This document shows, piece by piece, positions 1-64,000 of a stretch of DNA of 64,000 nt. The DNA comes from Chloroflexi bacterium bin125. Its GTDB lineage: Bacteria; Chloroflexota; Dehalococcoidia; Bin125. The position numbers were made by a program, and so were the translations under genes. The notes below the pieces were generated by a model. That model worked only from the letters and a program-made list of their open reading frames with translations. It ran no database searches and was not told the origin of the DNA. Position 1 is the first letter of the stretch, and the number at the start of each line of letters is the position of its first letter. The stretch spans positions 248,001-312,000 of the forward strand of contig MPNM01000002.1 of NCBI GenBank assembly GCA_002239025.1, written 5' to 3'.

Positions 1-2
1 TG

Positions 3-842
3 CCGCTCATCATTGCTGCTGTCGGCGCCGCAGCCGGCGGACAGTTTCCTCTGCACGGGACGATTGCCAGCACCGACGGCATTTCCCCCATGGTCATTGT
101 CAATGGACCAGTTCGCGAGCAGATAGGGATGAACTGGGGTCTCAACGCGCTGGGACAGGGCAATCGTGCCAACATGACCATCGGCCGTGCTCTGCGGCTG
201 GTCTTGCGCAACATCGGCGGCGCTCGAGAGGGCGAGATCGACCAGACCGTCCAGGGCGGCGCCCACAAGTTCACGCTGACCTTTGCCGAGCACGAGGATG
301 CCTCGCCCTGGCAACCGCTGCACGTTGAGCACGGATACCAGCCCGACGAGAGCGTCGTCACGTTGTTGCCCGTGATCGGCGGACCTCGAGTCTGCGTCGA
401 CGAGTACAGCCGTACAGCAAGAGCGCTCGTCGGCTCCCTGGCGATGGGATTTGACTGCATCTTCAGCCCCAATGGGCAGATCGGCCCGTCCATGCTCGTG
501 ATCAGTCCCGAGCATGCCGGTGTCTTTCGCCAAGACGGTTGGTCCAAAGCCAATGTCCGCGAATCGATAGTGGAACTCACAGCGCGACCTATCCGCGATC
601 GTCTCGCCACCGACCGAGTCGGTGGAGGCATCACCCAAGCCACACTCGAGCGAGAAGGCATCACCGAAGCGGACCTCGATCGCCCGATGTCGAAGGTCGC
701 CCATCCGTCCCACATCCAGATAGCCGTCGCCGGATCGACCGCCGGAAAGCGCACCGGAATCTACCCGGGAATCGTCCGCAGGATGGACCCTGAGCACATG
801 GACGACTTCACTCCAGTTTCCGCACGAATCGATCCGTTGTGA
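3..842 (+). CDS. Conserved hypothetical protein, 5' truncated by window edge
   Basis: The frame is open from the first base, so the gene begins upstream of the window; a Met at position 90 is internal. The visible ~279 residues contain the conserved stretches IVNGPVREQIGMNWG, RANMTIGRALRLVLRNIGG and FAEHEDASPWQPLHVEHGY. From memory this resembles a family often encoded next to UGSC-type (seleno)proteins, with no established reaction; I cannot confirm this without a search. No signal peptide or membrane segment is visible in the part present. The stop codon overlaps the GTG start of the next gene (GTGA), so the two are probably translationally coupled. Confidence 0.7.
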   Translation, partial: PLIIAAVGAAAGGQFPLHGTIASTDGISPMVIVNGPVREQIGMNWGLNALGQGNRANMTIGRALRLVLRNIGGAREGEIDQTVQGGAHKFTLTFAEHEDASPWQPLHVEHGYQPDESVVTLLPVIGGPRVCVDEYSRTARALVGSLAMGFDCIFSPNGQIGPSMLVISPEHAGVFRQDGWSKANVRESIVELTARPIRDRLATDRVGGGITQATLEREGITEADLDRPMSKVAHPSHIQIAVAGSTAGKRTGIYPGIVRRMDPEHMDDFTPVSARIDPL

Positions 843-1474
843 CCTTGCCCCGTGTCGAACCCGCCCGGCTCGACAACCTGCGGGAACATCTCGCAACACA
901 GCCTCGCGTGACCATCGAGATCGGTGAGCGGCAGCTCGAATTCATGACCCGGCACGGACTATTTTCCGCCCGAGCGCTCGATGAGGGCACCGCTCTACTG
1001 CTCCGAGAACTCGAGCAGCTTTCGCCGTTGCCACGAATCCTCGACCTTGGTTGCGGTTACGGTGCAATAGGACTGACCCTGGCCGCTCGATGGCCAGAAT
1101 CGAAGATCGAAATGGTCGACACAGACATCCGCGCCGTTGAGGCCGCAAACGACAACGCGGCTCGAAACCGTCTGGACAACGCCACGGCGACGCTCAGCGA
1201 CGGCATTCGCGACCTACCTCGCCAGGCGATCGGAACGTACGAACTCGTAGTCTCCAACCTGCCCGCACAGGCCGGGAACGACGCCCTCGATCAGCTATTG
1301 CTCGAGGCACACGATGCCCTCAGTGACGGCGGCTCGCTAGTCGTCGTCGCAGTCAACGGACTGCGCCGTTACCTGCAACGACGCCTGACACTGATCTTCG
1401 GAGCCGGTCGGGTCGCCAAAGTTCATCAGGGACCGCGACACACAGTACTCGAAGCGGCGAAACTATCCACATGA
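839..1474 (+). CDS. Class I SAM-dependent methyltransferase (small-domain, RsmC-like)
   Basis: A 211-residue protein that starts at GTG 839, overlapping the previous stop. Motif I is DLGCGYGAIGL at residues 69-79 and the acidic end of motif II is VDTD near 93-96. Motif IV is SNLPA at 139-143, a variant of the NPP(F/Y) signature used by N-methyltransferases of RNA or protein. The MTS domain of the RsmC/PrmC group is the best fit, acting on rRNA, tRNA or a release factor; the target cannot be assigned. At about 210 residues it matches single-domain RsmC-like proteins rather than the two-domain E. coli RsmC. It overlaps the MFS gene by 4 bases. Confidence 0.82.
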   Translation: MTLPRVEPARLDNLREHLATQPRVTIEIGERQLEFMTRHGLFSARALDEGTALLLRELEQLSPLPRILDLGCGYGAIGLTLAARWPESKIEMVDTDIRAVEAANDNAARNRLDNATATLSDGIRDLPRQAIGTYELVVSNLPAQAGNDALDQLLLEAHDALSDGGSLVVVAVNGLRRYLQRRLTLIFGAGRVAKVHQGPRHTVLEAAKLST

Positions 1475-2868
1475 GCGCACAGTCGCCACCAACGCGACCC
1501 GGCATGACGGAACCGCTGAGAATACGAGAGTTTCGACTGCTCTTGACCGGCTTCATCGTCGGTCAGTCGATGATGCCGCTGCAGTTCGTCGCGTCAATCG
1601 CCTGGATTCAGTTCGTCGCCGACGACAGCGTCGAGATCATCATGGTCGGCGCAATCGGCACGATTCGCGGCATAGGGATGATCGGCTTCGGTCTGTTCGG
1701 CGGAGCGCTCGCCGACCGTTTCGACCGCCGCCGGCTGCTGATGGTCACTCAGGCGATTGCATTTGTCTCCAACATTCTCATTGCAGTCGTCATGTGGACT
1801 GGTTCAGGCACCTCCACGGACATCATCCTCTTCTTTGCGCTGACCATCATCGCCTCATCGGCCCATGCAATCGACGGACCCACAAGAAACGCAATCACCC
1901 CAGAAATCCTGGGACCGCGACTGACCCCGGCGGGCATCGCTCTGAACTCGGCCGCGATGCAATTCGCCATGCCGATTGCGATCTTCGCCTCCGGCCTGAT
2001 GATCGATCATCTGGGCCACGGAGCGGTGTTCGCCATCTCCTCATTCGGACATTTCGGCGAGGTGATCATCCTCGCGATGATGTCCTATCGAACCGTGTTC
2101 TCCGCTGCGCACATGGCTGCCAGACGCGGTCAAGGCCCTGGACAGGCCATCCGCGACATCGGCGCCGGCCTGCGTTACGCGCGCTCCAAGCCCGTCATCC
2201 TCTGGACCGTGTTCATCGTCGTGATGATGATGTCGCTGATCATGCCGCCCACCGGCACACTCGGGCCGCAGTGGGTCACCACAGTCGTCGGCGCGACCTG
2301 GTCGGAGTTCAGCTACATCGCCGTCTTCTGGGGCGGCGGAGCAATGATCGCCTCACTCTTCCTCGTCCGCTTCTCATGGGTCGAGCGCAAGGGCCTCCTG
2401 ACCGCGCTCGGCGTCATGGTCATGGCCCTCGGGTTCGTGGTCTTCACAAACCCGCCGACCGTCGTCAACGCCATGATGGGCAACCTGCTGCTTGGCGTCG
2501 GCATGTCAATCGCAATGGTTTCGGCCAATGCGACCCTCGCCTACGAGACCCCAAACGAGATGCGTGGCCGGATTATGGGGTTGGTCTTCCTCGGCATGGG
2601 CATCGCCCAGGCTGTCGGCCTGCCGCTCGGCGCCGTCGCCCAGACGCTGACAATGGAGACCCTGTTCCCACCAATGTCCTACGCCGTGATTGCGCTGCTC
2701 GCCGCGATCATCCTTCTCCGCCCGGTCATCCTGCGCGCCCGAGTCCCGCAACACCCACCCGAGTCCTTTGTCGCCTCCGCGCCTGCTACCGCGCGCAAGG
2801 TGCTCAACGGCGCGGCGACGTTCATTGTCCGTACCGCGCCGAACAAGGCCCTCTCGAGCCTGCGATAA
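1471..2868 (+). CDS. MFS transporter (EntS/MFS_3-like)
   Basis: A 465-residue integral membrane protein with about 12 hydrophobic segments. The MFS motif A loop is seen as GGALADRFDRRR around residues 77-88, between the second and third helices. Another conserved loop, NEMRGRIMGL, lies in the C-terminal half and is typical of the enterobactin-exporter-like MFS_3 group. Start ATG 1471 overlaps the methyltransferase stop (ATGA), giving a probable three-gene operon. Likely a proton-coupled exporter of a small molecule; the substrate is unknown. Confidence 0.85.
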   Translation: MSAQSPPTRPGMTEPLRIREFRLLLTGFIVGQSMMPLQFVASIAWIQFVADDSVEIIMVGAIGTIRGIGMIGFGLFGGALADRFDRRRLLMVTQAIAFVSNILIAVVMWTGSGTSTDIILFFALTIIASSAHAIDGPTRNAITPEILGPRLTPAGIALNSAAMQFAMPIAIFASGLMIDHLGHGAVFAISSFGHFGEVIILAMMSYRTVFSAAHMAARRGQGPGQAIRDIGAGLRYARSKPVILWTVFIVVMMMSLIMPPTGTLGPQWVTTVVGATWSEFSYIAVFWGGGAMIASLFLVRFSWVERKGLLTALGVMVMALGFVVFTNPPTVVNAMMGNLLLGVGMSIAMVSANATLAYETPNEMRGRIMGLVFLGMGIAQAVGLPLGAVAQTLTMETLFPPMSYAVIALLAAIILLRPVILRARVPQHPPESFVASAPATARKVLNGAATFIVRTAPNKALSSLR

Positions 2869-2926
2869 CATTCAACCAACTCGAAACCGCTCAGAACCAA
2901 GTATCCCAGCCGAGGGAGTCTCCACC

Positions 2927-4093
2927 ATGGAATATCGATTCAGCGACAAAGCGCTCGACTTCGAAGCCGAAGTCAACGAGTTTCTCGACCAGTCATGGAC
3001 CGCCGAACTCAGGGCGACCATCGGCGATCCGACCACGGACACGATGGACGAGGAACGCGGATTCCGAAAGCTGCTGGCCGAGCGTGGTTGGCTGACGATG
3101 TCCTGGCCGGCCGAGTATGGCGGTCAGGAACGCTCGCTGGAAGAGCAATACCTCTTCTGGGAGGCGATGAACTACGCCGGAGCGCCGCAGGCGACGGTCG
3201 CCACGCAGCAGGTTGGCCCGACGCTGATGCGGTTCGGCACCGACGAGCAGCAGGAACGCTTCCTCCCGCCGATCGCGCGCGGAGAAGTCGAATTCGCCCT
3301 CGGCTACACAGAGCCCGACGCTGGTTCCGACCTCGCCTCGCTGCAGCTACGCGCCATCAAAGATGGCGATGACTACATCCTCAACGGAATCAAGCGCTTC
3401 ACCTCGGGCGCTCACCGCAGCGAGTACGTCTGGCTCGCGACTCGCACCGACCCGGACGCGCCCAAGCACCGTGGCGTCTCGATGATGTTGGTTGACATGA
3501 AGTCTCCCGGCATCACGGTCAAGCCGCTCTGGACGATGGCCGGCTATCGAACCAACGAGGTGTACTTCGAAGATGTGCGCGTCCCGACTAACGTCCTCGT
3601 CGGAGAAGAGAACCGCGGTTGGTACTACGCCGCGCACGCGCTCGACCGCGAACGGATTTCGATTTTCACCGTCTCTTCCGTGCGCGCCGTCTACGACAAC
3701 TTGATGGAATGGGCCAAGTCCGACACACCGATGGGCCGCCCAATCGACGACGCCGGGATCAAGAGGACGATGGCCGAGTTCAAGGTTCAACTCGAAGTCC
3801 TGCAACACCTGAGCTTCCGCATCCTCGACATGCTCAAGCGCGAAGAGTCGCCCAACTACGAGGCCAGCCAGGTCAAGATCTTCTCCACCGAGATGATGCA
3901 GCGACTACAGAACTTCTCATTGCATGCCATGGGACTCTACGGACAACTCAACGGCAACGACCCGAGAGCGCCAATCGACGGCTCCTCCGAAAACGGCTAC
4001 CTCGCCGCAGTCATGCCAACCTTCGGAGCCGGAGGAAACGAACTGCAAAGAAATATCATCGCCCAGCGAGGCTTCGGCTTGCCCCGCGCATAG
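2927..4093 (+). CDS. Acyl-CoA dehydrogenase family protein
   Basis: A FAD-dependent alpha,beta-dehydrogenase of acyl-CoAs, 388 residues from ATG 2927, which is preceded by GAGGGAG at a proper distance; the frame is open further upstream but only through the MFS shadow. The FAD/substrate signature GYTEPDAGSDL is at residues 126-136, and the C-terminus ends in GAGGNELQRNIIAQRG. In medium-chain enzymes the catalytic Glu sits in a Y-E-G-T motif there; here the aligned residue appears to be Ala, so the base must come from elsewhere or a partner subunit, as in several FadE-type families. The substrate is not predictable. Confidence 0.88.
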   Translation: MEYRFSDKALDFEAEVNEFLDQSWTAELRATIGDPTTDTMDEERGFRKLLAERGWLTMSWPAEYGGQERSLEEQYLFWEAMNYAGAPQATVATQQVGPTLMRFGTDEQQERFLPPIARGEVEFALGYTEPDAGSDLASLQLRAIKDGDDYILNGIKRFTSGAHRSEYVWLATRTDPDAPKHRGVSMMLVDMKSPGITVKPLWTMAGYRTNEVYFEDVRVPTNVLVGEENRGWYYAAHALDRERISIFTVSSVRAVYDNLMEWAKSDTPMGRPIDDAGIKRTMAEFKVQLEVLQHLSFRILDMLKREESPNYEASQVKIFSTEMMQRLQNFSLHAMGLYGQLNGNDPRAPIDGSSENGYLAAVMPTFGAGGNELQRNIIAQRGFGLPRA

Positions 4094-4097
4094 GGCC

Positions 4098-4148
4098 TTC
4101 CCCTCTCCGCCCCTTTGCGGGAGGAGATGCCGAAGGCAGAGGGGGGGC
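4098..4148 (+). repeat. Dispersed GC-rich repeat, copy 1
   Basis: A C-run/G-run element with core GAGATGCCGAAGGCAGAGGG lies between the convergent 3' ends of the acyl-CoA dehydrogenase and cofC. The same core recurs near 26.3, 38.6 and 54.5 kb (twice), with a weaker copy near 31.1 kb. The C-run and G-run can pair into a stem, so it may act as a bidirectional terminator or REP-like element. Confidence 0.75.
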
Positions 4149-4222
4149 GCCACTCAGGGGGAGCGTGACCAACCGAGCGCTCGCCCCTCGACCACTCCGG
4201 CAAGGCGGCCTAATCGCCCAGC

Positions 4223-4915
4223 CTAAATCGCAGTGCCTGTCCCCTCGACATGCGCCGCCAGCCAGCGTCGGGTGTTCGGCGCAATCTCCTCGGGCAAATC
4301 CGGCAGCACTTCCTGGAGCCACTGCAGATCGGCCGGCGTATCAAGATCGAACGCCCACACTTCGATCCGCGCCTCGCGGAACGGAACCCCGGCCTCACCC
4401 GCCGCCGCAGCCGATTGTGCATGCGCACGCGCAGACGACGGACCAAACTGCGGCGCGATGACGTCCGGCGGTCGCAGAAACAGACCATTCGTGCCGCCGT
4501 TATGTGCTGGCGCCACGACGACCGCCGGGCCGTCAGGCGCAGATGACACCATCAGGTCCACCGCATCCGGCGTAATCAGCGGCACATCCGCCGGCACGAT
4601 CAGCAACGCGTCCACGTCCGACAGTGCTTCCTGCGCAAACGAGACCGCGCGGTTGTAGCCCAGGCGCAGCTCGGTTTGATCGAGGAAACCCACGTTCAGT
4701 CGCGCTGCTTCGTCTCGAGCTTCTGAGTCTCGCGAGGCAATCACCACCCGATCAATCGACTCCGCCGCCACGAGCGCCGCAACAACGTCATCCAGCATCG
4801 CCAGTACGAGCGCGTTGCGATCATCGACATCCAACAGCGCCGCTAACCGACGCTTACCGGCCGGTAGGCCGCGAACCGGAACAACCGCAACCACGTCCGG
4901 TGTGTCAGCCTGCAT
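4223..4915 (-). CDS. cofC: 2-phospho-L-lactate / phosphoenolpyruvate guanylyltransferase (CofC/FbiD)
   Basis: A cytoplasmic nucleotidyltransferase of coenzyme F420 synthesis. It activates 2-phospholactate or phosphoenolpyruvate with GTP for transfer by CofD. The 230-residue protein has the NTP-binding start VVPVRG with Lys21 (residues 11-21), a metal/substrate strand PADVPLI (108-114), and the family signature APAHNGGTNGLFLRPP near 135-150 followed by FGPSS. Length is normal for the family. It overlaps the 3' end of cofD by 11 bases on the same strand, an arrangement that itself supports the assignment. Which of the two substrates is used cannot be told from the sequence. Confidence 0.9.
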   Translation of the reverse strand: MQADTPDVVAVVPVRGLPAGKRRLAALLDVDDRNALVLAMLDDVVAALVAAESIDRVVIASRDSEARDEAARLNVGFLDQTELRLGYNRAVSFAQEALSDVDALLIVPADVPLITPDAVDLMVSSAPDGPAVVVAPAHNGGTNGLFLRPPDVIAPQFGPSSARAHAQSAAAAGEAGVPFREARIEVWAFDLDTPADLQWLQEVLPDLPEEIAPNTRRWLAAHVEGTGTAI

Positions 4916-5846
4916 CGAGCGCCGCCTTCAGTGTGCCCGATGCCAACGCCATCTTCGCCTCCACGTCCTTCATCAGTGTCGCCATCACGACGACGCGCAT
5001 CCCCGTTTCTGCGTCAATCTCAGTCGCCAGCGATGCGTCTTCCTCGTCCAGGATGAAGACATCGGCGAGTAAGTCATAGATTCGCGCCACGCCAAGGGCT
5101 GAGACATCGTGGCCGAGGGACTGCAAAATGTCGGCCGCTGGACCCTTGACCGCCTGACCGCCGATGATCGGACTAATCGCAACCACAGGCGCCGCACTCG
5201 ATGTCACCGCGTCGCGTACGCCTGGAACGCTGAGAAGCGGGTCGATGCTGAGGAACGGATTCGACGGAGCTATGGCGATAACGTCGGCCTCCTGCAAGGA
5301 ATCAATCACGCCTGGCGCCGGACTGGAACTGTTTGCGCCATCGAAGCGCAGGGAGTGAACCGGATCAGCCGCTCGGCGTTTTACGAAATAGTCCTGAAAG
5401 GCCAGCTCGCCCGAATCGGTCTCCACAACAGTCCGCAACTGATCATCGGTGACCGGAGTGATGGCCAGCTCCAGTCCGAGTCGGCGAGTCAAGTCCCGGG
5501 TAATCGCTGAGAGCGGGTCGCCCTGTGACAACCGATGTGTCCGATACAGGTGTGTGGCCAGATCGAGGTCACCAATCATGAACCAGTCTGGCCCGCCCAG
5601 CTCGGAAAGCCGGTCCAGCGTCCGGCGAGATTCGCCACGGAGGCCCCAGCCGGTCTCCGGATTGACGAGGTCGGCCAGTGTGTAGGTGACCGTGTCGAGG
5701 TCGGGGGAGATGTGTAAACCCGACCACTCCATGTCGTCGCCAACATTCACGATGGCAGTGACATCTGTCGGCGGAACGACTCTTACCAGACCATCAAGAA
5801 ACCTCGCAGCTCCTACGCCGCCGGCTAGGACCGCGACCCGGCTCAC
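4905..5846 (-). CDS. cofD: 2-phospho-L-lactate transferase (CofD/FbiA)
   Basis: Transfers the lactyl-phospho (or enolpyruvyl-phospho) group from the CofC product to the deazaflavin Fo, giving F420-0. The 313-residue protein has LAGGVGAARFL at 7-17, NVGDD at 34-38, HISPDLDT at 45-52, GDLDLATHLYR at 92-102 and PSNPFLSI in the C-terminal half, all typical of CofD. It starts at GTG 5846, overlapping the stop of a small upstream gene (GTGA), and overlaps cofC downstream. The gamma-glutamyl ligase (cofE/fbiB) and Fo synthase genes are not in the window. Several F420-type oxidoreductase partners would be expected elsewhere in the genome. Confidence 0.93.
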   Translation of the reverse strand: MSRVAVLAGGVGAARFLDGLVRVVPPTDVTAIVNVGDDMEWSGLHISPDLDTVTYTLADLVNPETGWGLRGESRRTLDRLSELGGPDWFMIGDLDLATHLYRTHRLSQGDPLSAITRDLTRRLGLELAITPVTDDQLRTVVETDSGELAFQDYFVKRRAADPVHSLRFDGANSSSPAPGVIDSLQEADVIAIAPSNPFLSIDPLLSVPGVRDAVTSSAAPVVAISPIIGGQAVKGPAADILQSLGHDVSALGVARIYDLLADVFILDEEDASLATEIDAETGMRVVVMATLMKDVEAKMALASGTLKAALDAG

Positions 5847-6175
5847 GCCTGGTCTCCTGGTGCGCCGAACAATGTCAGGGACAGATCAATATCGCCGTCG
5901 TCGCGTTGACGCAGCACTAGTTGGCCGCCGATACCGTTCAATTGCAGATCCAGGTTGTCTGGCGACGCGCCCTGAGCGTCTCGATCAAACTCAATCACTG
6001 CGAATGTGCCGTCCGATCCCTCGTGAATCTCGAGGCTCAATTCTGCCTCCTCAACCTGGCCGTCGCGGTCAACGACCAACCTCAACGCAGCGTCGGCTAC
6101 ATCAGTATCGCCCACGATCTCAACGTGCCGGCTGCCGTCGAGTTGCCGTTCATCTTCGACTAACGCGGCGGTCAT
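5843..6175 (-). CDS. Small hypothetical protein coupled to cofD
   Basis: A roughly 110-residue acidic protein beginning MTAALVEDERQLDGSRHVEI and ending SLTLFGAPGDQA; I do not recognise a family. The reading frame is open further upstream, but that part is antisense to the PHP gene. I therefore place the start at ATG 6175, with GTG 6190 as an alternative; neither has a strong ribosome-binding site. The GTGA overlap with cofD is the main reason to believe it is real and cotranscribed with F420 genes. No transmembrane segment or Cys motif is visible. The pattern of alternating hydrophobic strands (ELSLEIHEG, LRLVVDRDG) suggests a small beta-rich domain. Confidence 0.55.
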   Translation of the reverse strand: MTAALVEDERQLDGSRHVEIVGDTDVADAALRLVVDRDGQVEEAELSLEIHEGSDGTFAVIEFDRDAQGASPDNLDLQLNGIGGQLVLRQRDDGDIDLSLTLFGAPGDQA

Positions 6176-6274
6176 CTCAATCAGTCTCACGTGCGAATCG
6201 TACAACCGAGTGACGCGTTTGCCGGTCCAGGCATGAGGTTGACCCACGCTCCAGCACCCGTGACGCTTGCCTAC

Positions 6275-6868
6275 ATGCTTATCGATATGCACACCCACAC
6301 GTCGGTCTACTCGACCGATAGCAACCTGCTGCCCCACGAAGCGCTCGCGCGAGCAGCCGAGCGAGGCATCGACGGCGTCATCCTGACCGAGCACGATGTC
6401 GTCTGGGCGGCCGAACGAGCCGCCCGGCTTGCCGAGCAAGTCGGCATTGTCGTGCTACCTGGAGTGGAAGTGACGACCGAACTTGGGCATGTGCTGGTCT
6501 ATGGTCTGGCGTCGCTGGTGCCCCGGATCACGGATGCCAAACGCTTGCGAGCGCTATGCGACGAGCACAACGCCCTGATGTATCTGGCCCATCCCGCCCG
6601 AGATCCCGGCTTGCGCGTCCCGCGAGCTGCCATGGAGTTGTTCGACGGCGTCGAAGGCCTCAACGGCTGCGATGGGCCGCTGCAAAATCAAAGCGCGTCG
6701 TCCCGGGGACGGAACAGGCCACTCCCGCCGATCGGCGGCAGTGATTCCCATGCCTTGCACGAGGTAGGAACGGCCGCGACCGAGTTCGAGGCAGATATCC
6801 GCAGCGTGGACGATCTCATGAAGGCGCTGCGCAGCGGAGACTACCGACCTTCGGCCTTGTCCTACTAA
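6275..6868 (+). CDS. PHP-domain metal-dependent hydrolase
   Basis: A 197-residue PHP domain, the phosphoesterase fold found in PolIII/histidinol phosphatase relatives. Metal-ligand motifs appear in order: DMHTHT (residues 5-10), TEHD (38-41), PGVEV (62-66), AHPAR (105-109) and GGSDSH (154-159). The start at ATG 6275 sits just before the first motif; an upstream ATG at 6233 is possible. It is transcribed divergently from the cofD operon with about 100 bases between them. Likely hydrolyses a phosphoester or a nucleic acid/nucleotide substrate; the exact role is unknown. Confidence 0.85.
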   Translation: MLIDMHTHTSVYSTDSNLLPHEALARAAERGIDGVILTEHDVVWAAERAARLAEQVGIVVLPGVEVTTELGHVLVYGLASLVPRITDAKRLRALCDEHNALMYLAHPARDPGLRVPRAAMELFDGVEGLNGCDGPLQNQSASSRGRNRPLPPIGGSDSHALHEVGTAATEFEADIRSVDDLMKALRSGDYRPSALSY

Positions 6869-6891
6869 GCTCAGGGCCAGGAGCGCCGTAC

Positions 6892-7539
6892 ATGGGCCGA
6901 TTCGAGCCTCTAGAAGAATCAGCACCGCCGCCCCGAGGATTGTTCGGAGCGACTTGCGCCGCCTGCGGCAAGAACACCAATCTGGGCGTCAAATTCTGCA
7001 CGTCCTGCCAGGTGCTTCGCTCGGACGCTGAACATGGCCACTCGCCGCGTTACGCCGCGACCCGAATGTCACGCTTCATGGGCGCCCTTGCCGACGGACT
7101 GATTCCAAGCGTGATCGGCCTGATCATCAGTTTGGCCAGCGTCGGAGGCCTGTTATCGCTTGAACTCTGGCTCGGTTCCGTGATTTGGCTGATCTGGTTC
7201 GCCGCTGTCGCGAAGCGAGGTCAGACGCCTGGCAAACAGCTCGTCTCGACGCAGGTCGTTCGCACAGATGGCGCACCCGCGTCACGCATGCTGATGTGGG
7301 CGCGTGAAGTCGGGTATCGCATCGCGGTCAATGTGCCCATGCTCCTGATCAGCTCCCTCTATCCCGACTCCGCGATCGCCAGCATCGTGGTCGTGCTGAT
7401 CGCGATGGTGGTCGTCGCCGACGGTGTCGCCATTTTCTTCAGCCCCGACAGGCAGACGCTCCACGATCGCGTCTTCGGCACGCTGGTCATCAGCATCCGG
7501 CCAGTCAAGCAAACCAGCGCGGAGCTTCGTGCACTATGA
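6892..7539 (+). CDS. Zinc-ribbon plus RDD-family membrane protein 1
   Basis: A 215-residue protein with an N-terminal zinc ribbon (Cys22/Cys25 and Cys36/Cys39) followed by an RDD domain with three to four hydrophobic segments. RDD signatures are AKRGQTPGKQLVSTQVVRTDG-like after the second helix and DRQTLHDRVFGTLVI at the C-terminal end. RDD proteins are poorly characterised; some are linked to ion or osmolyte transport. It is the first of three tandem paralogs and its stop overlaps the second (ATGA). The start 6892 lies 23 bases after the PHP stop. Confidence 0.85.
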   Translation: MGRFEPLEESAPPPRGLFGATCAACGKNTNLGVKFCTSCQVLRSDAEHGHSPRYAATRMSRFMGALADGLIPSVIGLIISLASVGGLLSLELWLGSVIWLIWFAAVAKRGQTPGKQLVSTQVVRTDGAPASRMLMWAREVGYRIAVNVPMLLISSLYPDSAIASIVVVLIAMVVVADGVAIFFSPDRQTLHDRVFGTLVISIRPVKQTSAELRAL

Positions 7540-8090
7540 CCTCGTCCTCGGACAGGACGTTCGTCCTTGAATGTGATTCTTGCCATCGTCCGACTGGACC
7601 GGGCGCCTACTTCTGCGCCAGTTGCGACGTCCTCAGCCGGGACCCTCAGCGACGCTCGTTTGCGGCATCACGCTGGTCACGACTCGGAGCCTTTCTGCTG
7701 GACTACCTGATCATTTGGCTGACGATCGGCATCGGCTGGCTGTTCTGGTTGGCAATCGTCGCCCGCCGAGGTCAATCGCCGGGCAAATCACTCTTGGGCT
7801 TGTACATCCTGAGAACCGATGGCGAACAGCCAACGACTGGTTATGTCTGGTTCCGCGAGTTTGGTTGGGACGCAGCGGTCGGACTAATCGCCGTGGCCTT
7901 GCTCGTCGTGTTGGGGGCGGTCGCTAGTTCCGTCGGTGAATTCCTCATCCTCTGGTTCTGGCTGACCGTGCTGTTCTGGACAGTTTCCTTCTTCGACGCC
8001 GCCTGGATGCTCTGGGATCGCGACCGCCAGACGCTGCACGACAAGGTCATGGGCACTCTCGTCGTTGAACGCGTCAAGGACCCCCGATGA
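7536..8090 (+). CDS. Zinc-ribbon plus RDD-family membrane protein 2
   Basis: A 184-residue paralog of the preceding gene with the same order of parts: zinc ribbon (Cys13/Cys16, Cys27/Cys30), then hydrophobic helices, ARRGQSPGKSLLGLYILRTDG and DRDRQTLHDKVMGTLVV. It starts at ATG 7536, overlapping the previous stop by 4 bases, so translation is probably coupled. The Arg/Asp residues that name the RDD domain appear near LLDYL and in the DRDRQT loop. Substrate and partner are unknown; the three copies could form a hetero-oligomer. Confidence 0.85.
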   Translation: MTSSSDRTFVLECDSCHRPTGPGAYFCASCDVLSRDPQRRSFAASRWSRLGAFLLDYLIIWLTIGIGWLFWLAIVARRGQSPGKSLLGLYILRTDGEQPTTGYVWFREFGWDAAVGLIAVALLVVLGAVASSVGEFLILWFWLTVLFWTVSFFDAAWMLWDRDRQTLHDKVMGTLVVERVKDPR

Positions 8091-8146
8091 CACCTGATGG
8101 GCGCATTGCACGCCGACGATTGGGCCTGATCAGCCAACTGCCTTAG

Positions 8147-8160
8147 CCTCCTTGCGGAGG
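8147..8160 (+). promoter_or_regulatory. Hairpin covering the Shine-Dalgarno sequence of the third RDD gene
   Basis: CCTCC (8147-8151), loop TTGC, GGAGG (8156-8160). The GGAGG half is the ribosome-binding site, 7 bases before ATG 8168, so this five-pair all-complementary stem would hide it. Seen directly; a regulatory effect is inference. Confidence 0.4.
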
Positions 8161-8167
8161 GCGAACC

Positions 8168-8932
8168 ATGTCTACGCCCAACCCGAGCAGTACCAGTGCG
8201 CTGCGCCCCCAGAGTTGCCCCGTCTGCACTCAGTATCCCGGCGTCGGAGCATTCTGCAGCGAGTGCGGCGTGCTCACATCTCATCCCACCTCTGGCGACT
8301 ACGCGGCGCCCTACCTGCTTCGACTCGCAGGAGAGCTCCTGGATCTCCTGATTTTCCTACTCCTGCCGGTCTGGCTGGTCTGGATGTGGAGTTCCTCGCG
8401 GGACGGTCAGTCGCCGGCCAAGTCGCTGCTCAACCTGTACGTGATTTCAGAGTCCGGTCAGCCGATCACGCCACAACGCATGTGGGTCCGAGAGCTGGTG
8501 ATCAAGCGTCTACTGCTCGGTCTGGTTGGTTACGCCTTTAGTTTGCTCGGACCGATCATCAACGCCGGCTGGATCTTGATGAATCCCGATCGCCAGTGCG
8601 TTCATGATCGCTTCGTGGGTACGCTCGTCGTCGTGCGCCGTGACGCGCCCAAACTGGCGACCGAGCGATCCACATTTGCTCAGAGCGAAGTGCGAATGCC
8701 ACCACCGGCGCCTCCTGGTCCACGAGTCGCACCAACATTGCCCCCAACACCGAGTGCGACATCAGACCAATCAGCGTCTGAGACCACGCAGTCCGACAGC
8801 CCAAAACCTGCCAGGAACATTCCAACATCGCCAGAGCTCGAAGCGCTCGAGCGTGAGCGAACGACACTCTCGCAGGCCGAGTACGAGCGCCGACGCCAGG
8901 CGCTGCTCAAGGAACTCGAGGAATCAGCCTGA
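8168..8932 (+). CDS. Zinc-ribbon plus RDD-family protein 3 with C-terminal SHOCT-like helix
   Basis: A 254-residue third paralog: zinc ribbon (Cys17/Cys20, Cys30/Cys33), hydrophobic RDD core, then DRQCVHDRFVGTLVV. Two differences stand out: the usual PGK loop reads GQSPAKSLLNLYV, and the protein carries an extra Pro/Ser/Thr-rich linker (about 170-220) ending in a short amphipathic helix, LSQAEYERRRQALLKEL, like SHOCT domains that oligomerise proteins. The start ATG 8168 follows GGAGG. The 3' end nearly touches the convergent nrdJ stop (5 bases between). Confidence 0.83.
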   Translation: MSTPNPSSTSALRPQSCPVCTQYPGVGAFCSECGVLTSHPTSGDYAAPYLLRLAGELLDLLIFLLLPVWLVWMWSSSRDGQSPAKSLLNLYVISESGQPITPQRMWVRELVIKRLLLGLVGYAFSLLGPIINAGWILMNPDRQCVHDRFVGTLVVVRRDAPKLATERSTFAQSEVRMPPPAPPGPRVAPTLPPTPSATSDQSASETTQSDSPKPARNIPTSPELEALERERTTLSQAEYERRRQALLKELEESA

Positions 8933-8937
8933 GCTCG

Positions 8938-11820
8938 CTATGAGCAGCCTGACGTTGCGCCGCAGTTCATGCAGCGGAAGCACGATCCGGAACGGACCAT
9001 GATCGATCCGCATTCCGCACATGGTGGAGCGTCGAGCTGATTCTGGAATCCGGCCGTCGACGAGGAGTCCACCAATGGAACCGCGACCGGCGTCAGAGTC
9101 ACCGGCGACGGTCCAGCCGACTCATCGGCGAGCTTGACCTCGTCCGCCGACATCGCCATCCGCGCTTGCTTGGCCACCGTGTCCGAGGAGTCTTCGTTCA
9201 GATATCTCGTGCCCATCCAGCGGAACACGTAGTCGAGGATCGAATCCGCATGCGGAATCTCCTTCGACCGCGTCCAGCCACTTGGCTCGAAGCGCATGTG
9301 CGCGAACTTTTTCACCAGCGTCGACAGCGGGACGCCTGACTGCAAGGCAACTGATGTCAACGTTCCGACCGCATCCATCAACCCTGAAACAGCCGAGCCT
9401 TCTTTGGAGATGTGTACGAACACCTCGCCTGGCTTGCCGTCCTCGAACTCGCCAATCGTCATGTAGCCTTCGTGCTCGCCGATCGTGAACTTGTGGGTCA
9501 ACGCTGCGCGCTCGTCCGGCAATCGATGGCGGCGATACGCCGGCGGCGACTTCGCACTCTCGATGACGACAGGTTCATCCATCGGCGACGACGGTCCCGG
9601 GTCAACCGCGACCTGCGCCACCGCGGGGCCGCTACGCTCGCCCGTCTCCAGCGGCTGAATCCGCTTCGAGTTGTCGCGATAGATCGCGACGGCCTTGACG
9701 CCCAGCTTCCATGCGTCGATGTAGGTCTGCATGATCTCGTCGACGGTGGTGTGCTCGGGTACGTTGACCGTCTTCGAGACCGCACCGGAGAGGAACGGCT
9801 GCACCGCGCCCAACATCCGGATATGACCCGAAGGAGCAATGCTTCGCTGCCCCGACTGAGCTTTGAACGCACAGTCGAAGATCGCCAGGTGCTGCGCGTT
9901 CAGGTCCGCCGCGCCTTCAATCGTCCCCGTCTCGTCGATGTGCTCACCGATGCGCTCGATTGCGTCCTCGGCATAGCCCAGGCGCCGCAGCGCAGCAGGC
10001 ACCGTGCGGTTGACGATCTTGAAGTAGCCGCCGCCGGACAGATTCTTGTACTTGACCAGCGAAATATCGGGCTCCACGCCGGTCGTGTCGCAATCCATCA
10101 TGAAGGCGATCGTGCCAGTCGGAGCCAGCACCGTCGCCTGCGCGTTGCGATAGCCATGCGCCTCGCCCAGTTCAACCGCCTGACGCCAGGCGTCATCAGC
10201 GGCAGCGCGAACGACCGCGGGCACGCTCGACAGCCCGTCGATCCGCCCAACCGACGCCTGGTGCTTGCGCATCACGCGCAGGAACGGTTCGCGGTTGTCG
10301 GCGAATCTGGCAAATGGACCGATGCGTTCCGCGATCCGGGCAGACTGCCGGTATCCCTCACCGGTCATCAGGGCGGTCACCGTCGCGGCCAGCGCCCGAC
10401 CCTCGACCGAGTCATAGGGCAGTCCGCGAGCCATCAGCAGCGCGCCGAGATTCGTGTAGCCAAGCCCTAGTGGCCGGTACTTTTCCGAGTTCTCGCCGAT
10501 CAAAGGCGAGGGATAGGAGGCGTTGGAGACCAGAATCTCTTGCGCCGTAATGATCACGCGGCAAGCATGCCGATACGCATCGACGTCGAACTCGTGCGTC
10601 TCAAGGTCATAGAACTTCAGCAGATTCAGAGACGCCAGGTTGCACGCCGTGTCGTCCAGGAACATGTACTCGGAGCACGGGTTTGACGCATAGATTCGGT
10701 CGGTGTTCGAGCACGTGTGCCAGTCGTTGATCACCGTGTCGAACTGCATTCCGGGGTCGCCGCACTGATGCGTCGCCGCAGCAATGGCGCGCAGGATCTC
10801 ACGGGCCGGAATCTGCTCTACCACGTTCTTGCTGACCACTTCACGCGTAGCCCACATCCCGTTCGCTTCGACCGCCTGCATGAACTCATCGGCGACGCGG
10901 ACTGAGTGGTTCGCGTTCTGGAACGACACCGAAGAGTAGGCGTCGCCATTTAGCGAGCCGTCGTACCCGGCATCGATCAGCGCCCACGCCTTGCGCTCTT
11001 CGTCGGCCTTGCAGCCGATGAACTCCATCACGTCCGGGTGGTCCGAGTCGAGGATGATCATCTTCGCCGCGCGGCGCGTCTTGCCACCCGACTTGATCAC
11101 ATTGGCGAACGCGTCATAGCCGCGCATGAACGAGACCGGTCCCGACGCCTTACCGCCGCCGGTCAGCGACTCACGGCTCGATCGCAGCGTCGACAGATTC
11201 GAGCCTGTGCCGCTACCCCACTTGAACAGCAGCGCTTCGCGCTTGGCCAGGTCCATGATCGACTCCATCGAGTCCTCGACAGAGTTGATGAAACAGGCTG
11301 AGCATTGCGGCGTTTCCTCAATGCCAACATTGAACCAGACCGGCGAGTTGAACGCCGCGTACTGATTGATCAGCAGATAGCGCAGCTCCTGCGAGAACGC
11401 CGAGGCCGCCGCGCCGTCGCTGAAGTAGCCACCCTCGCGTCCCCATCGCGTAATCGTCTCGACCACGCGATCGACCAGGGTTTTCATCGACGTCTCGCGC
11501 TGAGGCGTGCCGGTTTCTCCCCAGAAATACTTGGAGGCCACAATGTTCGTCGCCGTCTGCGACCAGAACGATGGTGTCTCGATGTCGGTCTGCTCAAAGA
11601 TCACCTCGCCTGAGTCGGAAGTGATCGCCGCCGTGCGATACGTCCATTCAATCTGTGCGTAGACATCCTCACCAGGTTGGGTGAAGTGGCGGCCAATCAG
11701 CGGCTCGCGGACGACACGTGCAACAGGCTGGGCGGAACTGGTCTCCTCAACTGTCGCTTCTTCCGCGAATGCAGCAGTCGCTTCATCAGCAGCATCAGTG
11801 TGGTCGTCGGCCCGAGTCAT
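8938..11820 (-). CDS. nrdJ: Vitamin B12-dependent (class II) ribonucleoside-diphosphate reductase
   Basis: Reduces ribonucleotides to deoxyribonucleotides using a thiyl radical made from adenosylcobalamin, so oxygen is neither needed nor harmful. The 960-residue protein shows NSPVWFNVG, CSACFINSVEDSMESI, the loop FKWGSGTGSNLSTLRS and the active-site sequence NPCSEYMF with the radical Cys and its Asn/Glu partners. The far C-terminus has a zinc-ribbon-like CAECG...CFRCMNCG for re-reduction. I chose ATG 11820 because AGGAG lies 8 bases upstream; an in-frame GTG/ATG 45 bases earlier has none. No other reductase class appears in the window. Confidence 0.95.
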   Translation of the reverse strand: MTRADDHTDAADEATAAFAEEATVEETSSAQPVARVVREPLIGRHFTQPGEDVYAQIEWTYRTAAITSDSGEVIFEQTDIETPSFWSQTATNIVASKYFWGETGTPQRETSMKTLVDRVVETITRWGREGGYFSDGAAASAFSQELRYLLINQYAAFNSPVWFNVGIEETPQCSACFINSVEDSMESIMDLAKREALLFKWGSGTGSNLSTLRSSRESLTGGGKASGPVSFMRGYDAFANVIKSGGKTRRAAKMIILDSDHPDVMEFIGCKADEERKAWALIDAGYDGSLNGDAYSSVSFQNANHSVRVADEFMQAVEANGMWATREVVSKNVVEQIPAREILRAIAAATHQCGDPGMQFDTVINDWHTCSNTDRIYASNPCSEYMFLDDTACNLASLNLLKFYDLETHEFDVDAYRHACRVIITAQEILVSNASYPSPLIGENSEKYRPLGLGYTNLGALLMARGLPYDSVEGRALAATVTALMTGEGYRQSARIAERIGPFARFADNREPFLRVMRKHQASVGRIDGLSSVPAVVRAAADDAWRQAVELGEAHGYRNAQATVLAPTGTIAFMMDCDTTGVEPDISLVKYKNLSGGGYFKIVNRTVPAALRRLGYAEDAIERIGEHIDETGTIEGAADLNAQHLAIFDCAFKAQSGQRSIAPSGHIRMLGAVQPFLSGAVSKTVNVPEHTTVDEIMQTYIDAWKLGVKAVAIYRDNSKRIQPLETGERSGPAVAQVAVDPGPSSPMDEPVVIESAKSPPAYRRHRLPDERAALTHKFTIGEHEGYMTIGEFEDGKPGEVFVHISKEGSAVSGLMDAVGTLTSVALQSGVPLSTLVKKFAHMRFEPSGWTRSKEIPHADSILDYVFRWMGTRYLNEDSSDTVAKQARMAMSADEVKLADESAGPSPVTLTPVAVPLVDSSSTAGFQNQLDAPPCAECGSIMVRSGSCFRCMNCGATSGCS

Positions 11821-12114
11821 GTCGATTACTCCTACATTGACAATAGTAGCACGCCTGTTCACCACCTGAGAATGGCAAATGTGCGACTATGGCCCTCGCT
11901 TATGTTCTGTCTCCGGCTCGGCAACCAGTCAAGAGCCGCTCCGGTGATATCCAAATGTTCAACTGATTCAGCAGTTGGACAGTTAGTCTAGCCACTATCG
12001 AGCGCTTTTGCACACCCGACGAGTTCTCGAAGCACAAACCGCTGGTCGTTCACCGCGCCTCGATTTCGTCCTGATTCCGGCGGATGCACGGGTACACTAG
12101 TTGCGCCGACCAGC
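11821..12114 (+). promoter_or_regulatory. Divergent intergenic region between nrdJ and the MetE/UroD-like gene
   Basis: About 290 bases without a gene. It must hold two divergent promoters. On the + strand, GTACACT near 12092-12098 is a plausible -10 element only 17 bases before the rightward start. An inverted repeat, CAACTG-ATTCAG-CAGTTG, occupies 11960-11977 and could be an operator. I looked for a cobalamin riboswitch and for paired NrdR boxes and could not recognise either. Confidence 0.4.
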
Positions 12115-13221
12115 TTGGCAACTACCCCTGCCCACATCTCCACAGAAAGCGTTGAGAACGTGGACGCTCCTATTCACTTGCCCCTGCTGCCTTGCGGCAT
12201 CGGGTCCACCCGACACACCGACGCCAGCGAAGCGACTGCCGAAATCCTCGAAGATTACTGGCGCCTCCCGTTCTGGCCGCAACTGCCGAACCGCACGCCC
12301 GAGGAACAGATGATCCCGCAGACCGCGCTCTCCCTACCGGGAGCGTCGTGGGACGGCGAGTACATCACCTGGTCGGGCTCGCTCTCCGAGTCCGACCTGG
12401 CCAACGCCGGCCTGCCGCCTCGTGATCGCGCTGCAGGCCTGTACGAGCTCCTCGACCGGTTGCCGATAGTGTCTGAGGAACGCAAGTCGAATGTCGTCAA
12501 AGGTCAGATCGTCGGCCCGCTCACGCTCTCGCGTTGGACTCGCGACGCTTCCGGCAAGGCTCCGCACGAGGATCTGCAAACCCTTGAACAACTCGCGGCA
12601 TGGCTCGGCGCGGCGGCGGCGGAGCAAGCGCGAGTCTTTCAACGGCTCGGCCAACAGGTGATCATTCTCTTCGACGAGCCCGAACTGGCTTCTGTCGGAG
12701 AACCAGCCATCCCACTGCCCTGGCGTGAAGTCATTCCAGTACTGCGCGCCGCGATCGAGCCCGTCCAGCGCGTCGGCGCTCTCGCTGGTATCCACTGCTG
12801 CGCTTCACCGAACTGGACTCGGATTCTCGACTCCCGGCCCAACCTGATCCACTTCGACGCTCGTGAGGGACACGTCGACGATGTGATCGAGCATCACCGC
12901 GCAGTCCGCGAACACGTTGCGCGCGGCGGTTATCTTGGTTGGGGTCTGTGGCCCACCGATGGCCTCGGCCCGATGCCGTTCGACTCAAAGGACATGCAGT
13001 ACTTCCTCGCCCACAAGGCGCGAGACTTGTCCTTCGTTGACGCCTCAGTGGGCCTGATTTTCAAACGCTCGATGCTGACCGGCGTCTGCGGTGGCGCAGG
13101 ACTCGATGCCACGACCGAGCGACAGGTGGCGCGCGACCTCGAGGAACTATCTATGGGCATCAGGCATCGCTATTGGATCGCCGCAACCACCGATGTCGAC
13201 CCCGACTCGCCACTGACCTAA
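12115..13221 (+). CDS. MetE/UroD-superfamily methyltransferase-like protein
   Basis: A 368-residue TIM-barrel protein of the cobalamin-independent methionine synthase / uroporphyrinogen decarboxylase superfamily. Visible landmarks are LPCGIGSTRHTD near the start, KGQIVGPLTLS (129-139), LFDEPEL (185-191) and GIHCCASPNW with His227-Cys228-Cys229, where MetE-type enzymes bind zinc. It is half the length of full MetE, so it resembles the C-terminal catalytic module found alone in many bacteria and archaea, and may act on a methylated corrinoid or thiol instead of methyltetrahydrofolate. The TTG start at 12115 is uncertain; a GTG at residue 16 is possible. Confidence 0.75.
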   Translation: MATTPAHISTESVENVDAPIHLPLLPCGIGSTRHTDASEATAEILEDYWRLPFWPQLPNRTPEEQMIPQTALSLPGASWDGEYITWSGSLSESDLANAGLPPRDRAAGLYELLDRLPIVSEERKSNVVKGQIVGPLTLSRWTRDASGKAPHEDLQTLEQLAAWLGAAAAEQARVFQRLGQQVIILFDEPELASVGEPAIPLPWREVIPVLRAAIEPVQRVGALAGIHCCASPNWTRILDSRPNLIHFDAREGHVDDVIEHHRAVREHVARGGYLGWGLWPTDGLGPMPFDSKDMQYFLAHKARDLSFVDASVGLIFKRSMLTGVCGGAGLDATTERQVARDLEELSMGIRHRYWIAATTDVDPDSPLT

Positions 13222-13249
13222 ACGGGTCGCTGTACCAGCGCGGGCCGCT

Positions 13250-14257
13250 CTAGTTCTCGCGGTAACGCTCCAGGAACTCCAACATCAGCCGGTTGACGTC
13301 TTCCGCGCCTTCCTGCTGCACCCAATGTCCGCAGTCCGGCAGATACGTAATCTCGAATGGGCCGCTGAACAAGTTGTCCATGCCCTCGGTTAGTTCCTTG
13401 CCCAGAGCCGTGTCGCGTTCTCCCCAGAGCAGCAGCGTAGGCGCGGAGATCACAGGGAACTCCGTGGATTCTGCGGGTGCGGAGCCAAGCACACTGTCAA
13501 GCGCCTGAGCCAGCCCAACGAACCGCTTACCAAGACGAGTTCGAGACTCCTGCGCTGCGGCGCGGACCGCCGCGCGATAGAAGTGCAGCGGCCCTGTCAA
13601 GCCGTTTCGTGCCGCCGCCCGGCGATACTCCTGCAATACCTCTGGCGGAAACGCCTCGGGATGTGCGGCGCTGTCGCGCAACGCCCAGCCCACGCGCTCG
13701 TAGTCATTGGTGGCCAACCAGCGCTCGGGCAGCTTTGGAATCTGAAACACGAACATGTACCAGGAGCGGCCGATCTGGCGGAAGTTGATCTTGCTGCCAA
13801 ATGCCTCCGCCATGCGCTCCGGATGCGGCGCATTCATCACGACTAGCCGCTCAACGGACGCCGGATAATCCATGGCGAACTGCCAGGCCACCGCGCCACC
13901 CCAGTCGTGACCGACGATGACTGCCTGTTCACGACCAAAGTGAGCGATCAGACGTTGCACATCTTCCGTTAGCAGATCCATCGAATAGTCCTGCACGTCC
14001 GAGGGAGCGTCGGAGAGGTTGTATCCACGAAGGTCGGGTGCCACAACCCAATACCCAGCAGCCGCCAGTGCCGGAATCTGTAGTCGCCAGGACCACCAAA
14101 ACTCGGGAAAGCCATGCAGCAAAATCGCCAACGGCGCGGAATCTAGGTCGCCCTCGGGACGGGCTTCGGTGTAATGCAACCGAACCCCGCCGGCTCCTTC
14201 GGCAAATCCATGAGTCCAGATGCCTACCGGTTCGGACTCAGTTGACGGGTCGCTCAT
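13250..14257 (-). CDS. Alpha/beta hydrolase, epoxide hydrolase-like (1)
   Basis: A 335-residue soluble hydrolase. It has the oxyanion motif HGFPE, the nucleophile elbow GHDWGG (Asp nucleophile, as in epoxide hydrolases and haloalkane dehalogenases), the acid region LLWGERDTALG and the catalytic His in DCGHWVQQEG. The start is ATG 14257, overlapping the upstream gene's stop (ATGA); an ORF extension upstream is only antisense or overlapping sequence. It forms a coupled tandem pair with a paralog. Epoxide hydrolysis is most likely, but dehalogenation or ester hydrolysis cannot be excluded. Confidence 0.85.
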   Translation of the reverse strand: MSDPSTESEPVGIWTHGFAEGAGGVRLHYTEARPEGDLDSAPLAILLHGFPEFWWSWRLQIPALAAAGYWVVAPDLRGYNLSDAPSDVQDYSMDLLTEDVQRLIAHFGREQAVIVGHDWGGAVAWQFAMDYPASVERLVVMNAPHPERMAEAFGSKINFRQIGRSWYMFVFQIPKLPERWLATNDYERVGWALRDSAAHPEAFPPEVLQEYRRAAARNGLTGPLHFYRAAVRAAAQESRTRLGKRFVGLAQALDSVLGSAPAESTEFPVISAPTLLLWGERDTALGKELTEGMDNLFSGPFEITYLPDCGHWVQQEGAEDVNRLMLEFLERYREN

Positions 14258-15153
14258 TGCTGTGGCGTTCCAACGGCTTTGGGTGTCAGGAAATCCAGCA
14301 TCGCAGCGGTCACTTCCTGTGGCTTCTCTTGTTGGACCCAATGGCCGGCGTCATCAATCAACACGGTGCGCAAATCGTCCACCCGTTCAGCGGCTTCTTC
14401 CATGAACGGCAACCGCACCGCGCGGTCCTCTCGGCCCCAGATGAACTGGGTCGGACAGGTGATTCGCGCATTGCGATCTGGCCAGGTCAGGAACCAGTTT
14501 GGCCAGTAGATCGATCGGTAGTACTTCATTGCCGATGACAGCGCGTTCGGCTGCTTCAGTGCCTCAGCGAAGATTTCGAGATCATTCTGAGTGAATGCAT
14601 CTTCGTTATCGCCGACGCCTCTGAAGACTCGGCTGGTCGTCTCGTCAATGTCTGACCAAGCCTTGCGCTCGGATAGGCCCGGCACTTGCATCAGCAGTGC
14701 ATAGGTGTTGTTTGGGTAGTTCCGCTTGCCCCAATACCACGAGCGGACCAGCGGAGCGTTCATCACGATCAACCGGTCGCAGGCTTGGGGGTAATCGATT
14801 GGGAATTGCAGTGAGATCACTCCGCCCCAATCGTGCCCGACGATGGTCGCCGATTGCTCGCCGAAGGCTCGAATCAATCCGCGAACATCTTTGGTCAGAT
14901 TCTTGATGTCGTATCCACTGCGAGGCTTGTCCGACAGGTTGTAACCCCGCAAGTCAGGAGCGACGACTCGGAACCCCGCCTCGGCCAACGGGCCAATCTG
15001 GTGCCGCCACGAGTACCAGTGCTCGGGAAACCCGTGTAACAACAGGACCAGCGGGCCTTCACCCTGGGTCACGTAATGCAGGCGGACTCCGTTGGTCGTC
15101 GCGTAATCGTGGGTCCAGCCTGCTGGATCAAATCCAGGTTCTACTGCATTCAT
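14254..15153 (-). CDS. Alpha/beta hydrolase, epoxide hydrolase-like (2)
   Basis: A 299-residue paralog and operon partner of the next gene downstream. HGFPE is at residues 40-44, the nucleophile Asp108 in VGHDWGG, the acid in FIWGREDRAV and the His in DDAGHWVQQEKP. RGYNLSDKP after the second strand is typical of soluble epoxide hydrolases. Cap-domain tyrosines expected to polarise the epoxide are plausible in the KYYRSIYW region. The pair overlaps by 4 bases, so both are probably made together and may act on related substrates. Confidence 0.86.
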   Translation of the reverse strand: MNAVEPGFDPAGWTHDYATTNGVRLHYVTQGEGPLVLLLHGFPEHWYSWRHQIGPLAEAGFRVVAPDLRGYNLSDKPRSGYDIKNLTKDVRGLIRAFGEQSATIVGHDWGGVISLQFPIDYPQACDRLIVMNAPLVRSWYWGKRNYPNNTYALLMQVPGLSERKAWSDIDETTSRVFRGVGDNEDAFTQNDLEIFAEALKQPNALSSAMKYYRSIYWPNWFLTWPDRNARITCPTQFIWGREDRAVRLPFMEEAAERVDDLRTVLIDDAGHWVQQEKPQEVTAAMLDFLTPKAVGTPQQ

Positions 15154-15210
15154 GCGAACCTCCGCCTCGAGCGGCGCATTGATGCAGCCCGAGCATGCAA
15201 ACGAAATCTG

Positions 15211-16542
15211 TTAGTTCAACCAGGCCAATGGATTCACCGCTTGGCCGTCAACGATGACTTCAAAGTGCAGGTGCGCACCGGACGAATTTCCGGTGTTTCC
15301 CACCGTTCCAATGTAAGCGTTGGACTCAACCCATTCTCCCTCGCGAACCCAAATTTCATTCAAGTGCGCATAACGCGACCGATATCCGCCGCCGTGGTTG
15401 ATTTCAATCCAGTTGCCGTAAGACGGATCCCATGTCGCAACCGACACCTGCCCCGCCGCCGTCGAACCAACAATCGTGCCGACTGCCGCGACAAAGTCCA
15501 CGCCGGTGTGGTAGCCCACAGAGTTCGCACGCGGCGTGCCAAACAGGTCGCTGATCTCGTCGTAGCCCAACGGCCAGATGAAGGTCGGCACTGTCCAGAC
15601 CTGTGTGCCCCCATTGCCGCCAGAGCTGGCCGTCGCGACACTGCTGGTCGCCGGGAGCGATGCCGACCCATGCACCAGCAGCAACTTCTGCCCGACATAG
15701 ATCTGGTCAGGACTCGATATCCCGTTGGCTGGGTAGGCCAGCGTCGCCTGTCGGTCGCTCTGGAAATTATCCATCAGATGATCGAAGCCATCGCCCGGCT
15801 GCACTGTGTAAACGAGCCCATTGACAGGCGGTAAGTTCAAGAGCTGCCCGACCGTCAAGTGGTTCGGGTCGTAGATGTCAAAGTTGTTGAACAGAACCGT
15901 GGCCTCTTCGAGCCCGAACCGTGTCGCGATGCTCGACGCAGTGTCGCCAGCCTGAACCTCGTACGTGAACGACACCGGCAACTGCGCCGCCGCGTGCAGT
16001 CCCATGTAGTCACGAATCCGCCACGCCGGATCGTCAAGCACGGCAGCATCGCTTGACGCAGCGCTCACGGCGGCACCTGTTGAAGTCGCCTCTGCCTGTC
16101 GGGTATCGGCTACCGTCTGCGAAGCTTCAGCCGTTGTCGCTGCCTCGCCTCGTTCTGTTTCGATCGGTCGCGTCGGCGAGGTGAGTACTGTTCGTTGCGT
16201 GCTTGCCTCTGCCGGAGTGGTAAGAGCGCCCGTAGTTGCTGCGGGGCTGGCCACCTCACTCCGCTGCTGCTCGGACGAAGTGGGCGGCGGCACGGTCGCG
16301 GGATTGCGTGCCTCGGCGCGTGGAGACTCCACAGTTGTCGCCGCGGGCAACCCCATGAGCGCTGCCCCATCGGAAGAGAGTCGGAGATCGAACACGACGG
16401 CGAGCATTGCCACCAATGCCGCAGTTGTGACGATCAGGAGAGACCATTGTTGTCCGGTAACGGCGGTCCGCTGCGGCGGACTCTCGACCAACGCCCAGCC
16501 ACCGAGGCGACTACTGAGCAGCGGCTCGGCCAATCTCAGCAT
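15211..16542 (-). CDS. Membrane-anchored LysM / M23-family peptidoglycan endopeptidase
   Basis: A 443-residue envelope protein. A transmembrane helix lies at about 32-52, followed by a long Ala/Thr/Ser-rich linker (55-175), two LysM-like peptidoglycan-binding repeats (VQAGDTASSIATRFGLEE and VQPGDGFDHLMDNF, both with the GD motif) and a C-terminal M23 zinc peptidase. The peptidase shows GYHTGVDF (His and Asp ligands), SRYAHL and GAHLHFEV (HxH ligand). All zinc residues are present, so it is probably active, cutting or remodelling peptide cross-links, possibly during division. It is divergent from the sirtuin leader. Confidence 0.9.
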   Translation of the reverse strand: MLRLAEPLLSSRLGGWALVESPPQRTAVTGQQWSLLIVTTAALVAMLAVVFDLRLSSDGAALMGLPAATTVESPRAEARNPATVPPPTSSEQQRSEVASPAATTGALTTPAEASTQRTVLTSPTRPIETERGEAATTAEASQTVADTRQAEATSTGAAVSAASSDAAVLDDPAWRIRDYMGLHAAAQLPVSFTYEVQAGDTASSIATRFGLEEATVLFNNFDIYDPNHLTVGQLLNLPPVNGLVYTVQPGDGFDHLMDNFQSDRQATLAYPANGISSPDQIYVGQKLLLVHGSASLPATSSVATASSGGNGGTQVWTVPTFIWPLGYDEISDLFGTPRANSVGYHTGVDFVAAVGTIVGSTAAGQVSVATWDPSYGNWIEINHGGGYRSRYAHLNEIWVREGEWVESNAYIGTVGNTGNSSGAHLHFEVIVDGQAVNPLAWLN

Positions 16543-16628
16543 CCGCTCGGCCCCTCTGTCAACAGGTGGTTATCAGCCACCCTCATTACGTCAGTAGCTT
16601 AACGCAGTTTGCCCTGATTCGAGTCCGA

Positions 16629-16657
16629 GTGACAAGTCCCTTGCGATCAGCTACTAT
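16629..16657 (+). promoter_or_regulatory. Probable sigma-70-type promoter for the leader and sirtuin
   Basis: GTGACA at 16629-16634 and TACTAT at 16652-16657 with a 17-base spacer, close to consensus TTGACA/TATAAT. Transcription from about 16664 would give a leader of roughly 160 bases ahead of the sirtuin start. Confidence 0.5.
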
Positions 16658-16688
16658 GAACACGGTTGGGAATCGAGAGGAGGATTCG

Positions 16689-16754
16689 ATGCGAAAGCTG
16701 AATATCCATCTGATCTTTGGAGTCCTTCAAGTTGACAGGCCGGGCTCCCGTTAG
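16689..16754 (+). CDS. Putative 21-residue leader peptide
   Basis: A tiny ORF beginning MRKLNIHLIF and ending PGSR. A strong ribosome-binding site (GAGGAGG, 16677-16683) precedes ATG 16689 at 5 bases. Its stop TAG lies at 16752-16754, at the loop and first base of the descending arm of a perfect hairpin. A ribosome reaching the stop would cover that hairpin, the layout of a translated attenuator leader. There is no run of one amino-acid codon to suggest which signal is sensed. Confidence 0.45.
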   Translation: MRKLNIHLIFGVLQVDRPGSR

Positions 16755-16760
16755 GGAGCC
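16743..16760 (+). promoter_or_regulatory. Leader hairpin 1 (GTTA loop)
   Basis: Perfect 7-bp stem GGCTCCC / GGGAGCC with a GTTA loop. It overlaps the last codons and the stop of the leader ORF. It lacks a following T-run, so it is not an ordinary intrinsic terminator. Confidence 0.6.
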
Positions 16761-16779
16761 GAAGGCACACGAGAAGATG

Positions 16780-16797
16780 CGCCCCCGTTAGGGGGCG
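16780..16797 (+). promoter_or_regulatory. Leader hairpin 2 (GTTA loop)
   Basis: Perfect 7-bp stem CGCCCCC / GGGGGCG with the same GTTA loop as hairpin 1, followed by TTGTCGT. The C-run and G-run of the two hairpins could also pair with each other, giving alternative folds ahead of the sirtuin ribosome-binding site (GAGGA, 16809-16813). Confidence 0.6.
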
Positions 16798-16823
16798 TTG
16801 TCGTATCTGAGGACAATTTGCGC

Positions 16824-17633
16824 ATGTCAACCCCGGCCGATCAGCTAGCAGACGAGCATCAGGACTCCGTCGAACGCGCGGCTGCGCTGTTAGCCCAGTC
16901 GCACTACTGCATCGCGCTGACCGGAGCCGGTATCTCGGCCGAGTCGGGTATCCCCACATTCCGGGGCAAAGACGGCCTCTGGACGAAGCATGGAGAACCG
17001 CCGCTCAACCAGTACGAGGAGTTCTCCGCCGATCCGGCTGAGTGGTGGCAGAATGTCGCGGAACGACGCCGAAATCCGGATGAACTGACGGCGACCATCG
17101 CCAACGCTCAACCCAACGATGCCCATTACGCCATGGCCGAGCTCGAGCGTATCGGCATTCTCAAGCACATCATCACGCAAAACGTCGACGGTTTGCACCG
17201 TGTCGCCGGAGCGCAGAGCCTGACCGAGATTCACGGCTGCACCACCCTCCTCAGATGCATCAACTGCAACACCCGCTCGCCGTTCGATGAGATTCCCGAG
17301 ATCTTCCCGCCTCGCTGCGACAAGTGCGGCGGCATCGTCAAGACCGATACGGTCATGTTCGGTGAACCGATTCCGCCCGACTGCCTCCAACGCTGCTACG
17401 AAGAATCTTCCAAAGCGGACTGCGTCATTCTCGTCGGCACCACTGCCGTCGTCTCGCCGGCAGCCGACTTCGCCTTCGCCATCGGACAGCGCGGACACCC
17501 GATGATCGAAGTCAACCTCGATCCCACAATCATCTCTCAGTACTGCGCGGTCGCGATACACGACAAGGCCGGCGAGCTGATGTCCCGAATCACCGCAGAG
17601 GTCAAGAGCGTCCTCGCCGACGATTCTGCCTGA
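16824..17633 (+). CDS. NAD-dependent protein deacylase (sirtuin, Sir2/CobB family)
   Basis: Removes acetyl or acyl groups from protein lysines using NAD. The 269-residue protein has GAGISAESGIPTFRG (34-48), TQNVDGLH (118-125), the catalytic His137 in EIHG, and a zinc site of Cys145/Cys148 and Cys165/Cys168. The later NAD-contact region reads ILVGTTAVVSPAA, where most sirtuins have GTS. Start ATG 16824 is favoured by GAGGA 10 bases upstream over TTG 16818. The unusual leader upstream suggests regulated expression. A role tuning acyl-CoA synthetases, common for bacterial sirtuins, would fit the acyl-CoA-rich neighbourhood but is inference. Confidence 0.93.
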   Translation: MSTPADQLADEHQDSVERAAALLAQSHYCIALTGAGISAESGIPTFRGKDGLWTKHGEPPLNQYEEFSADPAEWWQNVAERRRNPDELTATIANAQPNDAHYAMAELERIGILKHIITQNVDGLHRVAGAQSLTEIHGCTTLLRCINCNTRSPFDEIPEIFPPRCDKCGGIVKTDTVMFGEPIPPDCLQRCYEESSKADCVILVGTTAVVSPAADFAFAIGQRGHPMIEVNLDPTIISQYCAVAIHDKAGELMSRITAEVKSVLADDSA

Positions 17634-17673
17634 CACTGCCCAGTAACCGCCCTGTCGCCCCCGGGCCGATGCG

Positions 17674-17679
17674 TATACT
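17674..17679 (+). promoter_or_regulatory. -10 element consistent with a leaderless transcript
   Basis: TATACT sits only 6 bases before ATG 17686, with no Shine-Dalgarno sequence between. Transcription would start at or next to the start codon. Confidence 0.45.
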
Positions 17680-17685
17680 CGACCC

Positions 17686-19011
17686 ATGACAACGACACCC
17701 CAACTAGGCGTCAACTGGGACGACGTGACCGCCGAAATCACGTCGGTCCTGCGCGACTACCTCCGCATTAACACATCCAATCCGCCTGGGAACGAACAGG
17801 CCGCCGCAGAGTTCCTCGCCACCCTGCTCGAAGCCGAAGGCTACGAGTGTGAATACGTGGAGGCCGGTCCGGGCCGGGTCTCGATGCGCAGTCGACTCAA
17901 CGGAACTGGTGAAGAGCGTCCGCTCATGCTGCTCAACCACACCGATGTCGTGCCGGTCCAGGAAGAGTTCTGGGATGTTGACCCATTTGCCGCCGTCGAG
18001 CAGGACGGCATGCTCTGGGGACGCGGCGCTCTCGACATGAAGGGCATGGGCACGCTTGAGTTGCTGGTCATGCTGCTCTTCAAGCGCCTCAATCTCACAC
18101 CCAATCGCGACATCGTCTTTCTCGCCGTGGCCGACGAAGAAGCTGGTTCCGCTTACGGAATGGAGTGGCTCGACCAGAACGAGCAGGGTTGGATCACCGA
18201 GCCCGAGTTCGCGCTCAATGAGGGTGGTATGGGGGCCCTCAATTTGCTTGGTTCCAATCGCCCCGTATTCTCCTGCTCGCCCTCCGAGAAGTCGCCACTG
18301 TGGCTCAAACTGCGAGCCGAGGGTCAACCCGGACACGGTTCAACGCCGCATAGCGACAACGCCGTCGAGCGTCTGATTCGGGCGCTCTTCGCCATTCAGA
18401 ACTGGGATCGAGCAGTCACTGTCCAGCCGCACACCGCCGAAGCGATCCAGCGGATGCGCGATGCCAACGCCTGGGCAGGCTCAGCCCCCAGCCTGAACAA
18501 ACTGTGCCAGACGTATCCGGCCTTCGCGGCAGTCACTCGCGACACCATCTCCAACACTGGAGCAACGAGCGGCATCAAGCACAATGTGATTCCGGCCGAC
18601 GCCGAAGCCACGCTCGATTGCCGACTCTTGCCTGGCGAGTCCTACGACGATTTCATCAAGAGCATGCGAGACGTGATCGACGACGAAAAGGTCAATGTCG
18701 AAGTCGTCTTCGGCAGCATGGGTCCGTCAAGCAGCTTCGAGACCGAGATGGTCAGCGTGATCGAGGACGTCGTGCGCGAGCAGGTCGAAGGCGCGCTGGT
18801 CATTCCGTCCACGTGCGTGGGATTCACGGATTCCAGGGTCCTGCGTCGGCACGGCGTTCACTCATACGGTTTCGTGCCAACCTTGATGGACGCCTCGCTC
18901 GCCGCGGGCGTGCATGGCCACAATGAGCGCACGCCGATCGAAGGCCTCAACACCGGCATCCAAATCCTCTTTGAAGTCGTAAGGCGCTTCACCAACGCCC
19001 AGCGACTGTAA
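17686..19011 (+). CDS. M20-family metallopeptidase / deacylase
   Basis: A 441-residue two-zinc amidohydrolase of the ArgE/DapE/CPG2 family. The metal motif HTDVVP gives His85 and Asp87, GRGALDMKG gives the bridging Asp117, and ADEEAG gives the catalytic Glu151 and ligand Glu152. The dimerisation-domain segment GQPGHGSTPHSDNA and the late ligand in VHGHNERTP are also present, so it should be active. Substrates may be N-acyl amino acids, peptides or carbamates. It has no obvious operon partner and appears to start from a leaderless promoter. Confidence 0.9.
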   Translation: MTTTPQLGVNWDDVTAEITSVLRDYLRINTSNPPGNEQAAAEFLATLLEAEGYECEYVEAGPGRVSMRSRLNGTGEERPLMLLNHTDVVPVQEEFWDVDPFAAVEQDGMLWGRGALDMKGMGTLELLVMLLFKRLNLTPNRDIVFLAVADEEAGSAYGMEWLDQNEQGWITEPEFALNEGGMGALNLLGSNRPVFSCSPSEKSPLWLKLRAEGQPGHGSTPHSDNAVERLIRALFAIQNWDRAVTVQPHTAEAIQRMRDANAWAGSAPSLNKLCQTYPAFAAVTRDTISNTGATSGIKHNVIPADAEATLDCRLLPGESYDDFIKSMRDVIDDEKVNVEVVFGSMGPSSSFETEMVSVIEDVVREQVEGALVIPSTCVGFTDSRVLRRHGVHSYGFVPTLMDASLAAGVHGHNERTPIEGLNTGIQILFEVVRRFTNAQRL

Positions 19012-19055
19012 GTCCTCACCTAATCCACTCTGACAAACCTGCAGGGAGCCAATCC

Positions 19056-19868
19056 GTGCGACATCCTCAACTTGACGGACAGTGGGCCTTGATCCTCGGA
19101 GCATCATCGGGATTCGGCGGCACCTGCGCCGTCGCCCTGGCCGAGGCCGGCATGAACATCGCAGGCGTCCACCTAGATCGGCGCTCGACGATGGCCAATG
19201 TCGAGAAAATCGTCAGTCAAATCGAGAGCCACGGCCGGCAAGCATCGTTCCACAACATGAACGCCGCCGACGCTGCCAAGCGAGGCGAAATGCTCGACGG
19301 TCTGCGAGAACAGCTCGATGGTCAGGATGGCCCCAGTTCTGTCCGTGTCCTGTTGCATTCGCTGGCCTTCGGTACGCTCGGTCCATACATCGGCGAGAAA
19401 GAAGATCGGCCCATCTCCCAGCGACAGATGGAAATGACCATGGACGTCATGGCCAATTCCGTCGTCTATTGGACGCAGGAGATGTTTAGTCGAGGCTTAT
19501 TGGGTGAAGGCAGCAAGATCTACGGCATGACTTCCGGCGGAGACATGCGTGTCATCCCGCAGTACGGAGCTGTCTCTGCAGCCAAGGCTGCACTCGCTGC
19601 TCATCTGCGTCAGCTAGCCGTCGAGCTTGCGCCGAGTGGAATCGCAGCCAACGCGATCAAAGCAGGCATCACCCACACGCCCGCACTGGAGAAAATCCCG
19701 GCCGGGATGCAACTGCTCGACTTCGCCCAGAATCACAACCCCTCAGGCCGAGTCACCGAGCCCGAAGACATCGCCCGAGCCATCATCGGCCTCAGCCTCG
19801 ACAACTCCAACTGGGTCACGGGAAACACCATCAACGTCGACGGAGGCGAAGACATCACGGTGCTGTAG
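19056..19868 (+). CDS. FabI/FabL-type enoyl-reductase-like SDR
   Basis: A 270-residue short-chain dehydrogenase that starts at GTG 19056 behind GGGAG. The cofactor site is LGASSGFGG (14-22). Instead of the common YxxxK it has Tyr170 and Lys177 spaced as YxxxxxxK in PQYGAVSAAKAAL, the hallmark of enoyl-ACP reductases FabI/FabL. The first active-site Tyr of FabI is replaced by Ser, as in FabL. The C-terminal VTGNTINVDGGEDITVL is typical. It probably reduces an enoyl thioester (fatty-acid synthesis, or 2,4-dienoyl/enoyl-CoA) with NAD(P)H. Confidence 0.8.
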   Translation: MRHPQLDGQWALILGASSGFGGTCAVALAEAGMNIAGVHLDRRSTMANVEKIVSQIESHGRQASFHNMNAADAAKRGEMLDGLREQLDGQDGPSSVRVLLHSLAFGTLGPYIGEKEDRPISQRQMEMTMDVMANSVVYWTQEMFSRGLLGEGSKIYGMTSGGDMRVIPQYGAVSAAKAALAAHLRQLAVELAPSGIAANAIKAGITHTPALEKIPAGMQLLDFAQNHNPSGRVTEPEDIARAIIGLSLDNSNWVTGNTINVDGGEDITVL

Positions 19869-19905
19869 AGAGACGCTACGATTGAGATCAGGTAGGGGGA
19901 AGCTC

Positions 19906-20025
19906 ATGGCTGAGAGCAAACCATCTGCTTCAAAACCTGTTAAGTCGGCATTGCCCAAGAATCCCAAGGTCCCCCCTAACCGCCCGCCGAAGGTGATGGA
20001 TCGCTCTGCGTCGCAGGACAAGTGA
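19906..20025 (+). CDS. Tandem small basic Lys/Pro-rich protein, copy 1 (39 aa)
   Basis: A 39-residue protein starting MAESKPSASKPVKSALPK, then Pro-rich (PPNRPPKV) and ending SASQDK. It is strongly basic and probably disordered. A purine-rich ribosome-binding site (GTAGGGGGAAG) precedes ATG 19906. A near-identical second gene follows 132 bases later. I recognise no family. Coding is supported by the two independent ribosome-binding sites and because the differences between copies keep both frames open. It may bind nucleic acid or ribosomes, which is inference from charge only. Confidence 0.6.
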   Translation: MAESKPSASKPVKSALPKNPKVPPNRPPKVMDRSASQDK

Positions 20026-20037
20026 GGAGAAAGAGCA

Positions 20038-20145
20038 ATGGCTGAGAGCAAACCATCTGCTTCAAAACCCGTTAAGTCGGCATTGCCCAAGAATCCCAAG
20101 ACCCCCCCTGGCCGTCCGCCGAAGGTGTTGGATCGAGGTCTCTAG
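20038..20145 (+). CDS. Tandem small basic Lys/Pro-rich protein, copy 2 (35 aa)
   Basis: A 35-residue near-copy of the preceding gene. The first 21 residues are identical, then KTPPGRPPKVLDRGL replaces KVPPNRPPKVMDRS... It has its own ribosome-binding site (GAGGAGAAAGAGCA before ATG 20038), which overlaps the TGA stop of copy 1. Over the first ~104 bases I count about seven differences, two of them synonymous, which indicates recent duplication with both proteins kept. The 3' end lies 23 bases from a convergent gene. Confidence 0.6.
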   Translation: MAESKPSASKPVKSALPKNPKTPPGRPPKVLDRGL

Positions 20146-20168
20146 CCGAGCGAGTCTTGTTCGAAGAG

Positions 20169-20744
20169 TCACCACGGCCAGGTGGCAACGATCGCGGCAA
20201 CCGCTGCTATCGACAAGTCGACCATGGTCAGCGCCGTGGCGAAACGCACCCAATTGGCCTTCGACCTGAGAGTCTCCTCATTCTCCGCACATGACTCTTG
20301 GATCTGCGCCGCCGCCCATTGAATCAGGGCTTCGGTGTCGTAGTCGGACGCAAACTCGGTGAAGTCTTTGAGGTCAGGGCCAATCTTCCAGCGCCTAAGC
20401 CGGTAAGCGAAGAACGTGCATACTGCGTTTAGCGCAAACACCACCACCATGGCAGTCAGTAGCGCCCAAAGCTCCACCGAGAGGTCGCCCTCTCGAAACG
20501 TGAATGCTGCAGCAATCAGTGCGATCAGCGCGCCATTGAGAGAGAACGTCGCCGCAAGCTTGCGATCGAGCGCGTCAATCGCGCCAATCTGCATGTCTAG
20601 CTCAGAACGCGCTAGCTCGTAGTAGAACCGGGCGCCACTCCAGTAGTCGCTCGGTTCCGACGCTTCTCCTTCTTCGACCATATCGATGATCCGAACTCGG
20701 CTGAGGCCACCTGTGGAGTGTATCCAATCAGTGCAGTCAGTCAT
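20169..20744 (-). CDS. Small membrane protein, three hydrophobic segments (paralog of 36699-37199)
   Basis: A 191-residue protein: soluble N-terminus, then a Leu-rich helix ALDRKLAATFSLNGAL running into a first membrane segment, a second (LLTAMVVVFALNAVCTFF), a soluble helical region of about 50 residues and a C-terminal membrane segment ending VATWPW. The order and the LDRKL..TFSLN motif match a second gene at 36.7 kb. The topology recalls the transmembrane effectors of the Pycsar/SLATT kind, but no nucleotide cyclase lies nearby. Function is unknown. The start could be ATG 20744 or a Met about 22 codons inside. Confidence 0.65.
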   Translation of the reverse strand: MTDCTDWIHSTGGLSRVRIIDMVEEGEASEPSDYWSGARFYYELARSELDMQIGAIDALDRKLAATFSLNGALIALIAAAFTFREGDLSVELWALLTAMVVVFALNAVCTFFAYRLRRWKIGPDLKDFTEFASDYDTEALIQWAAAQIQESCAENEETLRSKANWVRFATALTMVDLSIAAVAAIVATWPW

Positions 20745-20789
20745 CCTACCTCGCTGCTAAACTGACGCCGGACTTGCGAGGAGTTTCAC

Positions 20790-21980
20790 ATGAGCGATCC
20801 AATCAGGGGACAAACCGCCATCTGCGGCCTGGGCATCACCGAAATGGGCAAGGTCTACGGACACGACGCCTCCTGGTTTGCCGGAGAGTCGATCAAGCTT
20901 GCCATCCAAGACGCCGGCCTTGAAAAAGACCAGATCGACGGCCTCCTCGTCAATCCTGGCATCACTGGAATGATGGGTACCGGCATCGGCATCCCGCTGC
21001 AGGGCTACCTCGGCCTGCGCAACTTGCGCCTGCTCAACCACATGAATTCCTACGGCGCGACTGCCTCGGCGATGATCCAGTACGCCGCCATGGCCGTCAA
21101 TCACGGCATGGCAAACTACGTCGCCTGCATCTTCGCCGACGCCCCGTTGCAGCAAGGCGGGTCAGCCGGCGCAGCCTACGGTGGAGCCGGCCGACGCGGA
21201 CCATCAGGCATGGCATCACTCATGCCTGCATTCGGCTTCTACGGAGCCAACACGTCCTACGCGCTCGCTGCTCGCCGATACATGGAGCGCTATGGCATCA
21301 CCAATAACGATTTGGGCAGGGTCTCGGTTACTCAGCGCCGCTACGCCGTGGACAACCCCCACGCGACCATGCGCCAGCCGTTGACGCTCGAGGACTACCA
21401 CAACTCCCGCTGGATCGTGGACCCGTTTCACCTGCTCGACTGCTGCCTGGTCTCCAACGGCGCCGTCTGCACGATTGTCACCACAGCCGATCGCGCGCGC
21501 GATCTGCAGTCCGACCCCGCTTACATCTGGGGTATGGGACAAGGCCACCCAGGGAACTTCCCTCATGCCGAGGTCGAGACGGGAACCACCTCCGGCGCCG
21601 TCATCGCCGGCGAAACCGCTTACAAGATGGCCGGCGTAGGTCCCGAAGACGTCGACATCTGCGAGTTCTACGACTGCTACACCTACACCGTCCTGCGCAC
21701 GATCGAGGACTACGGTCTGGCCAAGCCGGGTGAGGCGATTGGTCTCTACCCCGAAGACCCCGCCGATCCCGAAGCCGATCTGCCATTGATCAACACCGGC
21801 GGCGGTCAGCTCTCCTCCTACTACATGTGGGGTATGACGCCGGTCTCGGAAGCCGTAATCCAGGCTCGCGGCTCCGGTGGCGACCGCCAGGTCGAGAAGA
21901 ACGACATCGTGCTCTGCTCGGGCAACGGTGGCACGCTCGATACTCACGGCACCCTCATCCTCTCCCCCAACGCCAACTAG
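20790..21980 (+). CDS. Thiolase-fold lipid-transfer-type protein lacking the catalytic Cys
   Basis: A 396-residue thiolase-superfamily protein (SCP-x thiolase / Ltp-like). ATG 20790 has GAGGAG upstream. Where thiolases carry the nucleophilic Cys, residues 86-95 read NSYGATASAM with no Cys. The C-terminal NxGG loop reads NTGGGQLSSYYMWG without the usual GHP His. Such proteins act as retro-aldolases or scaffolds with a DUF35 partner, and one follows 37 bases downstream. It is therefore unlikely to be a true thiolase. It begins a probable four-gene cluster with DUF35 and two CoA-transferases. Confidence 0.8.
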   Translation: MSDPIRGQTAICGLGITEMGKVYGHDASWFAGESIKLAIQDAGLEKDQIDGLLVNPGITGMMGTGIGIPLQGYLGLRNLRLLNHMNSYGATASAMIQYAAMAVNHGMANYVACIFADAPLQQGGSAGAAYGGAGRRGPSGMASLMPAFGFYGANTSYALAARRYMERYGITNNDLGRVSVTQRRYAVDNPHATMRQPLTLEDYHNSRWIVDPFHLLDCCLVSNGAVCTIVTTADRARDLQSDPAYIWGMGQGHPGNFPHAEVETGTTSGAVIAGETAYKMAGVGPEDVDICEFYDCYTYTVLRTIEDYGLAKPGEAIGLYPEDPADPEADLPLINTGGGQLSSYYMWGMTPVSEAVIQARGSGGDRQVEKNDIVLCSGNGGTLDTHGTLILSPNAN

Positions 21981-22017
21981 TCCATTTGGGACCAGATCAG
22001 AAACGACACCAACGCCA

Positions 22018-22422
22018 ATGGCATACGAGAAGCCACTCCCCAACCCCGACGAGGACACCAAGCCGTTCTTCGACGGACTCAAGGAGCACAAGCTCCTGCT
22101 GCAGTACTTCCCCTCGGCCGACCACTTCCAGTACCCCTACAGCGACCGCTGTTACAAAGACTGGTCGACTGACTGGGAATGGCGCGAGTCAGCCGGTAAC
22201 GGTGAGGTCTACACCTGGGTCCGCATGCACCAGCTCTACCACCCATCGTGGAAGGAAGAGATTCCTTATACGCTCGCGGTTGTCCAGCTCGACGAAGGCC
22301 CGCGGATGCAAACCAATCTTGTCAACGTCGACCCTGAACAGGTTCGCGTAGGGATGCGGGTCAAAGTCTTCTTCGACGACGTGACGGACGAATACACCCT
22401 GCCCAAATTTGAGCCCGTGTAG
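22018..22422 (+). CDS. DUF35-type OB-fold protein with degenerate zinc ribbon
   Basis: A 134-residue partner of the upstream thiolase-fold protein. The typical parts are the N-terminal helix (FFDGLKEHKLLLQYF), the position of the rubredoxin-like zinc ribbon, and the OB-fold (GEVYTWVRMHQLYHPSW...PYTLAVVQLDEGPR). In normal members four Cys bind zinc; here only Cys45 remains, the others being Ser, His or Tyr. So this module has lost its zinc site as well as the partner's nucleophile. Start ATG 22018 is chosen because translation upstream runs through the thiolase gene. DUF35 proteins bind acyl-CoA and complete the aldolase active site. Confidence 0.75.
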   Translation: MAYEKPLPNPDEDTKPFFDGLKEHKLLLQYFPSADHFQYPYSDRCYKDWSTDWEWRESAGNGEVYTWVRMHQLYHPSWKEEIPYTLAVVQLDEGPRMQTNLVNVDPEQVRVGMRVKVFFDDVTDEYTLPKFEPV

Positions 22423-22437
22423 GTCGCCCCGCCGTCA

Positions 22438-23694
22438 ATGACAGCTTCCGAGATCAACACGAGACCGCCGCTGGACGGCGTACGCATCGTCGATTTCACC
22501 TGGATCGTCGCTGGGCCCACATGCACGCGATTGCTCGGCGACCTCGGCGCGGAAGTCATTCGGGTCGAGAATGAGCAAACACTGGACTCGATTCGATTCG
22601 GGCGACCACACCCGAGTGGATTCGATCCGCCCGACTCCAGCGCCATGTTCAATTGGCTCGACCGCAGTAAGCGCTCGATCACCGTCAACGCTCGACATCC
22701 GGATGGCCTTGACCTGATCAAACGGTTGATTCGCGTCTCAGATGTCGTGGTCGAGAACTACTCGTCGCGCATCTTGGAAAACTGGGGCCTCAGCTTCGAA
22801 GAACAGCGAGCAGAGAATCCGGAGATCATCTACGTCTCCCTCTCCGGATTCGGACACTCAGGACCGCAGCGCGACTACTCAACATGGGGACCAACCGCGC
22901 AGGCGCTCAGTGGACTGACTGCCATGTCGGGACTGCCCGAAGCGCCCGAACCGGCAGGCTGGGGATACTCCTACCTGGATCACATGGCTGGATTCACCGC
23001 GGCAGCTGCGATCACCGCCGCGCTGCGGCATCGACGCGACACCGGCCAAGGCCAGTGGATCGATCTCTCGCAGGTTGAAACCGGTATGGCCTTGACTGCA
23101 CCGGCAACGCTCGACTACACCGTCAACGGCCGCCGCTACCGCGAAACCGGCAATCCGCCCGGCAACCGATCCGTTTGGCCGCAGGCCGCCCCGCACAACA
23201 CGTACCCTACCGCCGGCGACGACAACTGGATCATGATCACCTGCACCTCCGACGCCGAATGGGAAACATTCTGCAACGCCAGCGATCATCCGCACTGGCG
23301 GACAGATAACCGCTTCGCCACGCTTCCCGCTCGATTGCGACACCAGGATGAATTGGACGAACAGATCGGTTCCTGGACGGCCGGTCAGGATGGCCGCGCG
23401 CTGATGCAGCGTCTTCAGAGCGCAGATGTGCCTGCCGGAGTCGTTCAGAACGGTGTCGACCTGGTCGTCCGTGACCCGCAGATGAAGTCTCGAGACTGGA
23501 CTGTCATACGAGACCATCCAGTCATCGGCGAGCATCTGACCGACGGTTTGCAAATTCGCTTCTCTCGAACTCCTGCGCATCGAGACCTACCTGGTCCACC
23601 CCTCGGCGAGGCCAACCAGTACGTCTTTAGTGACCTGCTCGGTCTCAGCGACGAGCACATCGCCGAACTCCAGGTGAACGGTGCGATGGGCTAG
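22438..23694 (+). CDS. Class III (CaiB/BaiF) CoA-transferase, Asp-containing member
   Basis: Moves CoA between carboxylic acids through a mixed-anhydride on an Asp. The 418-residue protein has the family start GVRIVDFTWIVAGP (14-27), LGAEVIRVE (36-44), KRSITVN and the catalytic segment YSYLDHMAG with Asp181. The C-terminal small domain ends normally. The next gene, 2 bases downstream, is a diverged family member without the Asp, so the two may form a heteromer as in other two-subunit class III transferases such as BbsEF. Substrate unknown. Confidence 0.88.
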   Translation: MTASEINTRPPLDGVRIVDFTWIVAGPTCTRLLGDLGAEVIRVENEQTLDSIRFGRPHPSGFDPPDSSAMFNWLDRSKRSITVNARHPDGLDLIKRLIRVSDVVVENYSSRILENWGLSFEEQRAENPEIIYVSLSGFGHSGPQRDYSTWGPTAQALSGLTAMSGLPEAPEPAGWGYSYLDHMAGFTAAAAITAALRHRRDTGQGQWIDLSQVETGMALTAPATLDYTVNGRRYRETGNPPGNRSVWPQAAPHNTYPTAGDDNWIMITCTSDAEWETFCNASDHPHWRTDNRFATLPARLRHQDELDEQIGSWTAGQDGRALMQRLQSADVPAGVVQNGVDLVVRDPQMKSRDWTVIRDHPVIGEHLTDGLQIRFSRTPAHRDLPGPPLGEANQYVFSDLLGLSDEHIAELQVNGAMG

Positions 23695-23696
23695 CT

Positions 23697-24938
23697 ATGG
23701 GACCGCTCGACGGCATCAACGTCCTCGACCTCTCCGACCCAAAGGGCCACTTCGCCGGCAAACTGCTCGCAGGTTTGGGCGCCGACGTCATCAAGATCGA
23801 ATCACCGGACGGCGATGTCGGGCGAAGCTACGGACCATTCCTTGAAGATCAGCCCGGCCCCGAACGGAGTCTGTACTGGTGGCACTACGCCGGCGGAAAG
23901 CGATCCGTCGCACTCGATCTCCACAGTTCAGACGGGCTAGAACTCTTCCTCCAACTCGCCGAGCAAGCTGACATCGTGCTCGAGACATGGCAGCCGGGAC
24001 GAGAGCGTCCGTTCGATCCGGCTGCCCTCTCCGAGTATTGTCCCGAACTCGTCGTGCTCAGCCTCACTCCCTTCGGACAGACCGGCCCCTGGCGCGACTA
24101 CGCATGGTCTGACGGCGTCGGAATTGCCCTGGGCGGACCGATGGGTAGTTGCGGTTATGACAACATTCCCGGGACCCCTCCGATCAGGCCCACCGAACAT
24201 CACGCCGGCCACATCGCCGGATACTTCGCTGCCACCGGCGCATGCGCAGCTCTCTACGAACGACAACAGAGCGGTATCGGCCAGCACATCGATATCGCCA
24301 TGCACGAGTGCCTGGGTTTCACGATCGAGTCATCCGCGCCCTGGGCCCTTTACGAGCAGCATCCCCTGATCCGTCAGGCTGGCCGACACGCTGGACCACA
24401 GCCAACTGAACCCTGGCAATATCCCACCGCCGACGGACGCCTGATCAACATCTTCGGCATGCCACGCTCCGAAGCGAGCTGGCTCGCGCTGGTAGCGTTC
24501 ATTCAGGAACACGGCATGGGCGAGAACCTCTCCGACTTCGAACTCCTCGACGGTCGTAAGCGACAACTCGGACTCCAGCAGCCCTCTGTGGCGATGATGC
24601 TCGCTGACATTGCCGACTTCATCGCTGCCCACGAGGCTCAAGAGATATACGCTGGCGCACAGGCCGCCGGCGCAGCCTGGAGCATCATCCGCACGCCCGA
24701 CGAATGCCTCGACGACGAACACTGGCACGCACGCGGATTCTTCGTCGAGGTCGAACACGAGGAGCGCAACCGCACCGTGACCTTCCCCGGAGCTCCCTAC
24801 ATCCTCAGCGAGACTCCCTGGATGCACGGCACACGCGCGCCGATGCTCGGAGAACACACCGCCGAAGTGCTCTGCGGCCAACTGGGACTGAGCAAGGACG
24901 AACTTGGCGCATTGGTCGCCGCAGGAGTCGCACGATGA
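23697..24938 (+). CDS. Class III CoA-transferase-like protein lacking the catalytic Asp
   Basis: A 413-residue family member directly behind its Asp-bearing neighbour. Family features are INVLDLSDPKGHFAGKLLAGL, GADVIKIESPDGD and KRSVALDL. In the segment where the partner has LDHMAG this protein reads AGHIAGYFAATGACAAL, so Gly replaces Asp. The same segment aligns without gaps to the Asp-less member of the second pair (61.5-62.7 kb). It may be a structural or substrate-binding subunit. Its stop overlaps the next start (ATGA). Confidence 0.85.
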   Translation: MGPLDGINVLDLSDPKGHFAGKLLAGLGADVIKIESPDGDVGRSYGPFLEDQPGPERSLYWWHYAGGKRSVALDLHSSDGLELFLQLAEQADIVLETWQPGRERPFDPAALSEYCPELVVLSLTPFGQTGPWRDYAWSDGVGIALGGPMGSCGYDNIPGTPPIRPTEHHAGHIAGYFAATGACAALYERQQSGIGQHIDIAMHECLGFTIESSAPWALYEQHPLIRQAGRHAGPQPTEPWQYPTADGRLINIFGMPRSEASWLALVAFIQEHGMGENLSDFELLDGRKRQLGLQQPSVAMMLADIADFIAAHEAQEIYAGAQAAGAAWSIIRTPDECLDDEHWHARGFFVEVEHEERNRTVTFPGAPYILSETPWMHGTRAPMLGEHTAEVLCGQLGLSKDELGALVAAGVAR

Positions 24939-25735
24939 GTCAACAGCCAGCACGCCGTCGGCGACGACGACGTCCCGCGCGTCCTTCAGGAAACTCCGGC
25001 GAGTCCGAGGTCGGGCGCCGGCCTGAAGGCGAAACCAATACCGAATCCAGTGAGCGTGGTCGAGGCGGCGGCAAACGATCTGGTGCGGCAACCGCTGATC
25101 AACCGCAACGGAGGGGCACCATCTTTGGCATGCCGCGCATGTCTGTTGCCCTCCTCGGTGGTCTGCTGGTTGCGATGATCGCCGTCTTCGCGATGCAGCT
25201 CCTCTTCCCTCCGGACGATGTGGCCCAGGTCGAGGGAGTTCAGACATTCCCCGACCAGGGTCGGCGACACCTGGGCGAGGGCGAGACCTTCGACAGCTAC
25301 AACTCGTCGCCGCCGACCTCAGGCCCACAGCCGTCCGAAGCGCCGGACGCCGACGTGTATTTGCCTGACGACGAGAACATTCCCCAACCGGCTGAAATGT
25401 TGCCGCTGCTGGAGCGTGGCGGCGTCGTGATTTACTACGACCCGAACTCCTACAGCGATGCTGAAGACACGAGCGGCCTGCTCGGAGCGATGCAAAGCCT
25501 GCGTCAATTCCGTGAGCGGCTCGCAGTCGTGCCAGTCGAAGGCTTGGCCGAGGACCATGGCGGCGCAACTATCGTGATCGCCGCTTGGCGAACCCTGCTT
25601 CGCGTCGACCAATGGGACGCAGACGGTAACGAACAGATCACCGCCTTCCTCCAGAACGCGCCCGACGGCTACTACGACCGCTATCGGCTCGAACGCGGTG
25701 ACAGCACGGTGTCGGCGGGAACCTCATCGCAATGA
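24935..25735 (+). CDS. Membrane-anchored DUF3105-like protein
   Basis: A 266-residue protein. The first 65 residues are Arg/Gly/Ser-rich and basic (RRRRRRRPARPSG), followed by one membrane helix (about 71-91) and an outer domain. That domain has YNSSPPTSGPQPSEAPDADV and ERGGVVIYYDP, which match the PPTSG and LEHGxVVxxY pattern of DUF3105, although the usual His of the EHG motif is Arg. The function of DUF3105 is not established. ATG 24935 overlaps the upstream stop, and the downstream lipoprotein of the same family overlaps in turn. Confidence 0.78.
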   Translation: MSQQPARRRRRRRPARPSGNSGESEVGRRPEGETNTESSERGRGGGKRSGAATADQPQRRGTIFGMPRMSVALLGGLLVAMIAVFAMQLLFPPDDVAQVEGVQTFPDQGRRHLGEGETFDSYNSSPPTSGPQPSEAPDADVYLPDDENIPQPAEMLPLLERGGVVIYYDPNSYSDAEDTSGLLGAMQSLRQFRERLAVVPVEGLAEDHGGATIVIAAWRTLLRVDQWDADGNEQITAFLQNAPDGYYDRYRLERGDSTVSAGTSSQ

Positions 25736-26304
25736 TCCGTCTGAGTCCACGACTTGCCGTAGCGACCATCGCTGTCATGCTCGCTTTCGCCTTGTCGGCA
25801 TGCGGTGGTGGATCGAGTGAGGGTCAGACCTCAATCGACATCCGCGATCGTCCAGAACTCGAGATCTACGACAACGAACACACGACGGATCAACAGATTC
25901 ACCTGATCGGCAACCAACCGGCCGACTACACCGTGTTCCCGCCCTACGGCGAAGAACATTCCCCCATTCCCCTGGCCTGTGGCATCTACAGTTCCACGCC
26001 GCTCTTCGAGATGGTCGTCCACGCCATGGAGCACGGCGCGGTCGTCCTCTGGTACACGCCAACAGAGTTGAGCGCCGGCGACATCGTCGCCATCACCGAA
26101 GTTATGTCAAAGCATCTCAACGACAACGACTACGCAATCCAGGCGCCTTACGGGGGACTCGACGCCCCAATCATGCTCGTCGCCTGGGGAGTGCGCCTCC
26201 CGCTCAGCGAGGTCGACAAACCGGCAATCGAGCAGTTCTTCGACGAGTTCCACGACGACGCCCCCGAACCCATCGCCGCCGGCGGCTGCTCCACAGCCCG
26301 ATAA
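25732..26304 (+). CDS. DUF3105-like lipoprotein
   Basis: A 190-residue probable lipoprotein: a signal peptide (residues 1-22) ends in the lipobox LSAC with Cys24. The domain contains FPPYGEEHSPIPLACGIYSS and MEHGAVVLWYTP, the DUF3105 pattern with the His kept. It is coupled (ATGA) to the membrane-anchored paralog upstream, so the pair probably works together on the outer face of the membrane. The reaction or ligand is unknown. A conserved Cys (LACGIY) and the C-terminal GGCS could form a disulfide. Confidence 0.8.
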   Translation: MIRLSPRLAVATIAVMLAFALSACGGGSSEGQTSIDIRDRPELEIYDNEHTTDQQIHLIGNQPADYTVFPPYGEEHSPIPLACGIYSSTPLFEMVVHAMEHGAVVLWYTPTELSAGDIVAITEVMSKHLNDNDYAIQAPYGGLDAPIMLVAWGVRLPLSEVDKPAIEQFFDEFHDDAPEPIAAGGCSTAR

Positions 26305-26342
26305 CTCCGATCCGCAGCAGAAGTGGCCCAACTGGCTTCTGA

Positions 26343-26391
26343 TCCCCGCTTCCCCCCTTGCGGGGGAAGCTGCCGAAGGCTGAAGGGGGGG
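26343..26391 (+). repeat. Dispersed GC-rich repeat, copy 2
   Basis: Core GGAAGCTGCCGAAGGCTGAA between a C-run and a G-run, following the DUF3105 lipoprotein stop. It matches copy 4 most closely (same GAAGCTGCCGAAGGCTGAAG core). Confidence 0.75.
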
Positions 26392-26509
26392 TGCCAATCA
26401 AGCGCCACCAGGAATCGACACTGAGAGACAAGGAGAGGCGCCCAACCGACGATCCACTGCACGCCTCCTCAGTTCGGGCCGAACCAAATGGCGCAAACCA
26501 ACCACCGCT

Positions 26510-26515
26510 TACACT
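26510..26515 (+). promoter_or_regulatory. -10 element consistent with a leaderless transcript
   Basis: TACACT ends 7 bases before the preferred GTG 26523 of the acyl-CoA synthetase-like gene, again without a Shine-Dalgarno sequence, as at 17674. Confidence 0.4.
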
Positions 26516-26522
26516 CTCAAAC

Positions 26523-27980
26523 GTGACCAACCACAACTCAACTACCGACCACCCCCATCCACTCGATCCCATCTTCCACCCGCGAGGCGTCGCCGTCGTC
26601 GGAGCATCGCGCGGCAGCCGCGGCGCACGCGGACCCAGCGGCTGGCTCCAGTCGCTCAAGGACGCGGGACAGCCGAACATTTACCCCGTCAACCCAAGAG
26701 CTGACGAGATCGAAGGGCTTGCCGCTTACGCCCGCCTCACGGATATCCCCGGACCCGTCGACCACGTGATTAGCGCCATCCCCGCCGCCTACGTCCTCGA
26801 CATGCTTGAAGACGCTTCCGCCAAGGGCGTTCGCTCGATTCACCTCTTTACTGCCGGATTCGCCGAGACCGGTATCGCCGACCGCCAGAAACTTCAGCAC
26901 CAGCTCAAGGCCAGAGCCACGGAACTCGGCATCCGCCTGATCGGTCCCAACTGCTTAGGTCTCTACGTTCCCGAAGGCAACGTCTCCTTCACCCAACAAC
27001 TCCCAACCGACTCAGGGCCTGTCGCGTTCTTCTCCCAATCGGGCACCAACGCCAGTGACGCCACCTACAACGGCGCGCTCCGTGGCCTGCGCTTCTCCAA
27101 GGTCGTCTCATTCGGCAATGCGATCGACGTCTCCGCCGCCGAACTCCTCGACTATGCCGAGCACGATCCCAACACCGAGATCATCGGCGCCTACATCGAA
27201 GGCATGCCCGACGCCCGAGACTTCTTCCGCTCGCTGCGCAGCGCCGCGCGCAGCAAGCCGGTTGGCCTGCTTAAGGGAGGCCTCCTGCCTTCCGGCGGCC
27301 GAGCCACCCAATCCCACACTGCTTCGCTGGCCGGTTCCGGTCAGATCTGGGCCGCTGTCGCAAGACAAACCAATGCCGTCCTCGTCCACAACATGCAGGA
27401 AATGGTCGACCTTCTTGTCGGCTGGCGATTCGGCGCTGTCCCGGCCGGACCCCGGATCGGGCTGGTCGTCGGTGGAGGCGGCATTTCGGTGCAGGGCGCC
27501 GACGACGTCGAACGCGAAGGACTCCAACTGCCCGCGCTCAGCGATCACACCCTCAAACGGCTCGCCGAAGTCACACCGGTCGCCGGCACCGGCATCCGTA
27601 ATCCCGTCGACACCATGTCACTGTGGGACGGAGAACGGGTCAGGCCAACCCTGCAAGCAGTCGCCGAGGATCCGAGCGTCGACGCAATCATCGTCCAAAC
27701 CGGAATGAGCTGGGGTGTCGGATTCTTTGGCGACGACCAGATTGAAAACCGTCGCAGGATGATTGCCGAGATCGCCGAAGCCCGCGAACGGCACGGCATG
27801 GCAATCTCGATCGTGGTGCCGATCAACTTCGATCAGCGCCAGGGCAAGTCCAACGCGGAGTTGTCGCGAATGATCTCCGATGCCGGACTCCCGCTCTACT
27901 ACAACATCCGCGACGCCGCCCGCGCCATGAAGCGGCTCCTCACCTGGCAGACCCGGCACACCGAAAGATCGACCCCATGA
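26523..27980 (+). CDS. NDP-forming acyl-CoA synthetase-like protein (CoA-binding plus ligase domains)
   Basis: A 485-residue protein like the alpha-type half of ADP-forming acyl-CoA synthetases. An N-terminal CoA-binding Rossmann domain (PRGVAVVGASR) is followed by succinyl-CoA-ligase-like flavodoxin domains with IGPNCLGLY, FFSQSGTNASD and the phospho-His loop ATQSHTASLAG. No ATP-grasp domain is present, so it would need a beta-type partner or does not couple to ATP. The start is GTG 26523; a longer frame begins inside the repeat element and is unlikely. It overlaps the nitroreductase by 4 bases. Confidence 0.82.
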   Translation: MTNHNSTTDHPHPLDPIFHPRGVAVVGASRGSRGARGPSGWLQSLKDAGQPNIYPVNPRADEIEGLAAYARLTDIPGPVDHVISAIPAAYVLDMLEDASAKGVRSIHLFTAGFAETGIADRQKLQHQLKARATELGIRLIGPNCLGLYVPEGNVSFTQQLPTDSGPVAFFSQSGTNASDATYNGALRGLRFSKVVSFGNAIDVSAAELLDYAEHDPNTEIIGAYIEGMPDARDFFRSLRSAARSKPVGLLKGGLLPSGGRATQSHTASLAGSGQIWAAVARQTNAVLVHNMQEMVDLLVGWRFGAVPAGPRIGLVVGGGGISVQGADDVEREGLQLPALSDHTLKRLAEVTPVAGTGIRNPVDTMSLWDGERVRPTLQAVAEDPSVDAIIVQTGMSWGVGFFGDDQIENRRRMIAEIAEARERHGMAISIVVPINFDQRQGKSNAELSRMISDAGLPLYYNIRDAARAMKRLLTWQTRHTERSTP

Positions 27981-28606
27981 CCACCACCAATGACATCTAC
28001 GAAGTCATGCAGACACAGCGCGCCATCCGCCGCTGGACCGACGAGCCGGTTGACCCCGAGGTGATCGAGCGGATCATCCAGGCCGGATGTTGGGCGCCCA
28101 GCGGCAGTAACTCGCAACCCTGGGGCTTCCTCGTCGTCAGCGACGACGACAAGCGCGAACGCCTCGCAGCGGCACTCCGCTCTGGATTCGAGATGCGCGT
28201 GGGCAGCAGCTTTCCCAATCCTGATGAGGTCGAAGACCCTACCCGTCGACGCATGTATCGAGGCGCGAAAAGCCTCTTCGAGAACTTCGCTGCCGCACCG
28301 GTCTGGATCATCCCCTGCCTGCTCACCGATCTGTATCTGGCCCGCGCGGCGGATAGCCTGCTCGCCGGCAGCAGCATCTATCCCAGCATCCAGAACATCA
28401 TGCTCGCCGCCCGCGCCGAGGGTTTGGGCACCGTCCTGACGACTCCCCAGGACAGCATCATGGACGAGCTGCGCACGGAACTCAGCATCCCCGACAGCGC
28501 GTTGCCTGTCGCCATCATCCCCATGGGACACCCCAACGCCAACTTCGGCCCGGTTACTAGAAGGCCGCTCGACACGTTCCTCCACTGGAATGGCTGGAAC
28601 GACTAG
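27977..28606 (+). CDS. Nitroreductase-family FMN oxidoreductase
   Basis: A 209-residue flavoprotein with the family start QRAIRRWTDEPVD (14-26), CWAPSGSNSQPWGFLVV, the mid-segment SSIYPSIQNIMLAARAEGLGTVLTT and the end GHPN. Members reduce nitro groups, quinones or enoates, or act in flavin or halogen chemistry, using NAD(P)H. The start overlaps the upstream synthetase-like gene (ATGA), so the two are cotranscribed. Substrate unknown. Confidence 0.88.
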   Translation: MTTTNDIYEVMQTQRAIRRWTDEPVDPEVIERIIQAGCWAPSGSNSQPWGFLVVSDDDKRERLAAALRSGFEMRVGSSFPNPDEVEDPTRRRMYRGAKSLFENFAAAPVWIIPCLLTDLYLARAADSLLAGSSIYPSIQNIMLAARAEGLGTVLTTPQDSIMDELRTELSIPDSALPVAIIPMGHPNANFGPVTRRPLDTFLHWNGWND

Positions 28607-28612
28607 CCGCTC

Positions 28613-29260
28613 ATGCCCCCTGTCCGCCGAAAATTCTCTATCCGCAAAGCCAACGCACACCTGCGAGAAGCTGATCCTGTCATCGGACAGCTCATTGATC
28701 AGCACGGACCATTTCAACCACGACCTTCAGGCGACCCATGGTCGGCACTCGTCCGCTCCATCCTCTTCCAGCAGCTCGCCGGAGCAGCAGCCTCAGCAAT
28801 TCAACGCAAGTGGTTCGCCTACTACGGCGACGAGCAGACGACGCCAACACCTGAACAGATTCTCGCGACCCCCGATGAGGACTTTCGCGCCTGCGGCATC
28901 TCGCGGCAAAAGATGTCCTACTTCCGCGACCTCGCCGTTCACACTGCCGACGGCCGGCTCAAGCTCACACGACTCAATCGGATGTCCGACGACCATGTGA
29001 TCAAAGCGCTCACCGAAGTCAAAGGCATCGGCGAGTGGACCGCCCACATGCACCTGATGTTCCACCTCGGCCGCCCCGACATTCTGCCCGTCGGTGACCT
29101 AGGAGTGCGCAAAGGCATGCAGATCGCCTACGACCTCGCCGAAATGCCCAAGCCGAAAGAAGCCGCCGAGCTCGGCGCGAAATGGGCCCCGTATAGTTCG
29201 GTCGCCAGTTGGTACATGTGGCGCGCCGCCGACACCTTCACTCCCGACCAATCCCTCTAA
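28613..29260 (+). CDS. DNA-3-methyladenine glycosylase II-like (HhH-GPD, AlkA family)
   Basis: A base-excision repair glycosylase of 215 residues. The helix-hairpin-helix is EVKGIGEWTAHMHLMFHLG (residues 135-153) and the catalytic Asp162 is in LPVGDLGVRKG. The preceding helix WSALVRSILFQQLAGAAA matches the AlkA/Mag core. It lacks the N-terminal TATA-fold domain of E. coli AlkA, so it is the short Mag-like form. It removes alkylated purines. It lies 6 bases after the nitroreductase in the same direction. Confidence 0.88.
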   Translation: MPPVRRKFSIRKANAHLREADPVIGQLIDQHGPFQPRPSGDPWSALVRSILFQQLAGAAASAIQRKWFAYYGDEQTTPTPEQILATPDEDFRACGISRQKMSYFRDLAVHTADGRLKLTRLNRMSDDHVIKALTEVKGIGEWTAHMHLMFHLGRPDILPVGDLGVRKGMQIAYDLAEMPKPKEAAELGAKWAPYSSVASWYMWRAADTFTPDQSL

Positions 29261-29271
29261 GGAGACCCCAC

Positions 29272-30204
29272 ATGCCCGATGCCTCACGCGACCAACGAAT
29301 TGGCTTCATCGGTACCGGCAACATCGGCAATCCCATGGCTCGACAGTTGATCGCTGCCGGACACGAGCTGGTGATCTTCGACCTCCGACCCGAAGTCATG
29401 GAAAACCTGTTGGAGCTGGGAGCCGAGTCTGCCGATAGTTGTGCCGAGGTCGCCTCACGCTGTGGTGTCGTGATCACATCACTGCCTGGACCGCCCGAGG
29501 TCGAAGCTGCAATCACCGGGTCGGACGGCATCCTCGCTGGCGCATCCCGCGGCGATATCCATGTCGACCTGAGCAGCAATTCGATCACCGCCGTCCGACG
29601 CCTTGCCCAGCTCGAAGCCGACGCCGGCGTCTCATACATCGACGCGCCGGTCACCGGTGGCGTTCCTGGCGCCGAAGCAGGCACGCTGACCGTGCTGGGC
29701 AGTGGCGACGCCGACGCCTTCCAGCGCGTCCGTCCCTTGCTCGAGCACATCGGAGCCAACATCTTCCATCTTGGCGAGGCCGGGTCGGGTTGCCTGTTCA
29801 AGCTCCTCAACAACGTGATTATCCTCTGCGGCAATCAGATCGTGCAGGAGGCGCTGGTGTTGGGCACCAAGGCCGGTCTCGATCCTGAGGACTTGGTCGA
29901 GAAACTGCGGCTGGGCACGGCGCGCCCATACATGGGACTCGCTCCGTACCTGCTAGGCAAGCGCTTCGACAACCCATCCTTCACACTTCGACTGGCGGAA
30001 AAGGATGTTTCCCTCGCGCTTGAAGCGGCACGAGTCAACCAGGTCTCTATGCCCGTCGCCAACGCTGCTCATCAGACGTATCTCCGAGCGCTCAGCGCCG
30101 GACTCGGCGAACAGTCCTTCCTCGCAACCCTCCAGGCCATCGAGACCGCCGCTGGCTCAGAAATCCCCACCATCCAAATCGAAGGCGGCGGCGCCTCCCT
30201 CTAA
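29272..30204 (+). CDS. 3-hydroxyisobutyrate dehydrogenase-family oxidoreductase (1)
   Basis: A 310-residue beta-hydroxyacid dehydrogenase. The dinucleotide site is GFIGTGNIGNPMARQL, the substrate loop is YIDAPVTGGVPGAE and the catalytic Lys is in GSGCLFKLLNNVII (about residue 177). ATG 29272 has AAGGAG upstream. It oxidises a beta-hydroxy acid or reduces a semialdehyde with NAD(P). A close tandem paralog follows, so the pair arose by duplication. Specific substrate unknown. Confidence 0.87.
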   Translation: MPDASRDQRIGFIGTGNIGNPMARQLIAAGHELVIFDLRPEVMENLLELGAESADSCAEVASRCGVVITSLPGPPEVEAAITGSDGILAGASRGDIHVDLSSNSITAVRRLAQLEADAGVSYIDAPVTGGVPGAEAGTLTVLGSGDADAFQRVRPLLEHIGANIFHLGEAGSGCLFKLLNNVIILCGNQIVQEALVLGTKAGLDPEDLVEKLRLGTARPYMGLAPYLLGKRFDNPSFTLRLAEKDVSLALEAARVNQVSMPVANAAHQTYLRALSAGLGEQSFLATLQAIETAAGSEIPTIQIEGGGASL

Positions 30205-30220
30205 GAAATCGTTCAACACC

Positions 30221-31141
30221 ATGCCAGACTCCACACGCGACCAGCAAATCGGTTTCATCGGCACGGGAAACATCGGCAACCCGATGGCCCGCCAACTAAT
30301 CAGGGGCGGTCAACAGCTTGTCGTCTACGACCTGCGACGCGAGGTACTGGAGAATCTGCTCGAACTCGGCGCAGAGTCCGCCAGGAGCGCTGCCGAGGTC
30401 GCCTCGCGTTGCTCAATAGTCTTCACTTCGCTTCCCGGCCCAACTCAGATTGAGGCTGCGACTGCTGGTCCCGACGGCATCCTCGCCGGAGCCTCGCCGG
30501 GAGACATCCACATCGATCTCAGCACTAACTCGGTCGAGGGCGTCGAACGAATCCTTCAACTCGAGACGAACGCCGGAGTGATTCACATCGACGCGCCCGT
30601 CACCGGCGGAGTCGTGCGAGCCGGACAGGGCACACTCACCATCCTCGGCAGCGGAAACGCTGAGACTTTCGAACGCATCCGACCGCTCCTCGACCACATC
30701 GGCGAGCACGTGTTTCATCTCGGCGAAGCCGGCATGGGCTGCCTCTACAAGCTGATCAACAACGTGATCGTGCTCAGCGGCCACATGATCGTCCAGGAAG
30801 CGCTCGTCATGGGAACCAAAGCCGGACTCGATACACAGGACCTGGTCGAAAAGCTCCGCCAGGGCACCGCCAGGCCCTACATGGGACTGGCCGATGTGTT
30901 CCTGGCCAAGCAATGGGAAAACCCCACTTCCACAGTCGTCATTGCCGAGAAAGACATCGCGCTCGCACTAAAGCTGGCCCGCGACCAGCAAGTCCCGATG
31001 CCCGTCGCAAACGCTGTCCATCAGCACTACCTGGCAACCCTCGCCGCAGGATTCGACGACCTCCATCACTTCAGCGCCCAGGACGTCATGGAGGCCGCCG
31101 CCGGAATCTCAATTCCCCCGACTGCAATCGATAGCGACTAA
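30221..31141 (+). CDS. 3-hydroxyisobutyrate dehydrogenase-family oxidoreductase (2)
   Basis: A 306-residue tandem paralog of the gene upstream, with GFIGTGNIGNPMARQL identical in both. It keeps HIDAPVTGG and the Lys in GMGCLYKLINNVIVL. It starts at ATG 30221, 16 bases after the previous stop, with only weak ribosome-binding sequence; translation upstream is antisense-like or belongs to copy 1. Divergence is greatest in the C-terminal domain, which shapes substrate choice, so the two may serve different acids or form a heteromer. Confidence 0.87.
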   Translation: MPDSTRDQQIGFIGTGNIGNPMARQLIRGGQQLVVYDLRREVLENLLELGAESARSAAEVASRCSIVFTSLPGPTQIEAATAGPDGILAGASPGDIHIDLSTNSVEGVERILQLETNAGVIHIDAPVTGGVVRAGQGTLTILGSGNAETFERIRPLLDHIGEHVFHLGEAGMGCLYKLINNVIVLSGHMIVQEALVMGTKAGLDTQDLVEKLRQGTARPYMGLADVFLAKQWENPTSTVVIAEKDIALALKLARDQQVPMPVANAVHQHYLATLAAGFDDLHHFSAQDVMEAAAGISIPPTAIDSD

Positions 31142-31143
31142 GA

Positions 31144-31185
31144 CCTCCCCCTTTGGGGAAGGTGAACCGAAGGGGCGGAGGGGGC
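31144..31185 (+). repeat. Dispersed GC-rich repeat, divergent copy 3
   Basis: A shorter, more diverged form (CCCCCTTTGGGGAAGG, then CCGAAGGGGCGGAGGGGG) between convergent gene ends. It is assigned to the same family from its position and the CCGAAGG core, with less certainty than the others. Confidence 0.5.
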
Positions 31186-31195
31186 CGCGCAGCCT

Positions 31196-32719
31196 CTACC
31201 AGGCATCAACCGCATGCTTCTTCACCGGCGACAACGGAGCTCGGGGCGTCATTCGCAGCATCGCAATCAGCCGATCTCGCGTCTCCTCGGGTGGAATCAC
31301 GTCGTCAAACTCATACCGACGACCAGCGTTGATCGCCGAGTTATGTTCGCGCATGTCGTTGGCCCACTCGTCGCGGATTCGCTTCGCTTCCGCCGGATCG
31401 CGTTCTTCGACTTCACGGATCTCGTCACGGTTGACGAGGAGTGACGCACCTTCGAGGCCCATGCCGCCCGACTCCGCGGTCGGCCAGGCCAGGCGGACGT
31501 CTCGCGACGCAAACGAATTGCCCATCGCCGCCGGACCCAGACCGTACGCCTTGCGAAGCTGGATCGTGTAGAGCGGCACCGTCCGATTTTGGTGCGCAAT
31601 GATCGGTCGCGCATGGTGCCGCGCGATCCCTTGCTCTTCCGCCGGCCTCCCGACCATGTAGCCGGGATTGTCGACCAGCGACACCATCGCGATCTCGTGT
31701 GCATCACAGAGCTGGATAAAGCGTGCGATTTTGTCCGACGCGTCCGAGTCGATAGCACCGGCAATCACCGAGAGTGGCTGGTTGGCGATGATCCCCACCG
31801 ATCGGCCGCCAAGTCGTGCGAGCGCAGTAATCAACTGTGGAGCCCACGTCGGTCGCACTTCGAAGATGGTGTCACGATCCATGATCGCGCGAATCACCCG
31901 TCGCATGTCGTATGCACGCCGTCGATTCGACGGCACAATCCCTCGAATCCGCTCGGCCCACGGATCGGCCTCTCCATCTGGCAGGTCGTAGAGGAAGTAA
32001 CGCAGGTAACGTCCAGCAGCATCAATCGCCTCGGCTTCAGTCTCGACCATCAAATCGATCCCACCCACCCGGTCATGCATCTCCGCCGGACCAATGTCAT
32101 CGGGTGTCAGCTTCAGTCCCATAGCGCCCTCAACGAGCGGAGGACCTCCCATGCCAATCGCCGAGTCCCGAGTCGCCACGATGAAATCCGACAGCCCAGC
32201 AATCGAAGCATTCCCCGCAAACGATCGTCCCGACACCACCGACACGGTCGGCACCCAGCCCGAGAGCTGAGCCATGCCGTCAAAGGTCCCCCAGCGACCT
32301 GTCAGGCCCCGTTGCGATCCGGCCAGGTCATGCGCCCTTGCGCCGCCGCCGTCCGCGAACGTGATCAGCGGCCAACGGCGGTCGTGGACCAGATCAAGCA
32401 GTCGGTCGAACTTGCCATGATTCAACGCCGTCTGAGTACCGCCCTGCACCGTGTAGTCGTAAGACGCGATGCCCACCGGATGACCTTCGACCGTGCCAAA
32501 GCCCTGCACCAGACCATCCGCCGGACCGATCATCGACTTGTTGGCCGGAATCGCCAACACGCCATACTCGACAAAGCTGCCCTCATCGAGCACCCTGTCA
32601 ATCCGCTCTCGGGCCGTGAACTTGCCTTTCGCGTGAACCTTCGCCACGGCCTCGGGCCTGGCGTCATCCATCGCCTGGGCGCGAGCCTGGATGACCTCGT
32701 CGATGATCGCTTCGTCCAT
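31196..32719 (-). CDS. Acyl-CoA carboxylase carboxyltransferase (beta) subunit
   Basis: A 507-residue crotonase-fold carboxyltransferase of the propionyl/acetyl-CoA carboxylase beta family. It has KFTARERIDRVLDEGSF near the N-terminus, FADGGGARAHD and GRSFAGNASIAGLSDF in the first half, and SVIAGAIDSDASDKIARFI with VDNPGYMVG in the second. It transfers carboxyl from biotin to an acyl-CoA. Start ATG 32719 has GGAGG upstream; a longer frame exists but lacks support. No biotin-carboxylase/BCCP subunit is adjacent. It is divergent from an acyl-CoA synthetase 87 bases away. Confidence 0.88.
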   Translation of the reverse strand: MDEAIIDEVIQARAQAMDDARPEAVAKVHAKGKFTARERIDRVLDEGSFVEYGVLAIPANKSMIGPADGLVQGFGTVEGHPVGIASYDYTVQGGTQTALNHGKFDRLLDLVHDRRWPLITFADGGGARAHDLAGSQRGLTGRWGTFDGMAQLSGWVPTVSVVSGRSFAGNASIAGLSDFIVATRDSAIGMGGPPLVEGAMGLKLTPDDIGPAEMHDRVGGIDLMVETEAEAIDAAGRYLRYFLYDLPDGEADPWAERIRGIVPSNRRRAYDMRRVIRAIMDRDTIFEVRPTWAPQLITALARLGGRSVGIIANQPLSVIAGAIDSDASDKIARFIQLCDAHEIAMVSLVDNPGYMVGRPAEEQGIARHHARPIIAHQNRTVPLYTIQLRKAYGLGPAAMGNSFASRDVRLAWPTAESGGMGLEGASLLVNRDEIREVEERDPAEAKRIRDEWANDMREHNSAINAGRRYEFDDVIPPEETRDRLIAMLRMTPRAPLSPVKKHAVDAW

Positions 32720-32806
32720 TGGTTCTGACCCCTCCGCTGATACCCTCCGCATACGGTACCCGCTCATCCAGCCAGCAAGACCGCAACCCTGAGTTGGAGT
32801 CTCTTC

Positions 32807-34741
32807 ATGCCTTCTGACATCGATCTGGTCGGCCCAGTTGTCCGCGAAATCCAACGTCGAGCGCTCGACGAGCCCGATGCGTTCTGGTCGGAAGCAGCCG
32901 CTCGGTTGCCCTGGTTCCGAGAATGGGACGAGGTCTTCGAGTGGACGCCGGAAGAAATCCCCGCCTTCCGCTGGTACATCGGCGGTGAGACCAACCTCGC
33001 CTACGCTTGCCTCGACGCCCAAGTCGCAAACGGAAACGGTGGACGCGCCGCACTGATCGCGCTCGATGAAAACGGCGATCAGCGCGTCTTCACCTACGCG
33101 CAGCTACTCAAGCAGGTCGAGCGAATGGCCGCCTCGCTCCGCGCCATCGGAATCGAGCGTGGTGACCGCGTCGCCATCTACATGCCGACCAACTACGAAG
33201 CGATCGCGCTCATGCTTGCCTGCGCGCGCATCGGCGCAGTCCACCTGGTCATCTTCGCCGGATTCGGCGCAGGTGCCATCGCCGAGCGGATCAAGCTGGC
33301 AGAGGCCAAAGCCATCTTCGCCACGGACTCCACATACCGGCGCGGCCGCAACGTCCCGCTCGACCACTTCGTCAGAGGCGCGCTCGAGAACGAAGGCGCG
33401 GGCGAAATCATCGAGACGGTCGTCGTCGAGCGCCGACTGGCCGACAGCCCCAACATCGGTGGCGACAAAGAGATGAGCTGGGAAGACTTCCTTGAGGCCG
33501 GGCGCGGAGGCGACGGCTCGTGGGTGGCCATGGAAGCCAACGAGCCGGCGTACATCCTCGCCACATCAGGAACGACCGCGCGGCCCAAGCTCTGCGTCCA
33601 CACCCACGGCGGCTACCCGGTCTGGATCGCCAGCATGGCCGACTGGGTCTTCGACCTCCAGCCCGAGGACGTCTGGTGGGCTACCTCCGACATCGGCTGG
33701 GTCGTGGGACACTCCTACATCGTCTACGGACCACTGCTCGCCGGCGCTACCACGATCGCATTTGAAGGTGCGCTTGACCACCCGGATGTTGGCACCTTCT
33801 ACAAGATCATCGAGGACCACGGCGTCACTGGCATGTTCACGTCGCCGACGGCCATCCGTCTACTGATGCGCTCTGGCACGGAACCCGCCGAGGCTGTCGA
33901 TATGACATCACTGACCCGCGTCTTCTCCGCCGGCGAAGTACTCAATCCGCCCGCCTGGGAATGGTTCCAGCAGGAAATCTTCGCAGACGAGATTCCCGTC
34001 CTCGATCACATGTGGCAGACCGAGACGGGTGGCCCGATCATCGGCAATCCCTACGGCATCCAGATGCTGCCAATCAAGCCAGGCTCAGCCGGAATCCAGT
34101 TGCCAGGCATCGAGGGCGCTGTCCTCGACACCGATGGCGAAGAACTCGCAGCGGACGAGAAAGGCATCTTCGCCATCACCAGGCCGTTCCCTGGTCTGAC
34201 CGCTCGGCTGTGGGGCGAGCCCGAGCGCTATCAGACCGACTACTGGGGAAAGGTCCCCGGTCGCCAGGTTTACTTCACCGGCGACGCCACCGCAGTAGAC
34301 GAGGACGGCTACGTCTGGTTCTCGGGCCGAGCCGACGAGATCATCAAGATCGCCGCCCACCGAATCGGCACCATCGAGGTCGAGTCAGCCATTCTCAGGC
34401 ATCCGGGTGCAGCAGAAGCCGGCGTTACCGGACGTCCGGACGAACTGCGAGGCGAAGTCATCTCCGCCTTCGTCGTGCTCAAAGCCGGCTACGAGGCCGG
34501 CGACAATCTCAAGACCGAGATTCTCCAAACCATCCGCGGTGAGCTCGGCCCGGTCGCCGTCATCGGAGAACTCAACTTCGTCGACGCCCTGCCCAAGACC
34601 CGCTCTGGCAAAATCATGCGACGAGTCCTCAAAGCCGTCACGCTCGACACAGATCCAGGAGATATCTCCACAATCGAAGACGAAGGCTCAGTCGAAGACG
34701 CCCGCTCCGCCTGGGAAGACATGAAAGCCAGCATTCGCTAA
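32807..34741 (+). CDS. AMP-forming acyl-CoA synthetase (acetyl/propionyl type)
   Basis: A 644-residue ANL-family ligase making acyl-CoA from a carboxylate, ATP and CoA. The ACAS N-terminal domain (FRWYIGGETNLAYACLD), the P-loop-like AYILATSGTTARPKLCVHT, the WQTETGG motif and the C-terminal TRSGKIMRRVLK with the catalytic (and sirtuin-regulated in relatives) Lys are all present. Length matches acetyl-/propionyl-CoA synthetases. TTGGAGT lies before ATG 32807. With the divergent carboxyltransferase it could feed a propionate-like pathway. Confidence 0.9.
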   Translation: MPSDIDLVGPVVREIQRRALDEPDAFWSEAAARLPWFREWDEVFEWTPEEIPAFRWYIGGETNLAYACLDAQVANGNGGRAALIALDENGDQRVFTYAQLLKQVERMAASLRAIGIERGDRVAIYMPTNYEAIALMLACARIGAVHLVIFAGFGAGAIAERIKLAEAKAIFATDSTYRRGRNVPLDHFVRGALENEGAGEIIETVVVERRLADSPNIGGDKEMSWEDFLEAGRGGDGSWVAMEANEPAYILATSGTTARPKLCVHTHGGYPVWIASMADWVFDLQPEDVWWATSDIGWVVGHSYIVYGPLLAGATTIAFEGALDHPDVGTFYKIIEDHGVTGMFTSPTAIRLLMRSGTEPAEAVDMTSLTRVFSAGEVLNPPAWEWFQQEIFADEIPVLDHMWQTETGGPIIGNPYGIQMLPIKPGSAGIQLPGIEGAVLDTDGEELAADEKGIFAITRPFPGLTARLWGEPERYQTDYWGKVPGRQVYFTGDATAVDEDGYVWFSGRADEIIKIAAHRIGTIEVESAILRHPGAAEAGVTGRPDELRGEVISAFVVLKAGYEAGDNLKTEILQTIRGELGPVAVIGELNFVDALPKTRSGKIMRRVLKAVTLDTDPGDISTIEDEGSVEDARSAWEDMKASIR

Positions 34742-35515
34742 ATGCAGGTGATTCGAGCGACAGATAAGCAGGTTCGTCGGTTACTGAACACAGCTAGGAA
34801 CGACGACCTGCGGGAGAAGTGGGAGCGGCGCACCGAACCGGCGCTCTTGATTCTCGCTGTCGCGATGATTCCGCTGCTCGTCGGTCACTTCGACCCGAGT
34901 TTGTCGGAATCGGCGCAACGATGGCTCTTTGTCGGCGACACTGCGATTTGGATTGTCTTCGCGGTAGATCTCGCTGTTCGAGTTTGGTTGGCCGAGCACC
35001 GTCGGCGATTTCTCATCAGCCATTGGTATGAAGTCCCAATCGTCGTTATTCCGTTCTTTAGGCCATTGCGAATCCTCTTGCTGCTCAGGCTGGGTGCGGT
35101 ACGAGGAGTGTTCTCAGAGATACTTCGACGCCGTGCAATTTCTGTTTCGTTGTTTGCGTCACTGTTCGCCCTGGCCCTGGCGACGATGATTGTCGTGCTT
35201 GCTGAACGAAGCGGTGACGGACCGATTGATGATTGGGGGACTGCCTTATGGTGGGCTCTTGCGACGATTACCACAGTGGGATACGGAGACGTCACGCCGG
35301 TCACGGCGTTAGGTCGAGCTATCGGAGTGTTGTTGATGGTCGCCGGAATTGGTGTCTTTGGTGTGCTGACTGCCAATGTGGCAGCGTGGTTCGTCGAAGG
35401 GCAACAGGCTCAGGAACCGTCCGACGATTCCCGAATAGATCAACTCGAGAAAGAAAACGAGAGGCTACGAGCTGAGTTGGAGGAGCTGCAGGCTCAGCGA
35501 GGTCAAGATGGGTGA
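34742..35515 (+). CDS. Voltage-gated potassium channel-like protein with intact filter
   Basis: A 257-residue channel subunit with helices S1-S4 (about 35-125), a pore region and a C-terminal coiled coil (QLEKENERLRAELEELQ, about 233-250). The selectivity filter TVGYG is at residues 178-182 in ATITTVGYGDVTP, the classic potassium signature. S4 (RPLRILLLLRLGAVRG, about 107-122) has few Arg, so voltage sensing may be weak. ATG 34742 directly follows the acyl-CoA synthetase stop. The next gene is a paralog. Confidence 0.88.
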   Translation: MQVIRATDKQVRRLLNTARNDDLREKWERRTEPALLILAVAMIPLLVGHFDPSLSESAQRWLFVGDTAIWIVFAVDLAVRVWLAEHRRRFLISHWYEVPIVVIPFFRPLRILLLLRLGAVRGVFSEILRRRAISVSLFASLFALALATMIVVLAERSGDGPIDDWGTALWWALATITTVGYGDVTPVTALGRAIGVLLMVAGIGVFGVLTANVAAWFVEGQQAQEPSDDSRIDQLEKENERLRAELEELQAQRGQDG

Positions 35516-35631
35516 AACGCGAGGCAGTCAACTAGCCACCATCCGACTTGCGCCGATTTATTCCTGCTGAACCAATGCTGGTCCTCCCACTGCAACCTGC
35601 TGAAACATCCAAGCAAAAGAGGTTGTCCTAG

Positions 35632-36411
35632 ATGGCTGAATCTCTTCGTGGGCCGGGAATCTCGACGGTTAGTCCCCTGTTGGAGTGGTGGAGTGTTCTG
35701 CGAGCGGGACGCTCCGATGATCACTTGGAGCGCTGGGAAGCCCGCACAAATCTTCCACTGTTGATTCTCGCGGGGGTCATGTTGCCGCTGATCTTGCTCC
35801 CGCTGGTCAGCGATCTATCGCATGACGTAGATAGGGCGTTTACCTACGGCGAGTGGGGCATCTGGGCTGTGTTCGCCGTCGATCTCGTCGCCCGACTCTG
35901 GTTGGCGGAAAACCGTAAACAGTTTCTGCGACGCAACTGGATCGATGTCCTGATCGTCGTTGTGCCATTCTTGCGGCCATTGCGGCTGCTCAGGGCGGTC
36001 GTGTTTGTTGCCAGGCTTTGGACGCTTCTCGACCGAAGAGGAGTGCGCGGCACTGTGGTGCTTGCCTTGGCCATTATGTTTGGTGCGACTGCCGCCATCT
36101 GGGCCGCCGAAAGCGGAGCCGGGAGCCAGGTACACAGTTGGGACTCAGCGCTCTGGTGGACGCTACATACCATGGCAACCGGAGACGGCGTCAAGGAAGC
36201 ATCAACTGTGCTCGGCCGAATCGTGGGAGCAATCGTCACCCTGCTCGGCTTCGCCCTGCTCGGAATGCTCACCGCCACCATCGCCGCCTGGTTCGTCGAG
36301 CAGGACCAAGACAAAGAGCAAGAACAAATCCTCGAAGAGCTCAAAGTCCTACAGGACGAGGTCACGGCGCTACGTGAGGAACTCGCAAAGGGCAGGGAGT
36401 CTGGTGACTGA
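35632..36411 (+). CDS. Potassium-channel paralog with degenerate selectivity filter
   Basis: A 259-residue paralog of the preceding channel, matching in the S1-S4 helices (AVDLVARLWLAENRKQFL), in the helix after the pore (GMLTATIAAWFVEQ) and in the C-terminal coiled coil (ILEELKVLQDEVTALREEL). The filter is lost: LWWALATITTVGYGDVTP in the paralog corresponds here to LWWTLHTMATGDGVKEAS (residues 174-191), with one residue missing. It may be a non-conducting or altered-selectivity subunit. AGAGG precedes ATG 35632. Confidence 0.82.
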   Translation: MAESLRGPGISTVSPLLEWWSVLRAGRSDDHLERWEARTNLPLLILAGVMLPLILLPLVSDLSHDVDRAFTYGEWGIWAVFAVDLVARLWLAENRKQFLRRNWIDVLIVVVPFLRPLRLLRAVVFVARLWTLLDRRGVRGTVVLALAIMFGATAAIWAAESGAGSQVHSWDSALWWTLHTMATGDGVKEASTVLGRIVGAIVTLLGFALLGMLTATIAAWFVEQDQDKEQEQILEELKVLQDEVTALREELAKGRESGD

Positions 36412-36435
36412 TACTCTGACACAAGGAGGATCGTG

Positions 36436-36651
36436 ATGACCCAGGCGAGACCATCTCCCGGCCAGCACAAAGACCACGAGGATGCTCTCCCCCCTCCTGG
36501 TCCGGTGTATGTCATCTCCGAGACGGGATTCGGTCCAACTGGACTCTTTGACTCGGAAGAAGCTGTCGACGAGCGCATGAGGCAATGGAGGCTATTGAAC
36601 TGGCTTTCGAAATGCCTCCGACGCGCTTCTTCGAGCAACGGTCAGCAGTGA
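36436..36651 (+). CDS. Small hypothetical protein (71 aa) after the channel pair
   Basis: A 71-residue protein, MTQARPSPGQHKDHED..., with a Pro-rich start, a central PVYVISETGFGPTGLFDSEE and a basic helix at the end (WLSKCLRRASSS). AGGAGG lies 6 bases before ATG 36436, a strong ribosome-binding site; an overlapping GTG 3 bases earlier is too close. It lies 24 bases after the channel paralog and is probably in its operon. No family recognised, no membrane segment. Confidence 0.6.
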   Translation: MTQARPSPGQHKDHEDALPPPGPVYVISETGFGPTGLFDSEEAVDERMRQWRLLNWLSKCLRRASSSNGQQ

Positions 36652-36698
36652 GTAGCCGGCCCATGCAGGAGAAGTGGGTCCGTGTCATGCCTCAACAC

Positions 36699-37199
36699 TC
36701 AGCCGAAATGCAATGTCAGGGCCGACACCGCGGCGACCATCAGCACCGTTAGCGAAGAAGTCGGCATCGCAGTGCCGATCAGTCGACGCTTGTGACCCAG
36801 CCTGCGCTCATTCGTTTCTAGCGCCAACTCGATTTCTCGCCCGTACCACCGCTTGGCGATGGGCAACGAATGGTCATCTTCAATCCTCGAGAGTGCCTGT
36901 AGGCCCGGTCGCCGACTGAGCGGATCGACTCGGTTCGCCCACATCAAGAGAACGATGTTCACCAGCAGCATGAAAATCGTTGCGTGAGCGAAGCCTTCCA
37001 CGTAAGCGGGCAGATTCAAATCGGCAATGCTCAGGGATGCTCCGAGAATCGCGAGTACAGCGAAGTTTAGAGCGAACAGCGTGCTGAGTCGTTGATTCAG
37101 CGCAGCGTGGTGTCGACCCTGATCGTCTCGTCTCCACCGCGCCTCAGCCAGATACAGCGTGACCTCAACATCAGCCAGTTCGTGAGATTCCTCAGCCAT
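36699..37199 (-). CDS. Small membrane protein, three hydrophobic segments (paralog of 20169-20744)
   Basis: A 166-residue protein: a soluble N-terminal helix, then ALNQRLSTLFALNFAVLAILGASLSI (given here in part as LNQRLSTLFALN) leading into a first membrane segment, a second one (ATIFMLLVNIVLLMWANRV), a soluble 50-residue stretch with RRPGLQAL, and a C-terminal membrane segment ending SALTLHFG. Layout and motif match the 20.2-kb gene. The ATG overlaps the htpX stop by one base. Topology recalls SLATT/Pycsar effectors, without any nearby sensor; function unknown. Confidence 0.65.
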   Translation of the reverse strand: MAEESHELADVEVTLYLAEARWRRDDQGRHHAALNQRLSTLFALNFAVLAILGASLSIADLNLPAYVEGFAHATIFMLLVNIVLLMWANRVDPLSRRPGLQALSRIEDDHSLPIAKRWYGREIELALETNERRLGHKRRLIGTAMPTSSLTVLMVAAVSALTLHFG

Positions 37200-38194
37200 T
37201 AGAATGGGCGGCCGATTTCCTCACCAATCTTCCTCAGCCGCTCGACTCGCTGCTCGGTTGGCGGGTGGGTCGAGAACCACCGACCTGCACCACCCGCCAG
37301 CGGATTCACAATGAACATGTGATTCGCCGCCTCGGCGGTTTTCATCTCTTCCGCCGCATAGCGAGACTCCGGCGTTCTCACGCCTTGCTCCAGTTTCAGC
37401 AACCCGTAGGCCAGGGCCTCAGGATCACCGCAGCGACGCGCGCCGGTGTCGTCGGCCTTGAGTTCGCGCTGCCGGCTGACGGCCATCTGGATCATTCCAG
37501 CAATGATTGGCGCAATGATTGCCACGATCAACGCTCCGGCCAGATGTCCCGCTCCTCCGCCGCCCTCGTCATCATTCTGTCCGCCCATGCCGCCGAACAT
37601 GAATCCCATGAACAGCGCAAACTGAGCGATCATCGCAATAAACGAGATCACCATCGCCATCGATGCAACAATCGTCGACCACAGCGTGTCGCGATTCGTC
37701 ACGTGGGCCAACTCGTGCGCCATCACGCCCGACAGCTCACGCTGCGTCAGTAGACCCATGATTCCGGTTGTCGCGGCGACCGCCGAGTGATTGGGATGCC
37801 GTCCGGTTGCGAACGCGTTGGGAATCGGCGTGTCGATCACATACACCGACGGAATATGACGCGGACAGTCGCCGGGGCGGCAGTGGCCCATGCAGCGAGC
37901 CTCGAGATGCTCAAGAGTGAACTGCTCCAGCAAGTCCTTGCGGAACGGCATCTTGGCCTGGCAGGCTGCTCGCTCGACGATTCGGTACAGGTCAGGCGCC
38001 TCCGCGGCCGTGACCAGTTGGCCACCCATCATCTTCGGCACCATCGAGTGCGAGTTGTAGTAGCTGTACAGGTTGATTCCGAAGGCGATCACGGCCATCA
38101 CAATCAGACCAATCTCGCCGGCCACCGCCAACCCCACGACCATTAACAGCCCAGCCATCAGTACCACGAGGAACATCGTGCGCAATCCGTACAC
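37199..38194 (-). CDS. htpX: M48-family membrane metalloprotease, HtpX-like, with Cys-containing insert
   Basis: A 331-residue quality-control protease of the cytoplasmic membrane. Two N-terminal helices (7-43), the zinc motif HELAH (160-164), NAFATGR (126-132), two further membrane segments and the third ligand Glu in RQRELKADDTGA are present, so it should be active. Unusual is an insert of about 28 residues (85-114) between VERAACQAKMP and VYVIDTP, carrying Cys101, Cys105, Cys110 and His104/His113. Other HtpX proteins go directly from MP to VYV. The insert may bind metal or sense redox state. Confidence 0.9.
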   Translation of the reverse strand: MYGLRTMFLVVLMAGLLMVVGLAVAGEIGLIVMAVIAFGINLYSYYNSHSMVPKMMGGQLVTAAEAPDLYRIVERAACQAKMPFRKDLLEQFTLEHLEARCMGHCRPGDCPRHIPSVYVIDTPIPNAFATGRHPNHSAVAATTGIMGLLTQRELSGVMAHELAHVTNRDTLWSTIVASMAMVISFIAMIAQFALFMGFMFGGMGGQNDDEGGGGAGHLAGALIVAIIAPIIAGMIQMAVSRQRELKADDTGARRCGDPEALAYGLLKLEQGVRTPESRYAAEEMKTAEAANHMFIVNPLAGGAGRWFSTHPPTEQRVERLRKIGEEIGRPF

Positions 38195-38297
38195 GATTCG
38201 CCTCCATCTTTTGTCAATCAGGTGCGGTAGTTACGTCGAGATCGTACCATCGTGAGAGAGGGATCGAATCGCGCGCCACCATTACCGGGAGCTCCAA

Positions 38298-38594
38298 ATG
38301 CCTATCTACGAATACGCCTGCCGAGCCTGTGGCAACGAATGGGAGCACTTCACGCGCAAGATGGACGCGCCAGCACCGGACTGCGAACATTGCGAGTCGG
38401 AAGGGCAGGTCGAGCGTCTCATCGCTCGCTCAGCCTTCATCAAGGACGAGAACACCAAGATGCGCGAGATGCATCCCAAGTACGCCAAGATGGTCGACGC
38501 CGCTTGGGACAAAGCCTCACGCAACGATCCACTCAGCAAAACCCGCTTTGCCCCACTCGTCGACTCGGGCAAACGCGTTCAGGACATGACCTAG
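38298..38594 (+). CDS. FmdB-family zinc-ribbon regulatory-type protein
   Basis: A 98-residue protein with an N-terminal zinc ribbon (MPIYEYACRACGNEWE; two CxxC pairs at Cys8/Cys11 and Cys29/Cys32) typical of FmdB/CxxC_CXXC_SSSS proteins. The remainder is charged and helical with no known domain. Ribosome-binding site GGGAG is just upstream of ATG 38298. The family was named as a putative regulator; its true role is unclear. Confidence 0.85.
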   Translation: MPIYEYACRACGNEWEHFTRKMDAPAPDCEHCESEGQVERLIARSAFIKDENTKMREMHPKYAKMVDAAWDKASRNDPLSKTRFAPLVDSGKRVQDMT

Positions 38595-38618
38595 AGGAAA
38601 TCGCTGCCCGCTTTTGAT

Positions 38619-38663
38619 CCCTGCATCCCCCACGCGGTGGAAGCTGCCGAAGGCTGAAGGGGC
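38619..38663 (+). repeat. Dispersed GC-rich repeat, copy 4
   Basis: Core GGAAGCTGCCGAAGGCTGAA flanked by C-run and G-run, between the convergent ends of fmdB-like and formyltransferase genes. Identical core to copy 2. Confidence 0.75.
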
Positions 38664-38671
38664 TCTCTCCC

Positions 38672-39616
38672 CTACTCCGCAGGCGCCGGCTCAAAGACAG
38701 CACCGACTGTCACACCATTCGCCGATGCCCAATCCTGCGCAGGTTGGCGATCACGTCCAACCGCAAGAGTGCTGACTCGAATCGACTCCCCGTCTCCGCA
38801 GACGATGGTCATCCCATCCGAACTGATCGCCGCGACCTCGCCTGCTGAGCCTCCTGAATGATCCGACCTCGTCGAACCCAGCAGCGTCACACGCTGACCG
38901 CCTACCTCGCTCCACGCGCCTGGCGCGCGGTCTGAGCCGCGAATGAAGTTGTGCACGATCTGTGCATCCTGCGACCAGTCAATCCGCGCAACATCGCCTT
39001 CCCAGGGACCCTCATACGTCATGTCGTCTTCATTCTGGACATGACGCGGCGCCTGTCCCGCCTCCACGAGCTGCACCGCTTCGGCCATCGTCTCAACGCC
39101 CAGCGGGAAGAGGTGCTCGCGATAGACCTCATTGATCGTCGCGTCAGGACCGATCGGGCAGGAGCGCTGTAGCAGGATTGGCCCAGTGTCGAGCCCTTCG
39201 TCGACCCAAAAGATTGTCACGCCGGTCATCGTGTCGCCCTGCACGATGGCATGGTTGATCGCCGACCGTCCGCGATGCTTTGGCAGGATTGATGGGTGAT
39301 ACTGAATCGTCTTCAATGAGGGAAACTCAAGCACCCGCGAAGGAATGATCTGCGTAACGAATGCCATCACGTTGAGTTCGGGATTCGTCGCCTCATATTG
39401 AGCGATCACTTCCTCGTCGACCACGCCCCGACGTTGCCAGCGACGGGGCTGCACGAGCGTGATGCCCGCGTCGCGTGCGGCTTGCGCGAGTGGATCGGGA
39501 CGTCCTCCTTCTCGCTCGGGCGGCGTGAACACACCAACAATCTCATGTCCGTCGGCGACCAACCGCTCGAAAATGGCTGCGCCAAATGGAGCCTGTCCGA
39601 TCAGTGCGATTCGCAT
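38672..39616 (-). CDS. Formyltetrahydrofolate-dependent formyltransferase / hydrolase-domain protein
   Basis: A 314-residue protein with the N-terminal formyl-transfer domain (MRIALIGQAPFG) and a C-terminal Fmt-like OB-fold domain. Catalytic His107 is in YHPSILPKHRG and Asp143 in GLDTGPILLQ. The sequence IQYHPSILPKHRGRSAIN with IFWVDEGLDTG is nearer to the 10-formyl-THF dehydrogenase hydrolase domain than to methionyl-tRNA formyltransferase. So it may hydrolyse 10-formyl-THF or formylate a small amine. Start ATG 39616 has GGAGAGG upstream. Confidence 0.82.
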   Translation of the reverse strand: MRIALIGQAPFGAAIFERLVADGHEIVGVFTPPEREGGRPDPLAQAARDAGITLVQPRRWQRRGVVDEEVIAQYEATNPELNVMAFVTQIIPSRVLEFPSLKTIQYHPSILPKHRGRSAINHAIVQGDTMTGVTIFWVDEGLDTGPILLQRSCPIGPDATINEVYREHLFPLGVETMAEAVQLVEAGQAPRHVQNEDDMTYEGPWEGDVARIDWSQDAQIVHNFIRGSDRAPGAWSEVGGQRVTLLGSTRSDHSGGSAGEVAAISSDGMTIVCGDGESIRVSTLAVGRDRQPAQDWASANGVTVGAVFEPAPAE

Positions 39617-39662
39617 AGCGATGTCCTCTCCTCTGCCTCCAGGGCCTGAACTGGATGACGCG

Positions 39663-40133
39663 TCATGAAGTCGCGCGCCAGATTCGCGGCCGTTTGTTCG
39701 CGATGATGTCGTTGAACGTGGTGATCGAGATTCGCCGTAACACAATCTCGATCAGAGCCGGTGCTCGAATGTCAGGTCCGAAGAAGTCATCAACCTCATA
39801 GGGGAAATGAGGCGCGACCTCGGAAATCAACTCCGGATCTTCGGTCACTCGGGCGACACCAGCGAGATTCAAGTGCCGAAAATCGACCGTCCAATGCAGC
39901 AGCTCCACCAACTCGTTGCTGCGGACTTGCTTGAGTTTCGGAGTCCCGGCGGCGGTGAGCACGTAGGCATTGAGACCGACATACGCCGGGGTCACAGGGC
40001 GCACATGCGGCTGCCGACCTTGCGTGGTCGCGAACAGACCGATCGGCGCATTCTTGACGATCTCCAGTGCTTCGGGCCAAAAGTCGGGTACGCCAGTATC
40101 CCGTTCATCGGCGTGTTCCTGATGCTGCGCCAC
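39663..40133 (-). CDS. PNPOx-like FMN-binding split-barrel protein
   Basis: A roughly 156-residue protein of the pyridoxamine-5-phosphate-oxidase-like split-barrel fold. NAPIGLFATTQGRQPHVRPVTPAYV is the strand-turn-strand that binds flavin, followed by LYVLTAAG-like and HLNLAGVARVTED strands. Such proteins bind FMN, F420 or haem. F420 use would suit the cofC/cofD genes here but is not shown. The start is uncertain: GTG 40133 has GGAGG 4 bases upstream, while GTG 40151 has none. Confidence 0.75.
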   Translation of the reverse strand: MAQHQEHADERDTGVPDFWPEALEIVKNAPIGLFATTQGRQPHVRPVTPAYVGLNAYVLTAAGTPKLKQVRSNELVELLHWTVDFRHLNLAGVARVTEDPELISEVAPHFPYEVDDFFGPDIRAPALIEIVLRRISITTFNDIIANKRPRIWRATS

Positions 40134-40189
40134 AAGGCCTCCGAAACGCACACGAAATCGATGATTGCGGTGTACTCCGCAGCGTAAGG

Positions 40190-40954
40190 CTAATCGAGCG
40201 CTCGAGGATCGCCCGGATCAACCTCGCGAATCTCGCCGTCGTGCATCAAGAACAGCCGGCTAGCGCGCTTCGCAACCTCAAGATTGTGGGTCACCATGAC
40301 GATCGTCTGTCCGGCCCGGTTCAGGTCTTCCAGCAGTTTGACGATCTCGCGACCAGTTTGGGAATCAAGGTTGCCGGTTGGCTCATCGGCAAGAATCACG
40401 TCTGGTTCATTGGCCATCGCCCGTGCAATCGCCACCCGCTGACGCTCGCCCCCCGAAAGCTGCAGGGGCCGATGTTCGAGCCGCTCGGCCAATCCTACCG
40501 AGGCGAGCAGTGATTCCGCCCTCTTGCGCCGTTTGCGTCGCGGAGTGCCCGCGAGGGCCAGGGCAATCTCAACATTCTGGCGAGCAGTCAACATCTGTAG
40601 CAGATTGAAGGCCTGGAACACGAAGCCCAGCGTGCCCAGCCGTAATGCGGCTCGCTGCTCGCGACCCAGGTGCTGCGCCGATCGATCGCGCACGCGAACC
40701 TCGCCGGCGGTCGGCGAGTCGACCAATCCCAGCAGTTGCAGCAGCGTCGATTTGCCTGATCCAGACGGCCCCGCGATGGCAATGAAGTCGCCCTTGTGAA
40801 TGTCCAAGGTCAGCGGCCGCAGTGCATGAATCGTCTGCTCACCGAGACGATAGATCCGTTCAAGATTGCGCACGGACAACAGGGGAACCGCGCCATCTGT
40901 TGCGCTGGCTGCCGATTCGTTCTGTTCCTCACTCACGCTTCGGGCCTCACTCAT
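40190..40954 (-). CDS. ABC exporter ATPase (MacB/LolD type) of module 1
   Basis: A 254-residue nucleotide-binding subunit. Walker A is GPSGSGKST (62-70), the signature is LSGGERQR, Walker B is [12 protein letters not shown] and the switch His follows in VTHN. The MacB/LolD type powers mechanotransmission export with an FtsX permease, which is the adjacent upstream gene and overlaps by 8 bases. Its Lys/Arg-rich loop (PRRKRRKRA) is unusual. No adaptor is directly next to it. Confidence 0.9.
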
Positions 40955-42158
40955 AGCGGAGCGCGATGATCGGATCGACCTGAACCGCGCGCCAGGCCGG
41001 CATCAACGCCGCAATCATCGAACACAAACTGAGGATGCCTGCCGCGCCCCACTCGATTTCCCGAGAGCGAAGCCCCGCGGCGTCGGGACCCAGCGCCTTA
41101 CTGATCACCACCCTCGACATCGGCACGCCGACCATAGATCCCGCCACTGCAAACCCGGCCGACTCCGACAGGATGAGCGACAGCAACGACCGACGAGGGG
41201 CGCCGATCGCTCGCAATGTGCCCAGTTCGCGGGTTCGCTCCAGAACCGAGACAAACATCACGATGGCAATCAACAGGGCCGCCACGGAGACCGATGTCCA
41301 ACGCACGACGTCAAACAACTGGTTTACCCGGTCCAACAGTTGGCGAGCATTCTCCGCCAGTTGACGATCCGAGATCACCATCAGCTCTTCGTGCTCGGAC
41401 TCGATCGTTGCTTGCAGCGGATCGATATCGGAAGCACGCTTCGGCGACACCAGCAATGCGGTCACCGAATCTGGTGTCTGCAGAGCGCACTGCGCGTGTT
41501 CCAGCGGCACCAGCACGGCAGAGCGCAAGAGCTGATTGGTCTCCGGCTCGATGATTCCCTGCACCTCGAATTCCGTCCCCCGAACAGAAATGGTGCTGCC
41601 CACGGCGGCGAGTGCGATTGGACCGACCGGCGAAGGCACCTCCGTTGTCGACGAAGCGATTCGGGCAAAGTGTCGCGCCGCAAGCACGCCCAGCACGGCC
41701 GGCGGAGCCTCGCTGTCTGCATGTTGAGCTGAGAAACTTGACACCCCCGCGATAGCCGCAGCTCCATTGAGGAAGACATCTTCCTTGCCGGGTTCAATCC
41801 CGACCAATAGCGCCTCCGGTGGCGCTGTCGGATATGGAGGCGGCGCGAGCGCAGCAAAGGACACCATGGTCGAACGCTGTGGATCCACGGCCGGATTCGA
41901 TAGGACCGTTTGCGCCTCGGACATCGATATCGTCGACGAAATCGGAGGCCACTCGATTCCCGACAGCCCTGTCAGTCCCCGAGATTGAACGAACAAGACT
42001 CCTGTGAATCGCTGCACCTGGAGATCAAGGTCCTCTGTGATAAATCGCATCACCGTCGTCACAACGATGTAGAGATTGACGCAGACGCCAAATCCCAGGA
42101 CGGTCAAGCCACTGCGCAGTTTCTTCGTCAAGAGCTGCTGAATAGCCAGGGTCAGCAT
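40947..42158 (-). CDS. FtsX/MacB-type ABC permease of module 1
   Basis: A 403-residue permease: one N-terminal membrane helix (about 15-37), a large outer domain of about 215 residues, and three C-terminal helices (about 285-390) with ELGTLRAIGAPRRSLLSLIL, the FtsX motif that contacts the ATPase. It works with the ATPase it overlaps. The outer domain has a TVGS/TEVPSPVG type sequence with no recognised ligand site. The upstream neighbour is a spondin-domain surface protein in the same direction. Confidence 0.88.
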   Translation of the reverse strand: MLTLAIQQLLTKKLRSGLTVLGFGVCVNLYIVVTTVMRFITEDLDLQVQRFTGVLFVQSRGLTGLSGIEWPPISSTISMSEAQTVLSNPAVDPQRSTMVSFAALAPPPYPTAPPEALLVGIEPGKEDVFLNGAAAIAGVSSFSAQHADSEAPPAVLGVLAARHFARIASSTTEVPSPVGPIALAAVGSTISVRGTEFEVQGIIEPETNQLLRSAVLVPLEHAQCALQTPDSVTALLVSPKRASDIDPLQATIESEHEELMVISDRQLAENARQLLDRVNQLFDVVRWTSVSVAALLIAIVMFVSVLERTRELGTLRAIGAPRRSLLSLILSESAGFAVAGSMVGVPMSRVVISKALGPDAAGLRSREIEWGAAGILSLCSMIAALMPAWRAVQVDPIIALRYE

Positions 42159-42219
42159 GGACGCCTCCTGCCGTCCTAGAGCTTATCGCGGCTGCGCCGA
42201 AACTTCGTCCCAGACAGCG

Positions 42220-42253
42220 CGAAGCCCGCACCGCCGCAGCGATACGGGCTTCG
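42220..42253 (-). terminator. Hairpin after the spondin-domain gene
   Basis: Perfect 9-bp stem CGAAGCCCG / CGGGCTTCG with a 16-base loop, 20 bases after the spondin gene stop and 62 before the permease start (both - strand). No T-run follows, so it may be a weak terminator or an mRNA-stabilising structure. Confidence 0.5.
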
Positions 42254-42273
42254 TCGATCCGGCGATGATGTGC

Positions 42274-43188
42274 CTAACGAGGCTGCCTCACCTTCCGGAC
42301 CACGCGGAACGTCCCGACTGCAAGTCCCGTCCCAGCCACAATGGCCAGCAGAACTGTCAGCGTAGACACTTCCTGGTTTCGCTCTCCGGCTTGACTCGTG
42401 ATCAGATTGCCCGAACCGCCATTGGGAAAGCCGATCGGTTCGTCGAAAGTGGAATCGCTTCCCGTCGAATCAGCAGCCTCCAGACTGTCGGCGTCTCCCG
42501 ACGTCTCTACGAGCTCAATCGTCAACCTGGCTTGTGTGCCGGGCCATTCGACGCTGCTGCTGATGGGTTCATCGGTCGCGAGACCGTTGTCGAGGTTCTC
42601 CGCTCCTCGTGTCGGGTCCGGCTGTCCACCCTCGAAGCCGCTGCCCGGCTCGGTGTTCAGCTCGGTTCCCGCGTCATAGGCACGAATGTCAACTTCGACG
42701 ACCTCGCGAGGTTCGCCTGTGAACAGTTGCCGGATATCGAGGGAGTTGACGCCTACAAATGTGTCGTTCGATTCGACCAGCATGTGCGCGGTTGACAACC
42801 TGCAGCTGTGAGCAAAGGCAACTTCGACCGATGTCGACAGGCCCGGCCCAACCTCGCCGATCGTGTAGCGCTCCTGGACGAATGTCATGCCGTCATACGT
42901 GTCTTCACGTTCGACCGCGACAGCCGCGCTTGGGTCGCCGACCTCGGCAATCAGTTCGAGCTCCGGACTGGAGCGTTGTCCACGACTCCAGAATGCGTCA
43001 TCTGCGCAATGACCCACCAGCGCGCCAGGGGAAATCGGAGTGGGTGGATCTGACAGATTCGTGATTGTGACCCGAAACACAGCCGGCGACTCCGCCGAAG
43101 CGAAGGAACCTCCTCCCAGCAGCGCTGCGCCGATCAGCGCGACGACGCTCATCAGGCCGCCAAGCAGCAGGAATCGCACTCCTTGCAT
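42274..43188 (-). CDS. Secreted, membrane-anchored spondin-domain protein
   Basis: A 304-residue surface protein. It has a signal peptide (about 1-33), a spondin-like domain (FRVTITNLSDPPTPISPGALV ... SRGQRSSPELELIAEVGDPS ... ESNDTFVGVNSLDI), an acidic Ser/Thr/Asp-rich linker, and a C-terminal membrane helix (LLAIVAGTGLAVGTFRVV) with a basic tail. The C-terminal end acts like an envelope anchor. ATG 43188 follows GGAGAG. Spondin domains bind matrix or adhesion partners in animals; bacterial roles are not established. It precedes ABC module 1. Confidence 0.75.
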   Translation of the reverse strand: MQGVRFLLLGGLMSVVALIGAALLGGGSFASAESPAVFRVTITNLSDPPTPISPGALVGHCADDAFWSRGQRSSPELELIAEVGDPSAAVAVEREDTYDGMTFVQERYTIGEVGPGLSTSVEVAFAHSCRLSTAHMLVESNDTFVGVNSLDIRQLFTGEPREVVEVDIRAYDAGTELNTEPGSGFEGGQPDPTRGAENLDNGLATDEPISSSVEWPGTQARLTIELVETSGDADSLEAADSTGSDSTFDEPIGFPNGGSGNLITSQAGERNQEVSTLTVLLAIVAGTGLAVGTFRVVRKVRQPR

Positions 43189-43354
43189 CGCTCTCTCCGA
43201 TCCTTCTTGCACCCTTCCGCGCCACTGTCATCGCGGCGACGCGGAGTAATACAAAAGTGCATCAAGAAAAAGCAGGAAGGACGGACCCGGAGTTGGGATT
43301 GTGTCTGGAGCTGCGGACGTTCAGTAACTGACGACTAATGCTGTCGGAACGTGT

Positions 43355-44194
43355 TTAGCTGCCTACAAAGATTCCGCCATCGGGATGCAGAATCTGCCCC
43401 GTGATGTAGCTGGACTGGTCGCTGAGCAAGAACAACGCAGCCTCTGCAATGTCCGAAGGCTCGCCCAACCGATTCAACGGAATCGCCTCAATCCGCTTTT
43501 GTCGGCGTTCCTCGTCAGTGGTCACAGCGAGCGTCATCGGCGTATCGATCAGACCCGGTGCAACCGTGTTCACACGGATTTGGTTCGGGGCCAGCTCGAG
43601 CGCCAAACAACGCGTCATCATCCAGACCCCGGCCTTCGATACGCAATAGTCGGCCATCCCGCGAATCGGCGCCTTGGCCGCGCCCGACGAGATATTGACG
43701 ATCGATCCGCCGTCGCCCTGGGCAATCATGCGACGGGCAACAGCCCGATTAGTCAGCATCACCCCAGTCAGATTGACGGCCAACACTTTCTCCCAGTACT
43801 CGACCGGCTTGTGGATCACATGTCGATGCGCCCCACCGAGCAGAGGCTCTCCATCCGTGACTTCCCCTGACACGTAGCCTGCGTGCGAGATCCCCGCCGC
43901 CGCGATGCACAGGTCCAGGCGTCCGAAGTGATCGACAGCTGCCTGCGCCATTGCGTCGCAATCGGCTTCGCGGGTGACATCAACGCCGACGTACACAGCG
44001 TTTCCGCCTGCTTCCTCGACCAGCGAGACCGTCTCCGGGCCACGCTCATCGTCGGGCAACCCGGCGACCACCACTGATGCGCCTTCACGTCCAATCCGAA
44101 TCGACGACTCTCGCCCCATCCCGCTCGCGCCGCCAGTGACAACGGCGACCTTCCCCTGGAATCGGTCCAACGAAACCTGTGGCGGTAGCGGCAT
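43355..44194 (-). CDS. SDR-family oxidoreductase (1) with an extra loop
   Basis: A 279-residue short-chain dehydrogenase. The NAD(P) site is TGGASGMG (20-27) and the catalytic set is ISSG...DYCVSKAGV (Ser, Tyr, Lys). An extra loop of about 25 residues (SGEVTDGEPLLGGAHRHVIH) follows the AAAGISHAGY strand. A close paralog with the same kind of loop is at 49.2 kb, on the other side of ABC module 2. ATG 44194 has AGGAG upstream. Substrate unknown. Confidence 0.87.
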   Translation of the reverse strand: MPLPPQVSLDRFQGKVAVVTGGASGMGRESSIRIGREGASVVVAGLPDDERGPETVSLVEEAGGNAVYVGVDVTREADCDAMAQAAVDHFGRLDLCIAAAGISHAGYVSGEVTDGEPLLGGAHRHVIHKPVEYWEKVLAVNLTGVMLTNRAVARRMIAQGDGGSIVNISSGAAKAPIRGMADYCVSKAGVWMMTRCLALELAPNQIRVNTVAPGLIDTPMTLAVTTDEERRQKRIEAIPLNRLGEPSDIAEAALFLLSDQSSYITGQILHPDGGIFVGS

Positions 44195-44279
44195 GGTCCT
44201 GCTCCTCGCTATTGCGGAACATTGACAGTTCAACTCATCCAGACGGCGTCAAGATACCCGCTATGGCTACTCGGTGAGC

Positions 44280-45533
44280 CTACTCGTTGCGTAGAGCCGC
44301 GATCGGATCGATTACGGTCGCACGCCAGGCCGGGTACAACCCGCTCAACAATCCGATCCCTGCCGCAACTCCGAACGCAGCCGCAATCGACCAGGCCTGG
44401 ATCACGGTGGTCATCTCCTGATCGCCAACCGTTTGCCCATCCACCAACAGCGATGCCACGACACCGATCACAATCCCCAGCACGCCGCCAAACACACTCA
44501 GCGCCAGCGCTTCCGTCACAAACTGATTGACGATGTCGGCCCCTGTCGCGCCCACCGCGCGTCGAATCCCAATCTCGCGAGTCCGCTCCGTCACAGACAC
44601 CAGCATGATGTTCATCACACCGATCCCGCCGACCAGCAGCGAGATACCGGCAATGCTGCCCAGCAAAATCGACAACGTATTCGCGACCTCCGAGGCCGCG
44701 TCCAACAAATCGTCCTGGCTCTCAATCGTGAAATCAGGGTCGCTGCGGTTATGTCGGAACAACAACAGGTCCGTGACCTGCTGCTTGACTTCCTCCGTGT
44801 CCGCGCCGGGAGTGGTCTGGACATCGATCTGCGTCACCCGCAGATCGCCGGTCGGTGTGTAGAGAAAGCGGAATCGATTCGCCAATCCGGTGATTGGCAC
44901 AAAGACCTGGTCATTGGCGTCGGCCGCGCCGCCGATCTCCTCAAGGACGCCGATGACCGTAAATCCAAACACGACCCGGCCAGCCAGGAACGACAACCGA
45001 ACCTCTTGCCCAATTGGATCGATGCCTCCGTACAGCGTCTCCGCGACTCTCGATCCCAGCACGGCCACCAGGCTGCCGGCGTCATCATGCTGAGGCGCGA
45101 TGAATGATCCTGCCGCCACTTCCAGGTCACGCACTTCGGCGTAGTTTGATGTCGTAAAGACCGACTCCGCGCCAACGTTCTCTGTTCCTGCGATCGCCTG
45201 CGTGTCGCCAGTGATGTGCGCAGTCACCGCTGTGATCGCCGGATTGCCGTTCGCAGCAATCGCATGAGCGTCGGCCTGCGTCAGCGTTGTCGTAATCAGC
45301 GATGCGGTGCCGCCCGCCTGAGTCGTCGCCGCCGCAGAAGGCTCAATGAAAATCAGATCGGTACCCAGGCCGCGAATCTGATCGCTGACGCCCTTCTGCG
45401 TCCCCTGTCCAACTGCAATCAAGGCGATCACCGAACTGACGCCAATCACTAGTCCCAACAATGTCAACAAACTCCGCAGCCGATTGGCGACAATCGCTCG
45501 AACCGCGATCCGCAGCGCGTCCAGCACACTCAT
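44280..45533 (-). CDS. MacB-type ABC permease of module 2
   Basis: A 417-residue permease: N-terminal helix (about 16-42), an outer domain of about 220 residues, then three helices (about 290-400). The FtsX coupling motif is ERTREIGIRRAVGATGADIV. It is the last gene of a tightly packed operon in which the adaptor and ATPase precede it, each overlapping the next by 4 bases. In MacAB-like pumps these three parts export peptides, lipids or antibiotics. Confidence 0.9.
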   Translation of the reverse strand: MSVLDALRIAVRAIVANRLRSLLTLLGLVIGVSSVIALIAVGQGTQKGVSDQIRGLGTDLIFIEPSAAATTQAGGTASLITTTLTQADAHAIAANGNPAITAVTAHITGDTQAIAGTENVGAESVFTTSNYAEVRDLEVAAGSFIAPQHDDAGSLVAVLGSRVAETLYGGIDPIGQEVRLSFLAGRVVFGFTVIGVLEEIGGAADANDQVFVPITGLANRFRFLYTPTGDLRVTQIDVQTTPGADTEEVKQQVTDLLLFRHNRSDPDFTIESQDDLLDAASEVANTLSILLGSIAGISLLVGGIGVMNIMLVSVTERTREIGIRRAVGATGADIVNQFVTEALALSVFGGVLGIVIGVVASLLVDGQTVGDQEMTTVIQAWSIAAAFGVAAGIGLLSGLYPAWRATVIDPIAALRNE

Positions 45534-46249
45534 GACGCCGACTCATCTATTGGAGCGGACCGCGCAATAGCACCATTCGAGGCGCCCGTATCCTCGATGA
45601 TCTGTCCGTCCCGCATGCGAACCGTGCGATGAGCAAATGCGGCCACTTCTGGTTCGTGGGTGACCAGGATGATGGTCATGCCATGTTGATCAACCAGATC
45701 ACTGAGCAGCGTCATCACTTCGTGTCCGGTGGCCGTGTCCAACGCGCCGGTCGGTTCGTCCGCCAGGACCACGAGCGGGTCAACCACCAACGAACGCGCG
45801 ATCGCGACCCGTTGCTGCTCGCCGCCTGAGAGCTGCGTTGGTCGATGACCGATCCGCTCGGCAAGTCCGACACGTACCAACGCCTCGGCAGCGCGCCTGC
45901 GACGATCGCGAACACCCTGGTAGATCAGCGGAAGCTCGACTTGCTCCAGCGCACTCATCCGAGGCAATAGCGAATACGACTGAAACACAAACCCGAACGC
46001 TTTGCCACGCAACCGTGCGCGAGCGTGCTCACTCAGGGAAGCGACGTTGCGTCCGGACAGCAGATACGCACCTTCATCCGGCCTATCGAGCAGGCCGATG
46101 ATGTTCATCATTGTGCTCTTGCCTGACCCAGACTGGCCCATGATCGCGACGAATTCACCGCGGTCGATTTCAAGACTGACACCGTCCAGCGCGTGAATCT
46201 TGGTCTCGCCAGCGGTAAACGTCTTGCGAACACCGTCAAGCCGGATCAT
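45530..46249 (-). CDS. MacB-type ABC ATPase of module 2
   Basis: A 239-residue ATPase with Walker [10 protein letters not shown] (38-46), signature LSGGEQQR, Walker [13 protein letters not shown] and VTHEPEVA. Sequence [19 protein letters not shown] is typical of the MacB/LolD group. Separate ATPase and permease genes differ from the fused E. coli MacB and are usual in Gram-positive and Chloroflexota-like genomes. It overlaps the adaptor and permease by 4 bases on each side. Confidence 0.92.
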
Positions 46250-49074
46250 CCTCGACCTCCACCGCCTGCACCGGCCGGAGGACCGCCAATACCCCCTCCA
46301 GTCCCGCCGCCGGGCAACTGGGTCGCGCTGTAGGCAATGCCTTCTGAATCGGCGCCGACGAGCACGACCGCACCGTCCTCCAGACCAGAGAGAATTTCAA
46401 CATTCGTCCCGTCGGTCTCCCCAATCTGAACTGCCAGTCGTTCCCAACCGCCGTCCTCGGTCGGAATAGCGACATAGAACGCGCCATCGATCTGACGCAC
46501 GGCCGAGGTCGAAACGAGCACCGCCTCGTCTCGCACTGCCGTCAAGATGGTGACGGATGCGCTCATGCCGTCGACCGGCAACTGCCGATCATCACCAACC
46601 GCAGCCCGGCCTCCGGCTGCTCCGCCGCCGCCGCCACTGAATCGAGCAATCAGCGTCCGCAACTGCTCCCGTTGCGCGTCGGTAATTTCAAAGTCCTCCG
46701 GCAACTCGACTCCATCTGGCAACGGCTGATCATTGGCAATGGCCTGGATCACCTGGATCACGGTCACGCCTTCTGGAAGCTCGAGCGATTCCAGCCAGGC
46801 TCGGAAACGAGCCGCCTGCTCGGGAGACGTTGCAGACTCACCATCACCTTCGCCCTGAGCGCCCTGCGCTGCGGCGCCCTGGCGCTCCGGGACCGTCACG
46901 CCTAGTGCTTGCAAATCGTTGCGGACTGCCTGAATGGCCAGCGGAGACAACACCGTCGCCTCGACTGAGTACGTCACCACGCCCTGCTCGACGTTTGGCA
47001 CACGGCTGATCGTCGTGATCCGCACCGGATACTGCACGCCATCAATCGCATCGAACGACGCAACACCGACCTGCAACTCTTCCAACTCAAAGATCTCGGC
47101 CTCGGTCACGGTCAATGCGACAACAATCTGGTCGCGGGTGCTGATCACAAACGCTGCCGTTCCCGAGCCCACGCGATCGCCTGGATCAACATTGGCCTCC
47201 TCGACCACGCCGTCGAATGGCGCCGTCACAATTAGGTCGTCCATCGCCGAGATTGCCTGTTCATAGGTGATCTCTGCCAGGCGGACATTCTGTTCCTGCT
47301 GCGAGATGGTCGTCGCGGTCGGACCCGTCATCAGTTCGTCGTGTTGGGCTTGCGCCTCGTTCAGCGATGACTGCGCGCTGGCCAGGGTCAGCTCAGCCTC
47401 GAGGATGTCGTCATCGGTTGGCGGCGCGAGCAGCTCAGCGAGCCTTGCCTCTGCCGCGTCCCGACTGGCAATGGCAGCAGCCAGGGATTGCTCTGCCTGG
47501 TACACGTCATCGGCGTCGGCGTCATCCAGCACATCGTTCAGGTCCGCTTGTGCAGCGACCAGCCCGGCTCTGGCAGCGGCGACGACTTGTTCCGCCTGAA
47601 AGATGTCGCTGGGATCGGCCGGATCTAGCAAGTCCGCATGATTCGCTTCAGCGGCAGCCAGTCCGGCCCGGGCGGCAGTGACAGCCTGTTCAGCCTGAAA
47701 CACATCTGCCTCTGTCGACGGCGTCAACAACTCTTGTAGTTTTGCTTCAGCAGCTTCGAGCGCCGCCTGCGCCGCCGCGACTGACTCGGTCGCCTGCTCG
47801 ATCTGGTCAGAATCTGGATCAGTCAGATCGGCCAACCGAGCCTCAGCCGCCATCAACGTTGAAGCCGCCGCGTCATAAGAGTTGACCGCTGCCTCCCACG
47901 CCGCTTGAGCGTCGATCAACTGCCGCGACCGACGCTCCAAAGTGCTCCCGCTGTTCTCGGTCTTCGACTCCAGCAGGTCGATCAGGTCGTCATTCAGCGG
48001 CAACGAGGCACGACAGATCTCGGGCAACACGACGATGTCATCACAAAAGTCTTCGTGCGCCTGCTCCAGGGCGTCGTTGGTGCGCTGAACCGCTGTTTCG
48101 GCTTCGGCAACTGGATTTCGGGCCTGGACCGCAGATGATCGCGCCGTCTCGACATCCACAACGCTCGGCTCATCAGTCAGGTTCGCCAGCGCTTGCTCTG
48201 CGCTTGAAAGCTGGGAATTGGCACTCGCCACCGCCTGCTCCGCCGAGGCCAGCTCCGCGTCGGTTGGCTCACTTGTCAAATCGGCCAGTGCCTCTTCGGC
48301 GGTTGATAGTTGCGATGCAGCGTTTGCGACGGCTTGCTCAGCCGACGCCCGCTGAGCGTCACTTGGCTCACCGATCAGACCCTCCAGCGCCGCCTCTGCC
48401 GCCGATAGCTGTGAGGCGGCATTGGCGACGCTCTGCTGAGCCTTGGCGATCTCGCTGGCGCTGGCCGGCGACGTCAGTTCTTCAAGTGCCTGCGTTGCAG
48501 TAGAGAGCTGTGACAATGCACTCGCGACCGATTGCTCGGCAGCTTCAATGTCACTGGCGTCAGGCGGATCGTCGATTTGCTCGAGCGCCAGTGTGGCGCT
48601 CACAACTCCGGCTTGCGCGGTCGCAAGAGCTCGCTCGGACGCAGCGATGGCCGACGCCGCGGGACTCTCAAGCAGCTCCTCCAACCTCAGCCGCGCTAGC
48701 TCCAGTTGAACTTCCGCCGTCTCCAACTGGCGTTCGGCATCTCCATCGTCGAGTCGACCCAACACGTCGCCCGTTGAGACTTCGTCGCCGACCTCCACTT
48801 CGACCGAGTCAACCTCGCCGGCGACAGCAAAGCTTAGTGAGGCGGTCTGCGCTGCCTCGGCCGATCCCGACAGCTCGACGGTCGTCGTTAGTTGACCAGT
48901 CGTTGCGGTGCTCTGCTGCGGCTCGAAGACCGCTTCTTCTTCCTCGCTGCGCGTCAACAACCAGGCCACAACGGCGACCACAGCAATCGCGATTAGGAGG
49001 GCGAGAACCATCCAGCGTCGTGGACCACGACGTCCACTCACCAGGGCGTCAATGTCAACGTCTTGAGTACTCAA
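46246..49074 (-). CDS. HlyD/MacA-family adaptor with long 33-residue repeat array
   Basis: A 942-residue membrane-fusion protein, about 2.5 times the usual length. A short cytoplasmic part and one helix (22-40) are followed by the first lipoyl half (SFAVAGEVDSVEVEVGDEVS, about 81-100). Four 33-residue helical units (172-303) and five or six more (422-615) surround a central section holding Cys344 and Cys354. The second lipoyl half (VTAPFDGVVEEANVDPGDRV, 616-635) and beta-barrel follow, and the end is Gly-rich. Units carry the pattern AEQAVANAASQLSTAEEAL then a Pro turn. It is the first gene of the pump operon. Confidence 0.88.
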   Translation of the reverse strand: MSTQDVDIDALVSGRRGPRRWMVLALLIAIAVVAVVAWLLTRSEEEEAVFEPQQSTATTGQLTTTVELSGSAEAAQTASLSFAVAGEVDSVEVEVGDEVSTGDVLGRLDDGDAERQLETAEVQLELARLRLEELLESPAASAIAASERALATAQAGVVSATLALEQIDDPPDASDIEAAEQSVASALSQLSTATQALEELTSPASASEIAKAQQSVANAASQLSAAEAALEGLIGEPSDAQRASAEQAVANAASQLSTAEEALADLTSEPTDAELASAEQAVASANSQLSSAEQALANLTDEPSVVDVETARSSAVQARNPVAEAETAVQRTNDALEQAHEDFCDDIVVLPEICRASLPLNDDLIDLLESKTENSGSTLERRSRQLIDAQAAWEAAVNSYDAAASTLMAAEARLADLTDPDSDQIEQATESVAAAQAALEAAEAKLQELLTPSTEADVFQAEQAVTAARAGLAAAEANHADLLDPADPSDIFQAEQVVAAARAGLVAAQADLNDVLDDADADDVYQAEQSLAAAIASRDAAEARLAELLAPPTDDDILEAELTLASAQSSLNEAQAQHDELMTGPTATTISQQEQNVRLAEITYEQAISAMDDLIVTAPFDGVVEEANVDPGDRVGSGTAAFVISTRDQIVVALTVTEAEIFELEELQVGVASFDAIDGVQYPVRITTISRVPNVEQGVVTYSVEATVLSPLAIQAVRNDLQALGVTVPERQGAAAQGAQGEGDGESATSPEQAARFRAWLESLELPEGVTVIQVIQAIANDQPLPDGVELPEDFEITDAQREQLRTLIARFSGGGGGAAGGRAAVGDDRQLPVDGMSASVTILTAVRDEAVLVSTSAVRQIDGAFYVAIPTEDGGWERLAVQIGETDGTNVEILSGLEDGAVVLVGADSEGIAYSATQLPGGGTGGGIGGPPAGAGGGGRG

Positions 49075-49115
49075 AGCTGGCCCGCCAGTTCATGGAGTCG
49101 GAAGAACGACACGAC

Positions 49116-49140
49116 AGAACGCACCGAATTCGTGCGTTCT
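49116..49140 (-). promoter_or_regulatory. Palindromic operator-like hairpin upstream of ABC module 2
   Basis: Perfect 9-bp arms AGAACGCAC / GTGCGTTCT with a 7-base centre (CGAATTC), about 42 bases upstream of the adaptor start. The position and length suit a dimeric repressor site controlling the pump. No regulator gene is adjacent. Confidence 0.5.
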
Positions 49141-49241
49141 TCACAGCAAGCTAAAGCCAGAGCGTAAAGCCGCAGTCAGACCCATGTCATGTTCTGTCAA
49201 CCGGATCGCCCAGCCGGCCCGCAAACAACGGCTGCTTCCGG

Positions 49242-50072
49242 TCACGATCCGGTGAACAAGCCGCCGTCCGGATGCAGAATCTGACCAGTGATGTAGCTCG
49301 ACTGGTCGCTCATCAGGAAGAGCGATGCTTCGGCAATGTCTGCCGCTTCGCCCAGCCGACCCAGAGGAACGAAGCGCTCAAACGCAGCACGACGCTCTTC
49401 ATCCTGCGACAGACCGAGCGCCATCGGCGTATCGATGACGCCGGGCGCAACCGTATTGACCCGGATGTCATGCGGCGCCAGCTCAAGCGCGAGCACACGC
49501 GTCAGCATCCAGACTCCAGCCTTCGACACCGAATAGTCGGCTGAACCCACCATCGGAATCTTGGCCGCGCCCGACGAGATATTGACAATTGCCCCACCGT
49601 CGCCCTGTGCGATCATCCGTCGCGCGACGGCGCGGTTGGTCAACATCACGCCTGTCAGATTGACCGAAAGCACTTTCTCCCAGTACTCGATCGGCTTGTT
49701 GATGATGTGTGTCTCGCGACTTCTCGGTGATGGATCGTCATCGGACACCTCGCCCGAGACGTACTGCGCATGCAGAATGCCCGCGGCGGCCAGGCACAGG
49801 TCGATGCGCCCGAACGCGTCGACGGTCGCTTGAGCCGCAGCTTCGCAGTCAGCGTCGCGAGACACGTCGGCGCCAACGTAGATGGCCTGACCACCGGCAT
49901 CCGTGATCTCCCGAACGACTTCGTCGCCGCGCGGATCGTCTATTAGTCCGACGATGGCGACGGCAGCGCCCTCGCGCGCGAGCCGGATTGACGCCTCAGC
50001 GCCCATGCCCGACGCTCCGCCGGTGACCAGCGCCACTTTGCCCTGGAATCGGGCCACTCCGCTGTCAGCCAT
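49242..50072 (-). CDS. SDR-family oxidoreductase (2) with an extra loop
   Basis: A 276-residue paralog of the SDR at 43.4 kb. It has TGGASGMGAEASIRLAREG at the cofactor site, ISSGAAKIPMVGSADYSVSKAGV with the Ser-Tyr-Lys set, and the extra loop SGEVSDDDPSPRSRETHII after AAAGILHAQY. The two proteins share NKPIEYWEKVLSVNLTGVML-like sequence and the ending SSYITGQILHPDGG. It lies 15 bases downstream of a DUF35 gene on the same strand, so it may act in that thiolase-like/DUF35 pathway as the hydroxyacyl oxidation step. Confidence 0.87.
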   Translation of the reverse strand: MADSGVARFQGKVALVTGGASGMGAEASIRLAREGAAVAIVGLIDDPRGDEVVREITDAGGQAIYVGADVSRDADCEAAAQATVDAFGRIDLCLAAAGILHAQYVSGEVSDDDPSPRSRETHIINKPIEYWEKVLSVNLTGVMLTNRAVARRMIAQGDGGAIVNISSGAAKIPMVGSADYSVSKAGVWMLTRVLALELAPHDIRVNTVAPGVIDTPMALGLSQDEERRAAFERFVPLGRLGEAADIAEASLFLMSDQSSYITGQILHPDGGLFTGS

Positions 50073-50087
50073 CGTTCCAGTCCGTTC

Positions 50088-50624
50088 TTAGACGCCGTTG
50101 ACTTCCTGCGGGTATCGCCAGGGCGACTCTGGCTGGTCCGCCTCTTCATCCAGTGTCCAATGGGGCATCGCCAGGCCGTCAGCTACATCGGTGAAGACCA
50201 TTCGCATTCGCGAGCCAATCCCGACCTGCTTGACCAGATCTGGCTTGGCGAAGTTGCCATCGGCATCAACCAGGTTGCCGGCCACGCGTAACGCCTCATG
50301 TTCGGTCGGTACGCCTGACTGCGTGTCCAGTTCGACCAACAAAATCATGTATGGCGCGCGCTCGCGGAATGCCGGTTGGATCGCGTGATGGACCTCGCCA
50401 TACGAGTGCACCGTCCCGCGAGCATCAACAGGAACCCAGTTGAACTCGCGACCCGAGCACCACGGGCACGCGGTGCCCGGCGGATAGCGGATCAGTCCAC
50501 ACTCGGGGTTCACGCACTGTTGCAGATGGAACTCGTGGTCGGCGCAGTGCTGGAAGTAGGCCAGGTTTTCGTTGTCCAGATCGAGGACCGTGAGGGTCAT
50601 TCCCAGGTATTCACCCTGCGGCAT
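50088..50624 (-). CDS. DUF35 OB-fold protein with intact zinc ribbon
   Basis: A 178-residue acyl-CoA-binding partner of a thiolase-fold enzyme. The zinc ribbon is complete, with Cys37/Cys42 and Cys53/Cys56 in CVNPECGL...ACPWCSG, followed by the OB-fold (GTVHSYGEVHHAIQPAF, PYMILLVELD). This contrasts with the degenerate ribbon at 22.0 kb. ATG 50624 follows GGGAG. The thiolase-like gene lies directly upstream, so the pair is a DUF35/SCP-x thiolase complex, as in steroid side-chain aldolases. Confidence 0.85.
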   Translation of the reverse strand: MPQGEYLGMTLTVLDLDNENLAYFQHCADHEFHLQQCVNPECGLIRYPPGTACPWCSGREFNWVPVDARGTVHSYGEVHHAIQPAFRERAPYMILLVELDTQSGVPTEHEALRVAGNLVDADGNFAKPDLVKQVGIGSRMRMVFTDVADGLAMPHWTLDEEADQPESPWRYPQEVNGV

Positions 50625-50676
50625 CGTCAGCTCCCGTTCGTTTCCTGTTCGGAGAAGTTCAGATCGGTGAAGTCAG

Positions 50677-51939
50677 TTAGCCCTGACGCATGATCAGCGA
50701 CGAGCCCGTGCCGGGCATCGCCCAGCCGAGGTTCTGCGTGATCGTCACATCGGGCACTTGCCGACAACCCCCACCCTGGGACGGCTCGGCATAGTTGAAC
50801 GTGTGCTGCTTACTGCCGTTCGCATCGGTCGGACAGTAGTCATCGACCTCACCGCGCAACTGACGCACGTTCTCGATGATCATGTTCATCCCGTGCGTAT
50901 AGCCCTCGCAGAGGTGCCCGCCCGACGTATTGTTCGGCCGCTCGCCGCCCAATCGCATAATGCCCGACGACACGTAGTCGCCGCCCTCGCCCTTCTCGCA
51001 GAACCCGTAGTCCTCAAGCTGCAGCATCGAGGTGAAGGTGAACGCGTCATATGCGCCGGTGCATTGGATGTCTTCCGGACCCAGGCCGGCATTCCGGTAG
51101 ATCAGGTCCTTGATGTAGTAGCCGGCCACCGTTGAGATCGGGCCATGCTGGAAGTGCATGTCGATCCGCGGCTTACAGACACGACCGGCTACACCGAGAA
51201 TCCGTGCCGGCGTGTTCTTGTAGTCGTAGGCCTTGTCGACCGAGGTGATGATCAACGCGGTGGCATTGTCCGTCTCGACACAGCAGTCGAGCAGATGCAG
51301 CGGCTTGCAGATCATCCGCGAGTTGACCACGTCCTCAACGGTTACACGCTGCTTGTAGTACGCCTTCGGGTTGTTCGAGGCGTGCTCGGAGTGAATCACC
51401 TTGACCATCGCCACCTGCTCGGGCGTGGTCCCGTAGTCATACATGTGACGCATGAATGTCGGCGAGAAATTTTGTCCCGCCGAGAACCAACCGTAGGCAG
51501 CGCTGTGCAAGGCGTCACCGCCGACCGGTACTGAAGCGCGAGCGCCAGTCCCGCCAATCCTCACCTGCGAGTAGCCGTTCATCGATCGGAAGACGACCAC
51601 CGTCTCGCACATGCCCGCTTCAATCGCGCCAATCGCGAGGCCAATCAACGCCTCTGAAGACGATCCACCGCCCTGAACGTCCATGTAGAAGTTGAGCCGG
51701 ATACCCAGGTCGCCGGCGAGCATCGGCGACGCCGTCGAGTCGTTGCCCGAATAGGACATCATCCCGTCGATCTCGGACGCCGGAATCCCCGCGTCGTCCA
51801 TCGCGTTCTTGATCGCCCAGGTGCCGAGACCACGAGTGGTCATCCCTGAACCCCGGGTGTACGTCGTCTCACCGATGCCAATGATGGCGTACTTGTCGCG
51901 CAGATACTTGTCTGCCGTCGTGTCAATGTCGGTTGTCAC
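50677..51939 (-). CDS. Thiolase-fold lipid-transfer-type protein (partner of DUF35)
   Basis: A 420-residue SCP-x thiolase-like protein that starts at GTG 51939 behind AGGAG. Where thiolases have the nucleophilic Cys this has GGGSSSEAL (90-98), so Ser replaces it. The NxxGG loop is present as NTSGGHLCEGYTHGMN, with the His two residues later than in GHP enzymes. It therefore fits the retro-aldolase (Ltp2-like) group working with the downstream DUF35 protein rather than CoA-dependent thiolysis. It is a distant paralog of the 20.8-kb protein. Ligand unknown. Confidence 0.83.
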   Translation of the reverse strand: MTTDIDTTADKYLRDKYAIIGIGETTYTRGSGMTTRGLGTWAIKNAMDDAGIPASEIDGMMSYSGNDSTASPMLAGDLGIRLNFYMDVQGGGSSSEALIGLAIGAIEAGMCETVVVFRSMNGYSQVRIGGTGARASVPVGGDALHSAAYGWFSAGQNFSPTFMRHMYDYGTTPEQVAMVKVIHSEHASNNPKAYYKQRVTVEDVVNSRMICKPLHLLDCCVETDNATALIITSVDKAYDYKNTPARILGVAGRVCKPRIDMHFQHGPISTVAGYYIKDLIYRNAGLGPEDIQCTGAYDAFTFTSMLQLEDYGFCEKGEGGDYVSSGIMRLGGERPNNTSGGHLCEGYTHGMNMIIENVRQLRGEVDDYCPTDANGSKQHTFNYAEPSQGGGCRQVPDVTITQNLGWAMPGTGSSLIMRQG

Positions 51940-52029
51940 CGCATGCTCCTCTCAAGGACCTCACGTCAAGACCGCCAATGCTGTCAACATCAAGCGGAAC
52001 GTGCGCAGTCTAGGACAGGACTGGATTGT

Positions 52030-52617
52030 CTAGGAACCGGCGGCGGCCTGAGTCGATTCAAGCGGCTCGCAGGAAAACACATCCGCGTACAGCGCCTCCG
52101 CCTCAGGTCCGACCAGTGAGGCCATCTCTCGATACGCTGCTCGCCGGTAATCCCAGCCGAACTCCGAGCGCTCAACTTGCTCCAGCCAGTCGAACAGGTG
52201 AATGTGAGCTAGATCGTGAAGCTCGGCGCGAGATATTGGAATCGGCGGATTGCCCTCCCGATCATTGATCATGAGATCCGATCCGCCCGCCAACGCTGCC
52301 GAAACAGCCGCGTCAAACGTCGGGCGATCCATGACGCAGTTGAGCCAGGCAATCCGCTCGGCGCGCTCGCCAATCAGATCGCGAACCTGAGTGCGCTCAT
52401 CCAGTGGCAGCGAGAAAGCCTGGAATTTCTCTGTCCCATAGATCGAGTGAAACAGCCCAGCCGCGGCCAATTCGTCGCTCGCATCATGCTCGGCCAGCAG
52501 GTCGCGTACTGCACGCAGGTGAGTCAGGAAATCGTGTCCGGTGTGATCGATCTCGGCAGTGCCCAGCGATTGCAGGAAGTCGACCAGCTCGCTGACGGGA
52601 CGGGGAATCGTGCGCAT
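52030..52617 (-). CDS. DUF6817-like HD-type protein
   Basis: A 195-residue soluble helical protein with HTGHDFLTHLRAVRDLL (His25, His28, His33) and AAGLFHSIYGTEKF (His57). This spacing resembles HD-type metal phosphohydrolase relatives classed as DUF6817, which I recall from memory. A further NDREGNPPIPISRAELHDL segment is also typical. No biochemical function is known. It lies 26 bases from the CDF transporter on the same strand. Confidence 0.7.
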   Translation of the reverse strand: MRTIPRPVSELVDFLQSLGTAEIDHTGHDFLTHLRAVRDLLAEHDASDELAAAGLFHSIYGTEKFQAFSLPLDERTQVRDLIGERAERIAWLNCVMDRPTFDAAVSAALAGGSDLMINDREGNPPIPISRAELHDLAHIHLFDWLEQVERSEFGWDYRRAAYREMASLVGPEAEALYADVFSCEPLESTQAAAGS

Positions 52618-52643
52618 CGTGATCGAAGGGTATCGCCGGTCGG

Positions 52644-53636
52644 TCAGGTGTTACGCGAGGTCGCCTGTAGATGCCCGATGTGGTGATCCTCGACGCAGTC
52701 ATCGGCTGATGACTCCACCTGGAATGTGATGTGGCTCATCTGGTACCGATCACGCGTGATCGCCTGGGCTTCAGTCAGGATCGCCTGCTGATTTGGATGG
52801 TCCGGATCGACCATGATGTGCGCCGAGATCGCGTCGTAGCCCGACGTGATCGTCCAGGCATGGACATCGTGGACCAATGTCACGCCATCAATCTTCTCGA
52901 TGTCGTGGCAGAGCGCATAGATGTCGATGTGCGGCGGAACCCCTTCGATCAAGACGTGGAACACGCGCTTCGCCGGACGATAAGAAAGCAACAGGATCAA
53001 TCCAGCAATGACGATGCTCGCAACGGGGTCGGCCAGATGCCAACCGAACGCCAGGATCAGGATCCCGGAACCGATTACTGCAACCGAGCCCAGCAGGTCG
53101 CCGAGCACATGTAGGAACGCGCCCTGAACATTCAGACTTTGCCCTGCCATTCGGCGCAGAATGATCGCGACGGCGAGATTCGCAGCCAGGCCGACAGCGC
53201 CGACAATCGTCATCAGCCCGGCCGAGACCTCCGGCTCGTCTCCAATGCGGTGCGCCGCCTCCCAGGTCACCCAGCCCGAGATCAGCCACAGCGTCAAGAT
53301 GTTCAGCGACGCGGCCAGCACCTCCGTCCGCGCCAGGCCAAACGTGCGCTCAGCCGTCCAGGGACGACTCGCGATCCACATCGCCAGCAGCGCAAGCCCA
53401 ATCGCCCCGGCGTCGGTCAGCATGTGTCCGGCGTCGGCGAGCAACGCGAGGGAATCGGAAAGCAGACCGCCGACGACTTCAACGATCATGAACAGCAGGA
53501 TCAACACCAGGGCCAGCACCAGCGCGGGTCGGCTCTGCAACCGCAATTCATGGCCGTGATCCGGACCGACATGCTCGTGATCGGCCTCGATGTGTTCGAG
53601 ATGCGAGCGTGGCAACGTCATGTCAGATTCCGGCAT
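52644..53636 (-). CDS. Cation diffusion facilitator (zinc/cobalt efflux, CzcD-like)
   Basis: A 330-residue proton/metal antiporter with six membrane helices. A His-rich N-terminus (HLEHIEADHEHVGPDHGHE) precedes the metal site Asp68, His71, Asp75 in LLADAGHMLTDAG. The second site is in AFLHVLGDLLGS on helix V. The cytoplasmic C-terminal domain (VHDVHAWTITSG) is present. Zinc export is most likely. The start ATG 53636 or 53621 is unclear, because neither has a good ribosome-binding site. Confidence 0.88.
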   Translation of the reverse strand: MPESDMTLPRSHLEHIEADHEHVGPDHGHELRLQSRPALVLALVLILLFMIVEVVGGLLSDSLALLADAGHMLTDAGAIGLALLAMWIASRPWTAERTFGLARTEVLAASLNILTLWLISGWVTWEAAHRIGDEPEVSAGLMTIVGAVGLAANLAVAIILRRMAGQSLNVQGAFLHVLGDLLGSVAVIGSGILILAFGWHLADPVASIVIAGLILLLSYRPAKRVFHVLIEGVPPHIDIYALCHDIEKIDGVTLVHDVHAWTITSGYDAISAHIMVDPDHPNQQAILTEAQAITRDRYQMSHITFQVESSADDCVEDHHIGHLQATSRNT

Positions 53637-53732
53637 ACGCGGCCCAGTGGTGGTCAACGTATCCTGCTGGTGTTCTAACAGTTTGCGTCGCAGGCCGTAC
53701 GTTCCGCTCGCGACATACGACAGGAAGCCAAC

Positions 53733-54488
53733 ATGTCCGAAGCATTGACCGACGCACAAGTCATCGAAGCCGCAGATTTCCTCGAAGAGGCAACCGCCAA
53801 CGGCCTGCCCCTGCCCTTGATTCCAGAGTCATGCCGACCGCAGACCGCATCCGACGGCGGACGCATCTACTGGGAGCGCTGGTCGCGCAACCAGCGACCC
53901 GCTGTCGCCTGGAAAGCGGCCGTGATCGATGGTGACATGGTCCTCGCGCCGTTCTTCGATGGCATGGTCTTTGATTCGCCTGCCTCGATCCCCGGCTCCG
54001 ACTTCGTCAACTGCATCCTCGAAGCCGAGGTCGCGTTCCGCGTTGGAAGAGACTTCGCGCCGACGGATGGAGGCCACAGCGTTGATGACGTGCTCGGTGG
54101 CATCTCCAACGCATACATCGTGATCGAAGCGCCCAATAGCCGTTTTGCCGAGGCTCCGGGAATGCCCGGTATGGCCGCCGACGGTGTTGGCAACCAGGCA
54201 TTGATTATCGGGCCCGAGATCGATGACTGGCAGTCGAAGGATCTCGTCGCGCTGCCATGCGAGATCCTGATCAACGGTGAGAGCGTCGCAGAGGGCCGAG
54301 AAGGACGTCCAAACCCGACCGAAATCATGGTCGCGACCGTCAATGAGATCAACAACCGAGGCATGACCGTGAGCGCTGGAGAAGTGATCACCACCGGAGC
54401 CGCAGCCATCCACGTTCCCGGACTGGCCGGTCAGGAAGTCACGATCCGCTTCCCGGGCATCGGAGACGTCGATCTGAGCCTGACGTAG
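53733..54488 (+). CDS. 2-keto-4-pentenoate hydratase / FAH-family protein
   Basis: A 251-residue member of the MhpD/fumarylacetoacetase fold. It has ILEAEVAFRVGRDF with the metal-ligand Glu pair, IEAPNSRF, GNQALIIGPEI and the C-terminal ITTGAAAIHVPGLAGQEVTIRFPG. It would hydrate a 2-hydroxydienoate or split or decarboxylate a related keto acid, a step in aromatic or meta-cleavage catabolism. ATG 53733 has AGGAAG upstream and is divergent from the CDF gene. Confidence 0.8.
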   Translation: MSEALTDAQVIEAADFLEEATANGLPLPLIPESCRPQTASDGGRIYWERWSRNQRPAVAWKAAVIDGDMVLAPFFDGMVFDSPASIPGSDFVNCILEAEVAFRVGRDFAPTDGGHSVDDVLGGISNAYIVIEAPNSRFAEAPGMPGMAADGVGNQALIIGPEIDDWQSKDLVALPCEILINGESVAEGREGRPNPTEIMVATVNEINNRGMTVSAGEVITTGAAAIHVPGLAGQEVTIRFPGIGDVDLSLT

Positions 54489-54542
54489 AGGAGTTCGATT
54501 CCCTTCTTCCAGTGCCCGCGTAAAGGAGTCCTTGGAATAACT

Positions 54543-54586
54543 CCCCTTCTCCCCCCTTGCGGGGGAGATGCCGAAGGCAGAGGGGC
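54543..54586 (+). repeat. Dispersed GC-rich repeat, copy 5
   Basis: Core GGGGGAGATGCCGAAGGCAG with flanking C-run and G-run; nearly the same core as copy 1. Confidence 0.8.
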
Positions 54587-54624
54587 GTCCGCTGTTCGGG
54601 AGCCCCATCTGGTCATCATCAGCC

Positions 54625-54677
54625 GCCCCCCCCTCTGTCACTCCGTGACATCTCCCCCCTCAAGGGGGGGAGAGGGG
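54625..54677 (-). repeat. Dispersed GC-rich repeat, copy 6 (inverted)
   Basis: Reverse orientation relative to copy 5. Read on the - strand the core is GGGGGGAGATGTCACGGAGT, where TCACGGAGTGACA replaces CCGAAGGCA, followed by the G-run. Confidence 0.7.
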
Positions 54678-54749
54678 ATTCGGGAGTTTCTCAAAGGTCT
54701 CCGTAAAGCAGAGACTAGGGCCATGCGGCTGGCTTCCTGAGAATCTCAG

Positions 54750-55043
54750 CTACTCCACTCGGCCGATCCCATCGACCTTCCACGCACCCTCAACCTCAAC
54801 CCACTGAGTGAAGATCGTTCCATTGCCGTCGTCGCCTCGGAATGTGATGTGCAGTAAGTTTCCTCCCTGGTCTTCAATCTCGTACTCGTCCGATCCCTCC
54901 GCCGAGTCCGGCTGCGCCTGCAGCGCCATCGCCTGGCCAATACCGACTGGTGTAAACATCGGCATGAGGCCGGCGATGTTGTTGGCGACCAGATCCTGGG
55001 CGAATTGATCGGCAATCTGCAGCAGGTCGGCTGATTCTGTCAT
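54750..55043 (-). CDS. Small conserved-type protein, 97 aa, SnoaL/NTF2-like possible
   Basis: A 97-residue soluble protein: an N-terminal helix (LLQIADQFAQDLVANNI), then FTPVGIGQAMALQAQ, and an alternation of strands (NLLHITFRGDDGNGTIFTQWVEVEGAWKVDGI). The ending GAWKVDGI and the helix-strand layout recall NTF2/SnoaL-like small domains, but I am not sure. No metal or catalytic motif is clear. It is divergent from the ABC module 3 ATPase, with 187 bases between the starts. Confidence 0.6.
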   Translation of the reverse strand: MTESADLLQIADQFAQDLVANNIAGLMPMFTPVGIGQAMALQAQPDSAEGSDEYEIEDQGGNLLHITFRGDDGNGTIFTQWVEVEGAWKVDGIGRVE

Positions 55044-55154
55044 TGGTCATGCTCCGGTGCTTGTGCGATGTGCGAGTGAATCTTCGTAAGCGGCCGGTAC
55101 GAAACCGGTTTGCGTTCTGCTGTGCATTCGCAATTTGCTTCCGAATGGACGTTC

Positions 55155-55208
55155 AGCCTACAAGTAGGCGGGATAGGCTGAGTCGTGGTCGCGAGGCGCT
55201 CACGCCTC
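55155..55208 (+). promoter_or_regulatory. Two short palindromes in the leader of ABC module 3
   Basis: GCCTACAAGTAGGC (about 55156-55169) and GAGGCG-CTCA-CGCCTC (55193-55208) lie upstream of ATG 55231. Either may be an operator or leader hairpin. The second lies close before the AGGAGG ribosome-binding site (55220-55225). Confidence 0.4.
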
Positions 55209-55230
55209 AGGACAGCAGCAGGAGGTCAAC

Positions 55231-56001
55231 ATGAGCAGTCGTCCAGTCGGCATTGACATCGAAGCCGCACCGCAAAAGTCCGCGTTGACTCATGCTGACG
55301 GCGACGAGATCATCGCAGCGCACGACGTCCACAAAACCTATGCCGGCGCCGGAGAACCGGTGCACGCCCTGCGTGGAGTCACCCTGTCTGTCGCCCGCGG
55401 CGAGATGGTCACGATCATGGGACCCTCAGGCTGTGGCAAGACCACGTTGCTCAACTGCCTGTCCGGACTGGAAACCATCGAGCAAGGCGAAATCTTCGTC
55501 GAAGGGCGCAGCATCCACGATATGCCCGACACCGAGCGCACCGATCACCGCGCCCGGCGGATGGGCTTCGTCTTCCAGTTCTATAACTTGCTGCCTGTTC
55601 TTTCCTCGGTCGAGAACGTTGAGTTGCCGTTGCTGCTGGGTGGAGTGGGACAACGAGAATCCCGAGAACGCGCCATGCTGGCGCTTGAAAACGTGGGACT
55701 GACCGACTGGGCTGGACATCGCCCGGCTCAGCTGTCCGGCGGCCAACGACAGCGAGTCACCATCGCCCGGGCGTTGGTCAACGAGCCTGCGATCGTCTGG
55801 GGCGACGAGCCGACCGGCGACCTCGACTCAACCAACGCCAACCAGATCATGGACCTGCTCGAGGACCTGAACCAGCGCAATCAACAGACGTTCGTCATCG
55901 TCACGCACGACGAGAACATCGGTCGACGGGCAAACCGGACGATTCTGATGCGCGACGGTCTGATCGAAGGCGAGACCATTCACCGGGCACTCGGCAGCTA
56001 G
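55231..56001 (+). CDS. ABC exporter ATPase of module 3 (LolD/MacB type)
   Basis: A 256-residue ATPase with Walker [10 protein letters not shown] (about 69-77), signature LSGGQRQR, Walker [13 protein letters not shown] and VTHDENIG. In Walker B the usual Leu-Ala-Asp is Trp-Gly-Asp. An N-terminal extension of about 25 residues precedes the domain. CAGGAGGTCAAC leads into ATG 55231. The partner is the very large permease 43 bases downstream. Confidence 0.9.
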
Positions 56002-56044
56002 CGACTGAATCGCACTGGCGCTGGACGCTTGAGGGAAGGGCAAC

Positions 56045-59000
56045 ATGGAGGAACTGTTTGGCCTACCGACGATCCGACTGATGTGGATCGTCGTCGCCAT
56101 CGTCGGTGTCGCCGCCGCCGTGATCGCATTCATCTTCATCAAGCGCCCGATTCTCGTCCGCATGGGATTGCGAAACATCCCCCGCCGCCGGGCGCAAACC
56201 GTGCTCGTCACCATGGGTCTGACCCTGGCCACGATCATCGTCACGATCGCCTTCTCGACCGGCGATTCCCTCGCCGTCAGCGTCCGCGGCCTGGCGCTGG
56301 ACACCCTTGAGCGCATCGACCACTTCATCGAGGTCGAAGAGACTGATGCCTCCGGCGAGAGGGGCGAGGACGGAATCCCCAACCAGGTGCTGCTCGACCT
56401 GCAGGCACACTTTGTCGGCGACGATCGGGTCGAGGCCATCTTTGGCTCGCGTTTCGATCTCGTCCCGGTCGAGCATCCTGATGCCGGACAGATTGAGCCG
56501 CAGTTTTTCCTGGTCGGCATGGATCCCGAGTTGGCCGATCAACTCCAGGCGATCAGGGACGAAGACGGCGATCTGCTCGAACTGTCGTCTCTGGGCTCGA
56601 ACGAGATTGTGCTCAACCAGCGAGCCGCTCGCGAGTTGGCTGCCGAACCTGGAGATCAGGTCCGCCTGTACGTCCTCGGCAATCCGCGTGAGTTTACCGT
56701 CGCTGCAATCGGCAGAGATGCCATCCTGACCGGCAGTCTGGAAGCGGCAAGCGCCGGCGGACTGCTGTCCATGGTCACCTACCAGAGTCTGTTGGGGCCG
56801 CGACTCTCGCCACCAGATCAGTGGGACACCATTCTGGTCAGCGGCGCAGGTGGCGTGGAAGCGCCGATCGAATTCTCTGACGCGCTCGATCGCGACCTCG
56901 AGGCCGCATTGGACAGACTCGAGCGCCTCAAGCCCGAGCTGTACCTGAGCAACGGTCTGTCCCGCTACGCCAATGACGCGGTCAAAGCCGACAGTCTCGA
57001 AGACGCCGAGCTCATCGCCAGCGTGTTCACGACACTGTTCCTGTTCATGGGTTCATTCTCGGTCGCCGCAGGCATCCTGCTGATCTTCCTGATCTTCGCC
57101 ATGCTGGCCGAGGAACGAAAGCCAGAGATGGGCATCGCCCGCGCCGTTGGCATGCAGCGCAACGACCTGATTCAGATGTTCATTTCAGAAGGCATGATCT
57201 ACAACCTCGGAGCCGCAGTGATTGGTGTCGTGCTCGGATTGCTGTTCGCGATTGGCCTGATCGCGGCGCTCAACCAGGGCTTCGAGAGCTTTGGCTTCCA
57301 GTTCACCTGGACCGTGACGATCAAGAGCCTCGTCATCTCCGCTTGTATCGGCATCGTAATCACGTTCATCACCGTCGTCGTTTCCAGCTTCCGCGCCTCC
57401 CGGCTCAACATCGTTGCTGCCATCCGCGACATTCCCGAAGCGCAGTACGAGGAGACTTACCCGCTCACGCCCTGGCGTGTGTTCCGCAACGTCCTTGGAG
57501 TCTTCACGACCGCGATCGGCCTGGCTCTCGTGATCACGACGCCAGTCACGCTCATCATTGGTGCGCCAATCGCATTCGTCCTCAACCTGATTGGCAACCG
57601 TTGGTCGAAGCGACTTATCCCCTGGGTTCTGTTCTTCGGTTGGCGTGTCCTGCGCTGGAATCCTCAATGGTGGATCCTCTTCATCGTCGGCGGGTTCTAC
57701 TTGCTCGATCTCGGCCTCGGCCAGGAGAGCTTCTTCCCGTACATGACCGGAATCTCCCTGATTCCACTGGGCATCGTCATGGGACTGAACAAGCTCCGTT
57801 TGGGCGGACGACGCATCAATCAACGCTTCCTCTACACCGCCGGAGCAGCCTTCGTGATGTTCCTGTGGTTCGCGCCGAACGACTGGCACGAAGGCTTCTT
57901 CGACAACAATCTCAACGGCGGACCCGAGTTGTTCGTGCTGGCAGGCACGATGCTCACCGCCGCAGGCACACTACTCCTGGTCTTCAACCTCGACCTGATC
58001 GTTGGCGGTATTCGCGCCACTGTCGGAGGCGTCGGCCGAATGGCGCCGGTCATCCGCACAGCCGCCGCCTATCCGGCCGCAGCCAGGTATCGAACCGGCA
58101 TGACGATCGCAATGATCGCCTTGATCACCTTTGCATTGGTCAACTTCAGCACGATCAATGCATCCTTCAGCCAGGCGTTCACCGGTAGCGACACGGCGGG
58201 AGGATTCGAGGTCCTGGCGTTCAACACCGACGTCAACGCCATCGCCGACATTCGCAACGGACTCTCCAGCGCCGGCGCCGATGACGTGCTTGACGGCATC
58301 GAGAACGCAGGACGCATTGAGGCTGGACCCGAGCGAGGCACTCGGGCAGTGACCGTCCTGACCGAGCGTTGGGATCCAGTCCAGGAACGCCACATTCTCG
58401 ACAGCAATGGCGATATCCGAACGGTTGAGACCGACCTCGCGGAGGTCCGCCTGGAAGAACGCGATGCCGTCGTGATCGGTGGGATCAACAACGAGTTCAT
58501 CGACGGCCAGGAGGTCAAACTCCAGGCCATTTCGTATCGATACGACAACGAAGAAGCCGTCTGGGCGGCGTTACGCAGCGGCGAGATGGTCGCAGTTGCA
58601 ACCGTTGACGCCATCGACGGCGCGTTCGGCTTCTCTGGCAATGACCTCGATCCGTGGTCGACGCCGGACTCGGTGACCGACGAATCCACTCTGCTTCCCC
58701 GCATCGTGATCGAGGTCGGCCTCGGCGAGAAAGCCAGGCAGGTGGAGGTGATCGCCGTCCTTGAGCGAATCAGTGGTGCATTTGTCGATCTCGACGGCGA
58801 GGAAGGCGGGCTTCCAACGCTGCTGCTCCCCGAAACGCTCGCGACACAAGTGACCGGCCCTTCGGAGTCCACGCGCCACTACATCTCGGTCAAAGATGGC
58901 TCCGACTCACTCGATGTGGCACAGGGCATTGAGCGCGAACTGCGCATTTTCGCCGTTGACATTCAGGGCGAACTCAAGCGCCAGCAAAGCACTCAATCCT

Positions 59001-59395
59001 CGATCCTGGCGCTGTTCCAGGGGTTTATCGGGATCGGACTGGTGGCAGGCCTGGCCGCGCTGGGCGTGATCGCATTGCGGGCTGTGGTCGAGCGACGCCA
59101 ACAGATTGGTGTCCTTCGCGCGATTGGGTTCCAGGCGCGCCTGGTCGGATTCGAGCTGCTGCTCGAGATGGGCTTCATCGCCCTGCTCGGTCTTGGATTG
59201 GGCACCGCGCTGGCGCTTGGCCTCGCTTGGCGACTCTTCGCCGAAGGCACATTCGGCGAGATCTCGATGTACATCCCACTGGGTACCATCCTGCCCATGC
59301 TCATCGGCGCATTCGTCGCGTCGTTGGTCCTGACATACTTCCCGGCAAGACAAGCCGCACGAACCACGATCGCCGAGGCGCTCCGCTATGAGTAA
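56045..59395 (+). CDS. Large two-lobe FtsX-type ABC permease of module 3
   Basis: A 1116-residue permease. The N-terminal segment (11-33) is followed by an outer domain, the first FtsX helix set (about 325-470, with ERKPEMGIARAVGMQRNDLI), a membrane-rich middle section (about 485-650), a second outer domain and a C-terminal FtsX set with VERRQQIGVLRAIGFQARLV. Two coupling motifs in one chain suggest it forms the whole transport unit. The extra helices in the middle are unusual. Substrate unknown. Its 3' end overlaps the hydrolase gene by 8 bases. Confidence 0.88.
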   Translation: MEELFGLPTIRLMWIVVAIVGVAAAVIAFIFIKRPILVRMGLRNIPRRRAQTVLVTMGLTLATIIVTIAFSTGDSLAVSVRGLALDTLERIDHFIEVEETDASGERGEDGIPNQVLLDLQAHFVGDDRVEAIFGSRFDLVPVEHPDAGQIEPQFFLVGMDPELADQLQAIRDEDGDLLELSSLGSNEIVLNQRAARELAAEPGDQVRLYVLGNPREFTVAAIGRDAILTGSLEAASAGGLLSMVTYQSLLGPRLSPPDQWDTILVSGAGGVEAPIEFSDALDRDLEAALDRLERLKPELYLSNGLSRYANDAVKADSLEDAELIASVFTTLFLFMGSFSVAAGILLIFLIFAMLAEERKPEMGIARAVGMQRNDLIQMFISEGMIYNLGAAVIGVVLGLLFAIGLIAALNQGFESFGFQFTWTVTIKSLVISACIGIVITFITVVVSSFRASRLNIVAAIRDIPEAQYEETYPLTPWRVFRNVLGVFTTAIGLALVITTPVTLIIGAPIAFVLNLIGNRWSKRLIPWVLFFGWRVLRWNPQWWILFIVGGFYLLDLGLGQESFFPYMTGISLIPLGIVMGLNKLRLGGRRINQRFLYTAGAAFVMFLWFAPNDWHEGFFDNNLNGGPELFVLAGTMLTAAGTLLLVFNLDLIVGGIRATVGGVGRMAPVIRTAAAYPAAARYRTGMTIAMIALITFALVNFSTINASFSQAFTGSDTAGGFEVLAFNTDVNAIADIRNGLSSAGADDVLDGIENAGRIEAGPERGTRAVTVLTERWDPVQERHILDSNGDIRTVETDLAEVRLEERDAVVIGGINNEFIDGQEVKLQAISYRYDNEEAVWAALRSGEMVAVATVDAIDGAFGFSGNDLDPWSTPDSVTDESTLLPRIVIEVGLGEKARQVEVIAVLERISGAFVDLDGEEGGLPTLLLPETLATQVTGPSESTRHYISVKDGSDSLDVAQGIERELRIFAVDIQGELKRQQSTQSSILALFQGFIGIGLVAGLAALGVIALRAVVERRQQIGVLRAIGFQARLVGFELLLEMGFIALLGLGLGTALALGLAWRLFAEGTFGEISMYIPLGTILPMLIGAFVASLVLTYFPARQAARTTIAEALRYE

Positions 59396-60218
59396 CGACA
59401 CCACCAACCTCCTGCGAGAACTTGCCTTCGGATACGACCGCGACCTCCCCTTTGACGCCAAGATCGCTCAAGCGGGCGAAGGTGGCGGAATGACCGTCGC
59501 GCGTTTCGAGATCACGTCGCGCTACGACGACCGGGTGGGCGGATTACTCATGCAATTGACCGATGCTGAGGGTCCGAGACCACTGATCCTGGTCGGACAT
59601 CCGGGCACGCTCGACAAGTCCAGCGACTACGTCCTCTGGCCCGCAGAGCAATGGGTCGCCCGCGGCGCGATCTGCGCCACTATCGACCAGGCCGGGCATG
59701 GCGAGCGTGCCAGACGACCAGTCTCAATGGAAGATTTCCAGCGCTGGCCCATGCGCCGACTCGACCAAACCCTGCAGACAGTGGTCGATTGGATGCGAAC
59801 CCTCGACTACCTGTCCGAGCGTCCAGAAATCGATGCCGAGCGAGTCGGCTTCGTCGGCTTCTCGATGGGCGGCATGAGAGGCGCGCCGTTCGTCGGCCTC
59901 GACGACCGCGTCAAGGCTGCCTCCTTCTGCATCTCAGGCGCCAGCACGATCGCCGGCCGAGGCGGCGTCGCTGGCGAACTTGGCGACCAGCTCACAGACC
60001 CAGGCGCATACGCCCCGATGATGGCTGGCCGCGCAGTTCAGGTCGTCGCCGGCGAACGAGACGATCTCATCACCCCAGAAGCAACACAACGCTTCTACGA
60101 CCAGCTATCCGAGCCAAAAGAACTCGTCTGGTTGCCCTGCGGTCACTGGGACTTCATGCCCCAGGGAATCAAACCCGTCGGCCCATTCCTCGAACAAGCC
60201 CTCAACTTCGGCGGCTAG
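59388..60218 (+). CDS. Alpha/beta hydrolase (dienelactone-hydrolase-like)
   Basis: A 276-residue soluble hydrolase. The nucleophile elbow is VGFVGFSMGGMRG, with Ser as nucleophile. The acid is in VVAGERDDLITPE and the catalytic His in LPCGHWDFMP. The oxyanion segment is ILVGHPGTLDK. It is coupled to the permease by an 8-base overlap, so it may process the pump's substrate. Its TAG stop shares CTAG (60215-60218) with the convergent CoA-transferase stop. Confidence 0.82.
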   Translation: MSNDTTNLLRELAFGYDRDLPFDAKIAQAGEGGGMTVARFEITSRYDDRVGGLLMQLTDAEGPRPLILVGHPGTLDKSSDYVLWPAEQWVARGAICATIDQAGHGERARRPVSMEDFQRWPMRRLDQTLQTVVDWMRTLDYLSERPEIDAERVGFVGFSMGGMRGAPFVGLDDRVKAASFCISGASTIAGRGGVAGELGDQLTDPGAYAPMMAGRAVQVVAGERDDLITPEATQRFYDQLSEPKELVWLPCGHWDFMPQGIKPVGPFLEQALNFGG

Positions 60219-61459
60219 CTCAACACCCCAGACGCCGTCAGCTCCGCAACCTCGTCGCCCGAGTAACCCAGCACTTCGGTCGCAACCTCAAACGTGTGCT
60301 CGCCAAACAGCGGCGCGGGCGAGGCCAGGTAGCCGGGCGTCTCGTGCAACTTGACAATCGGCCCGTCGTAGAGCGAGATATCCGTTTCGGGATGGTCCAG
60401 GTACTCGTAGAAGCCGCGCTCTGCCAGGTGTTCGTCGTGCTCGCACATGTCCTCGCCATCATGCACCAGCGACGCGGCGACACCGGCAGACTGCAGGTGG
60501 ATCGCGAGCGAAGCTGCGTCAAATGACACCGTCCACGCCGATATCAATCCGTTCAGGACGTCCTCATGCCGCCGCCGGCCCAATAGCGTGGCGAATCGGT
60601 CGTCGGTGGCAAACGAAGCACCTTCAGCAATCGCGCACAGCGACTCCCATTGCGCATCCTCGCCAACGGCGATGGCAATCCAGCGTTCGCGACCGGATGG
60701 ATCATCGGCACACCGATAGATCCCGTGCGGGCACATCCAACTGGACTGATTGCCCTTGCGCACTTGACTCTCCCCGTTGGCCGTGTAGTCGAGCAGCGCA
60801 GGTCCGATCGTCGCTGCCACCGATTCAATCTGCGCCAACTCGATCCGCTGTCCCTGGCCAGTTCGACGCCGGTGTCGTAGCGCGGCCAAGATCGCCACGA
60901 CCGAGTGTCCCGGATTGACGACGTAATCGGGATAGTTGGTGCCCACGCCAACTGGTTTGCGCTCGGGATCGCCGGAGAGATGTGAGATTCCTGTAATCGG
61001 CGTCAGCACCGCACCGAATCCCGCAAAGTCTCGATGAGGACCCCACAGACCCAGCATCGGCTGATACGCGGCAATGATGTCGGGCTTGACCTTGCAAAGA
61101 TCCTCGTAAGTCAGGCCCCAGCGTTCGAAGATCCGCGGCGTCAGATTGGAGATGAAGATGTCCGAGCGCTCAATCAGCCGATAGGCCACGTCGCGCGCGC
61201 CTTCGACTCCCATGTTGAGCAGAAAAGACCGTTTGTCGGCGTTGAAGTTGTTGAAGTAGGCGCAGACGTTGTAGCCCGATTTGCCCGGCTTGATCGGTTC
61301 GCCGTATCGCAAGCCATCGACGCGCGCCTCCGACTCCACCCGAATCACATCTGCGCCGAAGTCCGCCAGCGTCCGAGCAGAAATCGGACCGACGCCGAAC
61401 CAGGAGAAGTCGGCCACTCGGACGCCGTCCAGCGGTCGTGTCCCGTTTGCGGATGTCAT
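60215..61459 (-). CDS. Class III CoA-transferase, Asp-containing member of pair 2
   Basis: A 414-residue CaiB/BaiF protein: GVRVADFSWFGVGPISARTLADFGADVIRVE (in part as VRVADFSWFGVGP), KRSFLLN and the catalytic segment NYPDYVVNPGHSVVAILAAL with an Asp. It is transcribed after an Asp-less family member and overlaps it by 4 bases (ATGA-type). The order is the reverse of pair 1 at 22.4-24.9 kb, where the Asp-bearing gene comes first. Substrate unknown. Confidence 0.88.
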   Translation of the reverse strand: MTSANGTRPLDGVRVADFSWFGVGPISARTLADFGADVIRVESEARVDGLRYGEPIKPGKSGYNVCAYFNNFNADKRSFLLNMGVEGARDVAYRLIERSDIFISNLTPRIFERWGLTYEDLCKVKPDIIAAYQPMLGLWGPHRDFAGFGAVLTPITGISHLSGDPERKPVGVGTNYPDYVVNPGHSVVAILAALRHRRRTGQGQRIELAQIESVAATIGPALLDYTANGESQVRKGNQSSWMCPHGIYRCADDPSGRERWIAIAVGEDAQWESLCAIAEGASFATDDRFATLLGRRRHEDVLNGLISAWTVSFDAASLAIHLQSAGVAASLVHDGEDMCEHDEHLAERGFYEYLDHPETDISLYDGPIVKLHETPGYLASPAPLFGEHTFEVATEVLGYSGDEVAELTASGVLS

Positions 61460-62739
61460 ACAGCGCCCTCCCCGGCGAACGCGATCAGGTCTTCGGCCGG
61501 AATCCCAACTTCCTCAACCCAGACCTCCTGGTTATGTTCGCCAATCCGCGGTGCCGGACGCCGAATCGTCGCGGGCGTCTCAGACAGCCGGTACGGAGGA
61601 CCGGGCAACTTCAGCGCCGCGTCGTCCTGGCCAAGCGTGGTCGGCTGATTCAGTTCCAGCCACCACTCGCGAGCCTCCAGATGCCGGTTCTCGGCGAGAT
61701 CCTTCGGCGTCATCACCTGCCCAATCAGCAGCCGACGCGACTGTCCCTCTTCATATAGTTCTGTCGATGTTCTACTGGCGTAGAACGCGGTGAGCACCTC
61801 CTGCGCCCGATCGAGCACTTCGGCATGCCTGTCTCGTTCCTCTTCGACCAACAAGATTCTCAGGTCAAACGTGTCGAATGTTTCCACGTAGTGAGGCTCG
61901 GTGAGATCTTCGGCCATGCCATGCTCATCCATCCAGCCGATCACATCCGACCACGGTGCGCCAAAACCGGGAATCCCAACCATTGAGTAGATGTAACCGT
62001 CGCGCGTCTGATACGTCCCAATCCCCGGAAGCCGATACCGCTCACCAACCCGCTCGCGTGAAGTTTGAAGGAAGTCCCACTGCAGGTGTGCGGTTTCCTG
62101 GCAGATCGACATCGCTTCCTGAATCGATGTTTCCACACGCTGTCCATTGCCCGTCGCCTCAGCCTGCAACAACGCCAACAATGCGCCCTGAGCGGCGGAG
62201 ATTCCCGCCACGATGTACGCCTGATTCCCCGCAATCCGCATCGGCGACCCATCCGGATAGCCGGCCAGCGTGGCGATGCCCGCTGCGGCCTGGGAAATCA
62301 GATCAGTCACTTCCCAGCCAGCCTTGGGACCGTCCAGGCCAAACCCTGTGATCGAGACCCAGACCAGCTCCGGTCGCGACTCCATGTACGAGTCCGGATC
62401 CAGGCCCCGCTCGGCCAACTCGCGCCGTTCCGCCGCCGTCCATGACTCGATCACAATGTCGGCAGTCTCAACCAGCCGGCCGAACAGCCAGCGCCCGTCA
62501 AACTGTTCCAGGTCGACCGTCACCGATCGCTTGTTGGCATTGAAGTACCAGAACCGAAGCGAAGTCTCCCGCCCTGGAGTCCCCTGCCAAAACGGAGCCC
62601 GCCCGCGAGAAGGCTCCCCACCTACCGGTTCCACCTTGATCACATCCGCCCCAAGATCAGCCAACAACTTCCCGCAATACCACCCCATCTCAGAGGTCAA
62701 ATCAAGAACGCGAACACCATCAAGCGCTGTCTGGGTCAT
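61456..62739 (-). CDS. Class III CoA-transferase-like protein lacking the catalytic Asp, pair 2
   Basis: A 427-residue family member: GVRVLDLTSEMGWYCGKLLADL, GADVIKVEPVGGE and KRSVTVDLE. At the catalytic segment it reads GNQAYIVAGISAAQGALLAL, so Tyr stands where its homologs have Asp. The segment aligns gap-free with the Asp-less member of pair 1. It probably forms a heteromer with the downstream gene, which it overlaps by 4 bases. Confidence 0.86.
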   Translation of the reverse strand: MTQTALDGVRVLDLTSEMGWYCGKLLADLGADVIKVEPVGGEPSRGRAPFWQGTPGRETSLRFWYFNANKRSVTVDLEQFDGRWLFGRLVETADIVIESWTAAERRELAERGLDPDSYMESRPELVWVSITGFGLDGPKAGWEVTDLISQAAAGIATLAGYPDGSPMRIAGNQAYIVAGISAAQGALLALLQAEATGNGQRVETSIQEAMSICQETAHLQWDFLQTSRERVGERYRLPGIGTYQTRDGYIYSMVGIPGFGAPWSDVIGWMDEHGMAEDLTEPHYVETFDTFDLRILLVEEERDRHAEVLDRAQEVLTAFYASRTSTELYEEGQSRRLLIGQVMTPKDLAENRHLEAREWWLELNQPTTLGQDDAALKLPGPPYRLSETPATIRRPAPRIGEHNQEVWVEEVGIPAEDLIAFAGEGAV

Positions 62740-62806
62740 GCGGAGAGGCTACTAGAAGGGCGGCGCAAACCCGTCCTTTTCCTCACCTGATTCTCTTCCA
62801 CCCTCT

Positions 62807-62841
62807 CCGTCATTCCCGCGAAAGCGGGAACCTATACAGCG
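62807..62841 (+). repeat. Left 35-base inverted repeat with GAAA-loop hairpin
   Basis: Contains TTCCCGCGAAAGCGGGAA, a 7-bp stem with a GAAA loop. The reverse complement recurs at 63230-63264 with one difference (T against C). Confidence 0.85.
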
Positions 62842-62882
62842 TCAATTACCGAACGAGACTCGTACCCCTCTCTACACAGGCC

Positions 62883-63182
62883 CTAGGCAAGCTCTTCGTA
62901 AAGGTCGCGCCATCGAGGGTTCGGTTCTCTGATCAAGTCCGTCTTCCACTTTCGTTCCCACTTCTTAATCTGTTTCTCCCGCAGGATGGCTTCTTCCATT
63001 AAGTCGAACACCTTGTACCAAACAAGTCTTTTCAGCCCGTGGCGCTTTGCGAAGCCCTCTATGATGCCTTCTTTGTGCTGCCAGATTCGTTGGGGCAAGT
63101 CTGAAGTTACGCCAATGTAGAGCGTGCCATAGGGCTTGTTTGTGATGATGTACACGCAGGGGAGTTTTCGCGTGATAGGCAC
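62883..63182 (-). CDS. Small GIY-YIG nuclease-superfamily protein
   Basis: A 99-residue single-domain nuclease-like protein that starts at GTG 63182. The GIY-YIG motif is VYIITNKPYGTLYIGVT (10-26). Further catalytic residues are in LPQRIWQHKEG (Arg) and EEAILREKQIKKW (Glu). Such small proteins are widespread but their targets are mostly unknown. Codon use is more A/T-rich than the neighbours and it sits between inverted repeats, both signs of transfer. No strong ribosome-binding site is visible. Confidence 0.85.
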   Translation of the reverse strand: MPITRKLPCVYIITNKPYGTLYIGVTSDLPQRIWQHKEGIIEGFAKRHGLKRLVWYKVFDLMEEAILREKQIKKWERKWKTDLIREPNPRWRDLYEELA

Positions 63183-63229
63183 GGGAGATCTCTACTTCGA
63201 GGTCAGGCGATCAGTGGTGGGATAGCCAT

Positions 63230-63264
63230 CGCTGTATGGGTTCCCGCTTTCGCGGGAATGACGG
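63230..63264 (-). repeat. Right 35-base inverted repeat with GAAA-loop hairpin
   Basis: Reverse complement of the left repeat with one mismatch. It contains TTCCCGCTTTCGCGGGAA on the + strand and lies 32 bases from the stop of the nitronate monooxygenase gene. Confidence 0.85.
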
Positions 63265-63296
63265 GAGGAGACAGCGGGTATGAAGGAGCGGGGGAG

Positions 63297-64000
63297 TTAC
63301 GCCCCAACCGCGACCTTCACGTTCGCCGGCAACCTCGACGTGAACACCTCGACCGCCTCCCGGACCATCTCCTCGAGCACCTCGGCTGCGGGCCTCAGTT
63401 CATTGAGCAGACCAGAGATCTGACCGGCGGCGTTCATCAGCAGGTCTTCACGATTCCCTTGCTTCGCCGCTTCGGCGATGTCGGCGATGAGCAGGCCCTG
63501 CAGACCCATCGGCAGCGCTTGCGTGCCGGAGTCCTCCCAGGCTTCGATCAGTTCGTTGGTTACGTTGCGCATCGTCTTGCCTGAGTAGAGGCGCGTCACG
63601 CGCGTGTCCTCGTCGTTGGCGGCCAGAATGCGGCGCTTGCGGTACTCGTCCAGGTTTGCTTCCTGTGTGGGAATGAAGACGGTGCCGCACCAGACGCCGG
63701 CGCATCCCATCGCGAGCGCCGCTGCCAGGCCCCGGCCGTCGCCAATCCCGCCCGCGGCGATCACCGGCTTCGGAGCGACCGCGTCAAGCACCTGCGGCAA
63801 CAGCGCCATTGTTCCGATTCGTCCCGTGTGACCTCCGGCCTCATGACCCTGGGCGACCACGATGTCGGCATTGCCGTCGTGGACGCGGCGGGCGTTCTTG
63901 ACGTTGCCTACCAGCGAGATCACCTTGCCATTGGCAGCATGCACCTGATCAACAAACGGCGCTGGATTGCCCAGTCCGGTCGCCAGGACGGGTACTTGCA
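63297..64000 (-). CDS. Nitronate monooxygenase-family (NAD(P)H-flavin) protein, 5' truncated by window edge
   Basis: The - strand frame is open to the end of the window, so the N-terminus lies outside. The visible part has QVPVLATGLGNPAPFVDQ, DIVVAQGHEAGGHTGRIGTMALLPQV (flavin-phosphate and His motif) and VIAAGGIGDGRGLAAALAMGCAGVW, the hallmark of the 2-nitropropane dioxygenase / nitronate monooxygenase barrel. The late segment GTVFIPTQEANLDEYRKR is also typical. It uses FMN and oxidises nitronates, or acts as an enoyl reductase (FabK-like). The stop is 32 bases from the inverted repeat. Confidence 0.88.
   Translation of the reverse strand, partial: QVPVLATGLGNPAPFVDQVHAANGKVISLVGNVKNARRVHDGNADIVVAQGHEAGGHTGRIGTMALLPQVLDAVAPKPVIAAGGIGDGRGLAAALAMGCAGVWCGTVFIPTQEANLDEYRKRRILAANDEDTRVTRLYSGKTMRNVTNELIEAWEDSGTQALPMGLQGLLIADIAEAAKQGNREDLLMNAAGQISGLLNELRPAAEVLEEMVREAVEVFTSRLPANVKVAVGA

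Follow-up and report, generated by a model that had tools for sequence, protein, structure and literature searches.

The block at positions 16629-16809, lying upstream of a sirtuin gene in Chloroflexi bacterium bin125 (Dehalococcoidia, Chloroflexota), represents, judging by its sequence, the short form of a so far undescribed family of RNAs that carry a micro-ORF and are found in Chloroflexota. We analyzed a window of 64,000 nucleotides (GCA_002239025.1, contig MPNM01000002.1, positions 248,001-312,000, forward strand) and, by computation, found transcription signals, coding selection, RNA structure and a fixed register between a codon and a hairpin. As the best explanation, to which we give slightly better than even chances, we propose that this short-form unit acts as a nascent-peptide ribosome-arrest cassette at the start of the transcript of the sirtuin.

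All the elements of the leader lie on the forward strand. A preliminary description had placed there a promoter, a ribosome-binding site, a 21-codon ORF and two hairpins, and we found all of them at their positions and kept in the 15 genomes of the genus. The promoter (GTGACA-17-TACTAT, 16629-16657) matches the consensus at 9 of 12 positions. It is the only promoter match within 14000-20000, where 1.3 are expected by chance; hence, the match alone is not above chance, and what makes the promoter credible is that both hexamers are kept in 15/15 genus genomes. It is followed by a Shine-Dalgarno sequence (AGGAGG, 16678-16683), also kept across the genus, and by the micro-ORF encoding MRKLNIHLIFGVLQVDRPGSR* (16689-16754), a 21-aa peptide with the core [YF]GV(L/W)QVD, recognized by its homologues and its pN/pS, and with no NCBIfam match. 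Hairpin 1 (GGCUCCC-GUUA-GGGAGCC, 16743-16760, pair probability 0.95) starts 6 nt 3' of the Asp codon (16734-16736) which, from the register of this hairpin, is the predicted P-site codon of an arrested ribosome. Hairpin 2 (CGCCCCC-GUUA-GGGGGCG, 16780-16797) has a stem of 8 bp when the flanking G-T is counted, and a partly T-rich tail, TTGTCGTATCTG (16798-16809), conserved in the genus and a possible weak terminator tail. No canonical T run follows hairpin 2 in this tail. Compared with an intrinsic terminator, the GC-rich stem is kept and so is the tail TTGTCGTAT, which is U-rich only in part.

The sirtuin ribosome-binding site (GAGGA, 16809-16813) precedes the sirtuin itself (16824-17633), a 269-aa NAD-dependent protein deacylase of the CobB/Sir2 type that scores above the cut-off of NCBIfam NF001753 and is encoded by a single-copy gene in the genome. 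The 26 nt between hairpin 2 and the sirtuin ATG hold this ribosome-binding site and no promoter match, and from this gap we infer that the sirtuin would be co-transcribed with the leader. The leader folds more stably than its shuffles (z -2.9), and hairpins 1 and 2 are the sole adjacent GC-rich stems of at least 7 bp in the window's intergenic DNA (~6.3 kb). Elsewhere in the window, a palindromic hairpin, TTCCCGC...GCGGGAA, occurs twice in one intergenic region (62813-62830 and 63240-63259) and is possibly a dispersed repeat, and positions 19868-20100 contain two near-identical short K/P/S-rich coding stretches in tandem (ESKPSASKPVKSALPKNPKVPPNRPPKVMDRSAS), with a repeated GFLGNADLTGFEADGLLSA on the opposite strand.

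Using a 231-nt leader query, we recovered one homologous block in each of the 14 other genomes of the genus, with 77-87% identity across about 160-185 nt. The conserved block stops after hairpin 2, and the linker 5' of the sirtuin ATG varies across the genus in both sequence and length. Both hairpin stems are invariant in the 15 genomes, so no covariation is available within the genus. Loop 2, on the other hand, reads GTTA, TTCA, AGAG, GCAA, GGCA and others in the sister species of the 15-genome alignment; the twin GTTA loops pointed out in the preliminary description are thus real in this genome and do not constitute a shared motif. The peptide reads MRKLNIHLxxGVLQVDxxGS(R/H)* in all the aligned species. 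Among the 15 genus sequences, pN/pS of the ORF is 0.16 in frame, compared with 1.50 and 1.18 for the two alternative frames, and 0.10 for codons 1-16, outside the overlap with hairpin 1; among 47 distant relatives it is 0.36 against 1.07 and 1.43 off-frame. Since pN/pS is low in frame only, the ORF is selected for its peptide. Lack of conservation of the ORF or the hairpins had been named in advance as the observation that would speak against such a leader, and the invariant stems and the purifying selection on the ORF dispose of that objection. The leader is also present before the sirtuin in a sister genus (G017), in which the stop codon comes right after the Asp codon, 5' of hairpin 1, hairpin 2 is present and longer, and the tail reads TCGTCGTGTCTG. 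In G017 (L107/L269), the ATG of the sirtuin is preceded at about 8 nt by TACAAT, a -10-like hexamer that may belong to a near-leaderless promoter of the sirtuin itself.

Searching with a peptide profile, we obtained weak matches in other families of the class: short ORFs preceded by strong ribosome-binding sites and sharing the core [LI]Hxx[YF]GVxQVD. When this core was searched as a DNA pattern, 43 of 393 class genomes gave exactly one match each, while the reversed control pattern gave none in the 393 genomes. We also built a covariance model, R1, on the long-form RNA presented below and searched with it the genomes of the class and of the phylum. R1 found the RNA in 98/393 Dehalococcoidia genomes and 78/226 genera, with several copies in some genomes, and in 31 of the 331 genomes of the phylum sample, 25 of them outside Dehalococcoidia. 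The leader of the window is detected by this model with E = 1.7e-4 (414 kb searched). A second, peptide-level pattern was found in 24/395 Chloroflexota genomes, with 0 control matches. The distribution of the family is patchy throughout Chloroflexota, the phylum whose genomes were covered by R1 and the broad peptide searches; beyond it, we used genus-specific patterns only. Regarding known families, Rfam 15 gave no covariance-model match in the window at the gathering threshold and no match at E up to 1 for 14 family loci. No members were found among phage/viral contigs and plasmids, and the strings GVWQVD, YGVWQVD and GVLQVD were absent from the literature searched.

In its typical, long form, seen at most of the loci matched by the DNA pattern, the family is a stand-alone RNA gene of ~300 nt with a strong sigma-70-type promoter of its own and an extended Shine-Dalgarno sequence, followed in order by the micro-ORF (consensus M[RK]LHxx[YF]GVWQVDx*), the hairpin GCCCUGCC...GGCAGGGC that corresponds to hairpin 1 and a domain with a three-way junction; most long forms end in an intrinsic terminator. 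In 19 aligned long copies, 88% of the cells pair and 27 of the 37 pairs are changed on both sides, values reached by 0 of 500 shuffles; the structure was derived from these same 19 sequences, so that the share of paired cells leans upward, which is not how compensatory changes are produced. Slid structures on the same copies bring pairing down to 32-48%. The helix homologous to hairpin 1 shows compensatory change in 5 of its 8 pairs among the 19 relatives. Of the 55 long forms with enough upstream sequence, 25 have a promoter that agrees with the consensus at 10 or more of 12 positions, against 0.6 expected from shuffles. Most of these promoters keep a fixed distance of about 45-58 nt to the start codon, and TTGACA-17-TATAAT is found about 48 nt 5' of it in stand-alone relatives; a single-hexamer -10 test on the stand-alone copies gave no difference from shuffles, whereas the two-hexamer test does. 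The extended anti-SD complement is matched over 7-10 nt in 69 of 100 relatives. By manual count, the next gene is convergent in about 40% of the stand-alone copies, which are therefore not leaders, and Pfam confirmed five of these convergent neighbours (TatD, NMO, HAD, glycosyltransferase and PspC). An association with the upstream gene was considered and discarded, as ProRS is found there in one family only and ComEC, FtsK and others elsewhere (names from translations). Besides, some genomes carry second copies of the long RNA (L170 in G248, L181 in G186 and L191 in G143) whose ORF ends in GVWLFPS* or GVWIFPS* and not in GVWQVDS*, which suggests, from these endings, a paralogous peptide specificity.

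Short forms consist of the ORF and hairpin 1, directly 5' of co-directional genes. They precede the sirtuin in the genus of the window and in G017, and a PDH E1-alpha gene and a nitrilase-like gene in G023 (functions read from translations). In the multi-copy genome G311 (L195 at 260-401, 3602-3712, 7141-7244 and 9070-9170, L202 and L216) and in G360 (L204), most of them stand directly before genes whose translations have signal-peptide-like N-termini, and these repeated units look like a leader common to a secreted-protein family. Altogether, the genes identified 3' of family members include sirtuin, TatD, NMO, PDH E1, rpe, M16 peptidase and others; a cis-linked 23S rRNA methyltransferase, as served by ErmBL, is not among them. 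Within the family of the window, sirtuin upstream regions were compared in G019 and G016, with G018 left aside, and no sirtuin was found in G015. Both G019 and G016 have the sirtuin and lack the leader, so its association with the leader is lineage-specific. The ancestor of genera g1 and g4 probably recruited the unit to its place before the sirtuin.

Hairpin 1 keeps its distance from the Asp codon and does not follow the stop. In 81 of 102 loci, 6 or 7 nt separate the Asp codon from the start of the best hairpin, and a wider hairpin search placed a stem at 6-7 nt in 78/99 real against 13/220 shuffled sequences. By contrast, across the 102 loci the stop codon falls anywhere from 8 nt 5' of the stem to 72 nt past its start. 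The stop within the loop of hairpin 1, which had been taken for a key feature of the layout, is indeed seen in the window, together with a spacing of 6 nt from Asp codon to hairpin, and the register kept by the family is that of hairpin and Asp codon. The fixed spacing may partly come from common descent without indels. Drift has affected the stop, the length of the N-terminus and the C-terminal tail, some tails being read-through sequence encoded by the hairpin, while the spacing and residues -6 to 0, [YFW]-G-V-(W/L/R/F)-Q-V-D, are unchanged; several relatives carry R-Q-V-D. The fixed Val and Asp residues are encoded by every one of their four and two codons, respectively, and this synonymous freedom was not set by the search pattern, although the V and D positions partly were. 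Free ends and fixed residues just behind Asp are as expected for a chain in the tunnel, not for a mature peptide. As in arrest leaders of the ErmBL, TnaC and SecM kind, the conserved residues cluster in the last part of the chain, where the peptidyl-transferase centre would be close, and selection acts at the coding level (pN/pS of 0.16 and 0.36 in frame and no less than 1.07 in the others).

An arrest cassette of this kind would work as follows. The last residues of the nascent chain, ...[YF]GV(W/L/R)QVD, would exert their effect within the exit tunnel, close to the peptidyl-transferase centre, and the ribosome would halt with Asp-tRNA in the P site. Hairpin 1, at the mRNA entry side, would either reinforce the halt or be held open by it. 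Stalled on the 5' end of this mRNA, the ribosome could then tune how stable the sirtuin mRNA is or how often hairpin 2, which may be a weak terminator, is read through, and the effect would not pass through alternative hairpins. An arrest peptide would need a fixed sequence behind one codon, ends that are free to vary, a GC hairpin at the entry distance and an extended Shine-Dalgarno sequence, and this is the pattern seen. Points against it are a resemblance to ErmBL that covers a few residues of a peptide dependent on a macrolide, a spacing that may partly reflect descent, the invariant stems within the genus, and stand-alone copies that often have no target in cis.

The preliminary description had read the region as a translation-controlled attenuator of the sirtuin. 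What stands of it is a leader ORF with the look of a translated one and a hairpin placed where a ribosome finishing the ORF would meet it; what falls is a switch specific to the sirtuin, given that the unit is spread over the phylum, mostly as stand-alone copies, and that the G019 and G016 sirtuins lack it. In its classical form, the ribosome on the ORF would select between the hairpin 2 terminator and an antiterminator built from the arms, thereby controlling sirtuin transcription, and the succession of an ORF overlapping a hairpin, a second GC-rich hairpin, a conserved and partly T-rich tail and a gene does recall it. However, the pairing between C-rich and G-rich arms that had been proposed has an ensemble probability of 0.0, both free and with a ribosome imposed at the Asp codon. 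The imposed ribosome abolishes hairpin 1, leaves hairpin 2 unaffected (0.99) and changes the sirtuin Shine-Dalgarno sequence little, so a two-hairpin switch is not supported. An attenuator sensing charged tRNA is unlikely, too, because the codons of MRKLNIHLIFGVLQVDRPGSR form no run for any single amino acid. As hairpin 2 also lacks the canonical T run and the stand-alone relatives have nothing to attenuate, we regard the classical attenuator as very improbable; it is simpler to suppose that a ribosome stalled at the 5' end of the mRNA would influence its stability or how often hairpin 2 is read through. Hardly more probable is that the micropeptide itself is the product, a signal or regulator, with the hairpin merely protecting or terminating its RNA: the strong amino-acid conservation, promoter and Shine-Dalgarno sequence would suit it, but not the widely varying N-terminal length and C-terminal tail, down to tails read through the hairpin, nor the elaborate conserved RNA domain 3' of the ORF, nor the lack of an export signal.

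A more serious contender, which we still consider rather unlikely, is an independent gene for a small RNA or micropeptide that ends at hairpin 2, with the sirtuin downstream expressed by read-through or from its own promoter and no regulatory link between them. Most relatives are indeed stand-alone units with promoter and terminator, about 40% of them facing a convergent gene; the end of the conserved block after hairpin 2, the variable linker, the G019 and G016 sirtuins that do without the unit and the TACAAT in G017 all point the same way. Against this stand the promoter-free 26-nt gap with its ribosome-binding site, the lack of a T run after hairpin 2 and an arrangement kept in 15 species and G017, with the other short forms likewise preceding co-directional genes. 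It is also conceivable, though we hold it improbable, that the stand-alone RNA, strongly transcribed, captures a ribosome, which the extended Shine-Dalgarno sequence would load and the QVD chain and entry hairpin would stop, acting in trans or as an environmental sensor, and that some lineages re-use this cassette as a 5' leader, for the sirtuin in the window and for secreted proteins in other genomes.

According to these results, a structured RNA family with an embedded micro-ORF, not described before, is added to a phylum in which few such elements are known. The W/L/R-Q-V-D sequence with its entry hairpin is a candidate for a new ribosome-arrest sequence, and ~100 natural variants are at hand for structure-function work. 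The sirtuin leader of the window would be explained as a recruited general cassette rather than as a sirtuin-specific switch.

Compared with known systems, the leader resembles trpL and hisL in the order of leader ORF, hairpins and gene, and differs from them in having neither a regulatory codon run nor antiterminator pairing. Dual-function small RNAs of the SgrS/SgrT type are stand-alone structured RNAs with a small ORF and an intrinsic terminator; in contrast to them, our family has the ORF at the 5' end, a hairpin in codon register and no Rfam match. TnaC-type leaders, in which arrest depends on a ligand, have a short ORF whose conserved residues lie close to its stop codon. The ORF is likewise short in our family, but the position of the stop is not conserved and no link to Rho or tryptophan is known. 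A parallel is also seen with ErmBL, in which the ribosome stops when Asp10 occupies the P site and for which Arg7 and Val9-Lys11 are critical (PMC4935803). Both have a very short leader ORF and an RNA structure beside the arrest site, a predicted one in our family, and R7-N-V-D10 of ErmBL and (W/L/R)-Q-V-D of our family have like residues at -3, -1 and 0, which, on the aligned residues, is a resemblance over a few positions and not membership. ErmBL arrests only with a macrolide and serves a methyltransferase gene, whereas our family has no resistance gene, is followed by many unrelated genes or by none, and carries a GC hairpin fixed 6-7 nt after Asp.

Follow-up and report, generated by a model that had tools for sequence, protein, structure and literature searches.

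The locus

The window, by which is meant the whole 64,000-nucleotide stretch of DNA that was analysed, carries two tandem open reading frames for tiny, basic, proline-rich proteins, followed on the opposite strand by a gene for a PycTM-like membrane protein. This module sits in a slot bordered by an SDR gene and a thiolase-like gene (Table 1). The stop codon of the membrane gene is 23 nt from that of the second tiny gene.

Table 1. Features of the slot and of the second module in the window, and the tiny genes of the sister genus.
Feature	Sequence	Position	Strand	Description
SDR gene (enoyl-ACP reductase-like)	window	19056–19868	+	conserved left border of the slot, outside the module
Tiny gene copy 1 (ORF1)	window	19906–20025	+	ATG; 39 aa, MAESKPSASKPVKSALPKNPKVPPNRPPKVMDRSASQDK; Pro 21%, net charge +6
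Tiny gene copy 2 (ORF2)	window	20038–20145	+	ATG; 35 aa, MAESKPSASKPVKSALPKNPKTPPGRPPKVLDRGL; Pro 23%, net charge +6
PycTM-like membrane protein gene, convergent partner	window	20169–20744	-	three hydrophobic helices
Thiolase-like gene	window	20790–21980	+	conserved right border of the slot, outside the module
Second tiny gene, broader kind	window	36433–36651	+	GTG start; 72 aa; LPPPGPVYVISETGFGPTGLF core; convergent with membrane paralog
Second PycTM-like membrane protein gene	window	36699–37199	-	166 aa; start overlaps the stop of the M48 peptidase gene
M48 (HtpX-like) peptidase gene	window	37199–38194		stop overlaps the start of the second membrane gene
G017 tiny-1	L075	2607–2843	-	78 aa, ...SDLPPPGREVWVRRGL
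G017 tiny-2	L075	2269–2382	-	37 aa
G017 tiny-3	L075	2038–2151	-	37 aa

The tandem arrangement is a direct repeat of 98 nt, with 93% identity and a spacing of 132 nt, that begins exactly at both start codons. Each copy is preceded by a sequence resembling a ribosome-binding site, GGGGGA for copy 1 and GAGGAG for copy 2; the latter overlaps the stop codon of copy 1, and copy 2 starts 12 nt past that stop. Residues 1–21 of the two proteins are identical. The C-terminal tail of copy 2, PPGRPPKVLDRGL, is ancestral, with an LDRGL ending as in the ortholog from L042, and that of copy 1 (DRSASQDK) is derived. A sequence-only reading had already described the two ORFs, their lengths, spacing, separate ribosome-binding sites and shared 21-residue head, all of which are present, and its proposal of a recent duplication in which both frames were kept open is supported. 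No signal or leader sequence is visible within the 35–39 residues of the window peptides, and no consensus promoter or terminator was found for the module.

The copies differ at seven positions in 98 nt. Two of the changes are synonymous and five are nonsynonymous, the latter confined to three codons (V/T, N/G, M/L), which gives dN 0.072, dS 0.092 and a dN/dS of about 0.8. Few residues have changed, as had been claimed, but with five of seven changes nonsynonymous this cannot be taken as a sign of purifying selection in the pair, which taken alone would fit weak constraint or none.

Orthologs and empty junctions

A plain single-sequence search with copy 1 against 60 relatives gave a strong match in a single congener (E 2e-5). 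By anchoring on the flanking SDR gene, the slot was found in 13 further congeners. A single tiny ORF occupies it in L038 (MPNSNKKEPKSVKTALPKDRKIPPPGPSVKVERGL), L042 (MAENEKTGSKSDSVKPALPKNPKLPPPGPPNFLDRGL) and L047 (MADSAKAGAKVPKSTIPPKYPKIPPKGRPDFVERG), each paired with a membrane gene between the SDR and thiolase genes. These orthologs share their ending with copy 2; the tail of copy 1 is new. They match the tiny-family profile with E values of 5e-19 to 1e-17, although the profile was built from these same orthologs, and all five strong matches to it among 294 genomes of the class are located at the slot module. Comparison of copy 2 with L042 gives 11, 5 and 24 differences at codon positions 1, 2 and 3, an excess at the third position. 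Given orthologs at the same position in other species, the tiny ORFs are not chance, and those of the window are almost certainly coding genes. That they encode real small proteins, as first proposed, is borne out by these same-slot orthologs and by the low dN/dS of the sister-genus tandem copies and of other tiny subfamilies.

The module is present in five of the 14 congeneric genomes examined and absent from nine, in which the junction is 50–137 nt long, as compared with 782–921 nt with the module. Wherever the module is present, a membrane gene of about 170–190 residues lies tail-to-tail with the tiny gene. Insertion of the module into the slot was considered and dropped; given that a sister genus carries the module at the equivalent place, gain is no more likely than loss. 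In L040, the convergent ORF of the slot has 64 residues, looks unrelated and differs from the other tiny ORFs of the slot. At L040 3810–4601, this longer, different small ORF accompanies a more distant membrane paralog, possibly by replacement of the module. A tree clusters the four slot membrane proteins of the genus, with the L040 protein elsewhere and the sister-genus protein without resolved placement.

The module evolves fast. Among species of the genus that carry the slot, the SDR is 89–97% and the thiolase 93–99% identical; the membrane protein is 27–51% and the tiny protein 20–66% identical. Across 38 kb of synteny with three congeners, the identity of the membrane gene is 47, 46 and 41% versus medians of 78, 76 and 79% for syntenic genes, which places it among the least conserved genes of the region. 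Another gene of the window (34742–35515) is 39–60% identical between congeners, with neighbours at about 90%.

The array in the sister genus

In the sister genus, G017, the slot contains, in order from the SDR gene to the thiolase gene, tiny-1, the 3' remains of a membrane gene and then of the SDR gene, tiny-2, a further membrane-gene 3' fragment, a further SDR fragment, tiny-3 and a full membrane gene; visual inspection of the sequence identified the fragments. This array of tiny ORFs with membrane and SDR fragments points to repeated duplication or replacement of the module. The tiny ORFs have stayed open while membrane genes were reduced to fragments. Tiny-2 and tiny-3 differ at six nucleotides, five of them synonymous, with dN 0.012 and dS 0.222 (dN/dS about 0.05); the chance of at least five synonymous changes in six is about 0.005. 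The array was duplicated separately from the pair in the window. Selection on the window pair, as first proposed, is not borne out by its dN/dS of about 0.8.

In L099 and L086, the membrane gene is interrupted and a tiny ORF is still nearby. On the minus strand of L099 (G017:C5), at 2068–2313, one chain holds the core twice, as PPPGPENLVLG and PPPGPENAVIKG; the membrane gene beside this double-core ORF has an in-frame stop. Tiny ORFs that outlive cut-down membrane genes form, by analogy, the kind of pattern left where immunity or antitoxin genes are kept.

The membrane protein

The membrane protein has 191 residues if translation starts at the ATG at 20744, or 170 from the ATG at 20681, which homologs favour. 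A structure model with a mean pLDDT of 76 predicts a long helix at 33–82, a helix at 90–115 and a long helix at 137–188. A basic segment, RLRRWK, follows the second helix, and by the positive-inside rule the helix before TM1 and the TM2–TM3 region probably face the cytosol.

PycTM is the membrane effector of the Pycsar anti-phage systems. A PADLOC PycTM profile, which has no curated cut-off, matches residues 43–185 of the window protein at E 6.7e-5; among 28 diverse family members, 16 match PADLOC PycTM profiles with E below 0.01 (best 3.5e-8), and 10 match one PADLOC 2TM effector profile, also below 0.01. With the window protein, the Pfam PycTM family (PF18967) gives no match at E<=1, and there is none in G000 or its congeners, and no SLATT Pfam family is among those listed for the 28 members at E<=0.1. 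As a contrast, a true Pfam PycTM protein of the same class occurs at L161 (G036) 1345–3180; its convergent neighbour is a large ORF (413 aa), and no tiny gene is visible there. No pyrimidine cyclase was found beside the membrane gene, the neighbours of which encode the SDR, the thiolase and an M20 peptidase, and the slot, where the neighbours are metabolic, holds neither a nucleotidyltransferase nor any other gene of a CBASS system.

A search of PDB sequences with the membrane family gave only chance-level matches, and Foldseek with the model found none in PDB or BFVD at E<=0.001. A structural match to NINJ1 (VIA-align Z 11.9, rmsd 3.0 over 105 residues, 17% identity) was not used, because helical models reach such Z scores by chance. 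Weak Pfam matches to MgtE, holins and 8xMP were below cut-off or inconsistent.

The wider family

The membrane-protein profile finds relatives in 29 of 294 genomes of the class, with five relatives in the window's own genome, and a broader profile finds more. One of these relatives belongs to the second module of the window (Table 1), which together with an ion-channel-like gene (PF00520) and the M48 peptidase gene spans 35632–38194. Beside many of the relatives, a short convergent ORF ends within tens of bases of the membrane-gene stop or overlaps it; in many members, the 3' ends are 7–54 nt apart or share up to 76 nt. In more distant Chloroflexota (L092, L146, L150, L154), the two genes often have the same orientation, with the tiny proline-rich ORF downstream.

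The slot proteins share a P-P-x-G-P-x-x-hydrophobic-x-x-R-G-L core, and paralog groups have LPPPGP...G(F/L) or RPLP...(K/R)xG(A/L). Three cores recur: LPPPGPxxxxSxxGxGPxGxF in L118 (the second tiny gene of the window), L122 and L126; LPxG..DIIYxGGFPPFW in L117, L124 and L120; and RPLPxTxxKxGA, at the C-terminus, in L127, L129, L130, L121, L095 and L119. Tiny subfamilies other than that of the slot have a dN/dS of about 0.1–0.3. Within that range, a 57-residue ORF conserved across four species (L123, L125, L077 and L079) has a 31-nt antisense overlap with its convergent membrane gene. Alignment of the subfamilies by hhalign gives weak links, with probabilities under 7%, and common descent is not claimed, given that these links are unconvincing. 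Some tiny partners are non-basic or barely proline-rich, and family members L076 and L168 are without a clear tiny ORF.

Of 66 family members other than those of the slot where the module was discovered, 22 have a PxPP-type tiny ORF at their 3' end, versus 17 of 224 control genes (p 8e-7); four true partners were still among the controls. A core motif chosen post hoc occurs in the convergent frame in 17 of 34 versus 17 of 191 (p 9e-8), and a stricter test of proline content runs in the same direction (17/72 versus 8/183, p 1.5e-5). These p-values overstate independence, because the members are related to each other. The sequence-only reading had suggested a family of such peptides; the family is real, although it makes sense only together with the convergent membrane gene, to which that reading did not connect it.

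The tiny proteins match nothing in Pfam, NCBIfam or PDB sequences, including any known antitoxin domain. No copies were found by tblastn of plasmids and phages, and a scan of IMG/VR found no relative. A literature search found no account in which a PycTM-like protein is paired with a tiny proline-rich one, which is weak evidence of absence.

Interpretation

The pairing of tiny and membrane genes is seen again in related bacteria and appears to be a module of two parts, hitherto undescribed, the small half of which has been duplicated and kept. The tiny gene very probably works with its convergent membrane protein. The reading preferred here, with a probability of about 0.4, is of a two-gene module in which a PycTM-like membrane effector is bound and held in check by the tiny peptide. 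The soluble, basic, proline-rich peptide would bind the cytosolic helices of the membrane protein and keep it inactive; once the peptide is lost, or a trigger displaces it, the membrane protein would be free to damage the membrane. The module evolves very fast, has disappeared cleanly from many species and is duplicated, with extra tiny genes outliving truncated membrane-gene copies in the manner of immunity or antitoxin genes. If the link between the two genes is granted, the chances that the peptide restrains its partner are about even. Restraint is preferred over activation mainly because tiny ORFs persist beside truncated or interrupted membrane genes; the convergent order, which is unusual for toxin-antitoxin pairs, counts against it. 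A role in phage defence or conflict is conceivable, at somewhat less than even odds, and several membrane paralogs adjoin metabolic rather than defence genes.

Alternatively, the membrane protein could be a channel or sensor that requires the tiny protein as a small subunit or assembly factor, or is activated rather than inhibited by it, with duplication raising the dose or providing alternative subunits. This is a tentative but serious alternative, given that many small bacterial proteins bind membrane proteins, that both the pairing and a short core are conserved, and that the L099 ORF repeats its PPPGPEN(L/A)V core, as a binding motif would. The intact tiny ORFs beside broken membrane genes in G017, L099 and L086 fit an immunity-like gene better. 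A separate question, which concerns the window pair only and fits with any of the other readings, is whether its second copy is a recent neutral duplication without gain from two genes. The window-copy dN/dS and the altered tail of copy 1 would allow for this, but the sister genus duplicated and retained its tiny genes independently, with almost only synonymous drift, and neutrality is on the unlikely side.

Release of the tiny protein as a proline-rich antimicrobial or signal peptide, with the membrane protein as its immunity protein or receptor, is improbable: the cationic, proline-rich composition, with PRP/RPLP stretches that resemble insect proline-rich antimicrobial peptides in composition only, and the fast evolution and duplication would suit competition, but neither a signal nor a leader is visible, the slot holds no gene for an exporter, and several tiny partners are not cationic. 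Least probable is that the element acts as RNA, with pairing of convergent transcripts regulating the membrane gene and the ORFs incidental or lightly used; close or overlapping 3' ends would suit this, but synonymous-biased changes, frame-specific protein conservation in several groups and the third-position excess among slot orthologs argue against it.

Extended to its full form, the restraint reading would describe a widespread and undescribed conflict or defence system of Chloroflexota, in which a PycTM-like effector without a nucleotide signal is controlled by a tail-to-tail proline-rich peptide of 35–75 residues, and surplus peptide genes serve as immunity against related modules; as a whole, this is rather doubtful. 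A PycTM-like branch that travels with a tiny peptide gene would suggest that membrane effectors can be controlled in another way, and that gene callers routinely miss a family of peptides shorter than about 75 residues.

Comparison with known systems

Proline-rich antimicrobial peptides are typically short, basic and rich in proline, as are the tiny proteins, but the latter are without visible leader or processing and are partnered by a PycTM-related membrane protein. The 2TM effectors of the CBASS/SLATT type share the 2TM profile match with part of the family; the module differs in having neither a SLATT Pfam match nor a CBASS gene in the slot.

The known PycTM-like effectors are triggered by cyclic nucleotides. 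The window protein shares with PycTM a length of about 160–190 aa, two hydrophobic helices early in the chain and repeated weak profile matches. It differs in that its model has an additional hydrophobic helix, the third, near the C-terminus, and also by the tiny convergent gene, the absent cyclase and the lack of a PF18967 match. Because both the Pfam match and the cyclase are absent, the module is not filed as Pycsar.

With type II toxin-antitoxin and toxin-immunity loci, the module has in common an adjacent pair of small genes, one of them tiny, that is patchy in distribution and fast-evolving. Convergent order holds for the window and for most of its own family; only distant members, such as L092, have the two genes co-directional. 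Given that order, and a toxicity that is putative, the module is not filed as a type II toxin-antitoxin operon. Surplus small genes are known from orphan immunity arrays, and toxin-immunity loci share with the module surplus small-gene copies beside truncated copies of the large gene. If the peptide does restrain its partner, the module would resemble a toxin-antitoxin or effector-inhibitor pair.
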